From Tenacibaculum sp. (lineage in GTDB: Bacteria > Bacteroidota > Bacteroidia > Flavobacteriales > Flavobacteriaceae), in contig JAHDDQ010000004.1 of assembly GCA_020629275.1 (NCBI GenBank), forward strand, positions 1 to 64,000: 64,000 nt of DNA, written 5' to 3'. The notes below the pieces were generated by a model, which saw only the letters and a list, made by a program, of their open reading frames with translations, searched no databases and was not told the origin of the DNA. Every line of letters begins with the position of its first letter. Position 1 is the stretch's first letter. This document shows positions 1-64,000 of the stretch, piece by piece. The position numbers and the translations under genes are program-made.

Positions 1-1293
1 AATACTTCAGAAACCACACGTACTGTATATGGACAGTCTTCAGTAATCATTCCTTTTAATGCTCGCCAAGTTACCATGTCCAACCTCACGACGAGAAGTA
101 CCTCTTAATGGGCGAGCCTCTCCTGTACAAAATGGTGGAAAATTATAGTGTAAATAGAATGTTTCTTCACCTTCGTAAGATGGCATATCTATTTGGTTTG
201 CTTCTCTTGAAGTTCCTAATGTAACAGTAGCTAATGCTTGAGTTTCTCCACGAGTAAATATAGATGAACCATGTGTAGATGGTAAGTAGTCTACTTCACA
301 CCAGATAGGTCTGATATCCGTAGTTTTACGTCCGTCTAAACGTAAGCCTTCTGCTAATGTTAATTCACGAACAGCATTTTTTTGTGCTTTATTGAAATAC
401 TTTCCAACTAAATCACCAAACTCTTCAATTTCTTCTTCTGTAAATGAAGCAATAATTTCTTCTTTTACTTCAGAAAAAGCTAAACCTCTTTCTTTTTTAG
501 AAGTCCCTTTTTTTGCAATTTCATAACACTTTTGATATGCAGCATCATGAATTTTTTGTGCTAATTCTTCATCTTCTCTTTCAGGATCGTATTCACGAGT
601 TTCTTTTTTACCAAAAGCTTCAGCCAAACGTACTTGAGCAGCACATTGAACTTTAATAGCCTCGTGAGCAAATTTTATAGCATCTGCCATTTCTTCTTCA
701 GAAATCTCATCCATTTCACCTTCAACCATCATTACAGAATCAGCAGAAGCACCAATCATCATGTCGATATCAGACTCAGCTAATTGTGCTCTATTTGGGT
801 TGATTACAAATTCTCCATTTACTCTAGCTACACGTGCTTCAGATATAGGAGTTTCAAAAGGAATATCACTTAATTGAATTACTGTAGAAGCAGCTAAACC
901 TGCTAAGGCGTCAGGCATTACATTTTCATCATGAGACATTAATTGAATCATAACCTGTGTTTCCGCATGATAGTCTTTAGGAAATAATGGGCGCAAAACA
1001 CGGTCTACTAAACGCATTGTTAATACTTCACCATCACTTGGTCTTGCCTCTCTTTTAAAGAACCCTCCTGGATAACGACCTGCAGCTGCAAATTTTTCTC
1101 TGTAATCTACTGTTAAAGGTAAAAAGTCAACATCAGATTGTTTGTAGTTAGAAACGACAGTACATAACAACATTGCTTTCCCCATCTGAACAACAACTGA
1201 ACCGTGTGCTTGTTTTGCTAATTTACCGGTTTCTAATGAGATGGTTCTTCCATCTCCAAGGTCTATGACCTCTCTAAATACTTTTGGAATCAT
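1..1293 (-). CDS. pnp: Polyribonucleotide nucleotidyltransferase, 5' part, with apparent frameshift
   Basis: PNPase degrades RNA 3'-5' by phosphorolysis and is normally a trimer of about 700 residues. The reading frame opens with [20 protein letters not shown] and shows the first RNase PH domain, including [19 protein letters not shown] and [12 protein letters not shown]. The second RNase PH domain follows, with [20 protein letters not shown] near residue 395. After HGNLA the frame runs to a premature stop at 40-42. One frame over, the expected continuation [20 protein letters not shown] is present up to the window edge. The break is at about 64-70, where the family has a TTGGC-type tandem (L-A-W-R). 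Losing one 5-bp copy would explain it. The rest of the gene lies outside the window. It is downstream of rpsO in the conserved rpsO-pnp order. The identity is sure; whether the frameshift is real or a base-calling error is not. Confidence 0.88.
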
Positions 1294-1432
1294 AAAATTT
1301 AATTCTAATTTTTTTAAAATTGTTTGTTGTTGTTGTATTGTTGTTTTTCCAATGGAAATTCAAAATTGCTGTTACTAATTTTGAGTTTTTTAAAATATAT
1401 TTAGTTTGTTAGGCTGAATATAAGTGTTTTAT

Positions 1433-1468
1433 AATAAAAAAAAGAGGCACGTTTATAGAGCCTCTTTT
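1433..1468 (-). terminator. rpsO terminator
   Basis: Stem AAAAGAGGC (1440-1448) pairs with GCCTCTTTT (1460-1468). On the minus strand it is followed by an unbroken T tract. It lies just after the rpsO stop and before pnp, so much of the rpsO message should end here. Confidence 0.75.
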
Positions 1469-1475
1469 GTTGAAA

Positions 1476-1745
1476 TTATTTTCTAATTCCTAATTCTTTA
1501 ATAATCGCACGATATCTATTGATATCTTTTTTCTTTAGATAATCTAGTAAGCTTCTACGCTTACCAACCATCTTTACTAATGAACGCTCTGTGTTAAAAT
1601 CTTTGCGATTTTTCTTTAAGTGCTCGGTTAGGTGATTAATTCTAAAGGTAAATAAAGCAACTTGAGCTTCAGCAGTTCCTGAATCGTTTGCTCCTTTACC
1701 GTGTTTTGCGAAAATTTCTTGTTTTAATTCTTTTGTTAAATACAT
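1476..1745 (-). CDS. rpsO: 30S ribosomal protein S15
   Basis: The 89-residue protein is the usual length for S15, a primary 16S rRNA-binding protein of the small subunit platform. Conserved stretches include AEAQVALFTFRINHLTEHLK and the basic VKMVGKRRSLLDYLKKKD. The ATG at 1745 is the only sensible start. It is followed on the same strand by a terminator and then pnp, the order seen in many bacteria. A TAnnTTTG-type box on the minus strand (plus-strand CAAATGTA, 1799-1806) could be its promoter. Confidence 0.96.
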   Translation of the reverse strand: MYLTKELKQEIFAKHGKGANDSGTAEAQVALFTFRINHLTEHLKKNRKDFNTERSLVKMVGKRRSLLDYLKKKDINRYRAIIKELGIRK

Positions 1746-2286
1746 ACCAATATTATTTAAATGATTTTAATGTACCAATGATTTTTTCATTGAAGTTGCA
1801 AATGTACAATTATTTTTTTAACAGAGGAATTTTAAGTAAGTATTAAGAATATGTTTTAAATACAAAGGAAGTTAATGCTATCAAATTGAGATATCCTACA
1901 ATACGCTATATATTATTGTGAAATTTTATATAAGCTATTGTTTTCTTGAGAATGAGTTATGTAGTATAGCTAATGACTAACTGTAATTTAAAAAAGATAA
2001 ATATTGAAATGATTGGTTCAGAATAAGATATTTAAGACAGATTTAATAATATTCATGTCGTGTTTTTTATTTGGAAGAAAGTGAAATAGCTATAAGATGT
2101 ATATGGTGTGATAGAATTATGAAATTATCGCTAATTAAATATAAAATAGGTTATGGTATGGTTATTGCTGTATTAAGTTAGGTGAAAATTATTAAGAATG
2201 TTCTTAATAATGTAACTGAAATAATATAGATAATTATAATAAATTTTTGAAATATAGCAGTGCTATAGGTATTGCATGAAGTTCTA
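1746..2286. other. Long AT-rich intergenic stretch without a recognisable gene
   Basis: I find no convincing coding frame in this stretch. It contains the probable rpsO promoter at its left end and a perfect 11-bp-arm dyad at 2188-2211. A plus-strand terminator-like hairpin lies just beyond it (2287-2316). An unannotated small RNA on the plus strand is possible but not shown. Confidence 0.5.
2188..2211. repeat. Perfect inverted repeat, 11-bp arms
   Basis: ATTATTAAGAA at 2188-2198 is followed by TG and then its exact reverse complement TTCTTAATAAT at 2201-2211. With only two bases in the centre it looks more like a protein-binding dyad than an RNA hairpin. No adjacent gene explains it. Confidence 0.5.
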
Positions 2287-2316
2287 AAGAGGTCTTTTCA
2301 CAGAAAGACTTTTTTA
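2287..2316 (+). terminator. Plus-strand terminator-like hairpin
   Basis: GTCTTTT and GAAAGAC form a short stem followed by a T run (ACTTTTTTAATT). It reads on the plus strand, where no upstream gene is visible, so it would end either an unannotated transcript or read-through. Confidence 0.4.
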
Positions 2317-2333
2317 ATTGGGGATTTATAATA

Positions 2334-2362
2334 AAAAAAGCCAGCAAATGCTGGCTTTTTTT
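2334..2362 (-). terminator. accD terminator
   Basis: GCCAGCA AA TGCTGGC (2340-2355) is flanked by A and T tracts on both sides and starts a few bases after the accD stop codon. It could act in both directions. Confidence 0.85.
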
Positions 2363-3219
2363 TATGCTCTTATAGGTTGATTCTGTATGAGATCTATATA
2401 TAAATTAACTTGTTTTTTCAAATCTTTACGTTCATAAATAGCATCTAAGAATCCGTGTTCTAAAACAAACTCTGAACGTTGGAAACCTTCTGGTAATTCT
2501 TTTCCAGTGGTGTCTTTTACCACTCTAGGTCCTGCAAAAGCAATTAACGCATTAGGTTCAGCAATATTAATATCTCCTAACATTGCAAAAGATGCTGTTG
2601 TACCTCCAGTAGTTGGATCAGTACATAAAGAGATGTAAGGGATTTGTGCATCAGCTAACTGTGCTAGTTTCGCTGAGGTTTTTACTAATTGCATTAACGA
2701 TAACGAAGCTTCCATCATTCGTGCACCTCCTGATTTTGAAACCATTAAAAAAGGTAAGTTTTTCTCGATCGCATAATCAATTGCACGTGCAATCTTTTCT
2801 CCTACTACACTTCCCATAGAACCGCCAATAAAAGAAAAATCCATACAAGCGATTACGATATTTCTTCCTAATGATTTTCCGACAGCAGTTCTAACTGCGT
2901 CATTTAAACCTGTTTTTTGTTGTGCACTTTTCAAGCGTTCAGGATACTTCTTAGTGTCTTCAAACTTTAAAGGATCTTTTGAAGTAAGTTTTTCGTTTAA
3001 CTCAGTAAATTCATTATTGTCAAAAAATAATTCGAAATACTCTTTACTTCCAACTCTAACATGATAGCCGTCTTCTGGACTTACATATAAGTTTTTCTTT
3101 AATTCATCGGTATCGATAACTTTACCGCTAGGAGTTTTGTACCACAAACCTTTTGGTGTGTCTTTCTTCTCTTCAGTAGGAGTATGAATTCCCTTATCTT
3201 TTCGTTTAAACCAAGCCAT
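2362..3219 (-). CDS. accD: Acetyl-CoA carboxylase carboxyltransferase, beta subunit
   Basis: This is the beta half of the carboxyltransferase that passes CO2 from biotin to acetyl-CoA in the first step of fatty acid synthesis. The 285-residue length fits. The crotonase-type core is clear: [39 protein letters not shown] and [17 protein letters not shown]. The N-terminal zinc ribbon is oddly degenerate. Where the family has two CxxC pairs, this protein reads YKTPSGK and YVSPEDGYH, so all four zinc cysteines are missing while the spacing is kept. The ATG at 3219 gives the usual MAWFKRK start. The alpha subunit is not in the window. Confidence 0.95.
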
Positions 3220-3525
3220 AATTAGTTTATATATTGTTTGTTATATGTCTACTTTAAAATATTCTAACTTTAAAATAATAATAAGTCAGAAGTACAAATG
3301 TAAAAGTTTTTTCTTTAAGAAGTTATTTAAACTTCTGCGATTCTAAAGATATAGCCTCATCAGTAAATTTTTCTTCGTCTAAAATAAATTTTGAGTGTTA
3401 GTAGGATATAGGAAATGATGAAAAATGAAAGCTTTTATCAAATATGATATGGATCATAACGAATATAGATTGATAATTTTTTTTATTAATAAAGAAGGCT
3501 ACTATTGTAAACTAACTAAGTTAAA
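3220..3525. other. Intergenic region between accD and a lipoprotein gene
   Basis: There is no coding frame of note. A TAnnTTTG-type box for accD is present on the minus strand (plus-strand CAAATGTA, 3295-3302). I see no clear promoter for the rightward lipoprotein gene. Confidence 0.4.
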
Positions 3526-4389
3526 ATGAAGAAAAATTTAAAGTTAAGTTTTAGTGCTTTATTTCTATGTATTCTTATTTCTTGTAATAGTAAACAAGCT
3601 AAAATAGAAGCGTATGAAGCTGAAATTACACAATTAAAAGAAGAGTTATCTATTGAGAAATCTAATAATAATGCATTAAAAATTGATAACAAAACACTCA
3701 AAAGACATTCAAAAGTATTAGAGGATAATCAAAGTTTTGTAGACAATAACTTTTGTGTGTCTAAAAGTGTAGCTGATTCTTTCTTAGATGGACAGTTGAA
3801 ATTTATTTTAGATAAAGAAAAGTTTGTTGACAAAACTATTGAATTATCACGTTTCAAAGAAGATAGTTTTTTTCAAGTATATAATAATTTTTTTTATTTC
3901 ACTTATTTCGGCGAAACAGAAACTGTGAATTCTGAACTGGATTTTTTACATTATTCAATGCATAAGTTCGATAGAAGCTCAGCAAATATTAGGAGCTTTT
4001 TTGATAAAAAAATCGTAGTATATATTGCAAAGCAAATTAAAAAGAGCAAAGTTTACAGGGAGTCTGGCTTAGAGCCTAGGATTAAAAATATATTGGCTAC
4101 TTATGAAGATTCTGAAACCAATGCTGATTATTTTTTAAACTTATATAATAAGTTTAGTTCTAAAGAATGGAGCTGGGATGAAGAGTACTTGTTAGCATTA
4201 CCTAGTGAGACTATGAAAACAGACATAACAGAATTCTATGGAGAAGAAATAGACGCACAGAAAGTTTTTGATAGTTATGGTTTTTGGGCTAGAAGATTTC
4301 ACGAAGGAAATGCAGAAACAGTATATACAATATTAAAAGAGTTTGAGGATAACATTGAAAAAGAAGAAGGAATAGATGCTAAAGGATGA
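3526..4389 (+). CDS. Putative lipoprotein with N-terminal coiled coil, unknown function
   Basis: I do not recognise the family. The protein has a lipoprotein signal (MKKNLKLSFSALFLCILISC, acylated Cys at residue 20). A heptad-like region rich in Glu, Leu and Lys follows (residues about 25-65) and is probably a coiled coil. A charged C-terminal part rich in aromatic residues completes its 287 residues. It stands alone: accD is divergent to its left and fbaA is convergent to its right, separated by a bidirectional terminator. Its base composition resembles that of its neighbours. It is probably anchored in the inner or outer membrane facing the periplasm. Confidence 0.75.
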   Translation: MKKNLKLSFSALFLCILISCNSKQAKIEAYEAEITQLKEELSIEKSNNNALKIDNKTLKRHSKVLEDNQSFVDNNFCVSKSVADSFLDGQLKFILDKEKFVDKTIELSRFKEDSFFQVYNNFFYFTYFGETETVNSELDFLHYSMHKFDRSSANIRSFFDKKIVVYIAKQIKKSKVYRESGLEPRIKNILATYEDSETNADYFLNLYNKFSSKEWSWDEEYLLALPSETMKTDITEFYGEEIDAQKVFDSYGFWARRFHEGNAETVYTILKEFEDNIEKEEGIDAKG

Positions 4390-4420
4390 TGTATTTATTA
4401 GAGTAGTATTATTAAAAACA

Positions 4421-4455
4421 AAAAGCATTCTAAACTATATCTTTAGAATGCTTTG
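4421..4455. terminator. Bidirectional terminator between the lipoprotein gene and fbaA
   Basis: AAAGCATTCTAAA (4422-4434) pairs with TTTAGAATGCTTT (4442-4454). It sits between two convergent genes and has A/T tracts on both sides. Confidence 0.75.
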
Positions 4456-4475
4456 TTGATTAAATTTTATCTAGT

Positions 4476-5534
4476 TTATAATGTGTTTATGTTATTTAAA
4501 TCTTCAAAAGCTTTTATGAGTCTAGTCTTAAAAGTTTGTTCTCCTTCACGTAACCATTTACGAGGGTCGTAATATTTTTTATTAGGAATATCATTTCCTT
4601 CAGGATTACCAATTTGTGTTAGTAAATAGTCTTTCTTTTCAAGTACATAATCACGAACACCTTCATTAAAAGCATATTGTAAATCTGTATCAATGTTCAT
4701 TTTAATAACACCGTATCCTATAGCTTCTCGTATTTCTTCTAAAGTTGAACCAGATCCACCGTGAAAAACAAAATCGATTGTGTTTTCTGCAACGTTATAT
4801 TTTTCAGAAATATATTCTTGAGAATTTTTTAAGATTTTTGGAGTTAACTTTACATTACCAGGTTTATAAACACCATGAACATTACCAAAAGCTGCAGCAA
4901 TTGTAAATTGATCACTAACTTTTGATAACTCCTCATATGCGTATGCTACTTCTTCAGGCTGTGTGTACAACTTAGAGCTATCTACATCTGTATTGTCAAC
5001 ACCATCTTCTTCACCACCAGTTATTCCTAGTTCAATTTCTAAAGTCATTCCCATTTTACTCATTCGAGCTAGGTATTCTTTACAAATTTCTATATTTTCT
5101 TCTAAAGGTTCTTCTGATAAATCAATCATGTGAGAACTATATAAAGACTTTCCTGTTTCCTTATAAAATGCTTCACTCGCATCTAGTAAGCCATCAATCC
5201 AAGGAAGTAATTTTTTTGCAGCATGGTCGGTGTGTAAGATAACTGGAATTCCATAAGCTTCAGCCATCAAATGGATATGTTTTGCACCAGCAACAGCACC
5301 AGCAATAGCAGCTTTTTGATCTTCATTTGACAGACCTTTACCTGCATTAAATTGCGCACCTCCATTAGAAAATTGAATTATTACAGGAGCATTTACTTCT
5401 TTAGCTGCCTCTAAAACTGCATTTATAGTGTTTGATCCTACTACATTTACAGCAGGCAAAGCAAAAGACTTTGCTTTAGCAAGTTTAAAAATCTCTTGAA
5501 CTTCTTTTCCTGTGGCAACTCCTGGTTTAATCAT
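4476..5534 (-). CDS. fbaA: Class II fructose-bisphosphate aldolase
   Basis: This zinc-dependent aldolase interconverts fructose 1,6-bisphosphate with dihydroxyacetone phosphate and glyceraldehyde 3-phosphate in glycolysis and gluconeogenesis. The 352-residue length fits the E. coli FbaA type. Zinc-binding motifs are visible: HTDHAAKK near residue 106, the acidic loop IELGITGGEEDGVDN near 172, AAFGNVHG near 220 and VFHGGSGS near 257. The ATG at 5534 gives MIKPGVATGKEV, the normal start. A minus-strand TAnnTTTG box (plus-strand CAAATCTA, 5572-5579) lies about 40 bp upstream of the start codon and is the likely promoter. It is monocistronic and ends at the shared terminator. Confidence 0.97.
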   Translation of the reverse strand: MIKPGVATGKEVQEIFKLAKAKSFALPAVNVVGSNTINAVLEAAKEVNAPVIIQFSNGGAQFNAGKGLSNEDQKAAIAGAVAGAKHIHLMAEAYGIPVILHTDHAAKKLLPWIDGLLDASEAFYKETGKSLYSSHMIDLSEEPLEENIEICKEYLARMSKMGMTLEIELGITGGEEDGVDNTDVDSSKLYTQPEEVAYAYEELSKVSDQFTIAAAFGNVHGVYKPGNVKLTPKILKNSQEYISEKYNVAENTIDFVFHGGSGSTLEEIREAIGYGVIKMNIDTDLQYAFNEGVRDYVLEKKDYLLTQIGNPEGNDIPNKKYYDPRKWLREGEQTFKTRLIKAFEDLNNINTL

Positions 5535-5625
5535 TTTTTAAAATATTTTAGTTGTTGTTGATTTTGAAAAACAAATCTACACTTTTTTAGATAAGTGTAT
5601 AAAATTTTTAAGGTAAAGTGTCTTT

Positions 5626-8094
5626 TTAAAAAGGATAATTAATTCCAATATTATAAACAGCATTTGAGAAATTAAAATTTCTAAACCATCTATTACCTGT
5701 TAAATAAGGTTCCCTAGCTTTGAATCCTAAATCCAAACGAGCGACTAAAAATTTAAAATCATAGCGAATACCAAAACCAGACGCAATTGCAATATCTGTA
5801 ATGGATTTTAAATTTTTAAATTTAGACTCTTCATCTACTGAAGAAGAATTGGTGATGTCCCAAATATTTCCAGCATCAACAAAAATGGCACTTTTTAAGT
5901 TTCCAGCGATATCAAACCGATATTCAAAAGAGGATAAAAACTTTAAACTTCCTATGTTATATTCTAAACCAGGAGGTCTTCTACCTGGACCCAAATCATA
6001 AGTTCTCCAGGCTCTAATATCGTTAGATCCTCCGGCGAAATAGCTTCTAGAGAAAGGAATGGTAGATTGATTATAAGTAATTATGGCTCCTAAAAAAGTT
6101 CGGTGAGCTAAAACATTATTATCACCTAAATCCCAAAATTTTTTGTATTCTAAATCAGTTTTAAAGTATTGTGCTACTGGTATCTTGAAAACGGTGGCTT
6201 GTCCACTTTGATTTTTTTGCTTTGAAAGCAATCCCATAACATTTCCAGAATTTGCAATCCTAGCACTGAAGTAAGAGAAGTTAGCGTCTTTAATATTCTC
6301 TTGATTGTTATAAGTAAAAGTATATGCTATTTCAGGAATTAAGAAGTCAGAAGTAATTATTCCGTATCTATTAATTATGTTCGATAAGGAAGTTAAGTCA
6401 GAACTGCTTAAGTTATTGGCATTATTAATTATGATATTTGCATAATCTGTTATAGCATTAAAATTACCAGGAATATTTTCAGGAACTTGAATGTTTGGAA
6501 TCACATTTCCACCTATAGATATTAGTTTTCTATATTCTGAACTATATATATTGAAGTAATTACCTACATTTAAATTTCTAATATATTGTGCATTTAACAA
6601 CTCTAACTGAATGGACTTTGTACGACTGAACTGCCATTTATAGTCTACACCCAATGATATATTTTGTTTATCTAGTGCAATATTTCTTTGAATGCTTAAA
6701 CCTGTGTAAAAAGATGTTCGAGGTACAAGTTTATGTAATCCAAAAGGAGCCATAAATCTCGGGACTTCAAGGGAAATGTTACTACCTAATTCCCAACCAG
6801 GACCGTTTCTTGAATTAAAATAAGATCCTAGCATGGAAAATTTGAAAATTTCAGCTCCTTTAAATGTATTTCGATTAGTAATCGAGAATTTTGCCGAAAT
6901 ATCAAAATTTCGAATGTTAGATCGAGATAACTCGGTTTCTAAACCAATCGTATATTTTTCAATAGGAGTTAAAAAAATATTAGCATTTAATAGTTCATCG
7001 CTATTTTTTACTTCTGTATAACGAATAGATGTTGTTTTGAAATTCCGTAGACCTCTCAAATGAGTTTGAGTCAGCGTTCTTAAAGAATCAGTATATATTT
7101 GTCCAGGTTTTAAAAATATGGATTGAGAAAGATATTTAGGATTGTATCGTAATTTTTTACGCGCAAAAAAGTTTATCTTTCTAAAAGATACAGAATCTTT
7201 ATAAGGCTCGTTTCTAGTGTTGTACGAATAATCGGTGTAAATATTTATAGTATTGATTTTTTGAGTTTTGAAAGGCTTAGAAATATAACTTCCATCTTTT
7301 TCAATTAATCGATCTAAAACACCTAATTCTACATTAGTTTTTCTGTAGTCATTTAAGGTGTCGTTAACAAATTCAATATAGTTTTCATTGAAATGAAAAA
7401 TCCCTTTATTTCTGTACAGTTTCACCAAGCGATCAGCTTCTTTAATGAAATCGTTATTTTTATATTGTTTTCCTCTTTTCAGAAAGCTTTTACCAGCATG
7501 TTCTTGATAAATAGAATCTAAAACTTTTGAACGTATATTCGTTCTTATAGTATCAATAAAAGAAGGTTCACCTTTTTGAATAGTATAGGTAATAGCGCCT
7601 TTCTTAGTATCAATTTCTTCTTTTTTGAACGATACTTTCGAACGAAAATAGCCTTCAGTGAAGAAATAAGTTTTTATTTTTTTTGCTGTTTTTTTTGTTT
7701 TAGCATCATCAATAATTACTGGAGGTTGACCATTATTCAAAAACCAATTATTAAGTCCGATAAAAGTATTTGCTACGGATATACTCTGTTTTTCAGAAAA
7801 GACATCTTTAAATGAGTTATACCAGCCAGGATGATTTTTTGCCCATTCTGGTACATCTCGAGAACCTTTAGGGTTTCCAATATTATAAAAATATAAAGAC
7901 AGCGGCAGTCCGATCGCCTTTACATTAGGTTTCTGTATTAATAAGTTATTAATACTATCTCCTTTTTGCTTTACACTATCAAGTAATACAGTATTTTGTA
8001 CAAGTAACAAACTATTATCAGGTACATGCTTTACTGTGCTACATGAGTATGTAAGTATGAGAAGTAAAAAAAAGTATTTAGAAAGTTTTTTCAT
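5626..8094 (-). CDS. tamL: TamL-type outer-membrane assembly lipoprotein (Omp85/BamA family)
   Basis: The protein is a lipid-anchored member of the BamA/TamA family, as in the TamL group of Bacteroidota, thought to help insert outer-membrane proteins together with TamB. It has a lipoprotein signal ending at SC (LLLLILTYSC). POTRA-like repeats follow, with the region around SKVSFKKEEIDTKKGAITYTI typical. The C-terminal half is a beta barrel containing the family's SYFAGGSNDIRAWRTYDLGPG motif and ending in NIGINYPF. I chose the ATG at 8094 (MKKLSKYF) over one 18 bases upstream because it gives a normal signal peptide. It is divergent from the TrmH-family gene; a minus-strand TAnnTTTG box (plus-strand CAAAAATA, 8121-8128) lies between them. 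Confidence 0.88.
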   Translation of the reverse strand: MKKLSKYFFLLLILTYSCSTVKHVPDNSLLLVQNTVLLDSVKQKGDSINNLLIQKPNVKAIGLPLSLYFYNIGNPKGSRDVPEWAKNHPGWYNSFKDVFSEKQSISVANTFIGLNNWFLNNGQPPVIIDDAKTKKTAKKIKTYFFTEGYFRSKVSFKKEEIDTKKGAITYTIQKGEPSFIDTIRTNIRSKVLDSIYQEHAGKSFLKRGKQYKNNDFIKEADRLVKLYRNKGIFHFNENYIEFVNDTLNDYRKTNVELGVLDRLIEKDGSYISKPFKTQKINTINIYTDYSYNTRNEPYKDSVSFRKINFFARKKLRYNPKYLSQSIFLKPGQIYTDSLRTLTQTHLRGLRNFKTTSIRYTEVKNSDELLNANIFLTPIEKYTIGLETELSRSNIRNFDISAKFSITNRNTFKGAEIFKFSMLGSYFNSRNGPGWELGSNISLEVPRFMAPFGLHKLVPRTSFYTGLSIQRNIALDKQNISLGVDYKWQFSRTKSIQLELLNAQYIRNLNVGNYFNIYSSEYRKLISIGGNVIPNIQVPENIPGNFNAITDYANIIINNANNLSSSDLTSLSNIINRYGIITSDFLIPEIAYTFTYNNQENIKDANFSYFSARIANSGNVMGLLSKQKNQSGQATVFKIPVAQYFKTDLEYKKFWDLGDNNVLAHRTFLGAIITYNQSTIPFSRSYFAGGSNDIRAWRTYDLGPGRRPPGLEYNIGSLKFLSSFEYRFDIAGNLKSAIFVDAGNIWDITNSSSVDEESKFKNLKSITDIAIASGFGIRYDFKFLVARLDLGFKAREPYLTGNRWFRNFNFSNAVYNIGINYPF

Positions 8095-8164
8095 TAACTT
8101 TACCGACCGCATTTAATTTTCAAAAATACCATTTTTATGGTTAACCGCTGTTAAAAAACTGCCA

Positions 8165-8893
8165 ATGAGTTTATCTAAAAATCACATAAAATTAATTCAT
8201 AGTCTGAGACAAAAGAAATTCAGGCAGAATAAGGGATTGTTTGTGGCAGAAGGTGTAAAAGTTATTAATGAGTTAATGAATTCTTCCTTGGAAGTCTTTC
8301 AGCTTTTCATAACAAATGAGTTCTCGCCAGACTTTAATACAGATAAAATTATTCATATTTCTGAAAACGAATTGAAAAAGATTAGCACACTTAAAAGCCC
8401 GAATAAAGTATTAGGTGTTTTTAAAATTCCAGATGAGAAAGACTTGAATCAAGATGGTTTAATTATCGCTCTCGATGCAGTTAATGACCCTGGTAATTTA
8501 GGAACTATTATACGTTTGTGTGATTGGTTTGGAGTTGAACAGTTGGTGTGCTCAAGTGATACGGTAGATTGCTATAACCAAAAAGTAATACAATCTACCA
8601 TGGGATCGATTACAAGAGTAAATTTAAAGTATACGGATTTAAAAGAGTTTATAAAACACTCTAGACTTCCTGTTTATGCCGCTGATATGGATGGGGAGAA
8701 TGTTTACGCTAAGCAGCTGCCCTCTGAAGCTATTTTGGTTATGGGAAATGAAGCTAATGGGATTTCTTCTGAAATTGAAAAAGCAATAACTCATAAATTA
8801 ACAATTCCTCGATTTGGAAATTCTCAAGAAACTGAAAGTTTAAATGTAGCTACTGCTACTGCTATTTTATTAAGTGAATTTAAACGAGGCTAA
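8165..8893 (+). CDS. TrmH-family (SpoU) RNA 2'-O-methyltransferase
   Basis: This SAM-dependent methyltransferase of the SPOUT fold modifies ribose 2'-OH in rRNA or tRNA. The three SpoU motifs are present: NDPGNLGTIIRLCDWFG, MGNEANGIS and the C-terminal IPRFGNSQETESLNVATATA. The N-terminal substrate-binding domain contains FVAEGVKVINELM. The 242-residue length fits the group. The exact target base cannot be told from sequence. The ATG at 8165 follows a short 70-bp divergent promoter region shared with tamL. Confidence 0.92.
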   Translation: MSLSKNHIKLIHSLRQKKFRQNKGLFVAEGVKVINELMNSSLEVFQLFITNEFSPDFNTDKIIHISENELKKISTLKSPNKVLGVFKIPDEKDLNQDGLIIALDAVNDPGNLGTIIRLCDWFGVEQLVCSSDTVDCYNQKVIQSTMGSITRVNLKYTDLKEFIKHSRLPVYAADMDGENVYAKQLPSEAILVMGNEANGISSEIEKAITHKLTIPRFGNSQETESLNVATATAILLSEFKRG

Positions 8894-8909
8894 AAGCTTA
8901 CTTTTTAAA

Positions 8910-8936
8910 AGAATGTGAGTATAATACTCACATTCT
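8910..8936. terminator. Long near-perfect palindrome between convergent transcripts
   Basis: AGAATGTGAGTAT and ATACTCACATTCT form 13-bp perfect arms around a single base (8910-8922, 8924-8936). On the minus strand it is followed by TTTTAAAAAG. It lies after the methyltransferase and downstream of the leftward peptide genes, so it probably terminates one or both transcripts. Confidence 0.5.
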
Positions 8937-9135
8937 AATGAAAGTTTTTAAAATTTAATACTTTTGAAAAAGTGTTTTATTGAATTCAAATTATTCACAA
9001 GTTTGATTATTTTCTCTTAATATTTAGTGTCAATAATAATTACTCAAAATTTTACTTTTTCATTTTTATGATTATTGGTTTTAATAACTTAACTATTAAA
9101 TGGCTATAAAGAATTTTATTCTTTACAGTTATCAT
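8937..9135. other. Non-coding stretch downstream of the duplicated peptide genes
   Basis: It is AT-rich with no supported gene. It is the 3' flank of the left peptide gene, and I see no third peptide copy in it. Confidence 0.4.
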
Positions 9136-9321
9136 TTATATTTTTGTTTTTACTGTAATTGTCTTTACAGAACCGAACGACGGATCATCTTCTTCATCAT
9201 CACCGTCATCTATGTCAGTGATATTACTAATTTTAGTAGTAGCGGAATTTCCTTGTGTACCTCCTTTAATAGTTACAAGATCTCTTACAGTTAATTCTTG
9301 GAATAAATTTGTTTTTTTCAT
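9136..9321 (-). CDS. Double-glycine leader peptide (natural-product precursor-like), copy 2
   Basis: The 61-residue peptide has an N-terminal leader MKKTNLFQELTVRDLVTIKGG ending in Gly-Gly, the cleavage signature of C39-type peptidase exporters. The 40-residue remainder starts TQGNSATTKISN. It has a very acidic middle (DIDDGDDEEDD) and a Thr/Val/Lys-rich end (TVKTKI). There is no cysteine in the core. It is nearly identical to the gene at 9350-9532, 211 bp away, so the pair arose by a recent tandem duplication. No modifying enzyme or exporter is adjacent. The nearest candidate exporter in the window is the C39-ABC protein at 55.3 kb. It is a probable peptide precursor; function is unknown. 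Confidence 0.72.
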   Translation of the reverse strand: MKKTNLFQELTVRDLVTIKGGTQGNSATTKISNITDIDDGDDEEDDPSFGSVKTITVKTKI

Positions 9322-9349
9322 TTTTTGGCTGTTTAAATAACTTAATCAC

Positions 9350-9532
9350 TTATATTTTTGTTTTTACTGTAGTTGTCGTTACAGAACCGAACGAAGTATC
9401 TTCTTCATCGTCATCATCGTCCAAATCAGTGATATTACTAATTTTAGTAGTAGCGGAATTACCCTGTGTACCTCCTTTAATAGTTACAAGATCTCTTACA
9501 GTTAATTCTTGGAATAAATCTGTTTTTTTCAT
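9350..9532 (-). CDS. Double-glycine leader peptide (natural-product precursor-like), copy 1
   Basis: The 60-residue peptide is the upstream member of the pair. The leader differs from copy 2 at one residue (MKKTDLF instead of MKKTNLF). The core is TQGNSATTKISN, then an acidic run DLDDDDDEED and the end TTTTVKTKI. Differences between the copies are concentrated in the acidic stretch, which suggests that the leader and the core's ends are constrained. The ATG at 9532 is preceded by a minus-strand TAnnTTTG box (plus-strand CAAACTTA, 9630-9637) about 100 bp upstream. Both genes are probably on one transcript. Confidence 0.72.
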   Translation of the reverse strand: MKKTDLFQELTVRDLVTIKGGTQGNSATTKISNITDLDDDDDEEDTSFGSVTTTTVKTKI

Positions 9533-9887
9533 TTTTTAGTTGTTTAAAATTTATTAATTATCTAATCTGGCAATTAGAACTTTTTAAACCATCAAGAATA
9601 TGTACCAGCATATCTTAAATGGTAGTCATCAAACTTAAAAAACAAGTAATAATATTAAAATTTTTAAGGGGAGACAAATAGGGGGACACCTGATTTAGTA
9701 AGCATAGAATGACTACTTTAAATACTTAACAAAGAGCTTAAACTCATTGTTCAATATTAAAAATCATGCTATTATCAGAAAGTATAATTATCTCAGATAA
9801 CATCTTTTTAGTTAAAAAAAGTATTTGTATTTCCTAGATAGCTAATAATATTTTGAGATAATGTTGTGTATAGTTTTAGTAGAAGGA
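9533..9887. other. Intergenic region upstream of the peptide genes
   Basis: It contains the likely minus-strand promoter of the peptide pair (TAAGTTTG read from plus 9637-9630), giving an untranslated leader of roughly 90 nt. Long-range complementary copies of ATTATCTCA (near 9788) and TGAGATAAT (near 9854) flank the part next to the kinase gene. No coding frame is supported. Confidence 0.45.
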
Positions 9888-10502
9888 TTAAAATAAACCA
9901 TTAATTTGAGCATCAATTCTATCGATTATATATCCTAAATCTTCAGGTTTATCAACAAAATCAAGCTTATCTACTTCAATAATCAATAGTTTACCCTTAT
10001 TATATTTACTTATCCAAGCTTCATAACGCTCATTTAGTCTACTTAAATATTCGATACTTATAGAGCTTTCATAGTCGCGACCCCTCTTGTGAATTTGCCC
10101 TACTAATGTTGAAATATCTGCACGGAGATAAATCAATAGGTCAGGAGGAGTTACTAGGTTTTCCATTAATTCAAATAGCGAAGAGTAATTGCTAAAATCT
10201 CTGTTGGTCATTAAGCCCATAGCATGTAGGTTTGGGGCAAAAATATGGGCATCTTCATAGATAGTTCTATCTTGAATAATGTTCTTTCCAGATTGTCTTA
10301 GTTCTAATATTTGGCGGAACCGACTGTTTAAGAAATAAACTTGTAAATTAAAAGACCAACGCTCCATTTCACTGTAGAAATCATCAAGATAAGGATTCTC
10401 GTCAACAGATTCAAAATGAGGATCCCAGTTGTAATGTTTAGCTAATAATTTAGTTAATGTTGTTTTACCAGCACCAATATTTCCAGCGATTGCTACATGC
10501 AT
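9888..10502 (-). CDS. Deoxynucleoside kinase
   Basis: This salvage enzyme phosphorylates deoxynucleosides with ATP. The P-loop GNIGAGKTTLTKLLA is at residues 8-22. The lid and base-recognition segments of the dCK/dGK family follow: ENPYLDDFYSEMERWSFNLQVYFL, QDRTIYEDAHIFA and the Arg-rich HKRGRDYE. The 204-residue length fits the bacterial family; which deoxynucleoside it prefers cannot be told. It is downstream of the two-component regulator on the same strand with a 56-bp gap, so co-transcription is possible. Confidence 0.88.
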   Translation of the reverse strand: MHVAIAGNIGAGKTTLTKLLAKHYNWDPHFESVDENPYLDDFYSEMERWSFNLQVYFLNSRFRQILELRQSGKNIIQDRTIYEDAHIFAPNLHAMGLMTNRDFSNYSSLFELMENLVTPPDLLIYLRADISTLVGQIHKRGRDYESSISIEYLSRLNERYEAWISKYNKGKLLIIEVDKLDFVDKPEDLGYIIDRIDAQINGLF

Positions 10503-10558
10503 GTTTTAGAGTTTTAAGCGGATCAAAATTACATATTATTTCCGATTTTTTATTGGGT

Positions 10559-11239
10559 TTAACAAGTTAATTTATAACCAAACCCTCTAACATTTATTAT
10601 AGCCACTGAAGGATCTTTTTGTAGCTTTTTTCTTAATTTTGATATAAAAACATCCATACTTCTTGCGTTAAAAAAATCATCATTACCCCATAGTTTGTTC
10701 AAAATGAAAGCCCTGTCTAGGATATCATTCTTCTTTTCAGTTAGGTGGTAAAGTAATTCACTTTCTCTATGTGTTAACAGCGCTTTTTCATCATTAAAAA
10801 GTAAATATTGTTTTTCATAGTTAAAAATAAAGCCTCCGATGACAATAGCTTTGTGATTAGTCTTCAGGTTTACTCTTCCAAGTAGGTTATGAACTCTAAC
10901 AATTAACTCTTCCATTGAAAAAGGTTTTTTTAAATAATCATTTCCACCATGTTCAAAACCCTCCAGAACATCTTTAGTTTGTGACTTTGCGGTTAAAAAT
11001 ATTATAGGTATATTCTTGTTAGTTTTTCTAATTTCTTTAGCTAATGTAAAACCATCTTTTTTTGGCATCATTACATCTAAAACTAAAATTTCAGGTTGTT
11101 CCTGATTGTATACGGAAAATGCTTCTTCACCATCAAGTACATGAAGCACTTTAAAATCACGCGTTTCTAAACTCTCTTTTATTATTTGTCCTAAACTTGG
11201 CTCATCCTCGGCTAGTAATAACTTTATTTTAGTGCTCAT
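10559..11239 (-). CDS. OmpR-family response regulator (RprY-like)
   Basis: The receiver domain (residues 5-120) has the acidic pocket AEDEP, the phospho-acceptor Asp in VLDVMMPKKDG and the conserved Lys in FLTAKS. A C-terminal winged helix follows with LTHRESELLYHLTEKKN and VFISKLRKKLQ, ending NVRGFGYKLTC. Its start overlaps the end of the kinase gene by 11 bp, so the two are translationally coupled. The locus resembles RprXY-type systems of Bacteroidota. The divergent GLPGLI/outer-membrane pair across the promoter is its likely target. Confidence 0.92.
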   Translation of the reverse strand: MSTKIKLLLAEDEPSLGQIIKESLETRDFKVLHVLDGEEAFSVYNQEQPEILVLDVMMPKKDGFTLAKEIRKTNKNIPIIFLTAKSQTKDVLEGFEHGGNDYLKKPFSMEELIVRVHNLLGRVNLKTNHKAIVIGGFIFNYEKQYLLFNDEKALLTHRESELLYHLTEKKNDILDRAFILNKLWGNDDFFNARSMDVFISKLRKKLQKDPSVAIINVRGFGYKLTC

Positions 11240-12749
11240 TAGGTACGATAATTTTAAAGATTGTTTTTCCTTCAGAAGATATTAAATTTATGATTCCTCC
11301 GTGCTTTTCAATTATTTTTTTAGAATAATATAAACCGATACCAAAGCCTTTTACATCGTGAGTATTTCCTTTAGGAATTCGGTAAAACTTATCAAATATT
11401 TTTTCTTGTTGATTGCTATCTATTCCACTACCATCATCGATAACTGAAATAAAGGTTTCGTTTTGAATCGTTTTTACTTCAACATTTATATGATTACCTC
11501 CATACTTAATTGCATTGTCTATTAAATTTGAGACAGCATTTTCAAAATGAAATTCGTCAATATTAATGTGTAATACTTCTACATTAGAAGAAAACACTAT
11601 GGTTTTATGTGGAGTTATTAATTGATGCTTTTTAGTAAGTTTTTCGAGTAAGTTAACAACAGCTACTTTTTCTTTCTTTAATAGTAATTTTTCACTGTCC
11701 AGTGTAGCAGTTTCCAGTAATTTTTCAACCATTATGTGTAACTTTTTTATCTGATTAGCTGAAATCGTTACATATTTCTTTGTTTTCTCCGTATCGTCAA
11801 TAGCATTAAAGCTATTAATGGCTTCTAAAGCAGTAGATATTGTTGTTATTGGTGTTTTAAATTCGTGAGTTATATTACTAATTAAATCATTTTTTATTTC
11901 AGCCAATTGTTTTTGACCGTTAATAATTCTTAACAGGTAAAATAAACTAGAAATAACAGCAAGCGATAGAATTAACGACAGCATAATGCCAGTTGCACCT
12001 CTTTTTAAGGCTTCAGTATCTGGATTATCATATTTCATTTTTAACCTTTTTTTATTTCCAGAAAAGGTATGATTAGATGCTATAACTGTCGTTTTATTTA
12101 GGTCTCTATTTTTAAATACGTTTTGAATACTATCGTTATCAACAGACTTAAATTCGTAAGATAAACGAATGCCTTTTTCTAGTAACTCTTTGCTAAGAAT
12201 GTCGTTTATCTTATTGTAGTCAATAGTGTCATTTTGTATGGCGATAAAAATTGTTTTTAATCCTTTAATTAATTTCAAGCTATCGGCCTTCTTCTTTCCA
12301 TGAAAAACCTTAACAAACGAGGTGTCATTACGCTCAATATGAATTCCTATTTTCTTGTTTTTAGACAGTAGTGTTTGTCCAATTATAGTAGAATTATGAT
12401 TTGTTGAATCATAATTTTTATGCAATGAATGGTCTGTTTTAGATTTAGTTTGGTTAATCTTTTCGTTAATTTTCAACTGTAAAGACTCAATATTACTTTC
12501 GAATTGAAATGTATTGCCTTTTTTGGATTGGCTAATATTATCGTCTTTTAGAATCGTCATGAAACTTTCTCTAGATAAGTCTGCAAAGTACTGTTCAACA
12601 GCACTGTCTAAACTTGTTTTAATTTCATTCATTACCAGTCTTTTATTTTCTTGGTAATTTTTGTAATTCCAATAAAATTGAACGGCTACTGTGGTAATAA
12701 TTGTAGCTACTATGAAATAAATAATCCAATTGTATTTTTTGGTATTCAT
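11229..12749 (-). CDS. Sensor histidine kinase (RprX-like)
   Basis: The inner-membrane kinase has 506 residues. TM1 is at about 9-27 (WIIYFIVATIITTVAVQFYW). A periplasmic sensor region of about 220 residues, rich in Lys and Asn, follows. TM2 is at about 253-275 (IMLSLILSLAVISSLFYLL). HisKA contains SNITHEFKTPITT with the phospho-acceptor His. The ATPase domain shows NLIDNAIKYGG (N box), DDGSGID (G1) and GFGIGLYYSKKI (G2). It is first in a kinase-regulator operon, divergent from the GLPGLI gene. The signal is unknown, but the context suggests envelope sensing. Confidence 0.93.
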   Translation of the reverse strand: MNTKKYNWIIYFIVATIITTVAVQFYWNYKNYQENKRLVMNEIKTSLDSAVEQYFADLSRESFMTILKDDNISQSKKGNTFQFESNIESLQLKINEKINQTKSKTDHSLHKNYDSTNHNSTIIGQTLLSKNKKIGIHIERNDTSFVKVFHGKKKADSLKLIKGLKTIFIAIQNDTIDYNKINDILSKELLEKGIRLSYEFKSVDNDSIQNVFKNRDLNKTTVIASNHTFSGNKKRLKMKYDNPDTEALKRGATGIMLSLILSLAVISSLFYLLRIINGQKQLAEIKNDLISNITHEFKTPITTISTALEAINSFNAIDDTEKTKKYVTISANQIKKLHIMVEKLLETATLDSEKLLLKKEKVAVVNLLEKLTKKHQLITPHKTIVFSSNVEVLHINIDEFHFENAVSNLIDNAIKYGGNHINVEVKTIQNETFISVIDDGSGIDSNQQEKIFDKFYRIPKGNTHDVKGFGIGLYYSKKIIEKHGGIINLISSEGKTIFKIIVPNEH

Positions 12750-12788
12750 AGGTCAAAAGTACGGTTATAAATTGATAAAAATAAGTCG

Positions 12789-12814
12789 GTTAACACTAGT
12801 TAACACTAGTTAAC
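12789..12814. promoter_or_regulatory. Triple GTTAAC direct repeat, likely response-regulator site
   Basis: GTTAAC occurs at 12789, 12799 and 12809, spaced exactly 10 bp apart with ACTA between copies. The array ends just where the -33 region of the rightward promoter should be. A near-consensus -7 box (CACTTTTG, 12837-12844) follows. Helical-phase direct repeats are typical for OmpR-family regulators, and the regulator gene is divergent from this point. Confidence 0.7.
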
Positions 12815-12868
12815 TTAGAAAGATAAATATCTAAATCACTTTTGTAGCATCAAATTTAAAATGTAAAA

Positions 12869-13702
12869 ATGATGAGAGTAATATTAGTATTGTTATTGGT
12901 AATTAGTTTAACAGCAAGTGGACAAAAATTTCAAGGAAAAGCTACTTATAAAACACACAGAAATATCGACATCAAGATTCAAGAAGGAGGTGGCGCACCA
13001 AATAATGAAATTCAGAAAGCTTTACACGAACAACTCAAGAAAAGATTTCAGAAAACATATACATTAAGTTTCACAAAGTCAAAATCTACTTATGTTCAGA
13101 ATAAAGAAATACAACCCAATGTTAAGAAGGGTGATGTGAAAATTATGATTATGGGGAACGGAGCAGGGGATGATGTTTTATATAAGAATATTTCGACTAA
13201 AGGATATGTTAATAAAAGAGAAATAAGTGGAAAGCGGTTTTTAATTCAAGATAAGTTACCAGTACACGACTGGAAAATGAGCTCCGAAACAAAGAAAATA
13301 GGAAAATACATGTGCTATAAAGCAACTCGAAGTAGAGAAGTTGAAAAAAGTAGTTTTATGATGACCGATGGAGAGACAGAGGAGAAAAAGAAAAAAATTA
13401 CAATTACAACTACAGCTTGGTATACGCCTGAAATACCTATAAGTAATGGGCCAGGAATGCATTGGGGTTTACCTGGATTAATACTAGAAGTACATGAAGG
13501 GAAACAAAGTATTGTATGTTCTGAGTTAATTGTGAATCCTTCAAAGAAAATAAAAATAACCATTCCTAAAAAAGGAAAGAAAGTAACACAAGAAAAATTT
13601 GATAAAATTATGAAAGAGAAAAGTGAAGAAATGATAGAACGATTCAAAAATAATAGAAAGTCAACAAATGGAGGGTCTTTAGATATACGAATTCAAGGAT
13701 AA
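12869..13702 (+). CDS. GLPGLI family protein
   Basis: This is a secreted protein of the Bacteroidota-specific GLPGLI family, named for the motif seen here as MHWGLPGLILEV near residue 200. A signal peptide is present (MMRVILVLLLVISLTASGQ). Its 277 residues are rich in Lys and Glu. The family is of unknown function and commonly sits next to an outer-membrane carboxypeptidase-regulatory/TonB-like barrel, as here, 9 bp downstream. It is probably periplasmic or outer-membrane associated and part of the two-component regulator's target operon. Confidence 0.9.
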   Translation: MMRVILVLLLVISLTASGQKFQGKATYKTHRNIDIKIQEGGGAPNNEIQKALHEQLKKRFQKTYTLSFTKSKSTYVQNKEIQPNVKKGDVKIMIMGNGAGDDVLYKNISTKGYVNKREISGKRFLIQDKLPVHDWKMSSETKKIGKYMCYKATRSREVEKSSFMMTDGETEEKKKKITITTTAWYTPEIPISNGPGMHWGLPGLILEVHEGKQSIVCSELIVNPSKKIKITIPKKGKKVTQEKFDKIMKEKSEEMIERFKNNRKSTNGGSLDIRIQG

Positions 13703-13711
13703 AATTTAAAG

Positions 13712-16444
13712 ATGAAAACATTTCTTACAATGGCAATTTTTTTAATTGCTGGTTATACTAGTGCCCAAATTAAGCTGACTGGTGTTGTTAAAGATAGTTT
13801 AAATAGTGGGCTAGAAATGGCTAACATAATAGCCGTTAATACAACAACTAAAGCTATAGACTCTTATGGTTTTACTGATGCTTTTGGGAACTATAAACTG
13901 AATTTAAATACGAATTCAAGATATAAAATTAGAGCTAGTTATATTGGGATGAAAACAGGTGAGATTATTATTGAAACTAAAAAGTCTGACCTAAAAAAAG
14001 ATATCGTACTCATTTTTGATAATACTTTAGATGAGGTTGAAATTATATCTAAAATGCCAGTTACCATAAAAGGAGATACGATTGTTTATAATGCAGATTC
14101 TTTTAAAAGTGGAACCGAGAAAAAATTAGGTGATGTGCTGAAAAAGCTACCAGGAGTTGAAGTAAATGACGATGGTGAAATTCAGGTGGAGGGTAAAACT
14201 GTTAAAAAAGTAATGATAGAAGGAAAAGATTTTTTTGATGGAGATTCTAAATTGGCAACTAAAAATATTCCTGCAAATGCAATTGATAAAGTTCAAGTTT
14301 TAAAAAACCATAGCGAAGTGAACCAAATGAGTAGTGTTACGGATAACGAAGATAATATTGTTATCAACCTGAAATTAAAAGAAGGGAAGAAGAATTTTTG
14401 GTTTGGAAACATAGCTTTAGGTGCTGGTGTATTAAGGGAAGATGAAAGATATTCTATTCGACCTAAATTATTTTACTATAGCCCAAAATATAGTTTAAAT
14501 ATACTTACCGATTTTAATAATATAGGAGATGTTCCTTTTACGATGAGAGATTATTTTAAGTTTACAGGAGGTTTTAGAGATAGTGGTAGTGATGGAACTA
14601 GCTTTAATGTAAATTCATCCGATTTGGGTTTCCTAACATTACGTAATAATAGAGCTAAAGAAATAACATCTCGTTTTGGAGCTTTTAACTTTAGTTACGC
14701 TCCAAGTAAAACATGGGATTTAAGTGGATTTCTGATTTATTCAGGTTCAGATATCGACATGGAAGTAAATACCGTTAGAAATTACATTAACCCTAATGTT
14801 AATGATGTAACTTCTATAGAGAATGAAGAGGCAGAAAGTTTAACTGAACAACGATTAGATTTGGGAATTATGAAGCTAAGTTCAAGTTATAAACCTAATT
14901 CCACAAATCAATTTGATTATGATGTACTGGCAAAATTATCAAGTCAATCAGAATTACAATCATTGAACTCTAAACGTATTACGATTAACAATGCGATAAC
15001 GAATGTACCTATCAATCAAATTAGAAGACAAAATCCCTATACAGTCAAGCAAAACATGAATTATTATTACACTCTTAATGAGCAGAATATTTTTGCTTTT
15101 GAAGGACAATATTTAATTCAAGATGAAGATCCATTTTACAATGCACAATTAAAGCAGTTGTCATTTTCAAATTTACTTGGTTTGGCGAACGATCAAACAG
15201 TATTTAATGTTTCACAAAACAAGAGGATTAAAACGAGTAAAGTAGATGCAAAGCTTGATTATTTTTACGTTATAAATTCTAAAAGTAACCTTAACCTAAC
15301 TTTAGGAAATACTATTGCAAATCAGCAATTCAATTCGAGTATCTTTCAAACGCTATCTAACGAAAATCAATTGCAGATCAATAACACTAATGTTCTTAAT
15401 GATGTAGATTATTTTTTTGATGATTATTATTTGGGAATACATTATAAGTTTATTTCTGGAGCTTTTACTTTTAATCAAGGAGCAACTGCACATAAGTACA
15501 CAGCAAAGAATACTCAATTGAATAATGTTTTCATAAATAGTTTTACACGATTACTACCTGATGCGTCAATAAAGATGGCTTTGAAAAAGTCAGAGAATAT
15601 TCGATTAAACTATAGTCAAAAAGTACGTTTTACAGACATTAATAATGTTGCCGAGGGTTTCGTGCTAAATAATTATAACGGGTTGTATTCAGGGAATCAA
15701 GACTTAGAAAGTGCTTTGTCTCATAATTTAAGTTTGAGCTATTTCAATTTTAACATGTTTGATTATTCAAATATGTTTGCGAGTATAAATTATGTTAAAA
15801 GTATTGATCCAGTTAAAGGAGTTACTAGGTTTGAGGGGATAGATCAAATAGCAAGTTCAGCCAATTCTATTTTTCCAGATGAATCTATTTCAGGTGTTGT
15901 TAATTACCAGAAAAGTTATCGAAAATTTAAAGTAACTTTTGAAAGTACCATATCCTATATAACCTCAAATAATTTATTTTTCTCTCAACAAACTAATGAA
16001 AATGAAAATTTAACCTCTAATTCGTTTACTCAAGCTTATAAGGCAAAATTTAGCTCTAATTTTAAAAATACGCCTAATTTCGACATAGGATACAATCTAT
16101 CTGTTAATCAATATAACCAAGGAGGAATCGTTAATACATTTACAACGCATAGTCCTTATGTCAATTTTGATACGTTTATTGGAGAAAATCTAATTTTTAA
16201 TACACGTTACACATACAATAACTTTAGGAATCAATCACAGGTATTAAATGATTACAGTTTTTGGAGTGCAGATTTAACTTACCAACAAAAAAAAAGCAGA
16301 TGGGAGTATAAGCTTAGGTCTACTAATCTGTTGAATACAAGATCTTTAAATCAAGACAATTCAAATACTATATTTAATGGAAGTTCTAACTATTTAGTAC
16401 AGCCAAGATTCGTTACTTTGTCTGTTAAGTTTAATTTGAATTAA
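13712..16444 (+). CDS. Outer-membrane beta-barrel protein, TonB-dependent receptor-like, with carboxypeptidase-regulatory domain
   Basis: The 910-residue protein has a signal peptide (to SAQ, residue 19). A CarboxypepD_reg/CNA-B-like domain covers residues 20-105 (VKDSLNSGLEMANI, DAFGNYKLNLN). A plug-like domain follows with VEIISKMPVTIKGDTIVYNA, LKKLPGVEVNDDGEI and VKKVMIEGKDFF. A long C-terminal barrel ends in an aromatic/polar strand (VTLSVKFNLN). I do not see a TonB box. It could be a transporter or a structural outer-membrane protein. It is in an operon with the GLPGLI gene and is likely controlled by the adjacent two-component system. Confidence 0.88.
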   Translation: MKTFLTMAIFLIAGYTSAQIKLTGVVKDSLNSGLEMANIIAVNTTTKAIDSYGFTDAFGNYKLNLNTNSRYKIRASYIGMKTGEIIIETKKSDLKKDIVLIFDNTLDEVEIISKMPVTIKGDTIVYNADSFKSGTEKKLGDVLKKLPGVEVNDDGEIQVEGKTVKKVMIEGKDFFDGDSKLATKNIPANAIDKVQVLKNHSEVNQMSSVTDNEDNIVINLKLKEGKKNFWFGNIALGAGVLREDERYSIRPKLFYYSPKYSLNILTDFNNIGDVPFTMRDYFKFTGGFRDSGSDGTSFNVNSSDLGFLTLRNNRAKEITSRFGAFNFSYAPSKTWDLSGFLIYSGSDIDMEVNTVRNYINPNVNDVTSIENEEAESLTEQRLDLGIMKLSSSYKPNSTNQFDYDVLAKLSSQSELQSLNSKRITINNAITNVPINQIRRQNPYTVKQNMNYYYTLNEQNIFAFEGQYLIQDEDPFYNAQLKQLSFSNLLGLANDQTVFNVSQNKRIKTSKVDAKLDYFYVINSKSNLNLTLGNTIANQQFNSSIFQTLSNENQLQINNTNVLNDVDYFFDDYYLGIHYKFISGAFTFNQGATAHKYTAKNTQLNNVFINSFTRLLPDASIKMALKKSENIRLNYSQKVRFTDINNVAEGFVLNNYNGLYSGNQDLESALSHNLSLSYFNFNMFDYSNMFASINYVKSIDPVKGVTRFEGIDQIASSANSIFPDESISGVVNYQKSYRKFKVTFESTISYITSNNLFFSQQTNENENLTSNSFTQAYKAKFSSNFKNTPNFDIGYNLSVNQYNQGGIVNTFTTHSPYVNFDTFIGENLIFNTRYTYNNFRNQSQVLNDYSFWSADLTYQQKKSRWEYKLRSTNLLNTRSLNQDNSNTIFNGSSNYLVQPRFVTLSVKFNLN

Positions 16445-16446
16445 TT

Positions 16447-16480
16447 AAAAAAGGAGTGTTAAAAGAACACTCCTTTTTTT
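16447..16480. terminator. Bidirectional terminator
   Basis: AAGGAGTGTT (16451-16460) pairs with AACACTCCTT (16466-16475) between two convergent genes, with A/T tracts on both sides. Confidence 0.85.
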
Positions 16481-16495
16481 GTATGTATATAGTAA

Positions 16496-19471
16496 TTATT
16501 TAATTACTAGTTTTTTAATAGTTTGCTTACCACCATTCTTAATTCTTAAAAGGTAGATTCCAGAATTATAACTTTCAAAATCTAGTTCTTTAGAAAAAAT
16601 AGCAGAAGTATTTTTAAACTTTAAGTTTTCAATTAACCTACCACCTAAATCAAATAATTTTATATCAACTTTATCAGTATTTAGTACTTCAAAACTCAAG
16701 TTAAATTTACCTGAAGAAGGGTTAGGGAATAAATTAAACTTATCAAAAGAAAAATCACTAACAGTAGCAGTCGGCACATCAACAAAGATGGAATAATCTT
16801 CAACTTCACCATTAAAATCGGCTTCACAAGAGTTTGGGTTTCCTTCTGATGATATTTTAGTTGTAACTCTAAAAGTGGTGCTACCAGGTTTAGCATCATT
16901 AGGAATCGTTAAATTGTAAGGACTTCCACTTGTTGGACCAATAGCAGTGGCAGATGCAGTTCCTAAATCATACTCTTCATTAGCGTCAAACTGACAATTT
17001 TGATTCCAGTCAATCCAAACATAAGTTCTAGTTGTTTTGGCTTCAAAAGGTGTACTAGTGGTATTTACATTAATATTTATTTGATGATCTTCTCCTGGCT
17101 TAACAGTTGTAGAGATTGATTTAAAATCACTATAACCACCAGATTTGGTAGAACTATTATCTATTGTGTTAAAAGTAACTGCTCTTGTACTAATTTGTGA
17201 TGCATTAGATCCAGTAGAAGAGCACACATCATCATTTACTCCTAAATTAATATCTATGCTTTTATTTAAAGAAGTTGAAGTTGCTGTTAAAGAAAGTGTG
17301 TATGCTCCTGAAGCAACATTATCGAGATTAGAAATTGTAAGAATAATGTTTTGATTTCCTCCAGTAAAGTTATTATTGTCAAAATTTATTACAGCATTAG
17401 CAGGTGCGTTATCAACTGATAATGTTACAGTATCAGAGAATCCATTACCTGAAGTAAACCCTAACTCAAATTCTAGAGAATTAGTAGAGGTTTTACATAC
17501 ACCAACATCACCAGTTTTATTAACTAAAGCGAAATCAGGAGTGTTGTTAATCGCAAACTTTTTAGAAATATTGTAGAAGATATTATCAGCAGCTTCAATC
17601 ATAATTAAAGCTTCATCAGTAAAAGCTAAGTTAGGTAATGTTATGATTTCACTACCATCGTTATCTGTGTTCATAATTAATTCAGTTGGAAAAGTCACTC
17701 CTCCGTCGGTAGATAACAAGATATTAACCTTTTGACAATTGATAGGGGCTATATTTGTATTATTAACATTCCATGTAATTTCCCTACTTGTGTTTGGTCC
17801 CCAATTAAATAAATCATTAACAGTAAAAGGTTGGCTATCTATTATTGTAATTTTAATATCATCTCTATCACTACTTCCTCCTCCAATAGCATTATCGCGA
17901 ACAACTAAAGAAAAGTCCATTTCTCTAGCAACAGAAGGTAACACTTCCCATGTGTTTGATAGTGAGCCAGATATTACAGTATTTAATGCAGGCAAATATC
18001 GTTTTGACGATACTGTAGGACGTAATGATCTAAAAGTAGGTCCAGATGGGCTAGTAGATACAGGAGGCATAACAGCGATATCGGTATTAATCTGCTCCCA
18101 ACAGTATGTTAAGCTACTTGTTCCGTCAACATCGGTAGCAGCACCCTTTAAAACAAGGGGAGTACCTTTTGGAACAGAATAATCTGAACCAGCATTAGCA
18201 ACAGGAGCTGTATTTCCAGTATCAGTTTCCACTGGACAGCTTGTATTCTGTATGTGATTCCACATTCTAGTTAAACTAACCGAATGGAAGTAATCATCGT
18301 TTACAGATTGAACGCCAGGATTACACACACCAGCATAACCCATAATAGTGGAACCACTTCCTGGTTCTACAGCTGTAGCAGATGTACGGTTTCCTCTGCA
18401 TTCACTGTTAAAAGTATGTGGAGTTCCGAATTGATGCCCCATTTCATGAGCTACGATAGTGTTAAATCTATAACCTATAGGAGGTCTTACTCCTGTAACT
18501 CCACTTGCTTTAAAATTAGAAACACAAACAGAAGATAAAGAAGCTAATCCACCACCACCAGTACAAAAATTATGACCTATATCGTAGTTAGCGTCTCCAA
18601 TAATTTGATTACATCTACTTTGATTTTCACCAATTAATGTACCTAATGTGTCGTTTGTAAAATTATCAGTATCAGGGTCTAAGTATATCAAAGGGTTTTC
18701 ACCTCCAACTAATACAATATTCATTTTTACACCTAGTTCTCTTTCAAAAACTGCATTGACTTCTGTCATACTCGTATTCATTGCTGATAATACGGCAGCA
18801 GTTTTTTCAATATCAGTGCCAGTATTAACTCCTTGATCATTGATATGATATTCTGCATATTCTCCAGTACAAGCCAAAGCTAGTCTATAGGTTCTTAACT
18901 TGCCATCGTTAGCATTTTTTCTGTTTTGAATGTTTTCACTTTCAACAGCTATTTCATCATCAACCAAACATTCGAAATCATTAGGATGCTTATTACTAAT
19001 ATCTTCTTTAAGATATGATACATACGTTTTATTATCTTTAGTATATGGATCAATATGTAATGTACTGTGCTTTGAAGAATGTATTATAATACGTACTCCA
19101 TCATTACCTATGCTAAGTTTTCCTGTTGAAGAATCATCTTTTTTGTTTTTAATATCGTAAGATTTAATAAATCCATATTTAGGATTCAATTCTTCCGAAA
19201 AATTAGATGACTCCTGTATGTGATAGTCAGAAAAATTCCCAAGTGCTGAAGGTAATTTAATTACTTTCTTAGTTCCTTTAGAAACTTCTGATAGTTCATC
19301 TTTAAAAAGAGTTAGATCTAGAGTATATAAGTTTGACTTTTTTAAATCAAGTTTTCGGTCCAGTAATTCGCTCTTAGAAGAGAAGTTTATACTCGATGTT
19401 TTTTTCCACGAGTTTTGTGCAAATATTGAATTTAAACTTAATAGAAATAGTAATAGTATATTTTTTTTCAT
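16496..19471 (-). CDS. Secreted reprolysin-like metalloprotease with T9SS sorting domain (paralogue 1)
   Basis: The 991-residue protein is exported by the type IX system. Its parts are a signal peptide (to FAQ, residue 19), a propeptide-like region to about 190 and a catalytic domain with the zinc motif HEMGHQFGTPH (342-352; His342, Glu343, His346, His352). The methionine-turn-like STIMGYAG lies near 374. A PKD/Ig-like domain follows (VPKGTPLVLKGAATDVDG), then further beta-sandwich regions. A GEVED domain (WIDWNQNCQFDANEEYDLG, FNGEVEDYSIFVD) and a type A sorting domain (NLFPNPSSGKFNLSF to KKLVIK) complete it. It is the most diverged of four tandem paralogues and has its own terminator. Confidence 0.92.
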   Translation of the reverse strand: MKKNILLLFLLSLNSIFAQNSWKKTSSINFSSKSELLDRKLDLKKSNLYTLDLTLFKDELSEVSKGTKKVIKLPSALGNFSDYHIQESSNFSEELNPKYGFIKSYDIKNKKDDSSTGKLSIGNDGVRIIIHSSKHSTLHIDPYTKDNKTYVSYLKEDISNKHPNDFECLVDDEIAVESENIQNRKNANDGKLRTYRLALACTGEYAEYHINDQGVNTGTDIEKTAAVLSAMNTSMTEVNAVFERELGVKMNIVLVGGENPLIYLDPDTDNFTNDTLGTLIGENQSRCNQIIGDANYDIGHNFCTGGGGLASLSSVCVSNFKASGVTGVRPPIGYRFNTIVAHEMGHQFGTPHTFNSECRGNRTSATAVEPGSGSTIMGYAGVCNPGVQSVNDDYFHSVSLTRMWNHIQNTSCPVETDTGNTAPVANAGSDYSVPKGTPLVLKGAATDVDGTSSLTYCWEQINTDIAVMPPVSTSPSGPTFRSLRPTVSSKRYLPALNTVISGSLSNTWEVLPSVAREMDFSLVVRDNAIGGGSSDRDDIKITIIDSQPFTVNDLFNWGPNTSREITWNVNNTNIAPINCQKVNILLSTDGGVTFPTELIMNTDNDGSEIITLPNLAFTDEALIMIEAADNIFYNISKKFAINNTPDFALVNKTGDVGVCKTSTNSLEFELGFTSGNGFSDTVTLSVDNAPANAVINFDNNNFTGGNQNIILTISNLDNVASGAYTLSLTATSTSLNKSIDINLGVNDDVCSSTGSNASQISTRAVTFNTIDNSSTKSGGYSDFKSISTTVKPGEDHQININVNTTSTPFEAKTTRTYVWIDWNQNCQFDANEEYDLGTASATAIGPTSGSPYNLTIPNDAKPGSTTFRVTTKISSEGNPNSCEADFNGEVEDYSIFVDVPTATVSDFSFDKFNLFPNPSSGKFNLSFEVLNTDKVDIKLFDLGGRLIENLKFKNTSAIFSKELDFESYNSGIYLLRIKNGGKQTIKKLVIK

Positions 19472-19545
19472 GAAATTGATTTTATCTGGAAATGGTTATC
19501 TTTCACTAAAATAATGATTTATAATGTTTGTGTTTAGTGAAGAAC

Positions 19546-19579
19546 AAAAAAAGAAGTGTTTTTTAACACTTCTTTTTTG
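19546..19579 (-). terminator. Terminator after protease paralogue 2
   Basis: AAGAAGTGTT (19551-19560) pairs with AACACTTCTT (19565-19574), with A and T tracts on either side, between paralogues 1 and 2. Confidence 0.75.
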
Positions 19580-19636
19580 TTTTAGGTCAAAAGGGTTATA
19601 CTACACTCCTTTTTTGTTGTTTTTTATCAAAAAAGA

Positions 19637-22600
19637 TTATTTAATAATAATTTTTTTGACAATTTCTTTTCCTCCATTACTTATCCTAAGTAGATATATA
19701 CCTGAATTATAATTTTCAAAATCTAATTCTTTAGAAAAAATAGAAGAGGTGTTTTTAAACTTTAAATTTTCAATTAATCTACCGCTTAAATCAAATAATT
19801 TTACATCAACTTTTTCAGTATTAACTACTTCAAAACTTAAATTAAATTTACCTGAAGAAGGGTTAGGGAATAAGTTAAATTTATCGAAAGAAGTATCGTC
19901 TATACCAGCAGTTGGAGCATCTACTATAATCGTATAATCTTCAGTTTCACCCCATTCGGTTAAATGATCTGAGTCACACGCTCCTTGACCGAAATTATCA
20001 GAAGGATCATCATACTCTACAACAATTCTCATTCGTGTACTACCATTTTGTGCTGTAGTTGGAACAGTAATATTGAAGGTTCTTGTAGATAGATCGTCAA
20101 AACCAGTTCCTAAATCATACCTTTCTGTATTAATGTCAAACATGAAATCTTGATTCCAATCTATAAATACATAGCAATGATCTTGAAACCCACCAGTATC
20201 GAAAGTTACACTAACCTGATGAGAATCTCCAGGTTTAATGGTAGTAGAAATAGCAGTATAGTCAATATAGCCATCATCTGTATCATTTCCTGATGAATTA
20301 TTTATTGTGTTAAAGTTTACATTCGTTATATGCTCGCTTCCTCCAGCTTCATCGGTAAAAGTTGAAGAACAGTATGAAGGTGCTACTGTTGTAAACCTTG
20401 AAGCAGTTGTATAGTTACCAGTTCCACATAAATTTTTAGCTCTAACTCTCCAGAAATACTCTGTCATACCTTGTAGAGTTGCTCCAACAGTATACGAATT
20501 CGTAGTGGTATTATCTGAAACTATAACATTACTAAAGGCACTATCACTCGCAATTTGAATATCATAAGAAGAAGCTTCAGAAATCAGTTCCCAAGTTAAA
20601 CTAGGTAAAAGAGCAATATTGGTTGCTCCATTACTAGGGGAGGTGAGTGCAAAGTTGGTGAAAGAATTATCTAAAACTTGTAATTCTCCTATTATTGTTT
20701 GATTTACAGATGTAGATGAAGCGTTTATGTTAATGTTATAATCGCCAGGAATTACCCCGTTTAAGTTTGTAACAGTCATTTTAACAACACCATCACCACT
20801 AATACTGTTAGGAGAAAATGTAATATTAGCACCAGCGGGTTCACCTGAAACACTAAAAGATACTGTTTCATTAAAACCGTTTACAAAATCTAAATTCAAA
20901 TCATATTCTATACTTGGATTACTAGTATTACAAATTGTTTGCTTTGTTGTAGTGTTATTTAAAACAAAGGTAGGTACAGTAGAATTAATAGTAAAGTTAG
21001 AAGTATTTATATTATAAAAAATATTATCAATAGCTTCTACCATTATTCGAGCGTTAGTAGTCGGATTATTGGGTACTGTTATTGTATGACTTCCATCATT
21101 AGGAGTAGTGTTTGAAAGAGTTATAGGAAATGTTAAACCTCCATCTACGGATAATTTAATTCTTACATTCTGACAGTCAATAGGAGCTTGATCAGTTGTA
21201 GATTTGTCCCAAGTAATAGTTTGTGTACTTCCTGTATTCCATGTTACAGTAGTATTCGGAGCAGTAACTAAAAACGGATTTGCATCAGTCACAGTAATTT
21301 TCATGTCATCTCTAGAGCTTGCACCACCACCGATATGATTATCACGTACTACTAAAGCAAAATTCATTTCTCTAGCTACTGTTGGTAAAACTTCCCACGT
21401 AGTGGCTAATGAACCAGACACAACAGTTGGCAATGAAGGTAAATATCTATCAGGAGAATCAGTTGGAGAGATAGACCTAAATGCTGGACCAGATGTATTT
21501 GTTGAAAGAGGGGGCATAGTAGCAATCTCATTATCGATTTGCTCCCAACAATAGGTTAAGCTACTGGCTCCATTAATGTCTGTTGCTGCACCTTTTAAAA
21601 TAAGAGGAGTACTTTTTGGAACAGAAACATCAAATCCAGCATTAGCTACAGGCGCAGTATTACCAGTATTTATTTCTGAAGCACATGTAGTACCTTGTAT
21701 GAAAGTCCACATTTGATCAATACTTACAGCGTGAAAGTGATCATCACTATTACTTTGAACATTTGGGGCACAAATACCAGCATATCCCATAATTGTAGAA
21801 GCACTACCAGGTTCAACTGCTGTACCAGCATTTCTTTGACAACTATTGTTTTGTGTATGAAAAGCTCCAAATTGATGTCCCATTTCATGACATACAAAGT
21901 CTATATCGAATGGATCTTGGAAAGGGGATAATAAACCTGATTGTCCTCGAGCTTTTATGCCCGTTGTACATACACTTTCTACTCTCGCTACTCCGCTTAA
22001 ATCATCAATAAGAAATAAATGTCCCATATCATAGTTTGCATCACCAATTAAATCGTCTGCTGCAGTCTGATTTTCTACTAAACCTCCAGAAGCGCCTCCT
22101 GTGGCAAAAGGATCAGTATCTGGATCTAAGAATATTAAAGGGTTGGTTCCTCCAATTAATACAATAGTCATTCTAACCGCAATGTCTTTTTCATACACAC
22201 CATTTATACGTGTCATAGAAGTATTCATAACAGAAAGTATAGCTGCTCTTTGGTCATCTTCAGAACTTGCAGTAAGTCCTAATCGATTTATGTGGAATTG
22301 AGAATACTCACCTGTACCAGTAAGTGCTAAACGATATACCCTTAAAACTCCATCATCCGCATTTCTTTTATTGATAAGCTTATCTGTTTGCTTCTTTAAA
22401 ATATCATCAGACTCTACAGAGCAATTGAAACTAGGTCTTTTACTTTTTATATCGCTCTTGTTATAAGCAATATATGTTCTGTTATCTTTTGCATAGGGAT
22501 CTATATATAATGTACTTTTAGAAGACGAATAAATAGTTATGTGAATACCATCTACTCCAATACTTAATTTACCTGTTGAAGTTGGATCATCTTTCTTTTG

Positions 22601-22921
22601 TATAGAATATGACTTGATAAAACCATATTTTGGGTCTAAATCTTGAGTAAAGTTAGAAGTTTCTTGAATTGAGTATGTAGAAATTTTACCATTATTTCCA
22701 GGGAGTGAGATTGTTTTTCCTTCTCCCCTAGAAGATTGTTGTAATTCAACTTTAAATTGGTTTAAGTTTAAATTAAACAAATCAAATTTACTAGGTCGAG
22801 TTTTCCTTTGGTAGAGTTCTGTTTTAGAAGCAAGGCTATTTTGCTCTATTTTTTTCCATGAACCTTGTGCATATGTAGAACAATAGCATAGTAGGAATAG
22901 GAAGAGTGTTGTTTTTTTCAT
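19637..22921 (-). CDS. Secreted reprolysin-like metalloprotease with fibronectin III and T9SS domains (paralogue 2)
   Basis: At 1094 residues this is the longest paralogue. It has a signal peptide, a propeptide region, the zinc motif HEMGHQFGAFH and an Ig/PKD-like domain. It carries an extra fibronectin type III module absent from the others (residues about 745-850: LTSPSNGATNIALLPSLTWE, YFWRVRAKNLCGTG). A diverged GEVED domain (VFIDWNQDFMFDINTERYDLG, WGETEDYTIIVD) and the type A sorting domain end it. The catalytic half is close to that of paralogue 3, while the middle and C-terminal parts differ. It is probably a surface or secreted enzyme that degrades proteins outside the cell. Confidence 0.92.
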   Translation of the reverse strand: MKKTTLFLFLLCYCSTYAQGSWKKIEQNSLASKTELYQRKTRPSKFDLFNLNLNQFKVELQQSSRGEGKTISLPGNNGKISTYSIQETSNFTQDLDPKYGFIKSYSIQKKDDPTSTGKLSIGVDGIHITIYSSSKSTLYIDPYAKDNRTYIAYNKSDIKSKRPSFNCSVESDDILKKQTDKLINKRNADDGVLRVYRLALTGTGEYSQFHINRLGLTASSEDDQRAAILSVMNTSMTRINGVYEKDIAVRMTIVLIGGTNPLIFLDPDTDPFATGGASGGLVENQTAADDLIGDANYDMGHLFLIDDLSGVARVESVCTTGIKARGQSGLLSPFQDPFDIDFVCHEMGHQFGAFHTQNNSCQRNAGTAVEPGSASTIMGYAGICAPNVQSNSDDHFHAVSIDQMWTFIQGTTCASEINTGNTAPVANAGFDVSVPKSTPLILKGAATDINGASSLTYCWEQIDNEIATMPPLSTNTSGPAFRSISPTDSPDRYLPSLPTVVSGSLATTWEVLPTVAREMNFALVVRDNHIGGGASSRDDMKITVTDANPFLVTAPNTTVTWNTGSTQTITWDKSTTDQAPIDCQNVRIKLSVDGGLTFPITLSNTTPNDGSHTITVPNNPTTNARIMVEAIDNIFYNINTSNFTINSTVPTFVLNNTTTKQTICNTSNPSIEYDLNLDFVNGFNETVSFSVSGEPAGANITFSPNSISGDGVVKMTVTNLNGVIPGDYNININASSTSVNQTIIGELQVLDNSFTNFALTSPSNGATNIALLPSLTWELISEASSYDIQIASDSAFSNVIVSDNTTTNSYTVGATLQGMTEYFWRVRAKNLCGTGNYTTASRFTTVAPSYCSSTFTDEAGGSEHITNVNFNTINNSSGNDTDDGYIDYTAISTTIKPGDSHQVSVTFDTGGFQDHCYVFIDWNQDFMFDINTERYDLGTGFDDLSTRTFNITVPTTAQNGSTRMRIVVEYDDPSDNFGQGACDSDHLTEWGETEDYTIIVDAPTAGIDDTSFDKFNLFPNPSSGKFNLSFEVVNTEKVDVKLFDLSGRLIENLKFKNTSSIFSKELDFENYNSGIYLLRISNGGKEIVKKIIIK

Positions 22922-23077
22922 TTGGTAGTTTTTATACTTAGTTTTTGTTTTCGAGGTATTGATATGTGTTATATCTTTGTAAATGTATGAATTAAAGAAT
23001 AATTTTCAGTGTTTTTTTAAGTAAAGAGCCTAATTAGGCTGTATAAACGAGCTTACATAGATGTTCAATATTTAGAA

Positions 23078-23113
23078 TAAAAAAAAGGAACGTTTTAGAA
23101 ACGCTCCTTTTTT
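23078..23113 (-). terminator. Terminator after protease paralogue 3
   Basis: AAAGGA-CGTTT and AAACG-TCCTTT form an imperfect stem with a 3-nt loop. It is flanked by an A tract and a T tract, directly downstream of the gene on the minus strand. Confidence 0.75.
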
Positions 23114-23140
23114 ATTCTATTATGAAAGAAAAATTATATC

Positions 23141-26116
23141 TTATTTAATAATTAGTTTTTTAATGGTTTGTTTACCTCCATTATTAACTTTTAGTAAATA
23201 AATACCAGCATTGTAGTTATCGAAACTTAATTCTTTAGAGAAAATAGAAGATGTATTTTTGAATTCTAAATTTTCAATTAACCTTCCACCTAAATCAAAT
23301 AATTGTACAGCTACTTTAGCTGTATTTAATACTTCAAAACTTAGATTAAATTTACCTGAAGAAGGATTAGGGAATAAATTAAACTTGTTGAAAGAGAAAT
23401 CATCAACAGTTGCTGTAGGTGCATCAACAAAAACAGTATAATCCTCAACTTCACCATTAAATCCACCTTCACAAGAATTAGGGTCTCCTTCCGATACAAC
23501 TTTAGTTGTTACTCTAAAAGTCGTATTACCAGGTTTAGCATCGTTAGGTACCGTTAAATTATAAGGACTTGCGCTAGTAGTAGTAACACCAGAAGAAGAG
23601 GCAGAACCTAAATCATACTCTTCATTAGCGTCAAATTGACAATTTTGATTCCAGTCAATCCAAACAAAAGTTCTTGTAGAAACAGGAGTAAAAGGAGTAC
23701 TAGTTGTATTAACATCAATACTTATTTGATGATCTTCTCCAGGTTTAACTGTAGTAGATATTGATTTAAAATCACTATAACCGTTCGTCTTAGTTGAAGC
23801 GTTATCAATAGTATTAAACTGTACGTCTCTTGTTGATATTTGAGATGTTGTAGAACCTATTGATTCACATACATCATTGCTAAGGTTAAGATTTATATCT
23901 ATGCTTTTATTTACTGAAGCCGAAGTAGCTATTACAGAAAATGTGTACGGACCAGCAGGAATATTATCAATATTTGAAATAGTTAATACAATGGTTTGGT
24001 TTCCTGTAAAATTATTTTTATCAAAGTTCACTGTAGCATTGGTAGGAGCATTGTTAACAGATAATGTAATATCATCAGAAAAGCCGTTTCCAATTGTAAA
24101 TTCTAGTTCGAAATCTAAAGCACTAGCTGAAGTTTTACAGATACCTAAATCACCAGTTTTGTTCACCAATGTAAAATCAGGTGTGTTATTTATAGAGAAC
24201 TTCTTCGAAATATTATAAAAAATATTATCAGCAGCTTCTATCATTAAAATAGCATCATCAGTAAAAGCAAGATTAGGTAAGGTTACCATTTCACTACCAT
24301 CATTATTAGTATTCATTGCTAACTGTGTTGGAAAAGTAACACCACCGTCAGTTGATAATAGAATGTTTACTTTCTGGCAATTAATAGGTGCAACATTAGT
24401 TCCGCTTACGTTCCAAGTAATCTCTCTGCTTGTATTAGGTCCCCAGTTAAATTGATCATTAACAGTAAAAGGTTGGCTTTCTACTATAGTTACTTTTAAA
24501 TCGTCTCTAGAACTTGAACCACCGCCGATATGATTGTCACGAACTACTAAGGCAAAATTCATTTCTCTTTCTACTAAAGGTAGAACTTCCCACGTACTAG
24601 CTAATGTACCAGACACTACAGTTGGTAATGCAGGTAAATATCGATTAGGAGAAGCAGTAGGAGAGATAGATCTAAATGCTGGACCCCCAGTACTTGTTGC
24701 AACAGGAGGCATCGTCGCGATTTCGTTGTCTATTTGTTCCCAACAGTATGTTAAACTAGCAGTACCATCTGCATCAGTAGCAGTACCTTTTAAAACAAGA
24801 GGAGTTCCTTTTGGAACTGATACATCAGAACCAGCATTGGCTACTGGAGCTGCATTTCCTGTATTGGTTTCTGTAGCACAAGTTGTAGTTTGTATGAAAG
24901 TCCACATTTGATCAATACTTACAGCGTGAAAATGGTCATCACTATTACTTTGAACGTTTGGAGCACAAATACCAGCATATCCCATGATTGTGGAAGCACT
25001 ACCAGGTTCTACAGCAGTACCTGCATTTCTTTGACAACTATTGTTTTGCGTGTGTAAAGCTCCAAATTGATGGCCCATTTCATGACACACAAAATCAATA
25101 TCGAATGGATCTTGAAAAGGCGATAATAAACCTGATTGCCCCTGAGCTTTAGCACCTGGTAAACATACACTTCTTACTCTAGCTACTCCACTCAAATTAT
25201 CGATAAGAAATAAATGTCCCATGTCATAATTTGCATCACCAATTAAATCATCAGCTGCAGTTTGATTTTCATCTAAACCTCCAGAAGCACCACCTGAGGC
25301 AAAAGGATCAGTATCTGGATCTAAAAAGATTAAAGGGTTGGTTCCTCCAATTAAGACAATAGTCATTCTAACAGCAACGTCTTTTTCGTAGACACCATTA
25401 ATACGTGTCATAGAAGTATTCATAACTGAGAGCACAGCTGCTCTTTGGTCATCTTCAGAACTTGCAGTAAGCCCTAAGCGATTAATATGAAATTGAGAAT
25501 ATTCGCCAGTTCCTGTTAAAGCTAAACGATATGTTCTTAATACTCCATCATCAGCATTTTTTTTATTGATAAGTTTATCTGCTTGTTTTTCTAAAGTATC
25601 ATCAAATTCCACAGAGCAATTAAAATCGGGTCTATTATTTTTAATATCCTTTTTATTATACGCTATGTATGTTTCATTGTCTTTAGTGTAAGGGTCTATA
25701 AACAATGTGCTTGCAGTAGATGAGTAAATAGTTATATGGACACCATCTTTACCTATACTCAATTTACCTGTTGAAGTTGGATCATTAATTTTTTGTAAAG
25801 AGTAAGATTTAATAAAACCATACTTAGGATCTAAACTTTCAGTAAAGTTAGAGGTTTCTTTGATGGAATATGTTGAAATTTCTCCATTATTTCCAGGTAA
25901 TGAAATTGTTTTTTTTATTCCTCTAGAAGATTGTTGTAATTCTCCTTCAAACTGATTAAGATTTAAAGAAAACAGATTGAATTTTTCAGGCTGTGTCTTT
26001 CTTAAATGTAGCTCACTCTTTGAAGCTATATTTTTGGAATCCATTTTTTTCCACGAACTTTGCGAATAGGTAAAACTTACACACAACAAAAGTAGAAGTG
26101 ACGTAATTTTTCTCAT
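23141..26116 (-). CDS. Secreted reprolysin-like metalloprotease with T9SS domain (paralogue 3, mosaic)
   Basis: The 991-residue protein has a signal peptide, a propeptide region, the zinc motif HEMGHQFGALH, a PKD-like domain (VPKGTPLVLKGTATDADG), a GEVED domain and a type A sorting domain. It is a mosaic. Residues up to about 536 follow paralogue 2 (LGLTASSEDDQRAA, DDLIGDANYDMGHLFLID), whereas from SSRDDLKVTIVES onward it follows paralogue 4. Its last 700 bp or so are indistinguishable from paralogue 4. The signal peptide and 5' flank also match paralogue 4. It is upstream of paralogue 2 and has its own terminator. Confidence 0.92.
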   Translation of the reverse strand: MRKITSLLLLLCVSFTYSQSSWKKMDSKNIASKSELHLRKTQPEKFNLFSLNLNQFEGELQQSSRGIKKTISLPGNNGEISTYSIKETSNFTESLDPKYGFIKSYSLQKINDPTSTGKLSIGKDGVHITIYSSTASTLFIDPYTKDNETYIAYNKKDIKNNRPDFNCSVEFDDTLEKQADKLINKKNADDGVLRTYRLALTGTGEYSQFHINRLGLTASSEDDQRAAVLSVMNTSMTRINGVYEKDVAVRMTIVLIGGTNPLIFLDPDTDPFASGGASGGLDENQTAADDLIGDANYDMGHLFLIDNLSGVARVRSVCLPGAKAQGQSGLLSPFQDPFDIDFVCHEMGHQFGALHTQNNSCQRNAGTAVEPGSASTIMGYAGICAPNVQSNSDDHFHAVSIDQMWTFIQTTTCATETNTGNAAPVANAGSDVSVPKGTPLVLKGTATDADGTASLTYCWEQIDNEIATMPPVATSTGGPAFRSISPTASPNRYLPALPTVVSGTLASTWEVLPLVEREMNFALVVRDNHIGGGSSSRDDLKVTIVESQPFTVNDQFNWGPNTSREITWNVSGTNVAPINCQKVNILLSTDGGVTFPTQLAMNTNNDGSEMVTLPNLAFTDDAILMIEAADNIFYNISKKFSINNTPDFTLVNKTGDLGICKTSASALDFELEFTIGNGFSDDITLSVNNAPTNATVNFDKNNFTGNQTIVLTISNIDNIPAGPYTFSVIATSASVNKSIDINLNLSNDVCESIGSTTSQISTRDVQFNTIDNASTKTNGYSDFKSISTTVKPGEDHQISIDVNTTSTPFTPVSTRTFVWIDWNQNCQFDANEEYDLGSASSSGVTTTSASPYNLTVPNDAKPGNTTFRVTTKVVSEGDPNSCEGGFNGEVEDYTVFVDAPTATVDDFSFNKFNLFPNPSSGKFNLSFEVLNTAKVAVQLFDLGGRLIENLEFKNTSSIFSKELSFDNYNAGIYLLKVNNGGKQTIKKLIIK
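23166..23873. repeat. Gene-conversion tract, copy A
   Basis: This stretch matches 26376-27083 base for base by eye at a constant offset of 3210. It covers the GEVED and sorting domains of paralogue 3. Mismatches reappear on both sides. Confidence 0.8.
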
Positions 26117-26235
26117 AAGGTGAATTTTAAAATTATTATATTATCTATTAATTATGTATATAATTATCAATGATTTAATAAGTATATGAATTAGTTGGTA
26201 AAAATATGAATAAAAATGTATACTTGGTATAATTA
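26117..26235. repeat. Duplicated upstream segment containing a lipB start remnant
   Basis: The flank upstream of paralogue 3 is similar to 29330-29450, the flank upstream of paralogue 4 plus the first codons of lipB. Shared pieces include CATAAGGTGAATTTT, TTTAATAAGTAT and AAAAATATGAATAAAAA. Confidence 0.75.
26206..26232 (+). pseudogene. lipB 5' remnant (8 codons)
   Basis: The plus strand reads ATG to TAA as MNKNVYLV, exactly the first eight residues of the intact lipB at 29414. The offset of 3208 bp nearly equals that between protease paralogues 3 and 4. It is the breakpoint scar of a tandem duplication. Confidence 0.75.
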
Positions 26236-26271
26236 TTTTTTAAATGAATTAGGAGTTATGTTTGCTTACTA

Positions 26272-26294
26272 AGCAATAAGCAATAAGCAACAAG
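26272..26294. repeat. Short 7-bp tandem repeat
   Basis: AAGCAAT, AAGCAAT and AAGCAAC occur in tandem in the gap between protease paralogues 3 and 4. It is probably a simple slippage tract, with no function apparent. Confidence 0.6.
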
Positions 26295-26295
26295 T

Positions 26296-26332
26296 GAAAA
26301 AAAAGGAGCGTCTTAGAACGCTCCCTTTTTTA
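26296..26332 (-). terminator. Terminator after protease paralogue 4
   Basis: GGAGCGT and ACGCTCC form the stem (GGAGCGTCTTAGAACGCTCC) with an A tract and a T tract around it, just downstream of the gene on the minus strand. Confidence 0.8.
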
Positions 26333-26350
26333 TCTTAAAAATGATGAAAT

Positions 26351-29329
26351 TTATTTAATAATTAGTTTTTTAATAGTTTGTTTACCTCCATTATTAACTT
26401 TTAGTAAATAAATACCAGCATTGTAGTTATCGAAACTTAATTCTTTAGAGAAAATAGAAGATGTATTTTTGAATTCTAAATTTTCAATTAACCTTCCACC
26501 TAAATCAAATAATTGTACAGCTACTTTAGCTGTATTTAATACTTCAAAACTTAGATTAAATTTACCTGAAGAAGGATTAGGGAATAAATTAAACTTGTTG
26601 AAAGAGAAATCATCAACAGTTGCTGTAGGTGCATCAACAAAAACAGTATAATCCTCAACTTCACCATTAAATCCACCTTCACAAGAATTAGGGTCTCCTT
26701 CCGATACAACTTTAGTTGTTACTCTAAAAGTCGTATTACCAGGTTTAGCATCGTTAGGTACCGTTAAATTATAAGGACTTGCGCTAGTAGTAGTAACACC
26801 AGAAGAAGAGGCAGAACCTAAATCATACTCTTCATTAGCGTCAAATTGACAATTTTGATTCCAGTCAATCCAAACAAAAGTTCTTGTAGAAACAGGAGTA
26901 AAAGGAGTACTAGTTGTATTAACATCAATACTTATTTGATGATCTTCTCCAGGTTTAACTGTAGTAGATATTGATTTAAAATCACTATAACCGTTCGTCT
27001 TAGTTGAAGCGTTATCAATAGTATTAAACTGTACGTCTCTTGTTGATATTTGAGATGTTGTAGAACCTATTGATTCACATACATTATTACTAAGGCTAAG
27101 GTTAATGTCTATACTTTTATTTACTGAAGCCGAAGCAGCCATTACAGAAAATGTGTACGGACCAGCAGGAATATTATCAATATTAGAAATAGTTAATAAA
27201 ACAGTTTGGTTTCCTGTAAAATTATTTTTATCGAAGCTCACTGTAGCATTGGTAGGAGCATTGTTAACAGATAATGTAATATCATCAGAGAAGCCATTTC
27301 CAGTATTAAACTGTAGTTCAAAATCTAAAGCACTAGCTGATGATTTACAGATACCTAAATCACCGGTTTTGTTCACTAATGTAAAATCAGGTGTATTATT
27401 TATAGAAAATTTCTTTGAAATATTATAAAAAATGTTGTCAGCAGCTTCTATCATTAAAATAGCATCATCAGTAAAAGCAAAATTAGGTAAGGTTACCATT
27501 TCACTACCATCATTATCAGTATTCATTGCTAACTGTGTAGGGAAAGTAATACCACCATCAGTTGATAATAGAATGTTTACTTTCTGACAATTAATAGGTG
27601 CAGCATTAGTTCCGCTTACGTTCCAAGTAATATCTCTACTTGTATTAGGTCCCCAGTTAAATTGATCATTAACAGTAAAAGGTTGACTTTCTACTATAGT
27701 TACTTTTAAATCGTCTCTAGAACTACCAGCTCCTCCAGGATTATTATCACGAACCACTAGAGCAAAATTCATCTCTCTTGCAACCGAAGGTAAAACCTCC
27801 CATGTAGTTGCAAGTGAACCAGAAGTTACTGTTGACAAAGCAGGTAAATATCTATTAGGAGAGGTTGTAGGAGATATAGATCTAAATGCTGGACCTCCAG
27901 TGCTAGTCGAGACAGGAGGCATTGCTGCGATTTCAACGTCAATCTGTTCCCAACAGTAAGTTAAGCCATTTGTGCCATCAGCATCAGTAGCTGATCCTTT
28001 CAATATTAATGGAGTACCTTTTGGAACTGATACATCAGAACCAGCATTAGCTATTGGAGCTGCATTACCTGTGCTAGTTTCTGTAGCACAGCTTGTATTA
28101 TTTTGAATGGTGTTCCACATACTAGTTAAGCTAAAAGCATGAAAGTAGTCATCACTATTGCTTTGTACATTTGGTGCACAAATACCAGCGTATGCCATTA
28201 TTGTTGATCCACTACCAGGTTCAACAGCATTTGAACCAGAGCGATTTCCACTACATGAATTATTAAATGTATGAGGACCACCAAATTGATGCCCTAATTC
28301 ATGAGCTACGAAATCAACATCATAAGGGTCACCGATAGGAGAGTTTGTTCCAGTAATACCTCTACCTTTAGAACCATCGATACAAACAACACCTAAACCA
28401 GCAAGCCCACCACCACCTGTACTAAAGGTATGGCCTATATCATAATTAGCATTTCCAATTATATTATCACAAACTGTTTGACTCTCATTAATCAATGTAT
28501 TAGCGCTACTATTCGATAGATTATCTGTAGCGGCATCTAGAAAGATAAGAGGATTATTTCCACTAGAATCTAAAATTATATTCATCGTAACAGAAAGGTC
28601 TTTTTGATAAATTCCATTTACTCTGGCCATAGTGGTATTCATGGCAGAAAGAACCGCAGCTGTTTGTTGAACTTCTGTTCCTCCACTAACGCCTTGATTA
28701 CTTACATGAAATTGGGCGTATTCACCAGTACATGCTAACGCCAACCTGTAAGTTCTTAATACTCCATCATTAGCAGTTCTTTTTTCTGTAATTTGATTTA
28801 TTTGTTTTTCAGCATGATTGTCATCAAACAAGCATTCAAAATCAGTATTTGTATTTGAGATATCTTTCCTGTTGTAGGAGATATAAACTCTATTGTCCTT
28901 AGTATATGGATCTACATATAAAGTAGTATGGTCTGGAGAATAAATTGTTATATGAACCCCGTCATTACCAAAGCTAATCTTACCGTGTGTGTTATTATTA
29001 ATACTTTTAATATTGTATGATTTTATTACACCATAGATAGGATTTAAAGGTTTAGTAAAATTTGAAGCTTCCTCTAATGTAAACTCAGTAACTTTACCGT
29101 CATTCTCAGGAAGGAATATGGTGTTTTTTATCCCTTTCGAAGATTGTAATAACTCGTTTTTGAACTGATTTATGTCTAATTTGTATAGATCGAATGTTTC
29201 TGGGTTATTTTTTCTTTGGTAAAGTTCGCTTTTAGACGCTAAGTTTTCTGGATTGATTTTTTTCCACGAACTTTGCGAATAGGTAAAACTTACACACAAC
29301 AGTATTAGGAATAGTGTAATTTTTCTCAT
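26351..29329 (-). CDS. Secreted reprolysin-like metalloprotease with T9SS domain (paralogue 4)
   Basis: The 992-residue protein has a signal peptide (MRKITLFLILLCVSFTYSQ), a propeptide region, the zinc motif HELGHQFGGPH and a methionine-turn-like STIMAYAG. A PKD-like domain, GEVED domain and type A sorting domain follow. Its catalytic domain groups with paralogue 1 (CTGEYAQFH, NIIGNANYDIGHTFSTGGGG) rather than with 2 and 3. Its C-terminal half matches paralogue 3. It starts 84 bp from the divergent lipB. Paralogue 3 probably arose from a duplication including this gene and the lipB start, later overwritten by recombination. Confidence 0.92.
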   Translation of the reverse strand: MRKITLFLILLCVSFTYSQSSWKKINPENLASKSELYQRKNNPETFDLYKLDINQFKNELLQSSKGIKNTIFLPENDGKVTEFTLEEASNFTKPLNPIYGVIKSYNIKSINNNTHGKISFGNDGVHITIYSPDHTTLYVDPYTKDNRVYISYNRKDISNTNTDFECLFDDNHAEKQINQITEKRTANDGVLRTYRLALACTGEYAQFHVSNQGVSGGTEVQQTAAVLSAMNTTMARVNGIYQKDLSVTMNIILDSSGNNPLIFLDAATDNLSNSSANTLINESQTVCDNIIGNANYDIGHTFSTGGGGLAGLGVVCIDGSKGRGITGTNSPIGDPYDVDFVAHELGHQFGGPHTFNNSCSGNRSGSNAVEPGSGSTIMAYAGICAPNVQSNSDDYFHAFSLTSMWNTIQNNTSCATETSTGNAAPIANAGSDVSVPKGTPLILKGSATDADGTNGLTYCWEQIDVEIAAMPPVSTSTGGPAFRSISPTTSPNRYLPALSTVTSGSLATTWEVLPSVAREMNFALVVRDNNPGGAGSSRDDLKVTIVESQPFTVNDQFNWGPNTSRDITWNVSGTNAAPINCQKVNILLSTDGGITFPTQLAMNTDNDGSEMVTLPNFAFTDDAILMIEAADNIFYNISKKFSINNTPDFTLVNKTGDLGICKSSASALDFELQFNTGNGFSDDITLSVNNAPTNATVSFDKNNFTGNQTVLLTISNIDNIPAGPYTFSVMAASASVNKSIDINLSLSNNVCESIGSTTSQISTRDVQFNTIDNASTKTNGYSDFKSISTTVKPGEDHQISIDVNTTSTPFTPVSTRTFVWIDWNQNCQFDANEEYDLGSASSSGVTTTSASPYNLTVPNDAKPGNTTFRVTTKVVSEGDPNSCEGGFNGEVEDYTVFVDAPTATVDDFSFNKFNLFPNPSSGKFNLSFEVLNTAKVAVQLFDLGGRLIENLEFKNTSSIFSKELSFDNYNAGIYLLKVNNGGKQTIKKLIIK
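26376..27083. repeat. Gene-conversion tract, copy B
   Basis: This is the partner of 23166-23873 with the same sequence by eye. It encodes the C-terminal GEVED and type A sorting domains of paralogue 4. Confidence 0.8.
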
Positions 29330-29413
29330 AAGGTGAATTTTTAAATTATTATCTAATTATTATCTGTGCAGTTATCAGTATTTTAATAAGTATGCAGACT
29401 AATCGATAAAAAT

Positions 29414-30133
29414 ATGAATAAAAACGTATATTTAGTAGAGTTATCTCAAAAAGATTATAAAGAAACTTGGGATTATCAATCTGATTTACTTCAAAGTATA
29501 GTTGATACGAAAATAAGAAGTAGGAAAGAAGCGCAAGAATTACCAACAAATAACTACTTTTTGTTTGTAGAACATCCTCACGTTTATACACTTGGAAAAA
29601 GCGGAGATATGAAACACTTATTGTTAAGTGAAATTCAAATGAAAGCTAAAGGAATCACCTTTCACAAGATAAATAGAGGAGGAGATATAACCTATCATGG
29701 TCCGGGACAGATAGTTGGTTATCCAATATTAGATTTAGAAAATTTCTTTACAGATATCCATAAGTATCTCCGTCTATTAGAAGAAGTTATTATAAAAACT
29801 ATTGCTGAATATGGACTAAATGGAGAGAGAAGCGAAGGTGAAACAGGAGTTTGGTTGGATGTAGGTACACCGTTTGCTCGTAAAATTTGTGCGATGGGTA
29901 TTCGAACGAGTAGGTGGGTAACAATGCATGGGTTTGCACTAAATGTGAATACAGATTTAGGGTATTTTGATCATATAATTCCTTGTGGTATTCGTGGTAA
30001 AGCAGTTGCCTCTATGGAGGCTGAGTTAGGAAGGAAATTAGATGTAAAAGAGGTAAAGTCTAAAATAGTAAAACACTTCAAAGGTTTATTTGAAGTTGAC
30101 CAAATAATACCAAAAGAAAAAAGCGAATTGTAA
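29414..30133 (+). CDS. lipB: Octanoyltransferase
   Basis: LipB moves octanoate from acyl carrier protein to lipoyl domains, the first step of lipoate synthesis. The 239-residue protein carries VEHPHVYTLGKSG, INRGGDITYHGPGQIVGYP, the Lys of ARKICAMGIR and the catalytic Cys in DHIIPCGI. The N terminus MNKNVYLVELSQKDY contains a small family-typical extension. It is divergent from protease paralogue 4, and its stop codon lies within the terminator stem shared with the convergent YceI gene. Confidence 0.96.
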   Translation: MNKNVYLVELSQKDYKETWDYQSDLLQSIVDTKIRSRKEAQELPTNNYFLFVEHPHVYTLGKSGDMKHLLLSEIQMKAKGITFHKINRGGDITYHGPGQIVGYPILDLENFFTDIHKYLRLLEEVIIKTIAEYGLNGERSEGETGVWLDVGTPFARKICAMGIRTSRWVTMHGFALNVNTDLGYFDHIIPCGIRGKAVASMEAELGRKLDVKEVKSKIVKHFKGLFEVDQIIPKEKSEL

Positions 30134-30153
30134 ATTACAATTCGCTTTTTTTT
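30116..30153. terminator. Bidirectional terminator overlapping the lipB stop
   Basis: AAAGCGAATTGTAA is followed by ATT and TTACAATTCGCTTT, then a T run. It sits between convergent lipB and the YceI gene and contains the last lipB codons. Confidence 0.85.
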
Positions 30154-30169
30154 ATAATTATAAAACTAA

Positions 30170-30811
30170 TTATTTTCTTGCTTTGATCTCAAAAGAAAAT
30201 TGAATTAAGTCATTAATTGCTTTGTCTTTTAAATCGTCAAAGAATTTACCTGAACCGTACTTAACTCCAAAATCAGTTCTGTCAACGCTAAAAGGCTCAC
30301 TTTTAAAAGTAATATCATTTCCGTTTTCCGTAAGTGTAGTCGGTATTGTAATACTTTTAGTAATGTCTTTGATTGTTAAGTTTCCAGTAACATGTAATTT
30401 ACCTTCTTTAACTTCCGAGCTAGCAACTACGAATTTAGCAGTAGGGAACTTTTCAACATTGAAAAAATCTTTATTCTTTAAATGCCCTTCTAAGTTACCT
30501 TTCTTTTTACCTTCTAAATCTGAACATGAAATAGTTTTCATATCTACTACAAATTCACCAGCTTTTAATACGCCATTTTCAACATCAAATAAACCTTTTT
30601 CAAGAGTTATTGTTCCATTATGAGCATCTCCTACTTTTTTGTCACCTTTCCAAGTCATTGTAGACTCTGCAACGTTTACATTATAAGAATTAATAGGGTT
30701 TACAACCTTTTGGTCTACTTTTACTTCTTCTTTAGTTTCTACTTTTTTCTCTCCTTTACAAGATGTTAATACACTTGCAATTACAGCTAATGATAAGATT
30801 AGTTTTTTCAT
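30170..30811 (-). CDS. YceI-family lipoprotein
   Basis: The 213-residue lipoprotein has a signal MKKLILSLAVIASVLTSC (Cys18). A short Lys/Glu linker is followed by the YceI lipocalin-like barrel, with STMTWKGDKKVGDAHNGTI, FVVDMKTISCSDLEG, HLKNKDFFNVEKFPTAKF and SVDRTDFGVKYGSGKFFDDL. YceI proteins bind isoprenoid or other amphiphilic molecules; the ligand here is unknown. It is monocistronic, convergent with lipB and anchored in an envelope membrane. Confidence 0.9.
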   Translation of the reverse strand: MKKLILSLAVIASVLTSCKGEKKVETKEEVKVDQKVVNPINSYNVNVAESTMTWKGDKKVGDAHNGTITLEKGLFDVENGVLKAGEFVVDMKTISCSDLEGKKKGNLEGHLKNKDFFNVEKFPTAKFVVASSEVKEGKLHVTGNLTIKDITKSITIPTTLTENGNDITFKSEPFSVDRTDFGVKYGSGKFFDDLKDKAINDLIQFSFEIKARK

Positions 30812-30881
30812 TTTGTTTTATTTATTTGTTTTTGAATTTATTTTCCATGGCAAATATATACACTATTTACCTCCTAAGAAA

Positions 30882-31334
30882 TTATTTTTTGTCTTTTGTG
30901 TCAATTACAATTGTTACTGGTCCGTCATTTAGTAATGTAACTTTCATATCGGCTCCAAATTTACCTGATTGTATTTTCTTACCTAGATCATTTTCCAGTT
31001 GTAAAATAAAATTTTCATACATAGGAATTGCAAAATCTGGTTTTGATGCTTTAATATAACTTGGTCGATTTCCTTTTTTTGTTGATGCATGTAATGTAAA
31101 TTGGCTAACAACGATAACGTCACCATTCATTGCTAATAACGAAGCATTCATCACATTATTTTCATCATTAAAAATTCTAAGGTTAACAATTTTCTTACTA
31201 AGCCATTTTATATCGTCTATTGTATCTAAATCTTCAATACCTAAAAAAATTAAAAGTCCAGAGTTTATAGTTGCTATCTTTTCACTATTAACGGTTACAC
31301 TGGCTTCAGAAACTCTTTGAATAACAACTTTCAT
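30882..31334 (-). CDS. dtd: D-aminoacyl-tRNA deacylase
   Basis: DTD hydrolyses D-amino acids wrongly attached to tRNA. The 150-residue protein shows the family motifs MKVVIQRVSEASVTV, SQFTLHASTKKGNRPSY and NDGPVTIVIDT (the family's cis-Gly-Pro motif). It starts 18 bp after the rsgA stop on the same strand, so the two probably form an operon. Confidence 0.96.
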   Translation of the reverse strand: MKVVIQRVSEASVTVNSEKIATINSGLLIFLGIEDLDTIDDIKWLSKKIVNLRIFNDENNVMNASLLAMNGDVIVVSQFTLHASTKKGNRPSYIKASKPDFAIPMYENFILQLENDLGKKIQSGKFGADMKVTLLNDGPVTIVIDTKDKK

Positions 31335-31352
31335 ATTTTGATTAAACTATAA

Positions 31353-32297
31353 TTATTCCCAAATATCCGTTCGGTAATTTTCTTCTTCACCTTCAATAAT
31401 TTGCAAGTAACTTTTATATCTAGACCACGATATTACTTCATCTTCTAATGCATCCTTAACAGCACATTGAGGTTCGTTTACATGAATGCAGTTATTAAAT
31501 TTACATGCTTGTTTTAGAGCAAAAAATTCAGGGAAATAATCACCTAATTCATCTTTTTCCATGTCAACGACTCCAAAGCCTTTAATACCGGGAGTATCTA
31601 TGATTTTCGCATCGAAGCTTAGGTCAAACATCTCTGCAAAAGTTGTAGTATGTTGTCCTTGCTTGTGTTGCTCAGAGATTGCTTTAGTTTTTAAGTTTAA
31701 ATTAGGTTCTATAGTATTTACTAACGTTGTTTTTCCTACTCCTGAGTGTCCAGCAAACATACTTACTTTCCCTGTCATAAGATCTTTTACTTTCTCTACA
31801 TTTTTACCTGTAACAGCAGAAACTTCTATACAGTCATATCCAATAGGTTCATAAATATCTTTCAAGTACAAAATTTCAGCACGCTCTTCAATACTATACG
31901 TGTCTAATTTATTGAATACTAATACTGCTTTGATAGAATATGCTTCAGCGGTTACTAAAAAACGATCTATAAATGTTGTTAATGTAGGAGGATTATTAAT
32001 AGTAATAAGTAAAAAGACTTGATCGATATTAGAAGCTATGATATGAGTTTGTTTGGATAGATTAACAGACTTACGTACGATATAATTTTTACGATCTTTA
32101 ATCGTAGTAATAACCCCAGTTTCTTCATCTGTTTTTGTTTCTATTGAAAACTCAACAATATCACCAACAGCAATAGGATTTGTACTTTTAATTCCTTTAA
32201 TTCGGAATTTACCTTTAATTCTACATTTATAAAATGTATTGTTTTCGGCTTTAACCCAGTACCAACTTCCAGTAGATTTATAAACAGTTCCTATCAT
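31353..32297 (-). CDS. rsgA: Ribosome small subunit-dependent GTPase A
   Basis: RsgA is a circularly permuted GTPase that checks and matures the 30S subunit. The 314-residue protein has an N-terminal OB fold and the permuted G motifs (NKLD, then GHSGVGKTTLVN, then DTPGIKGFG). The C-terminal zinc knuckle is CKFNNCIHVNEPQCAV. It is upstream of dtd. Confidence 0.96.
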   Translation of the reverse strand: MIGTVYKSTGSWYWVKAENNTFYKCRIKGKFRIKGIKSTNPIAVGDIVEFSIETKTDEETGVITTIKDRKNYIVRKSVNLSKQTHIIASNIDQVFLLITINNPPTLTTFIDRFLVTAEAYSIKAVLVFNKLDTYSIEERAEILYLKDIYEPIGYDCIEVSAVTGKNVEKVKDLMTGKVSMFAGHSGVGKTTLVNTIEPNLNLKTKAISEQHKQGQHTTTFAEMFDLSFDAKIIDTPGIKGFGVVDMEKDELGDYFPEFFALKQACKFNNCIHVNEPQCAVKDALEDEVISWSRYKSYLQIIEGEEENYRTDIWE

Positions 32298-32417
32298 AAC
32301 AGCAAAGATGAGAAAATAACAGAATATTTTATCTGCTATACTAGAGTTAAATTTTACTATTTAAGAATATTTTAAATTTATAAGCTTTGTTTCAATATAG
32401 GTTGTGACTAAAAAGTT

Positions 32418-32451
32418 AAAAGGTTCTTACATTTTTAATGTAAGAACCTTT
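32418..32451 (-). terminator. Terminator of the aromatic amino acid operon
   Basis: AAAGGTTCTTACAT (32419-32432) pairs with ATGTAAGAACCTTT (32438-32451), just after the stop of the last gene. The minus-strand 3' flank is T-rich. Confidence 0.8.
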
Positions 32452-32457
32452 CCAGTA

Positions 32458-33540
32458 TTATGAGTTGATAATATTTTTTTGATGATTAATACTCTCTTGA
32501 TGAATTGCTTTGAAGATTTTCAAAACAAATTCTTCACTTAGGTTATTCTCTTCACCTTCAAGAATCATTTTACCAAGAATTTCATTCCAACGTCTTGTTT
32601 GTAAGATCGCTACATTCTTTTCTTTCTTCAAGGCACCTATTTTATCTGAAATTTTCATACGCTTACCTAACATTTCGATTAATTGATGGTCAACTACATC
32701 AATTTGCGTTCTCATGGTATTTAAAGCATTTCTATAATCTACTTCAGTGTCAGTTGTTTTTCTGATTTTTAGATCTTCCATCATTTGGATTAATGATGTA
32801 GGAGTAATTTGTTGTTTCGCGTCACTCCAAGCATTATCAGGATCGTAATGAGTTTCTACCATTAATCCATCAAAATTCAAATCTAAAGCCGTTTGACAAA
32901 TATCGAAGATGATATCTCTTCTTCCTGCTATGTGAGAAGGGTCACATATTAAAGGAAGGTCTGGGAAACGGTTTTGTAATTCAATAGGAATTTGCCATTC
33001 TGGATTATTACGGTATCTTGTTTTTTCATAGGTTGAAAAACCACGATGAATTACACCTAATTTTTTGATATCAGCAGTATATAAACGCTCAATAGCACCA
33101 AGCCACAACGCTAAATCTGGATTCACAGGGTTCTTCACAAGTACAATTTTATCAGTACCAGCTAATGCATCTGCAATTTCTTGAACGATAAAAGGACTCA
33201 CAGTAGTACGAGCGCCAATCCATAAGATGTCAATATCGTGCTCTAAGGCTAGCTTTACGTGATCTTTATTTGCAACTTCAGTAGCCACTAACATTCCTGT
33301 TTCTTTTTTTGCTCTTTGTAGCCATTTTAAACCCAATGCACCAACACCTTCAAAATTCCCAGGCCTAGTTCTTGGTTTCCAAATACCAGCTCTTAATACA
33401 GTAGCATCAGTATTTTTGAGTTCATGAGCTATTTTTAAAACCTGCTCTTCAGTTTCAGCACTACAAGGTCCTGCAATTACTAACGGGTGGTCTAATTCGA
33501 ATTTTGATAACCATCCTCTTAAGTCTTTGTTGTTTTTCAT
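32458..33540 (-). CDS. Bifunctional DAHP synthase / chorismate mutase type II
   Basis: The N-terminal domain (residues 1-260) is a DAHP synthase of the KDO8P-synthase-like subfamily, with VIAGPCSAET, RAGIWKPRTRPGNFEG, KNPVNPDLALWLGA and CDPSHIAGRRD. It joins phosphoenolpyruvate and erythrose 4-phosphate. The C-terminal 90 residues form an AroQ-type chorismate mutase (NTMRTQIDVVDHQLIEMLGKRMKISDKIG, ILQTRRWNEIL). The mutase half may act as an allosteric sensor. It is the last gene of the four-gene operon controlled by the attenuator at 36.4-36.6 kb, starting 5 bp after the prephenate dehydrogenase stop. Confidence 0.95.
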   Translation of the reverse strand: MKNNKDLRGWLSKFELDHPLVIAGPCSAETEEQVLKIAHELKNTDATVLRAGIWKPRTRPGNFEGVGALGLKWLQRAKKETGMLVATEVANKDHVKLALEHDIDILWIGARTTVSPFIVQEIADALAGTDKIVLVKNPVNPDLALWLGAIERLYTADIKKLGVIHRGFSTYEKTRYRNNPEWQIPIELQNRFPDLPLICDPSHIAGRRDIIFDICQTALDLNFDGLMVETHYDPDNAWSDAKQQITPTSLIQMMEDLKIRKTTDTEVDYRNALNTMRTQIDVVDHQLIEMLGKRMKISDKIGALKKEKNVAILQTRRWNEILGKMILEGEENNLSEEFVLKIFKAIHQESINHQKNIINS

Positions 33541-33545
33541 TTGAT

Positions 33546-34430
33546 TTATTTTTTGATAAGTTCGGTTTCTTTAATTCCGTTTAAAATTTGTTTAATATGA
33601 TTAGTGTTTTTCATTTCAGCATATATAGCTGAATAATCGTCTTGTTCTAATAATGTTTTAAAGTGCTCTAGGTTATTTATATATTCTTTAAGTGTCTCTA
33701 TTACATTTTTTTTGTTCTGTTGAAAGATAGGAGTCCACATAGCTGGTGAACTTTTGGCCAATCTAACAGTAGAGGCAAATCCACTACCAGCCATATCGAA
33801 AATATCACGTTCATTTTTTTCTTCATTTATAACTGTTTTACCTAGCATGAATGAGCTTATATGCGATAAATGAGATACATATGCAATGTGTTTGTCATGA
33901 GAATCAGCATCCATATAACGAATACGCATTCCAAGACTGGTAAATATTCCTAAAGCTTTTTCTTGTAGTTTAAAAGCTGTTTTTTCTACTTCGCATATAA
34001 TGTTGGTTTTATTTCTAAACAAATCCTTTTGAGCAGCATTTGGACCAGAAAATTCTGTACCAGCGATTGGATGTGTTGCTAGAAAATTTCTTCGTTTTGG
34101 GTGGTTTTTAATAACTTCACAAATTGAACGCTTAGTAGAGCCAACATCAAAAACTAAAGTGTCATCTGAAATGGTATCTAATAATGTAGGTATTAAATTT
34201 AAAGAAGCATCTACTGGTATTGCTATAATTATTACAGCATTACTTTTTTCTTGTATATCTTTTAATGTGGCTTTATGGTCAATAACTCCTAATTCAAGAG
34301 CTTCTTGTAGGTGATTGGTATTATTATCTATTCCAAAAATAATGGAATTTTTATAATTCGATTTAATATCGATAGCTAAACTTCCACCAATTAATCCAAG
34401 ACCAACAACAAAAATATTCATGTCTTTCAC
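33546..34430 (-). CDS. tyrA: Prephenate dehydrogenase
   Basis: This NAD-dependent enzyme oxidatively decarboxylates prephenate to 4-hydroxyphenylpyruvate for tyrosine. It has the Rossmann motif VGLGLIGGSLAIDIK at the N terminus, DVGSTKRSICEVI, THPIAGTEFSGP and the catalytic-region HDKHIAYVSHLSHISSF. The 294-residue protein lacks a C-terminal ACT domain. It starts 2 bp after the aminotransferase stop. Confidence 0.95.
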   Translation of the reverse strand: MKDMNIFVVGLGLIGGSLAIDIKSNYKNSIIFGIDNNTNHLQEALELGVIDHKATLKDIQEKSNAVIIIAIPVDASLNLIPTLLDTISDDTLVFDVGSTKRSICEVIKNHPKRRNFLATHPIAGTEFSGPNAAQKDLFRNKTNIICEVEKTAFKLQEKALGIFTSLGMRIRYMDADSHDKHIAYVSHLSHISSFMLGKTVINEEKNERDIFDMAGSGFASTVRLAKSSPAMWTPIFQQNKKNVIETLKEYINNLEHFKTLLEQDDYSAIYAEMKNTNHIKQILNGIKETELIKK

Positions 34431-34432
34431 GT

Positions 34433-35578
34433 TTAAATTCTATTTATAGCTTCTTTTATTTTTGTTGTATCAACGCACAATGAAAATCGGATATATTTTT
34501 CTCCTTTAGAACCAAAAATGTGTCCTGGTGCAATGAAAATATGCTTATCATATAGTAATTCATTAATAAAAATATCAGCTGATTCTATTTCATCAGGTAG
34601 TTTTGCCCAAACAAATAATCCTGTAGTATCGTCTGAAAATGAACAGTTTAATTTTAGGGCTAACTTTTGTATTAGCTTTTTACGTTCGTCATAAATTTTA
34701 TTTTGATTTATAATCCAACTTCTAGGTGTTTCGAGTGCAGCAATTGCTCCTTTCTGGATACTGTAAAACATTCCAGAATCCATTTGAGTTTTAACTTTCA
34801 ATATTTCATTTATAAAATTTTTATTTCCTAATAGCATTCCTACACGCCATCCTGCCATATTAAATGTCTTACTTAAGGAGTTTAATTCCAATGCCACGTC
34901 TTTAGCACCTTCATAAGCTAAAATACTTTTAGGAGTATTGTTTAAAATGAAACTGTAAGGATTATCATTAACGATTAATATGTTGTGTTTTTTTCCAAAG
35001 TCAATCAACTGTTTGAAAGTAGTATCAGTACCTTTTGTTCCTGTTGGCATATGAGGATAATTAACCCACATAATTTTAACTTTTAATAAATCTAATTGTT
35101 CTAGTTTTTTAAAGTTAGGCTGGTAATTATTTTCTTCAATTAAATCATAAAAAATAGGTGATGCACCTACTAATTTAGTTACTGAGGTGTAAGTTGGATA
35201 GCCAGGGTTTGGTATAAGAACCCCATCACCCTCATTGAGAAGAGCCATAGAAATATGTAAAATACCTTCTTTACTCCCCATTAGAGGTAAAACTTCAGTT
35301 TCACTATTTAATAATACATTGTAATGATGTTCGTAAAAAGAGGTTATAGCATCTCTAAACTCAGGTAATCCTTGGTAACTTTGATACTTGTGTGCATTTT
35401 CTGAAGTTAAACTTTCATTCAATGCATTAAGCACAGCTTTTGGAGGATTTAAATCAGGACTGCCAATTCCCATATTAATAATAGGTTTTCCGTTTTTTAT
35501 TAGTTGACGTACTTCTTTTAATTTAGTTGAAAAATAGTACTCTTTAACACTATGTAGTCTTTGTGCAAATTCAATCAT
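34433..35578 (-). CDS. Class I/II PLP aminotransferase, probably for aromatic keto acids
   Basis: The fold-type I aminotransferase has 381 residues. It has MGIGSPDLNPP, NPGYPTYTSV, NDNPYSFIL, the PLP lysine in NSLSKTFNMAGWRVGM and the C-terminal RFSLCVD. Its ATG overlaps the stop of prephenate dehydratase by 4 bp, and tyrA follows after 2 bp. Its place in the operon suggests it converts phenylpyruvate and 4-hydroxyphenylpyruvate to phenylalanine and tyrosine; this is inferred from context. Confidence 0.93.
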   Translation of the reverse strand: MIEFAQRLHSVKEYYFSTKLKEVRQLIKNGKPIINMGIGSPDLNPPKAVLNALNESLTSENAHKYQSYQGLPEFRDAITSFYEHHYNVLLNSETEVLPLMGSKEGILHISMALLNEGDGVLIPNPGYPTYTSVTKLVGASPIFYDLIEENNYQPNFKKLEQLDLLKVKIMWVNYPHMPTGTKGTDTTFKQLIDFGKKHNILIVNDNPYSFILNNTPKSILAYEGAKDVALELNSLSKTFNMAGWRVGMLLGNKNFINEILKVKTQMDSGMFYSIQKGAIAALETPRSWIINQNKIYDERKKLIQKLALKLNCSFSDDTTGLFVWAKLPDEIESADIFINELLYDKHIFIAPGHIFGSKGEKYIRFSLCVDTTKIKEAINRI

Positions 35579-36399
35579 AGCTTTCCGTTTTTATATTCAC
35601 CTAAAATTTTAAAGTCTTCAGCCATAATGTTCATTATAGCTTTAGCTTTGGCGTAATCTTCATACTTATCAAAAGTTACATCTACAAAAAATGAATATTT
35701 CCAAGGAGTTTCTATTCTTGGTAATGATTGTATTTTAGTTAAATTTAAGTTGCAGTCACTTAAAACGTTAAGTATAGATGCTAGACTTCCTCTTTTATGT
35801 TCAAGTTCAAATTTAATAGAAGCTTTACTAATATCTGTGTTAGACATTATCTTGCCTTGTGGTTCTACGATAACAAATCGTGTAGCATTATTTTGTATCG
35901 TTTGGATATCGTTAGCTAAAATATTTAAATCAAAAATTTCAGCAGCTTCCTTACTTGCTAAAGCTCCGACACCTATCAACTGTTTTTTTTGAATCCTTTC
36001 AGCTACCTCCGCAGTATCTTTGTCTTCTATGAGCTTTATATGAGGATGTTTTTTGAAGAAAGATTTGCATTGTAATAGCGCCATTGGGTGAGAATACACT
36101 TCCTTTATATCTTGTATTTGCTGATTTTGAAGTGACATTAGATTCATGCTAATGTTTAAAAAGTATTCTCCAGTGATGCTGAGATTGTTATCGGCTATCA
36201 ACGCATAATTCGGAATAATAGATCCAGCAATTGAATTTTCAATAGCCATAACACCATTATCGCATTCTTTTAGCAGTAAGCTGTTAACCAAAGAGTCAAA
36301 AGACATACACTTATTCAGTGAGATATCTTCGCTAAAATAATTTTTTGCAACTATGTGATGGTTGCTACCTTCTATACCTTGTATGGCTATTCTTTTCAT
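35575..36399 (-). CDS. pheA: Prephenate dehydratase with ACT domain
   Basis: PheA turns prephenate into phenylpyruvate. The catalytic domain (residues 1-180) shows GIEGSNHHIVAKNYF, CDNGVMAIENSIAGSI, SHPMALLQCKSFF and NNATRFVIVEP, which contains the catalytic TRF. The ACT domain follows, with HKRGSLASILNVLSDCNLNLTKIQSLPR (GALA/ESRP-like), where phenylalanine would bind. The 274-residue protein is the first gene of the aromatic operon. Its ATG lies a few bases after the T run of the attenuator terminator, so its expression should depend on read-through. Confidence 0.96.
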   Translation of the reverse strand: MKRIAIQGIEGSNHHIVAKNYFSEDISLNKCMSFDSLVNSLLLKECDNGVMAIENSIAGSIIPNYALIADNNLSITGEYFLNISMNLMSLQNQQIQDIKEVYSHPMALLQCKSFFKKHPHIKLIEDKDTAEVAERIQKKQLIGVGALASKEAAEIFDLNILANDIQTIQNNATRFVIVEPQGKIMSNTDISKASIKFELEHKRGSLASILNVLSDCNLNLTKIQSLPRIETPWKYSFFVDVTFDKYEDYAKAKAIMNIMAEDFKILGEYKNGKL

Positions 36400-36404
36400 T
36401 TTTA

Positions 36405-36438
36405 ATCAAAAAAAAAGCCTCGAAAAAATCGAGACTTT
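36405..36438 (-). terminator. Attenuator terminator of the pheA operon
   Basis: On the minus strand AAAGTCTCGA (36438-36429) pairs with TCGAGGCTTT (36423-36414), with one G-U pair and a 5-nt T loop. A run of nine T follows. It lies between the leader peptide gene and pheA. Confidence 0.88.
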
Positions 36439-36476
36439 ACATGTATATTATGTTTTGTGTTAACAATATATGGTAC

Positions 36477-36484
36477 AAAGTCTC
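36477..36484 (-). promoter_or_regulatory. Antiterminator strand of the pheA attenuator
   Basis: GAGACTTT on the minus strand overlaps the leader peptide's stop codon (TGA). It is exactly complementary to AAAGTCTC, the 5' arm of the terminator. A ribosome stopped earlier on the Phe/Tyr codons would leave it free to pair; a ribosome at the stop codon would cover it. Confidence 0.8.
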
Positions 36485-36542
36485 AACTCCTACTAAAATA
36501 GTAAAAGTAAAAATAGAACCCTTGCCAAATGTTTTGTAACAT
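36483..36542 (-). CDS. Phe/Tyr leader peptide of the aromatic operon attenuator
   Basis: A 19-codon frame reads MLQNIWQGFYFYFYYFSRS. It holds eight consecutive aromatic codons, four Phe and four Tyr, plus one Trp. It starts about 20 nt after the predicted transcription start and ends inside the antiterminator strand, 44 nt before the terminator stem. The arrangement is that of PheL-type leader peptides, where ribosome stalling on uncharged tRNA decides between terminator and antiterminator. The peptide itself probably has no other job. Confidence 0.88.
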   Translation of the reverse strand: MLQNIWQGFYFYFYYFSRS

Positions 36543-36567
36543 CATTAGTTATTTTAATTATATGAGA

Positions 36568-36597
36568 CAAATCTAATTATTTAATTGAATAAAACAA
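36568..36597 (-). promoter_or_regulatory. Promoter of the aromatic operon
   Basis: The minus strand has TTG (plus CAA, 36595-36597), a 19-nt spacer and TAGATTTG (plus CAAATCTA, 36568-36575). This is an exact match to the Bacteroidota consensus TTG-N19-TAnnTTTG. The predicted start near 36561 leads straight into the leader peptide. Confidence 0.85.
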
Positions 36598-36720
36598 GTA
36601 CTCTTAACATTATTTTTCAAGTTTTTTTAATAACGTAAAAATTAGCTGTGTTTTTTGAAATTTTCATAATAAAGTACCCTATTTATTGTTTCTTTTAATC
36701 AAAGGATGAGTTAGTTAAAT

Positions 36721-36760
36721 CAAAATGTTTAATGTTTTTTAAATAACATTAAACATTTTG
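36721..36760. promoter_or_regulatory. Perfect inverted repeat operator, 16-bp arms
   Basis: CAAAATGTTTAATGTT (36721-36736), an 8-bp spacer TTTTAAAT and the exact reverse complement AACATTAAACATTTTG (36745-36760). The right arm directly touches the -7 box TATATTTG (36761-36768), so a bound protein would block polymerase. The rightward CIA30/oxidoreductase operon follows. The binding protein is not evident in the window. Confidence 0.8.
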
Positions 36761-36768
36761 TATATTTG
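36761..36768 (+). promoter_or_regulatory. -7 promoter box of the CIA30 operon
   Basis: TATATTTG matches TAnnTTTG, about 80 bp before the CIA30 start codon and immediately after the inverted repeat. Confidence 0.75.
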
Positions 36769-36849
36769 TGTGTGTTAATACGTTGTTTTGAAAAAGATTA
36801 CAGAATGGTATCATTTTCTCTAACCAGCTATTATTTGAAATAATTTAAA

Positions 36850-37380
36850 ATGAAACTATATATATTTAACTTTTTAGTAATGATGATACTACCAGCTCAA
36901 GTGATTTTTGATTTTAATAAAAATGCAGATACTTCCAAATGGAAGATAATTGATGATGTAGTTATGGGTGGAAAATCATCGGGTAATTTTTATATTAATG
37001 GATCGGGTAACGGAGTATTCGAAGGAGAAGTTTCATTAGAAAATAATGGGGGATTCTCTTCTCTACGCTTAAGATTTGATAAAGTAAGCACAGAAGGATT
37101 TACCAAAATAGTTGTAAAAGTTAAAGGAGACGGAAAGAAATATCAGTTTAGAATAAAAACCAAGACGTCGGATTATTATTCGTACATAAGTTATTTTGAA
37201 TCTAAACAAGAATGGACAGATATTGAAATTCCTTTAAAAACCATGTCTCCGGCTTTTCGAGGAAGAAAGTTAGATATACCTAATTACGATGCAGATTTTA
37301 TTGAAGAAATTGCTTTTTTAATAGGAAATAAAAAAGAAGAACGATTCAAGTTGGAAATAAATAAGATCATGTTAAAATAA
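36850..37380 (+). CDS. CIA30-family protein
   Basis: The protein is a 176-residue member of the CIA30 (complex I intermediate-associated protein 30) family, a galactose-binding-like beta sandwich. Family features are DDVVMGGKSSGNF, FEGEVSLENNGGFSSLR, YQFRIKTKTSDYYSYISYF and FLIGNKKEERFKLEI. A hydrophobic start (MKLYIFNFLVMMILPAQV) may be a signal sequence. In bacteria the role is unknown. It is first in a two-gene operon with an FAD oxidoreductase 29 bp downstream, behind the strong inverted-repeat operator. Confidence 0.88.
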   Translation: MKLYIFNFLVMMILPAQVIFDFNKNADTSKWKIIDDVVMGGKSSGNFYINGSGNGVFEGEVSLENNGGFSSLRLRFDKVSTEGFTKIVVKVKGDGKKYQFRIKTKTSDYYSYISYFESKQEWTDIEIPLKTMSPAFRGRKLDIPNYDADFIEEIAFLIGNKKEERFKLEINKIMLK

Positions 37381-37409
37381 ATAGACTAGTTAGCTTATAA
37401 ATTAAAGAA

Positions 37410-38663
37410 ATGAAAAAAGAAGATTTTAAAATTCATATTATTGGAGCTGGAGTTAGTGGTCTTATTGCTGCTAAGGTTTTAGAATCAAGTGGGTATAAAC
37501 CTGTTATTTTTGAGGCTTCTAATGATGTAGGAGGTAGGGTTAAAACAGATATAGTTGAGGGCTATCAGTTAGATCATGGATTTCAAGTATTGCTAACAGA
37601 TTATCCTTTAGCAAAAAAATATTTAGACTATGAGTTATTAGAACTGCAAAAGTTTGTTCCTGGAGCTGTTGTGTATAAGCAAAAGAAAAAAGTGCTTTTA
37701 GGAGATCCTCTGAGAGATCTAAGTTTGCTGTTTCCGACGCTTTTTTCTGATATAGGAACTTTGGCAGATAAGCTCAGGATTTTTAGATTAAATACCCGTT
37801 TAAAAAGCAAATCATTAAAATTGATCTTCGAAGAAGAAGAAACATCAACAAAGGCTTATTTAGAAAGCAAAGGTTTTTCCAATCGAATTATAGGTGAATT
37901 TTTTAAACCTTTTTTTAGTGGTATTTTTTTAGAGTCTAAATTGGCTACATCAAGTAGAATGTTTGAGTTTGTATATAAAATGTTTGGTAATGGATATGCT
38001 ACTATTCCCAAAAAAGGAATCCATGCAATTCCTAGACAACTCTCAGATGGATTACAGCATACTAGAATTCATCTGAATACCAAAGTGAAATCAGTTGAAA
38101 ATAAAGCAATAGTATTGCATAGTGGAAAGAAGTATGAAAGTGATCTTACAATTATTGCTACAGAAGCAGGGAGTTTAATAAATCGTACCCATGGAAAGTT
38201 CAGAGATTGGAAATCTTGTCAAACATTATATTTCACAGCAAATAATAGACCTATAAAAAAACCAGTTATTGGATTAATTGCTGATGACTTTTCGTTAATA
38301 AATAATTTATTTTATCACACGAGCCTAGCTATGTCTAAGAAAGGAGATAAAGAATTATTGTCTGTTACTGTTGTGAGAGAACACGCTTTAACTGACGAAA
38401 AGCTTATCGAAGAGGTAAAAAAAGAGCTAGAAGTTCTGTGTGGAATAAGTGATGTAGAGTTTTTGAAACTCTACAATATAACTAAAGCATTACCAAATAA
38501 TGACACTATTTCTTATGAAAATACATTAGATCAAATAAGAGTTGATGATACAATCATTTTAGCTGGAGATGTATTATTGAATGGTTCATTGAATGCAGCG
38601 ATGGCTTCAGGAGAAAAAGCGGCAGAATATGCCATTGAGTTAATGACTGATAAATTGAACTAA
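37410..38663 (+). CDS. NAD(P)/FAD-dependent oxidoreductase (phytoene desaturase/protoporphyrinogen oxidase-like)
   Basis: The 417-residue flavoprotein belongs to the amine-oxidase superfamily. The N-terminal dinucleotide motif IIGAGVSGLIAAKVLESSG is followed by FEASNDVGGRVKTD. FKPFFSGIFLE resembles phytoene desaturase-like enzymes. The C-terminal FAD-binding part is ILAGDVLLNGSLNAAMASGEKAA. The substrate is unknown. It is in an operon with CIA30, and both are expected to be switched by whatever binds the 16-bp-arm repeat. A light- or redox-stress role is possible but only inferred. Confidence 0.88.
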   Translation: MKKEDFKIHIIGAGVSGLIAAKVLESSGYKPVIFEASNDVGGRVKTDIVEGYQLDHGFQVLLTDYPLAKKYLDYELLELQKFVPGAVVYKQKKKVLLGDPLRDLSLLFPTLFSDIGTLADKLRIFRLNTRLKSKSLKLIFEEEETSTKAYLESKGFSNRIIGEFFKPFFSGIFLESKLATSSRMFEFVYKMFGNGYATIPKKGIHAIPRQLSDGLQHTRIHLNTKVKSVENKAIVLHSGKKYESDLTIIATEAGSLINRTHGKFRDWKSCQTLYFTANNRPIKKPVIGLIADDFSLINNLFYHTSLAMSKKGDKELLSVTVVREHALTDEKLIEEVKKELEVLCGISDVEFLKLYNITKALPNNDTISYENTLDQIRVDDTIILAGDVLLNGSLNAAMASGEKAAEYAIELMTDKLN

Positions 38664-38690
38664 TTTTGGTAAAGCAGATTTATTATAAAT

Positions 38691-39056
38691 TTATATTTCA
38701 GTAGATTTATATTCTTCTAATTTTTCAAGCGTTACATATTGTAATGCTTTTTTGTGTGTAGCGTTTAAATTTATCAATGGAGCTTTACCTGCTTTTTCAG
38801 CTTGCATCCATCGAGATATACACAAGCACCAGCTATCTCCTGGTTGTAAGCCAGGAAATGACCAGTGTGGAATTGGTGTAGATAAATCATTGCCTCTTGA
38901 TTTAGTATAATCAAGAAATTCTTTTGTCATTATTGCGCAAACTATGTGAGTTCCATGATCAGAAGTAGTCGTTCTACAGGTACCGTCTCTAAAGTACCCG
39001 GTCATAGGATCTGTACAACAGCTTAAAATAGGTTTACCAAAAACATTTAATTCCAT
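38691..39056 (-). CDS. DUF2237 family protein
   Basis: The 121-residue cysteine-containing protein matches the DUF2237 pattern: VFGKPILSCCTDPMTGYFRDG, HTVC-like HIVCAIMTKEFLDY and FPGLQPGDSWCLCISRWMQA. The function is unknown. It is probably cytoplasmic. It starts 8 bp after the small gene upstream of it on the same strand, so it may share a transcript with folE and queD. Confidence 0.9.
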   Translation of the reverse strand: MELNVFGKPILSCCTDPMTGYFRDGTCRTTTSDHGTHIVCAIMTKEFLDYTKSRGNDLSTPIPHWSFPGLQPGDSWCLCISRWMQAEKAGKAPLINLNATHKKALQYVTLEKLEEYKSTEI

Positions 39057-39064
39057 ATTGTTAA

Positions 39065-39241
39065 TTAGAATGCATTTTTTAAGCTTTCTATTTTATTTAA
39101 AATACGTTGCGCTTCGTGATGTTTTAAATGACTTTCATCATTGTTTTGATTGATTAACTTTTTTCGCTCTAACATCAACTTTTCGTATTCGTCTTTAAGT
39201 TTATCTTCTAAAGTTTTTTTCTTAAAGATATTCAAAAACAT
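39065..39241 (-). CDS. Small charged Lacal_2735-like protein
   Basis: A 58-residue frame starts MFLNIFKKKTLEDKLKDEY and ends KIESLKNAF. It is helical and rich in Lys and Glu, like the small flavobacterial proteins named after Lacal_2735. It lies between folE (4 bp upstream) and the DUF2237 gene (8 bp downstream) on the same strand, which supports it as a real gene. The function is unknown. Confidence 0.75.
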   Translation of the reverse strand: MFLNIFKKKTLEDKLKDEYEKLMLERKKLINQNNDESHLKHHEAQRILNKIESLKNAF

Positions 39242-39244
39242 AAT

Positions 39245-39928
39245 TTATTCTTTAAGGTAATTTTGTAGTTCACTTATTTTCTCAGGAGTATTAAAGGCAC
39301 CTCCATAAAATGATGTAATAGTAGATGAAGTGTCATCTTTAATACCTCTAGAAGATACGCATAAATGTTTAGCATCAATAATAACAGCTACATCTTCTGT
39401 GTTTAGTATTGTTTTGAGTTCACTAGCGATTTGGTTTGTTAATCGTTCTTGGACTTGTGGTCGTTTTGCATAATACTGTACAATTCTATTAAGCTTAGAT
39501 AACCCAATTACTTTACCAGAAGAAATATATGCCACGTGAGCTTTTCCAATGATAGGAACAAAATGATGTTCACAGTTAGAGTAAAAAGTAATATTCTTTT
39601 CTACCAACATTTGATTGTATTGGTATTTGTTGTCAAATAAAGCTACCTTAGGTTTATTTTCAGGATTTAGTCCAGAAAATATTTCATCAATATACATTTT
39701 TGCAACTCTATTAGGAGTACCTTTTAAACTGTCATCAGTAAGGTCTAAACCCATTACATTCATAATTTCTTTGAACAGAACGGCAATTTTTTCTTTTTTA
39801 ATTTGATCTGAAGTTTCAAAGGCATCAGCACGCATAGGAGTTTCCAACCCTGTGTAAATGTGATCATTTCCAATTTCTTCATCAGTAAACCCATTAAGTT
39901 TACTTTCTTTAGTAAGGGTATTCAACAT
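39245..39928 (-). CDS. folE: GTP cyclohydrolase I
   Basis: FolE converts GTP to dihydroneopterin triphosphate, the entry to folate and to deazapurine synthesis. Motifs include KGTPNRVAKMYIDEIFSGL, ITFYSNCEHHFVPIIGKAHVAYI (zinc Cys and His), GLSKLNRIVQYYAKRPQVQERLT and the second zinc Cys in AKHLCVSSRG. I prefer the ATG at 39928 (MLNTLTKESK), which overlaps queD by 20 bp, over the one at 39967. It follows queD, so the two pterin genes are co-expressed. Confidence 0.95.
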   Translation of the reverse strand: MLNTLTKESKLNGFTDEEIGNDHIYTGLETPMRADAFETSDQIKKEKIAVLFKEIMNVMGLDLTDDSLKGTPNRVAKMYIDEIFSGLNPENKPKVALFDNKYQYNQMLVEKNITFYSNCEHHFVPIIGKAHVAYISSGKVIGLSKLNRIVQYYAKRPQVQERLTNQIASELKTILNTEDVAVIIDAKHLCVSSRGIKDDTSSTITSFYGGAFNTPEKISELQNYLKE

Positions 39929-40319
39929 AATTTCTTGGTGTTTCGTAAAGTTTAATTTTAATGTCAAAAGAGGAATCGATTTTTGCTTTTATTAAATCGT
40001 AAATTACTATTGCTATGTTTTCAGCAGTAGGATTTAATTTTTCGAATTCTGGAACGTCTAGATTTAAATTCTTATGATCGAAACGCTCAAGAACTTCAGA
40101 TTTAATAATGTCAGATAATATTTTTGTATCGATTACATAGCCTGTATCTGGATCACAAAAGCCAATGACTTTAACTTCCATTTCATAATTATGTCCATGA
40201 TAATTCGGGTTATTACATTTTCCAAATACAGCTTTATTTTTAGCATCATCCCAATTAGGGTTGTGTAACCTGTGGGCTGCATTAAAATGTTCTCTTCTAA
40301 CAATAGCTAGTTTATGCAT
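39909..40319 (-). CDS. queD: 6-carboxy-5,6,7,8-tetrahydropterin synthase
   Basis: QueD uses dihydroneopterin triphosphate, FolE's product, in queuosine synthesis. The 136-residue protein is related to 6-pyruvoyltetrahydropterin synthases. Zinc-binding His are in HFNAAHRL and NYHGHNY, the catalytic Cys in FGKCNNPNYHGH, and FEKLNPTAENIAIVIYD is conserved. It is upstream of folE with overlapping ends. A PTPS role cannot be fully excluded. Confidence 0.9.
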   Translation of the reverse strand: MHKLAIVRREHFNAAHRLHNPNWDDAKNKAVFGKCNNPNYHGHNYEMEVKVIGFCDPDTGYVIDTKILSDIIKSEVLERFDHKNLNLDVPEFEKLNPTAENIAIVIYDLIKAKIDSSFDIKIKLYETPRNYVEYPY

Positions 40320-40346
40320 TCTTATTATTGGTTTTTATTTTTCTGA

Positions 40347-40574
40347 TTAAAATAAAGGTTCTGGTTTTCCCTTTAATCTAATCTCTATCCTTTTTTTCTT
40401 AGCTGTCAAACGTTTCATGATGTCCATTAGCTGAGAGTCTTTTGTTTTTTTGTAAATTTCATTAATGGCTAGAATCAATCTTTTAGCTTCTCTAGACGCA
40501 ACTACTCTATCACTGGTAGACATATGGCTCATTTTTGCTTTTTCAAACTCTTGTGCTTGGTTTAGTAAATCCAT
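40347..40574 (-). CDS. Small conserved-looking protein, unknown function
   Basis: The 75-residue charged helical protein starts MDLLNQAQEFEKAKMSHM and ends RLKGKPEPLF. I recognise no domain. It precedes queD by 27 bp on the same strand and may be the first gene of the pterin operon. The start and size look natural for a real gene. Confidence 0.65.
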   Translation of the reverse strand: MDLLNQAQEFEKAKMSHMSTSDRVVASREAKRLILAINEIYKKTKDSQLMDIMKRLTAKKKRIEIRLKGKPEPLF

Positions 40575-40756
40575 ATGATATATATTTTTGTTTAAGTTAT
40601 ATCAAATATAGTTAAACAAAATTAAATATCTGTATTTTAACCTATAAAATATTATTATGTAAGGATTGTTATCACTTATAATTAATAAAGATATTTTTAT
40701 GGTTCGTGAGGTTAGAAGAGATGTAGTGTATTATTGAAATAAGATTTTTTGAAAGC

Positions 40757-40790
40757 ATAAAAAAAGCCTCTCAAAAATTGAGAGGCTTTT
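40757..40790 (-). terminator. tRNA-Asp terminator
   Basis: GCCTCTCAA and TTGAGAGGC form a perfect stem with A and T tracts on both sides, just downstream of the tRNA on the minus strand. Confidence 0.85.
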
Positions 40791-40792
40791 CG

Positions 40793-40866
40793 CGGTCTGG
40801 ACGGGACTCGAACCCGCGACCCCATGCGTGACAGGCATGTATTCTAACCAGCTGAACTACCAGACC
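40793..40866 (-). tRNA. tRNA-Asp (anticodon GTC)
   Basis: On the minus strand a complete cloverleaf is visible. The acceptor GGTCTGG pairs with CCAGACC. The D arm contains AGCTGGTTAGAAT. The anticodon stem-loop is CATGC-CTGTCAC-GCATG, giving anticodon GTC. The T arm is GCGGG-TTCGAGT-CCCGT. The discriminator base is G and CCA is not encoded. Confidence 0.96.
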
Positions 40867-40930
40867 GTTGCGATTGCGGGTGCAAATATACAAGCCTTTT
40901 TCGATTCTGCAAACTTTTTAAGAGAAAAAA

Positions 40931-41857
40931 TTAAAATTTATTTCTGCTCACTAGGTAAGTTGTTAATACAGTGTGAAGTCCGTCATTAATATTTACAGGG
41001 ACATAACTGATTTTATATTGCAGGCATTTGTTTTTTAGAGTTGAAAAGTATTTAGACACTTCATTAGTGTAGTCCTTTCTTATAGAATCAGCATACAAGT
41101 CTATTTCTTGATTTGTTTCCACATCTACATATTTTCTTGGAGTATTATCAAAATCAAAATTAAACTCTGTTTTTCCGTCATAAGTATGAAATAAGACTAC
41201 TTCATGTTTGTTATGTTTGAGATGGCGTAAAGCGTCAAACAATTTATCTTGATCTTCCGAAGTTTGAAACATGTCTGTGAATAAAAAAATCAAAGAACGC
41301 CTATGTATCTTTTCTGCAATTTCATGCAAGTATGTATAAGTTTCTGTGCTTTTAGTTTCTTTGGGACTAATCAGCAGGTTCTCTAATTGACGTAATAATA
41401 GTTTTCTATGTCTTTCACTTCCTTTTTCAGGGGCATAGTATTCATAGGTATCAGCGTATATACTTAAACCTACAGCATCTCGTTGTTTTTTGAAAACTTC
41501 AAGTAAACACGCTGTTGCAACAGAAGAAAAACCAATTTTATTAAGGTTGTCAAATTGCTGTGTTTGTTGAATAGGATAATGCATAGATGATGAATTATCT
41601 ATAATCACATGACATCTTAAATTAGTCTCCTCTTCATATTTCTTTATGTATAACTTTTCAGTTTTAGCAAAAAGTTTCCAATCTATGTGGCGAGTGTTTT
41701 CTCCTTTATTGTATAGTTTATGTTCAGAAAATTCAACAGAAAAACCATGGAATGGACTTTTGTGCATTCCTGTTATAAAACCTTCGACAATTTGCTTAGC
41801 CAAAAAATCAAGGTTTTTTATTTCAGATGATTGGATATTTGAAAGATCAATACTCAT
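40931..41857 (-). CDS. DUF58 domain protein
   Basis: The 308-residue protein has a von Willebrand A-like fold. The DUF58 signature is HSPFHGFSVEFSEHKLYNKGENTRHIDWKLFAKTEKLYIKKYEEETN (shown here only in part: GENTRHIDWK, KLYIKKYEE). A MIDAS-like DNSSSM follows. Such genes usually accompany MoxR ATPases and Bat aerotolerance genes; none is next to it within this window. It is probably cytoplasmic or membrane-associated. Confidence 0.88.
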   Translation of the reverse strand: MSIDLSNIQSSEIKNLDFLAKQIVEGFITGMHKSPFHGFSVEFSEHKLYNKGENTRHIDWKLFAKTEKLYIKKYEEETNLRCHVIIDNSSSMHYPIQQTQQFDNLNKIGFSSVATACLLEVFKKQRDAVGLSIYADTYEYYAPEKGSERHRKLLLRQLENLLISPKETKSTETYTYLHEIAEKIHRRSLIFLFTDMFQTSEDQDKLFDALRHLKHNKHEVVLFHTYDGKTEFNFDFDNTPRKYVDVETNQEIDLYADSIRKDYTNEVSKYFSTLKNKCLQYKISYVPVNINDGLHTVLTTYLVSRNKF

Positions 41858-41865
41858 ATATCGAA

Positions 41866-41898
41866 AATAAAAAAAGGTTTGACAAAAGCCAAACCTTT
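41866..41898 (-). terminator. trxA terminator
   Basis: AAAGGTTTG (41873-41881) pairs with CAAACCTTT (41890-41898), with an A tract that reads as T on the minus strand, downstream of trxA. Confidence 0.8.
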
Positions 41899-41927
41899 AC
41901 ATTCATTCTTTTTAAGAACTACATATA

Positions 41928-42245
41928 TTATAATGCAGCATCAATTTTGTCCGTGTATGCTTTCTTTGGAGCAGCACCAACTTGTTTGGCAACAACTTCT
42001 CCGTTTTTGAAAACTAATACTGTAGGAATATTTCTTACACCGTATTTTGCAGCAAATTCTTGATTTGCGTCTACATCTACCTTTCCAACAACAGCTTTAC
42101 CCTCGTATTCGCCGCTAATTTCATCGATAATAGGACCAACCATTCTACAAGGGCCACACCATGTTGCCCAAAAATCTACTAAAACAGGTTTGTCAGATTT
42201 TAATACTACTTCATCAAATGATGCATCTGTAATTTCTAATGCCAT
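41928..42245 (-). CDS. trxA: Thioredoxin
   Basis: The 105-residue thioredoxin has the active site FWATWCGPCRMVGP, the cis-Pro in RNIPTVLVF and DVDANQEFAAKYGV. It is the cytoplasmic disulfide reductant. It is monocistronic, upstream of the DUF58 gene but separated by a terminator. Confidence 0.97.
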   Translation of the reverse strand: MALEITDASFDEVVLKSDKPVLVDFWATWCGPCRMVGPIIDEISGEYEGKAVVGKVDVDANQEFAAKYGVRNIPTVLVFKNGEVVAKQVGAAPKKAYTDKIDAAL

Positions 42246-42388
42246 TTATTTTCTTTTTTATTTACTATACACAAATGTAATAATTTATTTCACTAAATAA
42301 ACCTTTTGATAGATTGGTTTTTCTTATATGAGCATCGATTTTACAAATAAACAATGCCCGTAAGTTTTTATAAGTTAGATAATAGTAC

Positions 42389-42396
42389 TAAATTTG
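42389..42396 (+). promoter_or_regulatory. -7 promoter box of metK
   Basis: TAAATTTG matches TAnnTTTG. Its predicted start is just before the riboswitch aptamer, so the whole aptamer is at the 5' end of the message. Confidence 0.7.
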
Positions 42397-42407
42397 CGAC
42401 TTAAATT

Positions 42408-42465
42408 TTGGAGGAAAGATTTGATTCTGATTGCAACCTCGTAAAAAAATGCTAAAGCAGTAATG
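42408..42465 (+). ncRNA. SAM-II-type riboswitch upstream of metK
   Basis: The conserved pieces of the SAM-II (metA-type) aptamer occur in order. The P1 5' arm GAGG (42411-42414) is followed by AAAGATTTGATT and ATTGCAA, directly before the P1 3' arm CCTC (42437-42440). GTAAAAAAATGCTAAAGCAG closes the set. This fits the H-type pseudoknot of the class from memory of its consensus. It sits 66 nt before the SAM synthetase start codon, so SAM would feed back on its own synthesis. Confidence 0.72.
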
Positions 42466-42530
42466 TTTTACTTCTTTTGCGACCAATAGTTTCAAGTCTT
42501 AGTTAATAATTAAATTACAAACATACTATA

Positions 42531-43778
42531 ATGCCTTATTTTTTTACATCAGAAAGTGTATCAGAAGGACACCCAGATAAAGTTGCAGATCAAATTAGTG
42601 ATGCTTTAATAGATAATTTTTTAGCATTTGATCCAGAAGCAAAAGTTGCTTGTGAAACATTAGTAACAACAGGTCAGGTAGTACTGGCAGGTGAAGTGAA
42701 ATCTAAAACATATCTTGACGTTCAAAAAATTGCAAGAAACGTAATCAACAAAATTGGATATACTAAAAGTGAATACATGTTCGATGGTAATTCATGTGGT
42801 ATATTTTCTGCAATACATGAACAGTCAGACGATATTAATAGAGGAGTAGATAGAGCTTCGAAAGAGGAGCAGGGTGCAGGAGATCAAGGAATGATGTTCG
42901 GTTATGCTACTAATGAAACGGAAACGTACATGCCATTAGCACTAGATCTTGCACATCTAATATTGAAAGAACTTGCAGAGTTACGTAGAGAAAACAATGA
43001 AATTAAATATTTAAGGCCAGATGCAAAGAGTCAGGTAACTATTGAATATTCAGATGATAATATTCCTCAACGAGTTGAAGCTATTGTAGTTTCTACTCAG
43101 CATGATGATTTTGATGCTGATGAAGCTATGCTTTCTAAAATTAGAGAAGATATTGAGAATATTTTAATACCAAGGGTAATCGCTAAATTACCTGAGAATA
43201 TTCAGAAGTTATTCAATAATGATATTAAGTATCATATAAACCCAACTGGTAAATTTGTAATAGGTGGTCCTCATGGTGACACAGGTTTAACAGGAAGAAA
43301 AATTATAGTTGATACTTATGGAGGGAAAGGAGCACACGGTGGAGGTGCATTTTCTGGTAAAGATCCTAGTAAAGTAGATAGAAGTGCTGCTTATGCAACA
43401 CGTCATATTGCAAAAAATTTAGTTGCTGCAGGAATTGCAGACGAAATTTTAGTACAGGTTTCTTATGCTATCGGTGTAGTTGAGCCTATGGGAATATTTG
43501 TTGACACATACGGAACTGCAAAGGTTGATCTAACAGATGGTGAAATCGCTAAAAAGGTTTCTGAGATTTTTGATATGAGACCTCATGCCATTGAAACTAG
43601 ATTAAAACTACGTACACCAATTTACAGTGAAACTGCAGCTTATGGACATATGGGTAGAACTAATGAAATTGTTACTAAAACCTTTGTTCAACCTAATGGA
43701 GACAGTAAAACGTTAGACGTAGAATTATTTACTTGGGAAAAGTTAGATTATGTAGCAAAAATTAAGGAAGCTTTTTAA
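42531..43778 (+). CDS. metK: S-adenosylmethionine synthetase
   Basis: MetK makes SAM from methionine and ATP. The 415-residue protein shows [19 protein letters not shown] at the N terminus, [13 protein letters not shown], the P-loop-like [21 protein letters not shown] and [20 protein letters not shown]. It stands alone, preceded by the SAM-II-like element and followed by a strong terminator. Confidence 0.98.
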
Positions 43779-43799
43779 TTTTCATATCCATAACACATA

Positions 43800-43838
43800 A
43801 AAATACCTGAAATAGCATTTGTTATTTCAGGTATTTTT
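43800..43838. terminator. metK terminator
   Basis: AAATACCTGAAATA (43801-43814) pairs with TATTTCAGGTATTT (43823-43836), followed by a T run. It lies between the convergent metK and sppA genes. Confidence 0.85.
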
Positions 43839-43923
43839 ATTTAAATATTTTATAAGCTAATTAGCTGAGATTCTTATTTCTTAAAAGTATATGAAACTGT
43901 AATCATATCTATGAGAATAGATA

Positions 43924-45666
43924 TTACTTTATATTTAGTATATAGGGAAGTCTAGTTTGAATACCTTCTAACTTTTTAAATTGCTTTATTTGGTTAAATA
44001 GTTGATAGTATTCATCACCTAGCGTTTCTTTTAGGATGTCTTCTTTTTTAATGTTACCAGCTATAGGTAATGTACTAAGTACATCTCTATAGTCTTTGTT
44101 GTAATTAGGATAATTGCGTATTCTGAAATCTTGAATATTTGCTAATTGAACAGCAGCAAGAACGGCATCTTCCAATCCTCCAAGTTCATCTACTAATCCA
44201 TTTTTTAAAGCTTCTTTACCAGTCCAAACTCTTCCCTGTGCTATCGCGTCTACAGCTTCAAAAGTCATCTTTCTACCCGTTGCTACTCTAGTAACAAAAG
44301 TTGTATAAATTTGTTCTACACCTTCTTTGGTTACATTATAAAATTTATCTGATATAGGTTCGAATACACTATATTTCGCACTATTATTAGTTGAAACTTG
44401 TTCTGCATTTATACCGATATCTTTTGAAAGTTGATGAGCGTTTGGTATAGCGCCAAAGACACCTATAGATCCAGTTATTGTAGTAGGTTCAGCAAAAATT
44501 AAGTCAGCATTACAAGCTATATAATATCCACCAGAAGCAGCTACATTACCCATAGAAACTACCAAAGGTTTTTCAGTTAACTCTAATTCACGCCATATTA
44601 ATTCAGAAGCTAAAGCACTACCACCCGGAGAATTCACACGCAGAACAATTGCTTTTACATTGCTATCATTTCTGGCTTTTCTAATAGCAGAATTAATTAA
44701 GTCTTGCCCGATAATATTTTCGTTGCCTTTACCATACATTATTTCTCCTTGAGCATAGATTACCGCAATTCTATTTTTTGATAACGAAGTTTTCCTTCCT
44801 TTACCTGAAGCAATATAATTCTTAATAGAGATAGTATTGATACTAGATTTTGCCGCATCTTCAAGTCGATCTAAATATTCATCTTCATATATTGCTGCAT
44901 CAATAAGGTTATTTTTCTTAGCTAATTCAGCATTTCTTCCTTCAGAATTGTCAGCAATTGAATTAAGTGTCTCTACAGGTATCTTTCTGCTCTTACTTAC
45001 TGATGAAGTAATTTCAGACCAAATTGAGTTTAAAAATGAAGAAACTTGTTCTCTATTTGCATCACTCATTTTATTGGATAAAAAAGGCTCAACTGCACTT
45101 TTATATTTACCATGACGAATAACTTCCATCTTAACACCATATTTATCTTCAAAATCTTTGAAATAAAGTACTTCTGAGGTTAAACCGCCAAATTCAATTT
45201 GACCAACTGGATTTAAAAATAAACTATCTGCAACAGAGCTTAAATAATAATTTTTTTGAGTGTATACATCGTTGTATGCGTAAACGAATTTACCAGATTC
45301 TTTAAACTCTTCAAGCTTTTTTCTTATCGCTTGTATTTGCGCAATACCAGCACGTACTGTAGGTGTTTTTATACTAATTCCCTTTATATTGTCGTCAAGC
45401 TGAGCATTATCAATAGCGTTAAGAATTTTATTTAAAGCTGTTTTACCTCTATTAATTTCTAGTGCTTGAATAATTGGATTTCGCTCACTAGGAGCATAAT
45501 CTTTAACAACATCTGATAACTGGATTTCTAGAACTGAATTTGGTTCAACGATAACAGGATCACTACTACCCATAGCAGCACCAATACCAGCAAAGAGAAT
45601 AAAAAGTAAGAATAAAGCGATGAAAAAGCCTAAAATTGAGGCTAATAAATTGCGTAAGAATTTCAT
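43924..45666 (-). CDS. sppA: Signal peptide peptidase SppA, long (67 kDa) type
   Basis: This is a membrane-bound serine protease (S49) that degrades leftover signal peptides. The 580-residue protein has an N-terminal TM helix (LLASILGFFIALFLLFILFAGIG) and two tandem S49 domains. The N-terminal half carries the Lys side (EVIRHGKYKSAVEPFL). The C-terminal half carries the nucleophile Ser in NVAASGGYYIACNAD. VLRVNSPGGSALASELIW is typical. It is followed on the same strand by no gene before metK's terminator. Confidence 0.95.
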   Translation of the reverse strand: MKFLRNLLASILGFFIALFLLFILFAGIGAAMGSSDPVIVEPNSVLEIQLSDVVKDYAPSERNPIIQALEINRGKTALNKILNAIDNAQLDDNIKGISIKTPTVRAGIAQIQAIRKKLEEFKESGKFVYAYNDVYTQKNYYLSSVADSLFLNPVGQIEFGGLTSEVLYFKDFEDKYGVKMEVIRHGKYKSAVEPFLSNKMSDANREQVSSFLNSIWSEITSSVSKSRKIPVETLNSIADNSEGRNAELAKKNNLIDAAIYEDEYLDRLEDAAKSSINTISIKNYIASGKGRKTSLSKNRIAVIYAQGEIMYGKGNENIIGQDLINSAIRKARNDSNVKAIVLRVNSPGGSALASELIWRELELTEKPLVVSMGNVAASGGYYIACNADLIFAEPTTITGSIGVFGAIPNAHQLSKDIGINAEQVSTNNSAKYSVFEPISDKFYNVTKEGVEQIYTTFVTRVATGRKMTFEAVDAIAQGRVWTGKEALKNGLVDELGGLEDAVLAAVQLANIQDFRIRNYPNYNKDYRDVLSTLPIAGNIKKEDILKETLGDEYYQLFNQIKQFKKLEGIQTRLPYILNIK

Positions 45667-45702
45667 TTTATTGGGTTAAAATTAGACAACAAATATACTG
45701 TT

Positions 45703-46107
45703 TTATCGAAGTACCATTCTGTATTTTCGTTGCGCAAATTCGAAATAATTGAATAATTTATAGTTTACATCATAGCCGTAATCAATGTGTTGTTCGTATT
45801 CTATTATATTTCCGTAGATATTAGGATTAAATACTGTAGGACGATTAACTCTAGTATTCCATATACCTACATAGTATAAATTCTTATTTTGTAAATATAC
45901 TTGAGAGAAATAACCACTAGGCAAAGCAATAGTATTTAAATAGGTAGAAAATCCAGGATCCATAATGATGATTTCGTATTCTAAGCTATCATTTTTAATT
46001 ACAACTGGCTCTTCCTGTTTAATTGTGTTTGTTTTCGGAGATGAACTGCATGCCCAAAATAGTATAGTAAGTACAAATAATGTACAAAATTGGTTTAAAA
46101 TTTTCAT
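45703..46107 (-). CDS. DUF6146-like lipoprotein
   Basis: The 134-residue lipoprotein has the signal MKILNQFCTLFVLTILFWAC (Cys20). The motifs YEIIIMDPGFSTYLNT, YYVGIWNTRV and IDYGYDVNYKLFNYFEFAQRKY resemble the DUF6146 family of Bacteroidota. The function is unknown. It lies 36 bp upstream of sppA on the same strand. Confidence 0.75.
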   Translation of the reverse strand: MKILNQFCTLFVLTILFWACSSSPKTNTIKQEEPVVIKNDSLEYEIIIMDPGFSTYLNTIALPSGYFSQVYLQNKNLYYVGIWNTRVNRPTVFNPNIYGNIIEYEQHIDYGYDVNYKLFNYFEFAQRKYRMVLR

Positions 46108-46129
46108 GGCATAATATTAGTATATAAAG

Positions 46130-46161
46130 ATAAAAAAAGATATACGGTTAGCGTATATCTT
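46130..46161 (-). terminator. dsbD terminator
   Basis: AAGATATACG and CGTATATCTT form a 10-bp stem with a 5-nt loop. The A tract on the plus strand reads as T on the minus strand, downstream of the DsbD-like gene. Confidence 0.75.
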
Positions 46162-46188
46162 ATTGCTTTTTAATATGTTAATGTTTTG

Positions 46189-48255
46189 TTATTTTAATAA
46201 ATCAGTTTGATTGAAAAGTGAATTAAGGCTTTTTTTAGCTTTTCCTTTACCGTCATTTAACCACTCTAAATACTTATCTTTATCTGGAGTGTAACCTACA
46301 GGTGTATTTAGTACCTGTTTACCATCTGAGCTAACTAAAACATAATAAGGCTGTGTATTTGTTTTAAAGAAAATTGTTTGAAAATGAGACCATTTATGTC
46401 CGTATGTATTTAGTGTTCTTGTACCTCCGTTCACTCTATTAACTACTATTTGTTCTTCTTTAGGTAATTCTTTTCTATCATCTACATAGAGAGAAATTAA
46501 AACATAATCATTTCGTAAGACATTGTCAACCTCTTGTATAGGCCAAACATGCTCCTCCATTTTTCTACAATTAACGCAAGCATACCCTGTAAAATCTAAC
46601 ATTATAGGTTTTCCTTCTTTCTTAGCAAAAGCTAGGCCTTCTTTTAAATCTTTGAAACAAGTTAAGTTATTAGGGCATTTGTTAGGATATATAAAACTAT
46701 AACCTACAGGAGGCGCTAATCCGCTTAGTAAAGAAAGTGGTGTAAACGTATTTGTTTCTTTATTGATTCTGAAACCTGAAGCTAAATAAATGGTGAAGGC
46801 AGCTATTAAAATTCCAAAACTAATTCTAGCAAAACCAATTTTCTGCATTCTAGAATCGTGGGGGAATTTTACAATTCCAAATAAATATAGTGCGAGTCCA
46901 GCAAAAATTACAATCCATAAAATTAAAAAAGGCTCTATTTTTAAAATATTCCAATGCGCAACCAAATCTGCATTAGATAAAAATTTGAAAGCTAAAGCTA
47001 ATTCTAAGAAACCTAAAATTACCTTAACATTAGTCATCCATCCACCGGATTTAGGGAGTGATTTAAGCATATTAGGAAATAAAGCAAATAAGGTAAAAGG
47101 TAATCCTAAAGCTACACCAAAACCAGCCATTCCAGAAGTAAGTTGCCATGCGCCGCCGTCAGACGATAATGATCCTGCTAATAATGAACCTAGTATAGGC
47201 CCAGTACAAGAAAAAGAAACGATAGCAAGTGTAAGTGCCATAAAGAACACACCTATAATTCCTCCAGATCCTTCTTTTTCAGTAGTAGTATTTGTCCATT
47301 TACTAGGAAGCGTTAGTTCGTAAAAACCAAAAAAAGACCCTGCAAAGAAGACAAAAACAATAAAGAAAATTATGTTTAACCAAACGTTAGTTGAGATCTC
47401 ATTAAGTATATCAGGATTAATAGAATCTATTAAATGAAAAGGAATACTTAAAAGTAAGTATACTGCTAAAATAAAGAATCCATATAGAATAGCTTTAGAT
47501 ACCCCAGCTCCTTTAGAACTATCTTTTTTAGTAAAAAAGCTTACGGTTAAAGGAATCATAGGAAAAACACAAGGAGTTAATAAAGCTAACAACCCACCAA
47601 GAAAACCTAATCCGAAGATGTTTAATAAAGAAGAACTTTTATTTGTTTTTGCCGCTAAAGTACTTGAGTTATTTTCTTTATCTATAGCATTAATGTCTAT
47701 AGAAGGCAATTGTAATTCATTTTCTGTAATTCCATACAAAAGCATATTAGCTTCTGTATTGGTTAGTTTAGCTAAGTCCTTTTTCGTTTCATTAGTTTTA
47801 TTATTGCCAGAAGGCGCAATAAAAGTAAGTGTTTCAACTTTTGGAGGTAAACATCTAACATCGTCACAAACCATAAACTCTATTTCAGTAGCTATTTTTG
47901 CGCTTTTGTTAAGTAATTTAATTCGTTGTTTAAATGTTGTTTTCTTTGCGAAATATTTAATTCGCATTTTAAATGTTTTATCATCTTCAGTAATTCCTTC
48001 TTCTTCCGAGGTGTTTCCTACCAACTCATAGTCATCATTAGGAGCATACGTAAATACAGTAGGACGTGGTCCTCCTTTTGGTACTTTTTGAGCATATAAA
48101 TGCCAGCCATTATCAATAATAGCAGTAGTGATTAAATCATATTCTGTTTCAGATATCTTCTTAACACTCGTTTTCCATTGCACAGGATCAAATAGTTGAG
48201 CTTCAGAAACGAAATATGATGTTACGCATAGAAAAAGAAAAACTAATTTTTTCAT
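46189..48255 (-). CDS. DsbD-like thiol:disulfide interchange protein
   Basis: The 688-residue membrane protein moves electrons from cytoplasmic thioredoxin to the periplasm. It has a signal peptide, then an N-terminal periplasmic DsbD-alpha-like domain to about residue 200 (GWHLYAQKVPKGGPRPTVF, CDDVRCLPPKVETLTF). A multi-TM DsbD core follows with LLALLTPCVFPMIPLTVSFF and SCTGPILGSLL, each with a redox Cys. The C-terminal thioredoxin domain has the active site GYACVNCRKMEEHVW. It is divergent from tag. Confidence 0.93.
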   Translation of the reverse strand: MKKLVFLFLCVTSYFVSEAQLFDPVQWKTSVKKISETEYDLITTAIIDNGWHLYAQKVPKGGPRPTVFTYAPNDDYELVGNTSEEEGITEDDKTFKMRIKYFAKKTTFKQRIKLLNKSAKIATEIEFMVCDDVRCLPPKVETLTFIAPSGNNKTNETKKDLAKLTNTEANMLLYGITENELQLPSIDINAIDKENNSSTLAAKTNKSSSLLNIFGLGFLGGLLALLTPCVFPMIPLTVSFFTKKDSSKGAGVSKAILYGFFILAVYLLLSIPFHLIDSINPDILNEISTNVWLNIIFFIVFVFFAGSFFGFYELTLPSKWTNTTTEKEGSGGIIGVFFMALTLAIVSFSCTGPILGSLLAGSLSSDGGAWQLTSGMAGFGVALGLPFTLFALFPNMLKSLPKSGGWMTNVKVILGFLELALAFKFLSNADLVAHWNILKIEPFLILWIVIFAGLALYLFGIVKFPHDSRMQKIGFARISFGILIAAFTIYLASGFRINKETNTFTPLSLLSGLAPPVGYSFIYPNKCPNNLTCFKDLKEGLAFAKKEGKPIMLDFTGYACVNCRKMEEHVWPIQEVDNVLRNDYVLISLYVDDRKELPKEEQIVVNRVNGGTRTLNTYGHKWSHFQTIFFKTNTQPYYVLVSSDGKQVLNTPVGYTPDKDKYLEWLNDGKGKAKKSLNSLFNQTDLLK

Positions 48256-48389
48256 GATAAATACAATAAATTATAAGTTGTAGTAGTATGACGTAAATGT
48301 AACCTTTTTCCTACAATAAAAATTAGTATATTTTTTTGAGATTTGTATTTTTAAGTTTTAAGAGTACCTTTAAAACAAAATATAACACC

Positions 48390-48950
48390 ATGAAAAAACG
48401 TTGTGCTTGGGCGGGAACCGATCCTTTATATATTGCTTATCACGATACAGAATGGGGAGTTCCTGTTTATGATGATGAAACACTATTTGAGTTTTTGATT
48501 TTAGAAACATTCCAAGCAGGTTTAAGTTGGATTACTATACTTAAGAAGCGAGAAAATTTCAGAAAAGCATTTGATAATTTTGCGTGTAAGAAAATAGCGA
48601 ATTATTCAGAAGAAAAATATGAAGAGCTCATGAATGATAAAGGAATTATCAGGAATAAATTAAAAATAAAAGCGACTATAACCAATGCTCAGTTATTTAT
48701 GAAAATCCAAGAAGAATTTGGAAGTTTCTCTAAGTATATATGGGATTTTACAAATGGAAAACCAATAAAGAATAATTTTAAAACAAGTGAGGATGTACCA
48801 GTTACAACAGCATTATCTGATCAAATTTCCAAGGACTTAAAAAAAAGAGGTTTTAAATTTGTTGGTTCTACAGTAATGTATGCTTTCATGCAAGCAACAG
48901 GTATTGTTAACGATCATATAACAGATTGTTTTAAATATAATGAAGTATAA
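48390..48950 (+). CDS. tag: DNA-3-methyladenine glycosylase I
   Basis: Tag removes 3-methyladenine from alkylated DNA. Motifs are CAWAGTDPLYIAYHDTEWG (zinc Cys and base-binding residues), LFEFLILETFQAGLSWITILKKR, FKFVGSTVMYAFMQATGIVNDH and the C-terminal DCF. I chose the ATG at 48390 (MKKRCAWAG), which is the family start, rather than an upstream ATG at 48336. Its stop overlaps the next gene's ATG (TAATG). Confidence 0.95.
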   Translation: MKKRCAWAGTDPLYIAYHDTEWGVPVYDDETLFEFLILETFQAGLSWITILKKRENFRKAFDNFACKKIANYSEEKYEELMNDKGIIRNKLKIKATITNAQLFMKIQEEFGSFSKYIWDFTNGKPIKNNFKTSEDVPVTTALSDQISKDLKKRGFKFVGSTVMYAFMQATGIVNDHITDCFKYNEV

Positions 48951-49867
48951 TGATTAAAAAAGCAAAAGATCCAGGGTTTGGGTATAACTCAACAGAAAAT
49001 GTAAAGGAAATAATAGATAAAGATGGTAGCTCAAATATAGTTCACCATAATAGAAAGTTTAGTGTTGACGATCTTTATACTTTTTTTATAGAACTTAGTT
49101 GGTGGTATTTTTTCATATTAGTTATTTTAGGATATACGTTTCTTAATATTTGCTTTGGTTTACTTTACACCTTAATAGGTATAGAGCAAATAACACCATC
49201 TAAAGGAGATCTTTTTAAAGATTTTTTGAATGGTTTTTTCTTTAGTGCCCAAACCCTTACTACTGTTGGTTATGGAGGTATAGCACCCAAAGGGATATTA
49301 GCAAATATTATAGCTTCATTTGAAGCAATGATAGGATTACTTAGTTTTTCATTTATAACCGGACTGTTATATGGAAGGTTTTCTAAGGCAAAAGCAGCAA
49401 TTAGATTTAGTGATCATATAATTGTAAGAGATTTTAAAGAAGGAAGAGCTTTAATGTTTAGGTTAATGAATAGTAGAAAATCTATTATGATTGAACCAGA
49501 AGCCACAGTAACATTATCAATAAATAAGGTTGATGAATTAGGGAACTACAAACGAAGCTTTTTTAAACTACAACTAGAAAGAGAAAAGATAACATATTTA
49601 CCAACTCTATGGACTATAGTACACGAAATAAATGAGGACAGCCCTTTTTATGGGTTGTCAAATGGAGAAATGATGAATTTAGACGCTAACCTATATGTTT
49701 TAATTCAATACCATGAAGAATCTTATGGGCAAAAAGTATATCAAGCGACGACTTATAATTGCTCTGAACTCATTTTTAATAAAAAGTTTAAGTCATCTAC
49801 GGCCTTTAACGAAGATGGTTACACTATTCTGGATCATGAAAAATTGAATGACGTAGAAAAGTTATAA
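48950..49867 (+). CDS. Inward-rectifier (Kir/KirBac) potassium channel
   Basis: The 305-residue channel has a slide helix and TM1 (YFFILVILGYTFLNICFGLLY), a pore helix and selectivity filter (LTTVGYGGIAPKG) and TM2 (ANIIASFEAMIGLLSFSFITGLLYGRFSK). A C-terminal cytoplasmic Ig-like Kir domain follows (IRFSDHIIVRDFKEGRALMFRLMNSR). It starts within the tag stop codon, so translation is coupled, though the functions are unrelated. It is the last gene before the peptide locus. Confidence 0.95.
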   Translation: MIKKAKDPGFGYNSTENVKEIIDKDGSSNIVHHNRKFSVDDLYTFFIELSWWYFFILVILGYTFLNICFGLLYTLIGIEQITPSKGDLFKDFLNGFFFSAQTLTTVGYGGIAPKGILANIIASFEAMIGLLSFSFITGLLYGRFSKAKAAIRFSDHIIVRDFKEGRALMFRLMNSRKSIMIEPEATVTLSINKVDELGNYKRSFFKLQLEREKITYLPTLWTIVHEINEDSPFYGLSNGEMMNLDANLYVLIQYHEESYGQKVYQATTYNCSELIFNKKFKSSTAFNEDGYTILDHEKLNDVEKL

Positions 49868-49889
49868 ATATTACCTCTTTAGAAGAAAC

Positions 49890-49905
49890 CTACCTTTTTG
49901 TGTAG
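49890..49905 (+). promoter_or_regulatory. LuxR-type operator A, upstream of the E1-like gene
   Basis: CTACCTTTTTGTGTAG fits CTAC-N6-GTGTAR. Exactly 22 nt separate it from a -7 box TATTTTTG (49928-49935), which precedes the E1-like gene at 49953. No TTG is at the -33 position, as expected for an activator-dependent promoter. The dyad centre is about 43 nt before the predicted start, the usual place for a LuxR-type activator. Confidence 0.75.
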
Positions 49906-49927
49906 TATAGAATAAATGAATGGGAAT

Positions 49928-49935
49928 TATTTTTG
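49928..49935 (+). promoter_or_regulatory. -7 box of the E1-like gene
   Basis: TATTTTTG matches TAnnTTTG, 22 nt after operator A and 17 nt before the start codon. Confidence 0.7.
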
Positions 49936-49952
49936 CATAAAAATATAATCCC

Positions 49953-50708
49953 ATGCAAAACAGATATAATAAAAATAATGTTTACCTCTCCGAAAAAGAG
50001 CAAGAGCAGATAAAGAATTGCCCAATAATAATTGTGGGTGCTGGTATAGGAAGTGTAATAGCTGAGTGTGCTTTGCGATTTGGATTTGAAAATATTACAA
50101 TAGTAGATACAGAGAAAGTAAAGTTGTCTAATTTGAGTCATCAAAACTACACAGAAGACGATATAAATACTAATGCAGTAGAAGCTATTAAAAAAAGACT
50201 GATAGCAATTAATAAGGATGCGAAAATTAAAGTGTATGATAATCCTTTAACGGAAGATATTACAGTATCATTAATAAAAGATCACAAAATAGCAATTAAT
50301 GCTTTAGATTTCACCTCAGAAATTCCATTAGAATTTGATCGAACCTGTCAACAAAAAAGTATTCCAGTATTGCATCCGTACAATTTAGGATGGGGAGGTT
50401 TGGTAACTATTATAGCACCAGATGGATTGGCGCTAGACTTACTTGAAAAGCCTGAAGAAATGTTAAACGAGATTCAAATAGCAGAATATGTTTCAAGTTA
50501 TTTGAAATTCTGGAGAACACCTCACATTTGGATCGATGAAGTTTTGGAGAAATATAAAGATAAAGAAGATACTTTTCCTCCAGCCCAACTATCCATAGCT
50601 TCTTGGACTGTAGCATCTATGTGTACTCATTTACTATTTAATATTGTTACCAACAAAGAATTTAAAAAGTTCCCAGAGTTTTACTTATCAACAGTAATGA
50701 ATGGTTAG
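49953..50708 (+). CDS. ThiF/E1-like adenylyltransferase-fold protein
   Basis: The 251-residue protein has the Rossmann start of the E1/ThiF/MoeB family: PIIIVGAGIGSVIAECALRFGFENITIVDTE (ATP-binding GAGIGS at 29-34, Asp52). NLSHQ (60-64) follows in place of the canonical NLnRQ. It lacks the CxxC zinc pair near the C terminus and has no obvious thioester cysteine. Such enzymes adenylate a protein or peptide C terminus, as MccB does in microcin C7 synthesis; the substrate here is unknown. It is transcribed alone from the operator A promoter and ends 4 bp into the convergent luxR gene. Confidence 0.82.
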   Translation: MQNRYNKNNVYLSEKEQEQIKNCPIIIVGAGIGSVIAECALRFGFENITIVDTEKVKLSNLSHQNYTEDDINTNAVEAIKKRLIAINKDAKIKVYDNPLTEDITVSLIKDHKIAINALDFTSEIPLEFDRTCQQKSIPVLHPYNLGWGGLVTIIAPDGLALDLLEKPEEMLNEIQIAEYVSSYLKFWRTPHIWIDEVLEKYKDKEDTFPPAQLSIASWTVASMCTHLLFNIVTNKEFKKFPEFYLSTVMNG

Positions 50709-51463
50709 ATCAACTTATTATTTGTTGCGTAAGCTATAGCCTCAGAAATATTGGCGACTTCTAACTTGTCAAATAATTTTTTTCTATGGAACTTAACCGT
50801 ATCTGGCGAAACAAAAATAGAATTAGCTACCTCGTTAATAGTATATCCTCTAGAGGAATATTGTAATATTTCTTTTTCTCTACTGGTTAACTTTATTTTC
50901 TCCGTAGCTTTCCAGAAGTCCCCTTCTAAATCATATTTAAAAATCTTATTATCTCCTTTCTTATAAATTTTAATATTACCCGATTGTTGTTCAGCCGATA
51001 ATGATATGATACAAATAGCTTTCCATATTTGTCCATTAGCTGTTAGAAATAAGGGAGTTAACTTTTGGTTGATTAAAATAACTTTACCTTCTTGGTTCTT
51101 CAAATTAAAGTCATACGAAATAGTATGCCACTTACGATCCTCAACAGGAATTTTATCATAAAAATCAAACCCTATGGTATTAATCTTTAATAATAAATCT
51201 AAGTCAGATTTGGTAACATATTTGAAGTAAAAGGAATACCCCATTTCTTTTACTTCTTCAGCTGAATGTCCACAAAGAAACAAAGGGTTATCTGAAACAT
51301 ATTCAAATCCTTTCTTCTGATAATCGATAACATAAATGCTTTTATAGGTGGTCCTAGCAAAAGCCTTTATAGGTTCTAAATAATCAGAAGTCTGATTTTG
51401 CTCATCATTAGAAATACTTCCCACAGTATTTTTAAATGAGAAGAAATCATTTATATCGGTCAT
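50705..51463 (-). CDS. LuxR-family regulator with N-terminal PAS-like domain
   Basis: The protein has a sensory region (residues about 25-165 of the chosen start) with PAS-like features: SIYVIDYQKKGFEYVSDNP, LFLCGHSAEEV and KWHTISYDFNLKNQEGK. A C-terminal LuxR helix-turn-helix follows (LTSREKEILQYSSRGYTINEVANSIFVSPDTVKFHRKKLFDKL). There is no receiver domain, so it should sense a ligand or partner directly. I prefer the ATG at 51463 (MTDINDFF) to an upstream one at 51511 because the latter would cover the promoter. It is divergent from the GNAT gene and the obvious candidate for binding the four dyads of this locus. Confidence 0.88.
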   Translation of the reverse strand: MTDINDFFSFKNTVGSISNDEQNQTSDYLEPIKAFARTTYKSIYVIDYQKKGFEYVSDNPLFLCGHSAEEVKEMGYSFYFKYVTKSDLDLLLKINTIGFDFYDKIPVEDRKWHTISYDFNLKNQEGKVILINQKLTPLFLTANGQIWKAICIISLSAEQQSGNIKIYKKGDNKIFKYDLEGDFWKATEKIKLTSREKEILQYSSRGYTINEVANSIFVSPDTVKFHRKKLFDKLEVANISEAIAYATNNKLI

Positions 51464-51479
51464 AACGGAGGAGTTTACA

Positions 51480-51487
51480 CAAATATA
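51480..51487 (-). promoter_or_regulatory. -7 box of luxR
   Basis: Plus-strand CAAATATA reads TATATTTG on the minus strand (TAnnTTTG), 16 bp before the preferred start codon. Confidence 0.65.
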
Positions 51488-51503
51488 ACTTTTTTTATAA
51501 AAA

Positions 51504-51519
51504 CTACACAAACGGGTGG
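51504..51519 (-). promoter_or_regulatory. LuxR-type operator D, weaker copy upstream of luxR
   Basis: On the minus strand it reads CCACCCGTTTGTGTAG, one base off CTAC in the left half and a perfect right half. It lies 16 nt, not 22, from the luxR -7 box, which places it over the -33 region. The different spacing suggests repression of luxR by its own product; that is inference. Confidence 0.55.
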
Positions 51520-51541
51520 TTTTTACTTAATATGCTGGTAA

Positions 51542-51557
51542 CTACACCTTTGTGTAA
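51542..51557 (+). promoter_or_regulatory. LuxR-type operator B, upstream of the GNAT gene
   Basis: CTACACCTTTGTGTAA contains the perfect inner repeat TACAC-CTTT-GTGTA. A 22-nt spacer separates it from the -7 box TAGTTTTG (51580-51587). Confidence 0.78.
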
Positions 51558-51579
51558 TATATCCACTAGCATCTCTAGG

Positions 51580-51587
51580 TAGTTTTG
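51580..51587 (+). promoter_or_regulatory. -7 box of the GNAT gene
   Basis: TAGTTTTG matches TAnnTTTG, 22 nt after operator B and 18 nt before the start codon. Confidence 0.7.
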
Positions 51588-51605
51588 AGAGTAAAATATA
51601 CCATT

Positions 51606-52295
51606 ATGATACTAGCTAAAAACTATTTAGGAAAACTTAATTCAACTCAAATATTTGACCTTGCAAAATTCGTTGTAGATGAAAATTTTAGTCATCATGC
51701 AGATAACAATTTACCAGAAGAGTATGTAAATGACATAAAATCTATCTGTAATGAAGAAGCAAAGTATTATAATGATTCTGAAATTTATGTTTCTAAAAAT
51801 GATTTAGGCTCGATATCTGGAGCAATACGTGTTTTAAAATGGAATTACATTGATGAATTACCAATACAAAAGATTTTTGGAATAAATCCCTTACTTGCTT
51901 TAAAAAGTCCTAAAATAAACGATATATATCATATAGGGCGATTTGCTATTAGTAAGAATACTACGGATAAAAATTTATTTAAAAAATTAATGGTATTAGC
52001 TATAACTCCAATTTGTAAGGAAGAAGGAAATATAGCTTTTGCAGAATGTGATAGTAAACTACTAAGAATACTTAATCTTTTAGGTATTAAAACACATGTT
52101 ATTGGTGATTCAATAGAATATTTAGGTTCAGAAACTATTCCAGTAGCAATGACTTCAGAAGGTTTAATGAACTTTTATAATAAGTACAAATATCTGGTTT
52201 CAGAAGAGGTCATAACACCAAATAATGAAGAAACGTACACACTACCTAAAAGTGTAGTTTTCAATGGTTCAAACCAAAGCTACCCTTTAGTGTAG
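51606..52295 (+). CDS. GNAT-fold protein resembling acyl-homoserine-lactone/N-acyl amino acid synthases
   Basis: The 229-residue protein is not recognised with certainty. The layout resembles LuxI/FeeM-like GNAT acyltransferases: an N-terminal half with YYNDSEIYVSKNDLGSISGAIRVLKWN, then IYHIGRFAISKN (the family's E/I-x-R-F-like strand), then KLMVLAITPICKEEGNIAFAECDSKLLRILNLLGI. I chose the ATG at 51606; an upstream TTG at 51585 lies inside the promoter box. It has its own LuxR-type promoter and its stop codon lies inside operator C. With luxR and the E1-like gene it could make or modify a signal. Confidence 0.7.
   Translation: MILAKNYLGKLNSTQIFDLAKFVVDENFSHHADNNLPEEYVNDIKSICNEEAKYYNDSEIYVSKNDLGSISGAIRVLKWNYIDELPIQKIFGINPLLALKSPKINDIYHIGRFAISKNTTDKNLFKKLMVLAITPICKEEGNIAFAECDSKLLRILNLLGIKTHVIGDSIEYLGSETIPVAMTSEGLMNFYNKYKYLVSEEVITPNNEETYTLPKSVVFNGSNQSYPLV
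52280..52295 (+). promoter_or_regulatory. LuxR-type operator C, upstream of the precursor operon
   Basis: CTACCCTTTAGTGTAG overlaps the last codons and stop of the GNAT gene. It is 22 nt before the -7 box TAGCTTTG (52318-52325), the same architecture as operators A and B. Confidence 0.78.
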
Positions 52296-52317
52296 TAATG
52301 ACTAGGGAGTTAAAAGT

Positions 52318-52325
52318 TAGCTTTG
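52318..52325 (+). promoter_or_regulatory. -7 box of the precursor operon
   Basis: TAGCTTTG matches TAnnTTTG. The predicted start near 52331 leaves an untranslated leader of about 115 nt that contains the palindrome TTGGCCAA (52368-52375). Confidence 0.7.
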
Positions 52326-52446
52326 AAATGTATTCAAGAAACAACAATACACAATAACAAAAAAACCTTGGCCAAAGGGGAAGACCAAAAACGGGAACAT
52401 GTCTTAAAACTGCATTCATATTTACTAATACTAAAAACTTTAAAAA

Positions 52447-52584
52447 ATGAAAAATTCAAATCCAGAAAACTTCTTAGACACACAAGAATTATCAGCATTG
52501 GAAAACGAAACTGTAACAGGAGGAGCAGACGCAGTTGACGTGGAAGTTAAAAAAGAGAAAAAGAAGGAAAAAGCTTCAAACTAA
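52447..52584 (+). CDS. Double-glycine peptide precursor 1
   Basis: The 45-residue peptide has a leader starting MKNSNPENFLDTQELSAL and ending VTGG at residue 26. The 19-residue core is ADAVDVEVKKEKKKEKASN, extremely rich in Lys and Glu, with no Cys, Ser-rich or aromatic part. The leader is shared almost exactly with precursors 2-4, while the core varies. It is first in the operon that also encodes an oxygenase and a C39 exporter. The peptide would be cut after Gly-Gly during export. Confidence 0.85.
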   Translation: MKNSNPENFLDTQELSALENETVTGGADAVDVEVKKEKKKEKASN

Positions 52585-52608
52585 TTACTAACCAATAAAC
52601 TTTAAAAA

Positions 52609-52743
52609 ATGAAAAATTTAAATCCAGAAAATTTCTTAGATACACAAGAATTATCAGCATTGGAAAATGAAACTTTAACAGGTGGAGCTGATAATGTAGA
52701 CGAAATCGTAGTAGAGAAAAAGAAAGTTAAAAAAAGAAAATAA
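52609..52743 (+). CDS. Double-glycine peptide precursor 2
   Basis: The 44-residue peptide has the same leader as precursor 1 with two substitutions (Ser to Leu at 4, Val to Leu at 23). The core after GG is ADNVDEIVVEKKKVKKRK, 18 residues with an acidic start and a basic end. It starts 24 bp after precursor 1. It is too short for most gene finders but is supported by the leader's conservation. Confidence 0.85.
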   Translation: MKNLNPENFLDTQELSALENETLTGGADNVDEIVVEKKKVKKRK

Positions 52744-52756
52744 TTAATTAAGAAAG

Positions 52757-52888
52757 ATGAAAAATTCAAGCCCAGAAAACTTCTTAGATACACAAGAATT
52801 ATCAGCATTAGAAAACGAAACTGTAACAGGTGGTAATGCTGTTGAAGATGTAAAAGTAGAAAAGAAGAAAGAAAAAAAGAGAAAATAA
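52757..52888 (+). CDS. Double-glycine peptide precursor 3
   Basis: The 43-residue peptide has the shared leader (MKNSSPENFLDTQELSAL, ending VTGG) and a 17-residue core NAVEDVKVEKKKEKKRK. The core keeps the pattern of the family: a short acidic/Val start followed by a Lys-rich tail. It is 13 bp after precursor 2. Confidence 0.85.
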   Translation: MKNSSPENFLDTQELSALENETVTGGNAVEDVKVEKKKEKKRK

Positions 52889-52914
52889 TAACTAACCAAT
52901 AAATATTTAAAAAG

Positions 52915-53103
52915 ATGAAAAATTTAAATCCAGAAAATTTCTTAGACACACAAGAATTATCAGCATTAGAAAACGAAACTGTAACAGGAGGATCTGCGGC
53001 TGTAGATGATGTAATAGTTAAGAAAGAGAAGAAGAAAGAATTTCTTAATAACTCTTTTAAAAGGGGTGGTCATTTCTCAGAAACACCCCTTTTTATTTTC
53101 TAA
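52915..53103 (+). CDS. Double-glycine peptide precursor 4, with extension through a terminator
   Basis: The 62-residue peptide has the shared leader to VTGG and the core SAAVDDVIVKKEKKKE, followed by an aberrant tail FLNNSFKRGGHFSETPLFIF. That tail is translated from a terminator hairpin. A tandem stop TAATAA (53046-53051) lies one frame away, directly after the Lys-rich part where the sister genes end. So the natural stop has probably been lost through a small slip in the A/G-rich tract. The longer product might still be exported. Confidence 0.8.
   Translation: MKNLNPENFLDTQELSALENETVTGGSAAVDDVIVKKEKKKEFLNNSFKRGGHFSETPLFIF
53059..53098 (+). terminator. Internal terminator in the precursor operon
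   Basis: AAAAGGGGTG (53059-53068) pairs with CACCCCTTTT (53084-53093), then a T run. It follows the four similar precursor genes and precedes precursors 5 and 6 and the enzymes. Partial termination here would give more precursor than enzyme. The reading frame of precursor 4 runs through it. Confidence 0.75.
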
Positions 53104-53121
53104 TTAAACAAAGAAAAGGAT

Positions 53122-53274
53122 ATGAAAAACAAAGAAACCCCAGAAAGTATTTTAGAAACACAAGTGCTAACAGCCCTGGAAAATAGATGCTTAAAAGGAG
53201 GTAATGCTACCGAAGATAATTTAACAACAAAATGTAAATGCAAATGCAAATGTAAGGAGGAAGCTACTTCTTAA
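53122..53274 (+). CDS. Double-glycine peptide precursor 5, tetracysteine core
   Basis: The 50-residue peptide has a diverged leader (MKNKETPESILETQVLTAL, ending LKGG at residue 27). The core is NATEDNLTTKCKCKCKCKEEATS, which carries four cysteines in strict alternation with lysine (CKCKCKC). No other core in the locus has Cys. Such a run could bind metal or be turned into thioether or disulfide links, but no lanthionine or YcaO enzyme is visible nearby. It is the first gene after the internal terminator. Confidence 0.82.
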   Translation: MKNKETPESILETQVLTALENRCLKGGNATEDNLTTKCKCKCKCKEEATS

Positions 53275-53323
53275 ATAACACGTATTTATTATAAAACCAA
53301 CAAATCCTATAAAACTCAAAAAA

Positions 53324-53464
53324 ATGATTAACAAAAAAATAAAGCCAGAAGACTTTTTAGATATTCAAGAATTGTCAGCATTAGAATGCTTCAATTTAAA
53401 AGGAGGAAAAGATGAAATAGTTCTTAAAAAAGGGTTCAAGAAAAGAGATCACATTAAACATTAG
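53324..53464 (+). CDS. Double-glycine peptide precursor 6
   Basis: The 46-residue peptide has a diverged leader (MINKKIKPEDFLDIQELSAL, ending LKGG at residue 28). The core KDEIVLKKGFKKRDHIKH is basic and contains two His and one Phe. It ends 5 bp before the oxygenase gene, so the two are translationally close. ENFL/EDFL, QELSAL and GG are the conserved leader elements across all six. Confidence 0.8.
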   Translation: MINKKIKPEDFLDIQELSALECFNLKGGKDEIVLKKGFKKRDHIKH

Positions 53465-53469
53465 AAAAG

Positions 53470-54765
53470 ATGGAAAATAATTTCAATAGAGATTGGTGGC
53501 TTTCATTTATCGAAAAAAACCTCTCATTCTCGCAAACACAGGTATATAAAAATGTGTTTACTAAAGATTTGGTAAGTACATTAAATGAAGGAGTTCGTGA
53601 AATGCTTAGATCTAGAATTAATAGGCTAGATATTAATAGCGGATTCAGGTTGTATATTAATGATAAAGAATTAAGTGATTCTGAAATCAGAAAGGTAATT
53701 AAGAATAATAAATTAGGTGAAACTGAAGATATCGAAGCATATTGTAGTCGTGTATTTGGTGAAAAATTCGGAATTATTACCAATTATGGAGAAAAGCATT
53801 CTGAGATTTTAGCAGAACATATTCTAAGAACAGTACAACCATTGTTTGATATTATAGGAATTCCACCATGGGGCCTAGAGCTAACTACTTTTATTGGAAA
53901 TTATGGATGGACACCTTTAGGAATTCATACCGATAATAGAGGAGAAAATGTATTGCACTATCATTTAGGACCTGGTAATAAAAAAATGTACGTATGGGAC
54001 GAAGAGGTTTACGAAAAGGAAGGAAAAGGAGTTTCAAATAACAAGAATGTTGAGCCGCTATTGCCGCATGCTAAAGAATTTGAATTCGGAACTGGAGATT
54101 TATATTACATGCCTTGGAATAAACATCATATAGGGTATTCAGGAGAGTTCTCTGTAGGAGTAACCTTATGGTTCAACAACCCTACTCGATACGATTTTTC
54201 TAAGTTGATGATAGAAACTATTCAAAATCTATTTTTGAAGAATGATCAAAGTATCATAGAAAGTCAAATAGACTACGTTACTAATGAAAATACCTTTTTA
54301 GATTTTATTAATACGTTAAATGTTGATAGAGAAACATTAAACGCACCATTAGAAGACTTCCTTAAGCATACTTACAACGAGTACAAGAAGTGCTTAATAA
54401 GTAATGGAGGATGGCAGAATATACCTTTGAGTCATCATAAAAAAATAGAAAGTACTAAAGAGTATTTTCCTAATCTAGAAACGAAAAGAGTAAGAACGAA
54501 TAATCTTTACAAGATCAATACAGAACGAAATGGTGATCGATTAGTAATTTATGTTAGAGGAACTAGATTATCATTTAAATATTTTGACGAATTACAAGAA
54601 ATAATAGACATGTTGAATGTAGGAGAGTCAATAGCTGTTATAGATATGATTAATCGATTTGACAGACTGCCTAAAGATGTTGTTTTATACTTTTTAAAAG
54701 TTCTCATAAATAACAAAGGAGCTAAAATTGAAGAAGTTGAATTAACAGAAGCAGTGTTATGTTAG
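53470..54765 (+). CDS. JmjC/cupin-type Fe(II) oxygenase, probable peptide hydroxylase
   Basis: The 431-residue protein has a double-stranded beta helix with GIHTDNRGENVLHYHLGPG (His153, Asp155) and DLYYMPWNKHHIGYSG (His219 or His220), the HxD...H iron triad of 2-oxoglutarate oxygenases. The C-terminal part (about 340-431: LVIYVRGTRLSFKYFDELQEI, PKDVVLYFLKVLINN) resembles the winged helix of ribosomal oxygenases such as RoxA/YcfD. Its place between the precursor genes and the exporter suggests it hydroxylates the peptides. Target residue and product are unknown. Confidence 0.78.
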   Translation: MENNFNRDWWLSFIEKNLSFSQTQVYKNVFTKDLVSTLNEGVREMLRSRINRLDINSGFRLYINDKELSDSEIRKVIKNNKLGETEDIEAYCSRVFGEKFGIITNYGEKHSEILAEHILRTVQPLFDIIGIPPWGLELTTFIGNYGWTPLGIHTDNRGENVLHYHLGPGNKKMYVWDEEVYEKEGKGVSNNKNVEPLLPHAKEFEFGTGDLYYMPWNKHHIGYSGEFSVGVTLWFNNPTRYDFSKLMIETIQNLFLKNDQSIIESQIDYVTNENTFLDFINTLNVDRETLNAPLEDFLKHTYNEYKKCLISNGGWQNIPLSHHKKIESTKEYFPNLETKRVRTNNLYKINTERNGDRLVIYVRGTRLSFKYFDELQEIIDMLNVGESIAVIDMINRFDRLPKDVVLYFLKVLINNKGAKIEEVELTEAVLC

Positions 54766-55262
54766 ATCATTATGAAATAAAGAAAGAAGGAAAAAACAAA
54801 TATGTATTCTACAATAAAGAAAATGTAGAATATCAATTAGTTGTGAAAGTCTCAGGATTACAGTATCAAAATGAGGAAGGTAGCTATAAAAATGTTTTAG
54901 AAATCGCTTTAAACTGCGATACCAATACAGCGAATAAAGATTATTTAACGGTAAAGACTTTGGCAGCTTTTTGTACCCAAGTAACTAAGCATTACGATGC
55001 CGTTTACATGCAAATACATAACCAGCCAGAAATAATAAATAATAATAAAATAGAACGAAGAGGTATTTCCAGAATACGACTTTGGAACAGAGTAGTTAGT
55101 AAATACTTTAATGATTATATCATGTTAACTAATCTAGTTTTAGCGCCAAATAGTAATAGTGATTTACTAAGCGTTGTTGTAAAAAAAGACTCTGTTTATT
55201 TTAAAAAGGTAGTAGCGAATTTTTACCGCTTCTGTTACCGTAAAATGTATAAAACCATCTAG
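54759..55262 (+). CDS. Uncharacterised 167-residue protein of the peptide locus
   Basis: I do not recognise this family. The protein is mainly beta then helical, with YQLVVKVSGLQYQNEEG, CDTNTANKDYLTVKTLAAFCTQVTKHYDAVYMQ and a very basic end FYRFCYRKMYKT. It has no signal peptide and no TM segment. It starts 7 bp inside the oxygenase gene and ends 4 bp before the exporter, so it is tightly bound to this operon. It may be a second modifying enzyme, a leader-binding partner or an immunity factor. Confidence 0.7.
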   Translation: MLDHYEIKKEGKNKYVFYNKENVEYQLVVKVSGLQYQNEEGSYKNVLEIALNCDTNTANKDYLTVKTLAAFCTQVTKHYDAVYMQIHNQPEIINNNKIERRGISRIRLWNRVVSKYFNDYIMLTNLVLAPNSNSDLLSVVVKKDSVYFKKVVANFYRFCYRKMYKTI

Positions 55263-55266
55263 CAAT

Positions 55267-57465
55267 ATGTTTAAAAGTCATAACTCAAATATTAAGTTCG
55301 TAAGACAGCATGATTTAATGGATTGTGGACCCGCTTCTTTAAGTATGATTACAAGTCATTATGGCAATAAGTTTTCATTACATAGCTTAAGAGCGTTATG
55401 TCAAATAGGTAAAGATGGCGTTTCTATGCTAGGAATTATTCATGCCGCAAAAAAGATAGGATTTACATCTAAATCTATTAAGTTAAACTTAAAACAATTA
55501 GTAGATAATTTTATAGCGCCATGTGTTTTATATTGGAATAAGAATCATTTTTTAGTTCTTGAAGCCATTACATCAATAAATGGTAAAAATAGATTTCATA
55601 TTCTCGATCCTGCTCACGGAAGAGTGGTATTAACAGAAGATGAGTTTAGGAATCCTTGGTTAAAAGGAGAAGAATCTGGAATTGCCTTATTTTTAAATCC
55701 TACAGATGCATTTTTTACACTCAAAGATCAAAATACACTAAAAGATCGTTTAAAACACATCTTAGTTTTATTCGCTCCATATAAGCGTAAGATAGGAATG
55801 TTGATGATTTTTGTATTAATAGGGAGTTTACTCAGTATTATGCTTCCTTTCTTAACTGAGGCATTAATAGATAAAGGTGTAAACACAAAAGACCTAGACT
55901 ATGTAAGCTTAATTCTTTTAGCACAATTATTCGTTTTTTTAGGAATAATGGGAACTACAATTTTAAGAAACTGGTTTACATTAATTGTTGGAGCCAAATT
56001 TAGTATAGATATTATTTATTCATATTTAAGTAAAATTTTAAAACTACCGATGAGTTTTTTCGATACCAAAAACTCTGGAGATTTTAATCAAAGAATACAG
56101 GATAATGTTAAGATAGAAGAGTTTTTTACATCAGATAGTATTTTAACAGTATTCTCTATCTTAACATTAATCATATATTCAGTCATTTTACTGTATTACG
56201 ATCCATATTTATTTATACTCTATCTTGGGTTAACAATCATAGCTGTGTATTGGTCTTTCTTCTGGTTGAAGAGGAGAAAGGTGTTAGATTATCAATTATT
56301 TAGAGCTAAGTCTGAAAATCAAGAAGCCGTTTACGAATTCTACAACGGTATTAAAGAAATGAAATTAAATCAGTATGAAGATTATAAGAAAAATGAATGG
56401 ATAACATTGCAAAAACGTTTACTATCTATAAATATAAAGTCATTAAAAATAGAACAATTTCAATCCATCGGTTTTACGTTTTTCAATCAACTTAAAAATA
56501 TCTTAGTTACTTTTTTAGCAGCAAGTTATGTAATACAAGATTCCATAACGCTGGGAGCTTTGTTAAGTGTTTCATTTATAATTGGGCAAATGAATTCTCC
56601 TATTCAGCAAGTATTAGTATTTATACGATCACAACAAGACGCTATGTTGAGTTTTGACAGATTGAGTGAGGTTTATACGCAAGAGGAAGAAGAGAAAGAT
56701 ACAGATATTGTACTAAATCTAGCATCTGAGCCAGTTGATGTTACGTTAAAAAATGTAGACTTTAAGTATAATCTATTATCAAGGAATTACATTCTGAAAG
56801 ATATAGATATTACAATTCCAAAAGGAAAAGTAACCGCAATAGTAGGACATAGTGGAAGTGGGAAAACAACACTGATGAAATTATTATTGAAATTTTTCGC
56901 CACAGCTTCAGGAGAAATACGTTACGGAAATCATGAAATTGAAGAAATTTCAGCACAAAGCATTCGGGAGCATTCTGGTATTGTAATGCAGGATGGTTAC
57001 ATATTTAACGATACTATTGAAAGAAATATAGCACTAAATGAAAGAGAAATAAATCAAGAAAAATTGTACAAAGCTCTAAAGGCGGTCAATTTAGATGAGT
57101 TTGTAACATCATTAGCTTTAAGAGAAAAAACAAGGATAGGTTCCGGAGGAAATGATGTTTCTGGCGGACAAAAACAGCGAATCTTAATAGCTAGAGCTAT
57201 TTATAAAAATCCAAAATATATTTTTTTAGATGAAGCTACTTCAGCGTTAGATGCAACAAACGAAAAAGAAGTTCATAATAATTTACAGAAGCTTTTTAAA
57301 AATAAAACAGTAGTAATTATAGCGCATCGATTAAGTACCGTACAAAATGCAGATCAGATTATAGTATTATCGAAAGGTGCTGTAGTTGAGCAAGGTACAC
57401 ACGAAGAATTAATTACAAAGAAAAATCACTATTACACATTAGTAAAAAACCAATTAAATATTTAG
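55267..57465 (+). CDS. C39 peptidase-containing ABC exporter (PCAT)
   Basis: The 732-residue protein both cleaves and exports double-glycine peptides. The N-terminal C39 domain has the catalytic Cys20 in RQHDLMDCGPASL, His94 in NKNHFLVLEA and Asp114 in HILDPAHG. The six-TM domain covers about 165-450. The ATPase has Walker A GHSGSGKTT (about 525-535), the signature VSGGQKQR (about 633), Walker B IFLDEATSALD (about 652) and the switch His in IAHRLSTV. It should remove the leaders of the six precursors upstream. Confidence 0.95.
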   Translation: MFKSHNSNIKFVRQHDLMDCGPASLSMITSHYGNKFSLHSLRALCQIGKDGVSMLGIIHAAKKIGFTSKSIKLNLKQLVDNFIAPCVLYWNKNHFLVLEAITSINGKNRFHILDPAHGRVVLTEDEFRNPWLKGEESGIALFLNPTDAFFTLKDQNTLKDRLKHILVLFAPYKRKIGMLMIFVLIGSLLSIMLPFLTEALIDKGVNTKDLDYVSLILLAQLFVFLGIMGTTILRNWFTLIVGAKFSIDIIYSYLSKILKLPMSFFDTKNSGDFNQRIQDNVKIEEFFTSDSILTVFSILTLIIYSVILLYYDPYLFILYLGLTIIAVYWSFFWLKRRKVLDYQLFRAKSENQEAVYEFYNGIKEMKLNQYEDYKKNEWITLQKRLLSINIKSLKIEQFQSIGFTFFNQLKNILVTFLAASYVIQDSITLGALLSVSFIIGQMNSPIQQVLVFIRSQQDAMLSFDRLSEVYTQEEEEKDTDIVLNLASEPVDVTLKNVDFKYNLLSRNYILKDIDITIPKGKVTAIVGHSGSGKTTLMKLLLKFFATASGEIRYGNHEIEEISAQSIREHSGIVMQDGYIFNDTIERNIALNEREINQEKLYKALKAVNLDEFVTSLALREKTRIGSGGNDVSGGQKQRILIARAIYKNPKYIFLDEATSALDATNEKEVHNNLQKLFKNKTVVIIAHRLSTVQNADQIIVLSKGAVVEQGTHEELITKKNHYYTLVKNQLNI

Positions 57466-57470
57466 AAATT

Positions 57471-57797
57471 ATGAAAATTAAAATATTAGGAATCATTAGT
57501 TTATTGTTTTTAGTATCGAGTTGTGGAATTAGTAATAATTTATCCTCAAAATATGAAACAGTATATTCTAAAACAATAGCAGAAGAACATTATGAGTCAA
57601 TATATAAAATCTTAAAAGAGAATATTGAAGGCTTTGACGCAAAGGAAGTTCAAAAAACAAAATATGTAGAGCAGAATAATAAATACTACCTTAAAATCCA
57701 CCTAAAGAAAAAACATTTTAAACTAGTTTATAGGAGCGATGTTGGTTATGATAGCAGGATAGAGACTATAAAGTCTGAAATAGAACGTGTTATATAA
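57471..57797 (+). CDS. Small lipoprotein at the end of the peptide operon
   Basis: The 108-residue lipoprotein has the signal MKIKILGIISLLFLVSSC (Cys18). It contains a charged region with FDAKEVQKTKYVEQNNKYYLKIHLKKKHFKLVYRS. There is no known domain. It starts 5 bp after the exporter and is the last gene before the terminator. Its position suggests a role in immunity or export. Confidence 0.75.
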   Translation: MKIKILGIISLLFLVSSCGISNNLSSKYETVYSKTIAEEHYESIYKILKENIEGFDAKEVQKTKYVEQNNKYYLKIHLKKKHFKLVYRSDVGYDSRIETIKSEIERVI

Positions 57798-57805
57798 CAA
57801 CTAGC

Positions 57806-57840
57806 AAAAAAGAGATACTGGCATTAGTATCTCTTTTTTT
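57806..57840 (+). terminator. Terminator of the peptide operon
   Basis: AAAAAGAGATACT (57807-57819) pairs with AGTATCTCTTTTT (57826-57838), with a T run. Confidence 0.88.
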
Positions 57841-57865
57841 ATATAATTACTAATAACTATAAAAG

Positions 57866-58078
57866 TTATTTGGTTAAAAGTTTAGACAGAAATAATAGAA
57901 TTATTGTAACTACAATACCTATTGCAACATACTTAGCACTATTTTGATAGTGCTTTTTGTTGTTAACAGCATCTTTTTTATAACTATAAATCATAAGTGC
58001 AACAAAAGCAATTATAAATAGACTAGCAAAGACAATTCTACCAGTTGTAAACATTTTTAAAGCAATAAGAAGTAACAT
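57866..58078 (-). CDS. Small two-TM membrane protein, unknown function
   Basis: The 70-residue protein has two hydrophobic helices (IVFASLFIIAFVALMIYSY and YVAIGIVVTIILLFLSKLL) separated by a basic loop. The family is not recognised. It is convergent with the peptide operon and divergent from the SDR gene. Confidence 0.65.
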   Translation of the reverse strand: MLLLIALKMFTTGRIVFASLFIIAFVALMIYSYKKDAVNNKKHYQNSAKYVAIGIVVTIILLFLSKLLTK

Positions 58079-58106
58079 AAATTATTACATTTTAATTATA
58101 CGGGTA

Positions 58107-58125
58107 AGTACAAACTTTGTACTTT
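58107..58125. promoter_or_regulatory. Inverted repeat over the SDR promoter
   Basis: AAGTACA-N5-TGTACTT is a perfect 7-bp-arm dyad. It covers a near-consensus -7 box (AAACTTTG, 58113-58120) 25 bp before the SDR start codon, the position of a repressor site. Confidence 0.5.
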
Positions 58126-58144
58126 TAACAAAAGTACTAATTAA

Positions 58145-58867
58145 ATGAAGAAGGCAATCGTTTTTGGAGCTACTTCTGGTATAGGAAAAGCTTTAACAGA
58201 GTTACTACTCCAAGATAATTATCAAGTGGCAGTAACAGGACGTAGATTAGATAAATTGAAAACGTTTGAAGAGCAGCATGGCAAAAATGTTTTAATCAAG
58301 CAAAATGATATTCAAGATGTAGATCATGTTGAAGTTGTTTTCAATGAAATCGTAAAAAAATTTGGAGTTGTTGATTTAGTTATTCAATCTTCAGGCGTAG
58401 GGTATGTTAATTCGGAACTAGACTGGGAAAAAGAAAACCAAACCATAAATACGAACGTATTAGGTGTAACTAAACTGTATGATTTAGCTTACAAACTATT
58501 CAAAAAACAAGGCCTTGGTCATCTCGTAGGAATTAGTTCCATAGCTTCAATACGCGGAAACCGATTTGCACCTGCTTATTTCGCATCGAAAGCATATCAA
58601 AAAGCTTATTTAGAAAGTTTATACCTAAAAACAAAAACAATACCTTCCAAGAAAGTTTTTATAACAGATATTCGCCCAGGTTTTGTAGATACAGCCATGG
58701 CTCTTGGAGATGGGGTTTTTTGGTTGGTACCTTTAGAAAAAGCTTCAAAGCAAATTTTTTCAGCAATAAAAAGAAAAAGAAGAGTCGCTTATATTTCAAG
58801 AAGATGGCGACTAATAGCTTGGGTGCTTAAAATAGTACCAGCTTGGATAATGAAAAAGCTTACCTAG
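58145..58867 (+). CDS. Short-chain dehydrogenase/reductase
   Basis: The 240-residue SDR has the cofactor motif GATSGIGKALTELL, the NxxG-like region and the catalytic Ser in GISSIASIRG. The YxxxK motif (PAYFASKAYQ) is present. The Arg in TGRRLDKL suggests NADP preference. The C-terminal WRLIAWVLKIVPAWIMKKL is hydrophobic and may touch the membrane. The substrate is unknown. Its end is 12 bp before the HAD gene. Confidence 0.9.
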   Translation: MKKAIVFGATSGIGKALTELLLQDNYQVAVTGRRLDKLKTFEEQHGKNVLIKQNDIQDVDHVEVVFNEIVKKFGVVDLVIQSSGVGYVNSELDWEKENQTINTNVLGVTKLYDLAYKLFKKQGLGHLVGISSIASIRGNRFAPAYFASKAYQKAYLESLYLKTKTIPSKKVFITDIRPGFVDTAMALGDGVFWLVPLEKASKQIFSAIKRKRRVAYISRRWRLIAWVLKIVPAWIMKKLT

Positions 58868-58878
58868 CACATAAATAC

Positions 58879-59559
58879 ATGAAAAAACAAAATTTAGTTG
58901 TATTAGATATTGATGATACATTAACCAGTAGTGAAAAAAAACATACAAACTCATTATTATATGCGATGCGTAAGTTTGGGATCACAGAAGTAGATACAGA
59001 TTGGAGAAATTATACAAATGCTACGGATAGTTATATTTTTAAAGTGAACTATGAGAAAACTTTTGATAAGGAGTTTTCATTTGATTTAATAGAAGAATTT
59101 GAAGAAGTAATGACTTCACATTTTCTAACCTATAAGAACTCGCAAGAAGTTTTAGGAGCGCGTAACATGGTTAATTACTTTCTTGAAAATACGAATTATG
59201 CTGTGTGTTTTGCTACAGGATCTTTATTAAAACCAGCATTATTAAAATTAACACAAGCAGAAATTAAATATTACCCAGAAATTGTAGAAGTTTCAAATAG
59301 TATACTAACTAGAGAAGAAATAGTTACTTCAGCAATACAAAAGGCTAAACACTATTTTGAAGTTGGTGACTTCAAACATATAATTTCATTTGGAGATGGA
59401 CTTTGGGATGCCACAACTGCAGAGAATTTAGGTATCCATTTTGTTGGAGTAAATACGAGAAATGTTGAAGACTTTAAAAAGCAAGGAGTCCAGTATCATA
59501 TCAATACTTGGAATGACTTTGATTTAGATAAAGCAGAAAGAATTTTTAACATAGGATAG
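58879..59559 (+). CDS. HAD-superfamily hydrolase
   Basis: The phosphatase-like protein has HAD motif I VLDIDDTLTSSE, motif II near CFATGSLLKPA, a Lys in TSAIQKAKHY and motif IV FGDGLWDATTAENLGI. A helical cap sits between motifs I and II. I chose the ATG at 58879 (MKKQNLVVLD) because an earlier one at 58843 lies within the SDR gene and adds no conserved residues. The substrate cannot be told. It is in an operon with the SDR and the pyrophosphohydrolase. Confidence 0.88.
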   Translation: MKKQNLVVLDIDDTLTSSEKKHTNSLLYAMRKFGITEVDTDWRNYTNATDSYIFKVNYEKTFDKEFSFDLIEEFEEVMTSHFLTYKNSQEVLGARNMVNYFLENTNYAVCFATGSLLKPALLKLTQAEIKYYPEIVEVSNSILTREEIVTSAIQKAKHYFEVGDFKHIISFGDGLWDATTAENLGIHFVGVNTRNVEDFKKQGVQYHINTWNDFDLDKAERIFNIG

Positions 59560-59560
59560 G

Positions 59561-59947
59561 ATGAAGAATAAAATTAAAGCAGTAACTGAATTTCATAACG
59601 CTTTTGGTTTAGGAGTAAAAGAAACTCCAATTGTTAATATTGGAGAGGATAAAAAAATACTCCGATTTAATTTAATGAAAGAAGAAAATGAAGAGTATTT
59701 AGAAGCTGTTCAGAATAACGATTTAGTTGAAACAGCAGATGCGTTGGGAGATATGCTCTATATTTTATGTGGAACTATAATTGAGCATGGAATGCAAGAC
59801 AAAATAGAAGAAGTATTCAATGAAATACAACGTAGCAACATGAGCAAGTTAGGAGCAGATGGGAAACCTATTTACAGAGAAGACGGTAAAGTAATGAAGG
59901 GGCCAAATTATTTTAAGCCAAACATAGCATCAATACTAAAAAAATAG
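59561..59947 (+). CDS. MazG/PRA-PH-like nucleotide pyrophosphohydrolase
   Basis: The 128-residue protein is an all-alpha NTP pyrophosphohydrolase with the metal-binding pattern KEENEEYLEAVQNNDLVETADALGDMLYIL (abbreviated: EENEEY then ETADALGD). EVQRSNMSKLG-like (EIQRSNMSKLGADGKP) closes the active site. It would hydrolyse a (d)NTP to the monophosphate. It begins one base after the HAD gene's stop. Confidence 0.88.
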   Translation: MKNKIKAVTEFHNAFGLGVKETPIVNIGEDKKILRFNLMKEENEEYLEAVQNNDLVETADALGDMLYILCGTIIEHGMQDKIEEVFNEIQRSNMSKLGADGKPIYREDGKVMKGPNYFKPNIASILKK

Positions 59948-59948
59948 A

Positions 59949-60890
59949 TTAGAAACCAGCATTGCCGTCTAGATCAGTTAAGTCTGGTGCGGCAATTTTT
60001 TCTAAAGCAGTAGTTAGCTCTGCAACACTACTCACCATTTTTTCAATATTACCGTCTTCATCAATAATCAGATGAGTTGGGTATTGTTTTACTTGAATCT
60101 TATCTTTCATAAAGCCTTTCTGATTGGCAACTACGGGGTATCTAAATTGTTTTTTCGTTAAGAACTTTCTTAGCTTATCAGCTTCATCAAAAGCTAAACT
60201 TAAAAATACGACATCTTCGTAAGCTTCATATTTATCATAAAGTTGGTTAAGCTGTGGAAACTCTTCAACACATACTTTACAAGTAATAAACCAACATTTT
60301 ACAATAAGAATTTTACCTTTAGTATTCTCGCTAGAAAAACGATTACCATTTAAATCAACAACATTAAAATCAGGGTATTTAGTTCCTTCTTTATTGTAAT
60401 ACGCATAAGCTACTTTGGCTACGCTTTTAACAGCCTTACCAATTTTTTCCTTACCTTCTTCTATTGGATATAATTGGTAAGCTTCATTACCCGATAATAA
60501 CATAACGGGTATGTAATTGCCACTAACCAATTGTTTTAAGAAATTCCCTTTTTCAATGTCTTCACCTTGAGCATTTACAGGCAGGAAATCGGAGGATAAA
60601 TTTATATTGTCTTTAAAATAGGTGTCCCAGTTTTTTTTACTACTTGTAATACTTTCTATATCTGGTAAGCCTTCTGTACTTATACTTTTACTTTCTGTTA
60701 CATCGTTTTCCGTTAGATCTTCACTTTCGGTAGGTACAGGTTCTTCTGTTTCTTCTATAACAGCTATTTCGTTAGTATTATTAGCTGGTTCAATTACTTG
60801 ATCAGGCTTTGAGCTTAAGTTTATAAGGATGTACCAAGTAATAACAAATGAAGTTACAGCAGTACAAATAGTAATTAAAAGGTTTTTCAT
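59949..60890 (-). CDS. Membrane-anchored TlpA-like thioredoxin-fold protein
   Basis: The protein has an N-terminal TM helix (LLITICTAVTSFVITWYILI) and an acidic, Glu/Thr-rich linker. A further unknown domain follows to about residue 180. The C-terminal TlpA/ResA-like domain has KILIVKCWFITCKVCVEEFPQLNQLYDKY, where the redox pair is CKVC. I prefer the ATG at 60890 (MKNLLITICT). The active-site residues suggest a periplasmic thiol oxidoreductase. It is convergent with the pyrophosphohydrolase with almost no gap. Confidence 0.85.
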   Translation of the reverse strand: MKNLLITICTAVTSFVITWYILINLSSKPDQVIEPANNTNEIAVIEETEEPVPTESEDLTENDVTESKSISTEGLPDIESITSSKKNWDTYFKDNINLSSDFLPVNAQGEDIEKGNFLKQLVSGNYIPVMLLSGNEAYQLYPIEEGKEKIGKAVKSVAKVAYAYYNKEGTKYPDFNVVDLNGNRFSSENTKGKILIVKCWFITCKVCVEEFPQLNQLYDKYEAYEDVVFLSLAFDEADKLRKFLTKKQFRYPVVANQKGFMKDKIQVKQYPTHLIIDEDGNIEKMVSSVAELTTALEKIAAPDLTDLDGNAGF

Positions 60891-60955
60891 AATTATAATC
60901 CCCAATGTGTATATTCACAAATATATGAAAAAGAGAATTATATGTTAAAACTTTA

Positions 60956-62017
60956 TTAAATTTTCATTCTCCAACCATAAGGATCTTCAGAAATATTGTA
61001 TTGAATATTCATTAATTTTTCCTTAAATAAATCAGCATAAGAATCATTCAATGTAGGTAATTCAAAGCTTTCATCATCATGACTGAAGCCTTTTATAGGA
61101 TTGATTACTGTAGCAGTACCAGAACCAAAGATTTCTTTTAATTCACCTTTTCTTGCAGCATCTTTAATTTCAGCAACAGAAATGCGCCTAACTTCAACAT
61201 CGATATTATTATCTTCAGCTAACTGGATAACCGATTTTCGTGTGATACCGTCAAGAATTCTATCGTTATTTGGAGCTGTAAGTAACTTATTGCCTATTCT
61301 AAAGAAGATGTTCATAGTACCAGCTTCTTCCAAGTACTCATGAGTATTAGCATCGGTCCATATTATTTGTTGAAACCCTTTTTCATGAGCCAATTTAGTA
61401 GGATAGAATTGTGCTGCATAATTACCTGCAGCTTTCGCAAAACCAACTCCACCATTAGCAGATCTACTATATTCCTGAGCAAATATAACACGAACTTCCC
61501 CAGCATAATAAGCTTGGGCAGGAGATAATACAATCATGAATTTATATTCATCTGCAGGAGAAGCAGAAATAGCAGGTTGTGTAGCTATAACAAAAGGTCT
61601 TATGTATAAAGAATTACCAATACCTTTTTTTACCCAATCTTTTTCTAGATTTAGTAAGGTTTTTAAGCCATTTAAAAAGTAAGATTCTGGAAACTCAGGA
61701 ATGGCCAAACGTTTAGACGATTTATTAATACGATTAAAGTTTTCTAAAGGCCTAAATAAAAAGACATCATCATTATTATCCTTATAAGCTTTCATTCCTT
61801 CAAAAACTGCCTGTCCATAATGAAAAACACGAGCCGAAGGAGCTAAAGAAATATTTCCATAAGGTTTAATTACTGGAGGTTGCCATTCGCCTTCTTTGTA
61901 ATCACATTCAAACATATAATCAGAAAAAACAGTCCCGAAAGCAAGATTGTTAAAATCTACTGTATTAATTTTTGATTGTTGAATTGGAATAATACTAATT
62001 TCAGAAGAAGAATCCAT
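60956..62017 (-). CDS. ilvE: Branched-chain amino acid aminotransferase
   Basis: This is a fold-type IV PLP enzyme catalysing the last step of Val, Leu and Ile synthesis. The 353-residue length fits the eukaryote-like long form. Motifs are SARVFHYGQAVFEGMKAYK, RPFVIATQPAISASPADEY, FAKAAGNYAAQFYP (PLP lysine in AKAAGNYA) and EEAGTMNIFF. IFGSGTATVINPI closes the active site. A minus-strand TAnnTTTG box (plus-strand CAAAAATA, near 62039) precedes it. Confidence 0.95.
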   Translation of the reverse strand: MDSSSEISIIPIQQSKINTVDFNNLAFGTVFSDYMFECDYKEGEWQPPVIKPYGNISLAPSARVFHYGQAVFEGMKAYKDNNDDVFLFRPLENFNRINKSSKRLAIPEFPESYFLNGLKTLLNLEKDWVKKGIGNSLYIRPFVIATQPAISASPADEYKFMIVLSPAQAYYAGEVRVIFAQEYSRSANGGVGFAKAAGNYAAQFYPTKLAHEKGFQQIIWTDANTHEYLEEAGTMNIFFRIGNKLLTAPNNDRILDGITRKSVIQLAEDNNIDVEVRRISVAEIKDAARKGELKEIFGSGTATVINPIKGFSHDDESFELPTLNDSYADLFKEKLMNIQYNISEDPYGWRMKI

Positions 62018-62103
62018 AGATAAGAGGTATAAGTTTTTGCAAAAATACGAAATACTTACGAGTTTAAAATTTGATAAACTGAGATTAAAAATTGTTAAAA
62101 TTG

Positions 62104-62111
62104 TATCTTTG
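62104..62111 (+). promoter_or_regulatory. -7 box of the DUF4920-mnmD operon
   Basis: TATCTTTG matches TAnnTTTG, 28 bp before the chosen lipoprotein start. It shows that an earlier TTG start is not used. Confidence 0.65.
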
Positions 62112-62139
62112 TGTAGTGTTAATTTATAATCAGCTTATA

Positions 62140-62631
62140 ATGAAAAACTTAATGATAGTAATTTTGTGTTTTACCTGTGTCGTAACCTCATGTAAAACAG
62201 AGAAAAAAAGTGAAAAAATACCAGAAAAAATTGAATTTGCCTCATTTGGTGACCAAATAAAGAGTGATAATGTATTATCTAAAAGTAAAGCTTACGAAAC
62301 GTATAAAAAATTAAATGTAGGAGATACAATTGATATGAAATTTGCTTCAAAAATTAATGAAGTTTGTAGTAAAAAGGGGTGTTGGATGAAGCTACCTTTA
62401 GATGGAGACCAAGAAACAATGGTGCGTTTTAAAGATTACGGATTTTTTATGCCTTTAGATAGTCAAGGAAAAGAAGTAATAGTAGAAGGAAAAGCTTTTG
62501 TAAAAGTTACATCTGTAGATGAACTTCGTCATTATGCTGAGGATGCAGGAAAATCTAAAGAAGAAATAGAAAAAATCATTGCACCTAAGAAAGAAATGGC
62601 ATTCTTAGCTCATGGTGTATTAATGAAATAA
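62140..62631 (+). CDS. DUF4920 lipoprotein
   Basis: The 163-residue lipoprotein has the signal MKNLMIVILCFTCVVTSC (Cys18). A DUF4920 beta domain follows with FASFGDQIKSDNVLS, SKINEVCSKKGCWMKLPL and FKDYGFFMPLDSQGKEVIVEG, ending FLAHGVLMK. The pair CSKKGCW may bind metal. I chose the ATG at 62140; an upstream TTG would lie in the promoter box TATCTTTG (62104-62111). It is in an operon with mnmD. Confidence 0.88.
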   Translation: MKNLMIVILCFTCVVTSCKTEKKSEKIPEKIEFASFGDQIKSDNVLSKSKAYETYKKLNVGDTIDMKFASKINEVCSKKGCWMKLPLDGDQETMVRFKDYGFFMPLDSQGKEVIVEGKAFVKVTSVDELRHYAEDAGKSKEEIEKIIAPKKEMAFLAHGVLMK

Positions 62632-62632
62632 T

Positions 62633-63286
62633 TTGAAAAGAGAAATTATCATAACTTCAGATGGATCCAGTACTATTCATCTTCCCGATTGGGATGAACA
62701 ATATCATTCCAAGCATGGCGCTATTCAGGAGTCGTATCATGTATTCATCGAAAATGGATTAAAACAGATTCAGAAAGATGAAGTATCGATTTTAGAAATA
62801 GGGTTTGGTACTGGTCTAAATTGTTTTATAACTGCTACAGAATCTCCTAAAATTATAAATTATATAGGAGTAGAAGCTTATCCAGTAGCTTTTGAAGAAA
62901 TTCAACAATTAAATTATGCGTCAGAATTAAAGGCTAACAAATATCAAGAGCTCTTCAAAAAAATACACGCATGTAGTTGGGAAGAAAAGCATAAGATAAA
63001 CAAATTATTTTCTTTGGAAAAAAGAAAGCAATTTTTTAGAGATATCGACGATGTGAATACTTTTGATTTGGTTTATTTTGATGCTTTCGGAGCTAGAGTT
63101 CAGCCAGAATTATGGACAGAAGAAGTGTTTGCAATTATGTATAAAGCCATGAGGAATAAAGGTGTTTTGGTAACTTATTCGGCTAAAGGTAGTGTTCGAA
63201 GAGCAATGCAAGCTGTGGGCTTTTCTGTAGAAAGATTACCTGGGCCACCAGGAAAAAGAGAAATGTTAAGAGCTGTAAAAAATTAA
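62633..63286 (+). CDS. mnmD: tRNA (5-methylaminomethyl-2-thiouridine)(34)-methyltransferase MnmD
   Basis: MnmD methylates the wobble uridine of some tRNAs using SAM. The 217-residue protein has the family start LKREIIITSDGSSTIHLPDWDEQYHSKHGA and the SAM site ILEIGFGTGLNCFITA. DLVYFDAFGARVQPELWTEEVF and VTYSAKGSVRRAMQAVGFSVERLPGPPGKREM complete it. The start codon is TTG at 62633, 1 bp after the preceding stop. No ATG fits the conserved N terminus. It is a stand-alone MnmD without the MnmC FAD domain. Confidence 0.92.
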   Translation: MKREIIITSDGSSTIHLPDWDEQYHSKHGAIQESYHVFIENGLKQIQKDEVSILEIGFGTGLNCFITATESPKIINYIGVEAYPVAFEEIQQLNYASELKANKYQELFKKIHACSWEEKHKINKLFSLEKRKQFFRDIDDVNTFDLVYFDAFGARVQPELWTEEVFAIMYKAMRNKGVLVTYSAKGSVRRAMQAVGFSVERLPGPPGKREMLRAVKN

Positions 63287-63304
63287 TAAAAGTAATAGCT
63301 ATAA

Positions 63305-63436
63305 ATGAAGTTCAAAAGAAAATTTGGTGATCAGAAGAAAACTAATCCACAAAGAGGGTTGTTTTTAATAGTACTATTAGTAGTAATATTGTATCTGTTT
63401 TTTAATGCTGAAAATATTTTAGGTAAATTATTGTAA
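63305..63436 (+). CDS. Small single-TM protein
   Basis: A 43-residue frame starts MKFKRKFGDQKKTNPQRG, then a TM helix LFLIVLLVVILYLFF and a short end. It lies between mnmD and the next methyltransferase with tight spacing (next ATG directly after its stop), which supports expression. The function is unknown. Confidence 0.7.
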   Translation: MKFKRKFGDQKKTNPQRGLFLIVLLVVILYLFFNAENILGKLL

Positions 63437-64000
63437 ATGAAACCATTTCAGTTTAAAGAGTTTGAAGTACACCAAGATAAAACGGCAATGAAAATAGGTA
63501 CGGATGCTGTTGTTTTAGGAGCATGGAGTTCTGTAGAGCATTTTCCAGATACTATTTTAGATATCGGTTCTGGTACAGGTGTACTAGGTTTAATGTTAGC
63601 TCAAAGATGCGATGCACTAACTATTGATGCTATTGAAATTGAGGATAATGCCTATGAACAAACTGTTGAAAATTTTGAACGCTCAGATTGGGCAGATCGT
63701 TTGTTTTGCTACCATACTTCTTTCTTAGATTTTACTGAAGAAATGACTGCGGAAGATGAAAAATACGATTTGATAATTTCTAATCCTCCTTTTTATACAG
63801 ATACATTTCAGACTGAGAATGAAGCTCGTAATAAAGCAAGATTTACTTCATCACTAACTTTCGAAGAATTGCTAAAGGGAGTTTCTGAATTAGTAACTGA
63901 TCAGGGTGTATTTTGTACAATAATTCCTTTTAAAGAAGAAGAAGATTTTATAAAATTAGCTAAGAATTACAATTTGCAACTGAATAAAATATGTAGGGTT
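63437..64000 (+). CDS. tRNA1(Val) adenine(37)-N6-methyltransferase-like protein, partial
   Basis: The first 188 codons are present and the gene runs off the window. It starts MKPFQFKEFEVHQDKTAMKIGTDAVVLGAW, with SAM motif I ILDIGSGTGVLGLMLAQRC and the N6-adenine methylase motif IV ISNPPFYTD. This matches the TrmN6/YfiC group, which modifies A37 of tRNA-Val. Its ATG directly follows the small TM gene's stop. Confidence 0.88.
   Translation, partial: MKPFQFKEFEVHQDKTAMKIGTDAVVLGAWSSVEHFPDTILDIGSGTGVLGLMLAQRCDALTIDAIEIEDNAYEQTVENFERSDWADRLFCYHTSFLDFTEEMTAEDEKYDLIISNPPFYTDTFQTENEARNKARFTSSLTFEELLKGVSELVTDQGVFCTIIPFKEEEDFIKLAKNYNLQLNKICRV

Follow-up and report, generated by a model that had tools for sequence, protein, structure and literature searches.

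Repeat-core precursors beside a ribosomal-oxygenase-type enzyme and a C39 exporter in Tenacibaculum: a candidate RiPP-type system of Flavobacteriales

In this study, we analyzed a 64,000-nucleotide stretch of Tenacibaculum sp. DNA (the window) and identified a cluster in which precursors with GG-ending leaders and simple-repeat cores are encoded beside a JmjC enzyme and a C39 exporter, with the repeat type matched to the oxygenase clade across related loci. We consider it probable that this is a RiPP-type system in which a ribosomal-oxygenase-type enzyme hydroxylates the repeat cores. A leader/core precursor clustered with the oxygenase, the arrangement that marks a RiPP, was found in 12 of 12 genomes; modification of the core by the oxygenase is what we infer.

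The features are listed in Table 1. All genes that a first-pass annotation had placed in 49953–57797 are present: six short genes with GG-ending leaders lie at 52447–53464, followed by the oxygenase, a 167-aa protein, the peptidase-exporter, and the lipoprotein (53470–57797), whereas the ThiF-family, LuxR-type, and GNAT-like genes at the start of that span had gone unnamed. The coding regions of the oxygenase and the 167-aa protein overlap by a few bases. None of 200 shuffled sequences folded as well as the hairpin behind precursors 1–4, which is absent from a consensus terminator scan with a loop limit of 8. Because the hairpin and its U-run lie within the 3' end of gene 4, the gene run may not be one even transcript. 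The consensus scan gave three sites in the region against 2.4 expected, and the inverted repeat at the cluster end is hence a weak candidate.

Table 1 Features of the cluster in the window (positions are those of the window)
Feature	Position	Strand	Remarks
ThiF-family adenylyltransferase-like gene	49953..50708	+	PF00899, E 5.8e-29
LuxR-type (GerE) regulator	50705..51511	-	PF00196, E 1.4e-15; likelier start is ATG at about 51463
GNAT-like acyltransferase	51585..52295	+	ATG start 51606; TIGR03694, E 6.8e-4
Precursor 1	52447..52584	+	core ADAVDVEVKKEKKKEKASN, phase A
Precursor 2	52609..52743	+	core ADNVDEIVVEKKKVKKRK, phase B
Precursor 3	52757..52888	+	core NAVEDVKVEKKKEKKRK, phase B
Precursor 4	52915..53103	+	core SAAVDDVIVKKEKKKE, phase A, plus atypical tail running into hairpin
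Hairpin then U-run behind precursors 1–4, possible terminator or attenuator	53059..53093	+	fold -15.5 kcal/mol, z -3.76
Precursor 5	53122..53274	+	core NATEDNLTTKCKCKCKCKEEATS; relative P0166 retains KCKCKCKCK
Precursor 6	53324..53464	+	core KDEIVLKKGFKKRDHIKH, least simple of the six; P0177 near-identical
Ribosomal-oxygenase-type (JmjC) Fe(II)/2OG oxygenase	53470..54765	+	431 residues; C-terminal beta3-alpha3 (RRE-like) domain
167-aa protein, possible divergent GNAT acyltransferase	54759..55262	+	
C39 peptidase/ABC exporter (PCAT-type)	55267..57465	+	PF03412, 2.1e-32; PF00664, 6e-30; PF00005, 2.1e-31; C39 motifs
Small lipoprotein	57471..57797	+	lipobox-like LVSSCG by reading
Inverted repeat flanked by T-runs on both sides, possible cluster-end terminator	57806..57839	.	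weak; consensus scan lists - strand

Genes 1–4 share the leader MKN[SL][NS]PENFLDTQELSALENET[VL]TGG, to which the leaders of genes 5 and 6 are related, and the GG is invariant across 22 aligned precursors. The near-identity of four leaders had been recognized in the first-pass annotation; the cores of these four genes, described there as different, turned out to be two phases of one EKKK repeat, A and B. The phases are two residues apart, so that charges are swapped at alternate positions. The description of the cores as almost only Lys, Glu, Asp, and Val needs correction for core 5 (KCKCKCKCK) and the less simple core 6. Across loci, the cores are of several low-complexity kinds (EKKK, polyglutamine, Val/Gln/Arg, HHHDGRHHHD, KCKC, and VKET). 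Their minimum entropy, 2.1 bits, is lower than that of leaders (3.01) and of control segments (3.08), and 80 of 86 cores fall under the 5th percentile of the control segments. Comparison with the counterparts in the Aquimarina locus L002 gave five synonymous and no non-synonymous changes over nine core codons of precursor 1 (counterpart 7577), and two synonymous and no non-synonymous changes in the core codons of precursor 3 (counterpart 7093). These substitution patterns indicate that the core codons are under protein-level constraint.

Aquimarina (oxygenase 80% identical) and Zobellia (66% identical) carry clusters with this gene order, leader, and type of repeat; with the conservation of the core codons, this recurrence indicates that the cluster is more than a chance arrangement. 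Co-occurrence of the genes elsewhere, which had been set beforehand as a test, was thus found in other Flavobacteriales genomes, including these two. A precursor profile matched all 12 genomes carrying the oxygenase and exporter, a partly circular result since its rows came from 10 of the 12, and each of its 19 matches adjoins the oxygenase. The same profile gave no match in a genome-wide search of 11 relatives without the oxygenase, an absence that is not circular. Not every member of the oxygenase family sits in a peptide cluster: five further genomes, left out of the profile counts, have shorter relatives of the enzyme (344–409 aa), with the exporter absent within about 16–20 kb. When core type was mapped on the oxygenase tree, five changes were needed, the minimum possible (the 200 shuffles averaged 14.9, and none needed so few), although polyglutamine cores required two changes and do not form one clade. 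The tracking of oxygenase clade by core type is consistent with action of the enzyme on the core.

These distributions bear on the idea that the peptides are unmodified bacteriocins or signals with GG leaders, the oxygenase having its target among cellular proteins, for example those of the ribosome, and serving as an operon partner or in immunity. The enzyme has the fold of ribosomal oxygenases, polycationic peptides can be antibacterial without modification, and a few oxygenase relatives do lie outside peptide clusters. However, core type tracks the oxygenase clade, three oxygenases stand in tandem beside one precursor in locus L038, and the precursor is found only beside the oxygenase; we regard this idea as highly improbable.

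The HxD...H iron ligands of the oxygenase are invariant in 29 of 29 aligned homologs and present in all 15 oxygenases of the loci. Its predicted structure (pLDDT 91) matches YcfD, NO66, and MINA53 over residues 2–422, nearly the full length, and has the ROX fold including the C-terminal winged helix, with a whole-chain rmsd of about 7–10 Å reflecting a different domain placement. The sequence scored 14.9 bits against PF08007 (JmjC_2), below the gathering cut-off of 22; at E values up to 1, 20 of 29 family members matched this model (best 3.2e-4), and none of the 29 matched the PqqD-type PF05402 or RRE Pfam models. The C-terminal secondary structure (E350-354, E357-362, E365-370, H373-383, H390-396, and H402-414) follows the beta3-alpha3 order given as the RRE definition in section 6 of PMC12710340. 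This order does not single out an RRE, as it may also occur in the winged helices of ribosomal oxygenases. The RRE-like domain, the ribosomal-oxygenase fold, the regulatory trio, and the possible second modifying enzyme (54759-55262) had been left out of the first-pass annotation.

Fe/2OG enzymes are chemically versatile, and the oxygenase might instead introduce cross-links or desaturations, yielding macrocycles rather than simple hydroxyl groups in the same peptide system. Macrocyclization catalyzed by 2OG-dioxygenases in RiPPs is reportedly, by its title, the topic of a 2025 JACS paper. Against such chemistry, the nearest solved folds are hydroxylases, and homopolymeric Gln or Lys/Glu cores have no obvious distinct cross-link partners, which makes it unlikely in our view. 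We favor hydroxylation: the oxygenase probably oxidizes the simple-repeat cores (lysine/glutamate, glutamine, valine-glutamine-arginine, and histidine).

The likeness to YcfD/RoxA, NO66, and MINA53 lies in the JmjC fold, with its C-terminal winged-helix region, and the HxD...H motif, but identity is 11–16%, the gene has repeat peptides with GG leaders and an exporter as neighbors, and the enzyme is predicted to act on a peptide core rather than a ribosomal protein. In passages of PMC12707348 and PMC12257519, BipG is a JmjC enzyme that hydroxylates ornithine in a RiPP; BipG and PbsQ, the JmjC/cupin ornithine hydroxylases of the biphenomycin pathway, resemble the present enzyme as JmjC-type Fe/2OG enzymes acting on a basic core residue. 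Their role there is tailoring, alongside MNIO, arginase, and B12-radical-SAM enzymes, whereas here the oxygenase, the 167-aa protein aside, is the only recognized core-modifying enzyme of the window cluster, and the cores are repeats. PosC and PflC from Pseudomonas hydroxylate four or five consecutive Gln residues, at the beta position as shown for PosC, and thereby offer a precedent for iterative hydroxylation of a glutamine run in a RiPP core (parts of PMC12636437). These are 2OG-dependent HExxH enzymes; the Flavobacteriales enzymes have the HxD...H JmjC fold, the window oxygenase sequence has no HExxH motif, and Lys/Glu, Val/Gln/Arg, and His cores also occur. The nearest published hint is section 6 of PMC12710340, which describes fusions of JmjC (PF08007) with a beta3-alpha3 domain and bacterial relatives in RiPP-like contexts; in that section, precursors, core types, and cluster are unnamed for the JmjC-RRE-like proteins.

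The exporter combines C39, ABC membrane, and ABC ATPase domains with the motifs QHDLMDCGPASL, NHFLV, and ILDPAHG. Both marks of double-glycine processing by C39/PCAT proteins are present, namely a GG leader end and an N-terminal C39 domain with the catalytic Cys; the DCG motif of this Cys occurs in 13 of 13 exporters, and simple motif patterns missed the His in L037 and L038, the Asp in L038, and the ATP site in L037. The cluster thus resembles PCAT/C39 systems (class II bacteriocins, lanthipeptides, and NHLP peptides) in its GG-ending leaders and C39-ABC exporter. It differs in that no lanthionine, YcaO, radical-SAM, or ATP-grasp enzyme appeared among Pfam/NCBIfam matches for 49953–57797 (seven non-precursor genes and three precursors scanned), as the first-pass annotation had held, and in that the window cluster contains no NHLP gene and no HlyD or TolC partner that could account for release from the cell. 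Among the 12 related loci with oxygenase and exporter, only L036 contains a radical-SAM gene (2840-3943, CxxxCxxC, PF04055 E 4.3e-10), on the opposite strand beyond the exporter; the other loci were covered by ORF listing, CxxxCxxC scan, Pfam on a few genes, and BLAST comparison with single examples of LanB, LanC, radical SAM, and NHLP. A known RiPP enzyme in orthologous clusters had been named as evidence against a new system; by that standard and within this coverage the system held up apart from the L036 gene, which slightly lowers our confidence in the RiPP-type explanation.

Nine of the 12 loci (L002, L003, L014, L015, L016, L035, L036, L037, and L038; Pfam was run on L002, L014, and L038) have a protein of the OMP_b-brl_3 type encoded near the oxygenase, and the HHHDGRHHHD and KCKCKCKC cores look metal-binding. 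Hydroxylated Lys/His/Gln repeats might then chelate metal or coat a surface, with the adjacent outer-membrane protein handling them, a role compatible with core hydroxylation. We consider it rather unlikely, given that such genes are neighbors of lanthipeptide and radical-SAM clusters too (L070 and L075), are lacking in the three Val/Gln/Arg loci L032–L034, and have their closest relative in the window genome on a different contig, where it is divided between two frames; nor does this role account for the Lys/Glu cores.

The 167-aa protein was seen only with Lys/Glu-type clusters. A GNAT acyltransferase of strongly diverged sequence is one possibility for it, which would make it a second modifying enzyme. 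The GNAT CoA-binding motif is [RQ]xxGx[GA]; the corresponding site, at the junction of strand 97-100 and helix 101-116, reads QRRGLA in P0214 but ERRGIS in the window protein. The lipoprotein is related to a protein of about 120 aa from polyglutamine clusters (hhalign probability 94%, E 1e-7, 66 columns; A4 with 3 rows against A5 with 5 rows), and our guess is a role in immunity or periplasmic handling.

We propose the following pathway. The beta3-alpha3 domain of the oxygenase would bind the leader at FLxxxxL[ST][AP][LM]Exxxx and present the core at its Fe(II)/2OG center, which would hydroxylate several repeat residues, the beta carbon being the likeliest site by analogy with the beta-hydroxylating enzymes YcfD, NO66, and MINA53. 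In the Lys/Glu clade, acylation of lysines by the 167-aa protein might follow. The C39 domain would cut after GG, and the product would reach at least the periplasm. Expression is probably under the control of the LuxR/GNAT(/ThiF) trio, perhaps by an acyl signal. A wider reading, possible but doubtful as a whole, is a new RiPP class built on a ribosomal-oxygenase-type enzyme with its own leader-binding domain. It would comprise iterative beta-hydroxylation of nearly every homorepeat-core residue, a separate repeat chemistry for each clade (Lys/Glu, Gln, Val/Gln/Arg, His-Asp, and Val-Lys-Glu-Thr), a second mark added by a dedicated acyltransferase in the Lys/Glu clade, two sister EKKK peptides, two residues out of phase, that act or assemble as a pair, and a LuxR/GNAT/ThiF acyl-signal module, common to many Bacteroidota RiPP clusters, that governs expression. 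If core hydroxylation is correct, the main enzyme of this RiPP subtype would link ribosomal-protein hydroxylation to natural-product chemistry, its substrate series (poly-Gln, Lys/Glu, Val/Gln/Arg, and His) would serve to study residue choice by JmjC enzymes, and defined precursor-enzyme pairs would make the hint of JmjC proteins with RRE-like domains directly testable.

The upstream trio extends beyond oxygenase clusters. We detected the GNAT-like family in 24 genomes out of 391 from the order, and of 20 further GNAT loci, 19 have the LuxR-type gene next to the GNAT gene. The window GNAT-like protein has a distant likeness to exosortase-associated acyltransferases (TIGR03694, 19 bits, cut-off 112) and no Pfam match at E values up to 1. 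The trio lies beside four kinds of cluster (oxygenase-type here, lanthipeptide, NHLP-type, and radical-SAM), which makes it a starting point for genome mining of Bacteroidota peptides and for questions about their use of an acyl signal. The window ThiF-family protein may be inactive, as it has lost the E1-type Arg and Lys, which we take to be the catalytic residues of its relatives. In an alignment of 17 rows from 16 loci (the Zobellia locus twice), it alone reads SNLSHQ, the other rows being SNLNRQ, SNLNRE, or TNLNRQ.

The system is real and recurring. The gene set described in the first-pass annotation, namely six GG-leader peptides, a JmjC-type oxygenase, a 167-residue protein, a C39 exporter and a lipoprotein, is present in the window (table below), and the co-occurrence elsewhere that the annotation had proposed looking for was found: oxygenase, exporter and GG precursors recur together in further genomes. 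A collection of 5.8 billion proteins yielded 143 oxygenase homologues at E <= 1e-3, with identity down to ~33% among the best 120 of the 143. The oxygenase is sparse, a 29-row profile matching 2 of 395 phylum, 8 of 397 family and 11 of 395 order genomes; the window genome and G182 (Zobellia) are present in all three samples, and the total is 17 different genomes. In 12 of these, the oxygenase is full-length and has a C39 exporter nearby. The other five (L017, L018, L019, L039 and L040) carry shorter, divergent relatives of 344-409 residues, with no exporter within about 16-20 kb of them. In G1022 (locus L038) the oxygenase gene is present as a tandem array of three copies, and G780 has an extra oxygenase fragment of roughly 100 residues at another place. 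The Aquimarina locus L002 is an additional one from a separate search, and L003 and L013 are one Zobellia locus (G182). The window genome is a 4.14 Mb draft (89% complete, 6.9% contaminated), with the window on its contig 35.

Coordinates of the features discussed in the window and in related loci
Locus	Positions	Strand	Feature
Window	49953-50708		ThiF-family gene
Window	50705-51511	-	LuxR-type regulator
Window	51585-52295		GNAT-like gene
Window	52447-57797	+	Gene set from precursor 1 to lipoprotein
Window	52447-53464	+	Precursors 1-6
Window	52447-53040	+	Two EKKK cores in each phase
Window	53059-53093		Stable hairpin and U-run within the 3' end of precursor 4
Window	53470-54765	+	Oxygenase, 431 residues
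Window	54759-55262	+	167-residue protein
Window	55267-57465	+	C39 peptidase/ABC exporter
Window	57471-57797	+	Lipoprotein
L002	7093-7711		Two EKKK cores in each phase
L014	8747-8920		Additional GG-leader peptide
L036	2840-3943	opposite	Radical-SAM gene
L036	2840-5056		Radical-SAM gene and adjacent ORF
L038	15110-17376		ThiF and GNAT genes, each split into two ORFs
L100	7194-9609		Outer-membrane protein relative, split between two frames

Short ORFs adjoining the oxygenase in related loci share the leader FLxxxxL[ST][AP][LM]E....GG, and a 22-precursor profile retrieved 91 proteins. Across the 12 whole genomes with oxygenase and exporter, ten of which had contributed profile rows (G623 and G1055 had not), the precursor profile matched in every genome; all 19 matches lay within about 1 kb of the oxygenase, and there was none away from it at E <= 0.01. 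Eleven related genomes that lack the oxygenase, the majority of which carry peptide clusters of other kinds, gave no match (0/11).

Sorting by script divided 92 cores into 52 Lys/Glu, 17 polyglutamine, 14 Val/Gln/Arg, 3 HHHD, 1 KC and 5 others. EKKK-type cores occur in two phases (DVEVKKEKKKEK and DVKVEKKKEKK), and the polyglutamine cores occur with or without VV/II; further types are Val/Gln/Arg (VVVVRVVRVVQQVQRVIGL), HHHDGRHHHD, KCKCKCKCK and, among the five others, the VKET type of L035 (VKVSVKETVKETVTETN). The lowest 16-residue entropy averaged 2.1 bits in the 86 cores of at least 16 residues, 3.01 bits in 91 leaders and 3.08 bits in 5000 control segments, and 80 of the 86 cores fell beneath the control segments' 5th percentile. 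Low entropy alone is not diagnostic because nine lanthipeptide-type cores, an unfavourable control, also score 2.2-3.0 bits. The reading of the cores as chance low complexity of A-rich DNA was rejected because core codons change synonymously and the polyglutamine tracts mix CAA and CAG. The additional GG-leader peptide in L014 has a Cys-rich/Gln-rich core (IAGCSPMCDNPTTQCQCQGQQQQ...) and adjoins polyglutamine precursors.

Core type follows the oxygenase tree. With hand-assigned labels on 26 oxygenases, 11 of them resting on inferred oxygenase-precursor pairing, Lys/Glu, Val/Gln/Arg and HHHD each require one change and polyglutamine two; three of the four HHHD rows come from the tandem array at a single locus, L038. 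All labels together require five changes, which is the minimum, compared with a shuffled mean of 14.9, and none of 200 shuffles was equally low, in a test weakened by near-copies and long branches. The oxygenase P0006, whose label is among those 11, was entered as Lys/Glu, and its precursor P0164 (MSQIQNKCKKDKDCKTKKDQTIQQ) is Lys-rich, irregular and script-sorted as 'other'. L035 and L016 were entered as 'none' and 'Nrun'; the cores found later are VKET and a polyglutamine start followed by an N run, respectively.

Pfam and NCBIfam scans bore out that the window cluster is without class-defining enzymes of known RiPP classes. The related clusters were screened through their ORFs, a CxxxCxxC pattern, BLAST with single LanB, LanC, radical-SAM and NHLP examples and Pfam on a few genes; this showed one exception in 12 loci, a radical-SAM gene (PF04055, E 4.3e-10) past the exporter of the polyglutamine locus L036. 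The ORF next to it, likewise on the opposite strand, has a second CxxxCxxC. This region may encode a separate or additional peptide enzyme. The radical-SAM gene counts against the oxygenase-based reading, as do the weak Pfam JmjC_2 score of the window oxygenase (14.9 bits, under the cut-off of 22) and the absence from the window cluster of an outer-membrane protein that is cluster-linked in 9 of the 12 related loci. The closest relative of that protein in the window genome (56%) is on another contig (L100). An oxygenase profile gave a single weak JmjC match among PDB sequences (E 0.56), and the NCBIfam scan found no family above cut-off for the oxygenase or for the eight precursors tested. We consider the system best filed as a putative new RiPP variant with a proposed chemistry.

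We propose a pathway based on genes, motifs, co-occurrence and predicted folds. The cluster would be transcribed, probably under LuxR control, and the hairpin after precursors 1-4 may favour precursor over enzyme messenger. The C-terminal domain of the oxygenase (residues about 335-431) would bind the leader, and the enzyme would hydroxylate repeat residues in an Fe(II)/2OG-dependent manner. The core may be acylated, and C39 cleavage after GG would then be followed by export. BipG is described as hydroxylating ornithine in a precursor (PMC12707348, PMC12257519), and PosC/PflC as hydroxylating Gln runs (PMC12636437). PosC/PflC is an HExxH enzyme in Pseudomonas, whereas the enzyme here is of the JmjC/ROX type; since the former already achieves run-wise Gln hydroxylation, the idea itself is not new. 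The literature searched, lying mostly outside subscription journals, yielded no description of the JmjC/ROX enzyme, the repeat-core series or the clade matching, and no title or abstract start within that scope matched this cluster, its precursors or the LuxR/GNAT/ThiF trio.

The 167-residue protein had weak unrelated Pfam matches alone and, in a single-sequence search of PDB sequences, nothing under E 0.25. Its profile matches to designed beta-propellers and other PDB chains (E down to 7e-7) had 0 significant stretches each and were judged a repeat-summation artefact. We tentatively regard it as a possible, divergent GNAT acyltransferase. The lipoprotein is related to a ~120-residue protein of the polyglutamine loci L014, L015, L016, L036 and L037 (hhalign probability 94%, E 1e-7); its match to yeast mitochondrial PET122 (Pfam 23.2 bits, cut-off 22.3) was taken as chance. 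The tail of precursor 4, which leads into the hairpin, is atypical, and the usual stop may have been lost.

The two EKKK phases are offset by two residues. Under label shuffling on eight contigs, of which the window and L002 are known directly and the other six were matched by inference, 7 of 8 were mixed (p 0.14) and the balance p was 0.048; the script's pattern assigned 17 of the 52 Lys-rich cores to neither phase. These values are suggestive only, and phase-A and phase-B peptides are possible two-peptide partners.

Upstream of the precursors lie the ThiF-family gene, the LuxR-type regulator and the GNAT-like gene. Among the order's 391 genomes, 24 carry a member of the GNAT family. At 20 further GNAT loci, LuxR is adjacent in 19 (the exception is L073) and ThiF in 12. 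Thirteen of the 20 adjoin peptide-cluster genes of three kinds, a classification based on BLAST with a single example per kind and on Pfam scans of ten proteins. These kinds are lanthipeptide genes or GG peptides resembling lanthipeptides (L069, L070, L084, L085), NHLP-type peptides (L074, L077-L083; a single peptide in L083) and radical-SAM genes (L075). BLAST did not find the trio in L014, L035, L036 or L037, and in L015 and L016 it returned an unrelated LuxR-type match alone. The trio thus behaves as a portable module that, in Flavobacteriales, accompanies peptide clusters of the lanthipeptide, NHLP-type, radical-SAM and oxygenase kinds, and it lies outside the oxygenase chemistry. A weak exosortase-associated acyltransferase match and the divergent LuxR are consistent with a trio that makes and senses an acyl signal. 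Among 17 aligned ThiF rows, that of the window is the sole one with SNLSHQ; the others have SNLNRQ, SNLNRE or TNLNRQ. The Lys that comes next is also missing from the window copy, and these differences suggest that adenylation has been lost. The split ThiF and GNAT genes beside the three-oxygenase locus of G1022 suggest that the trio there is decaying.
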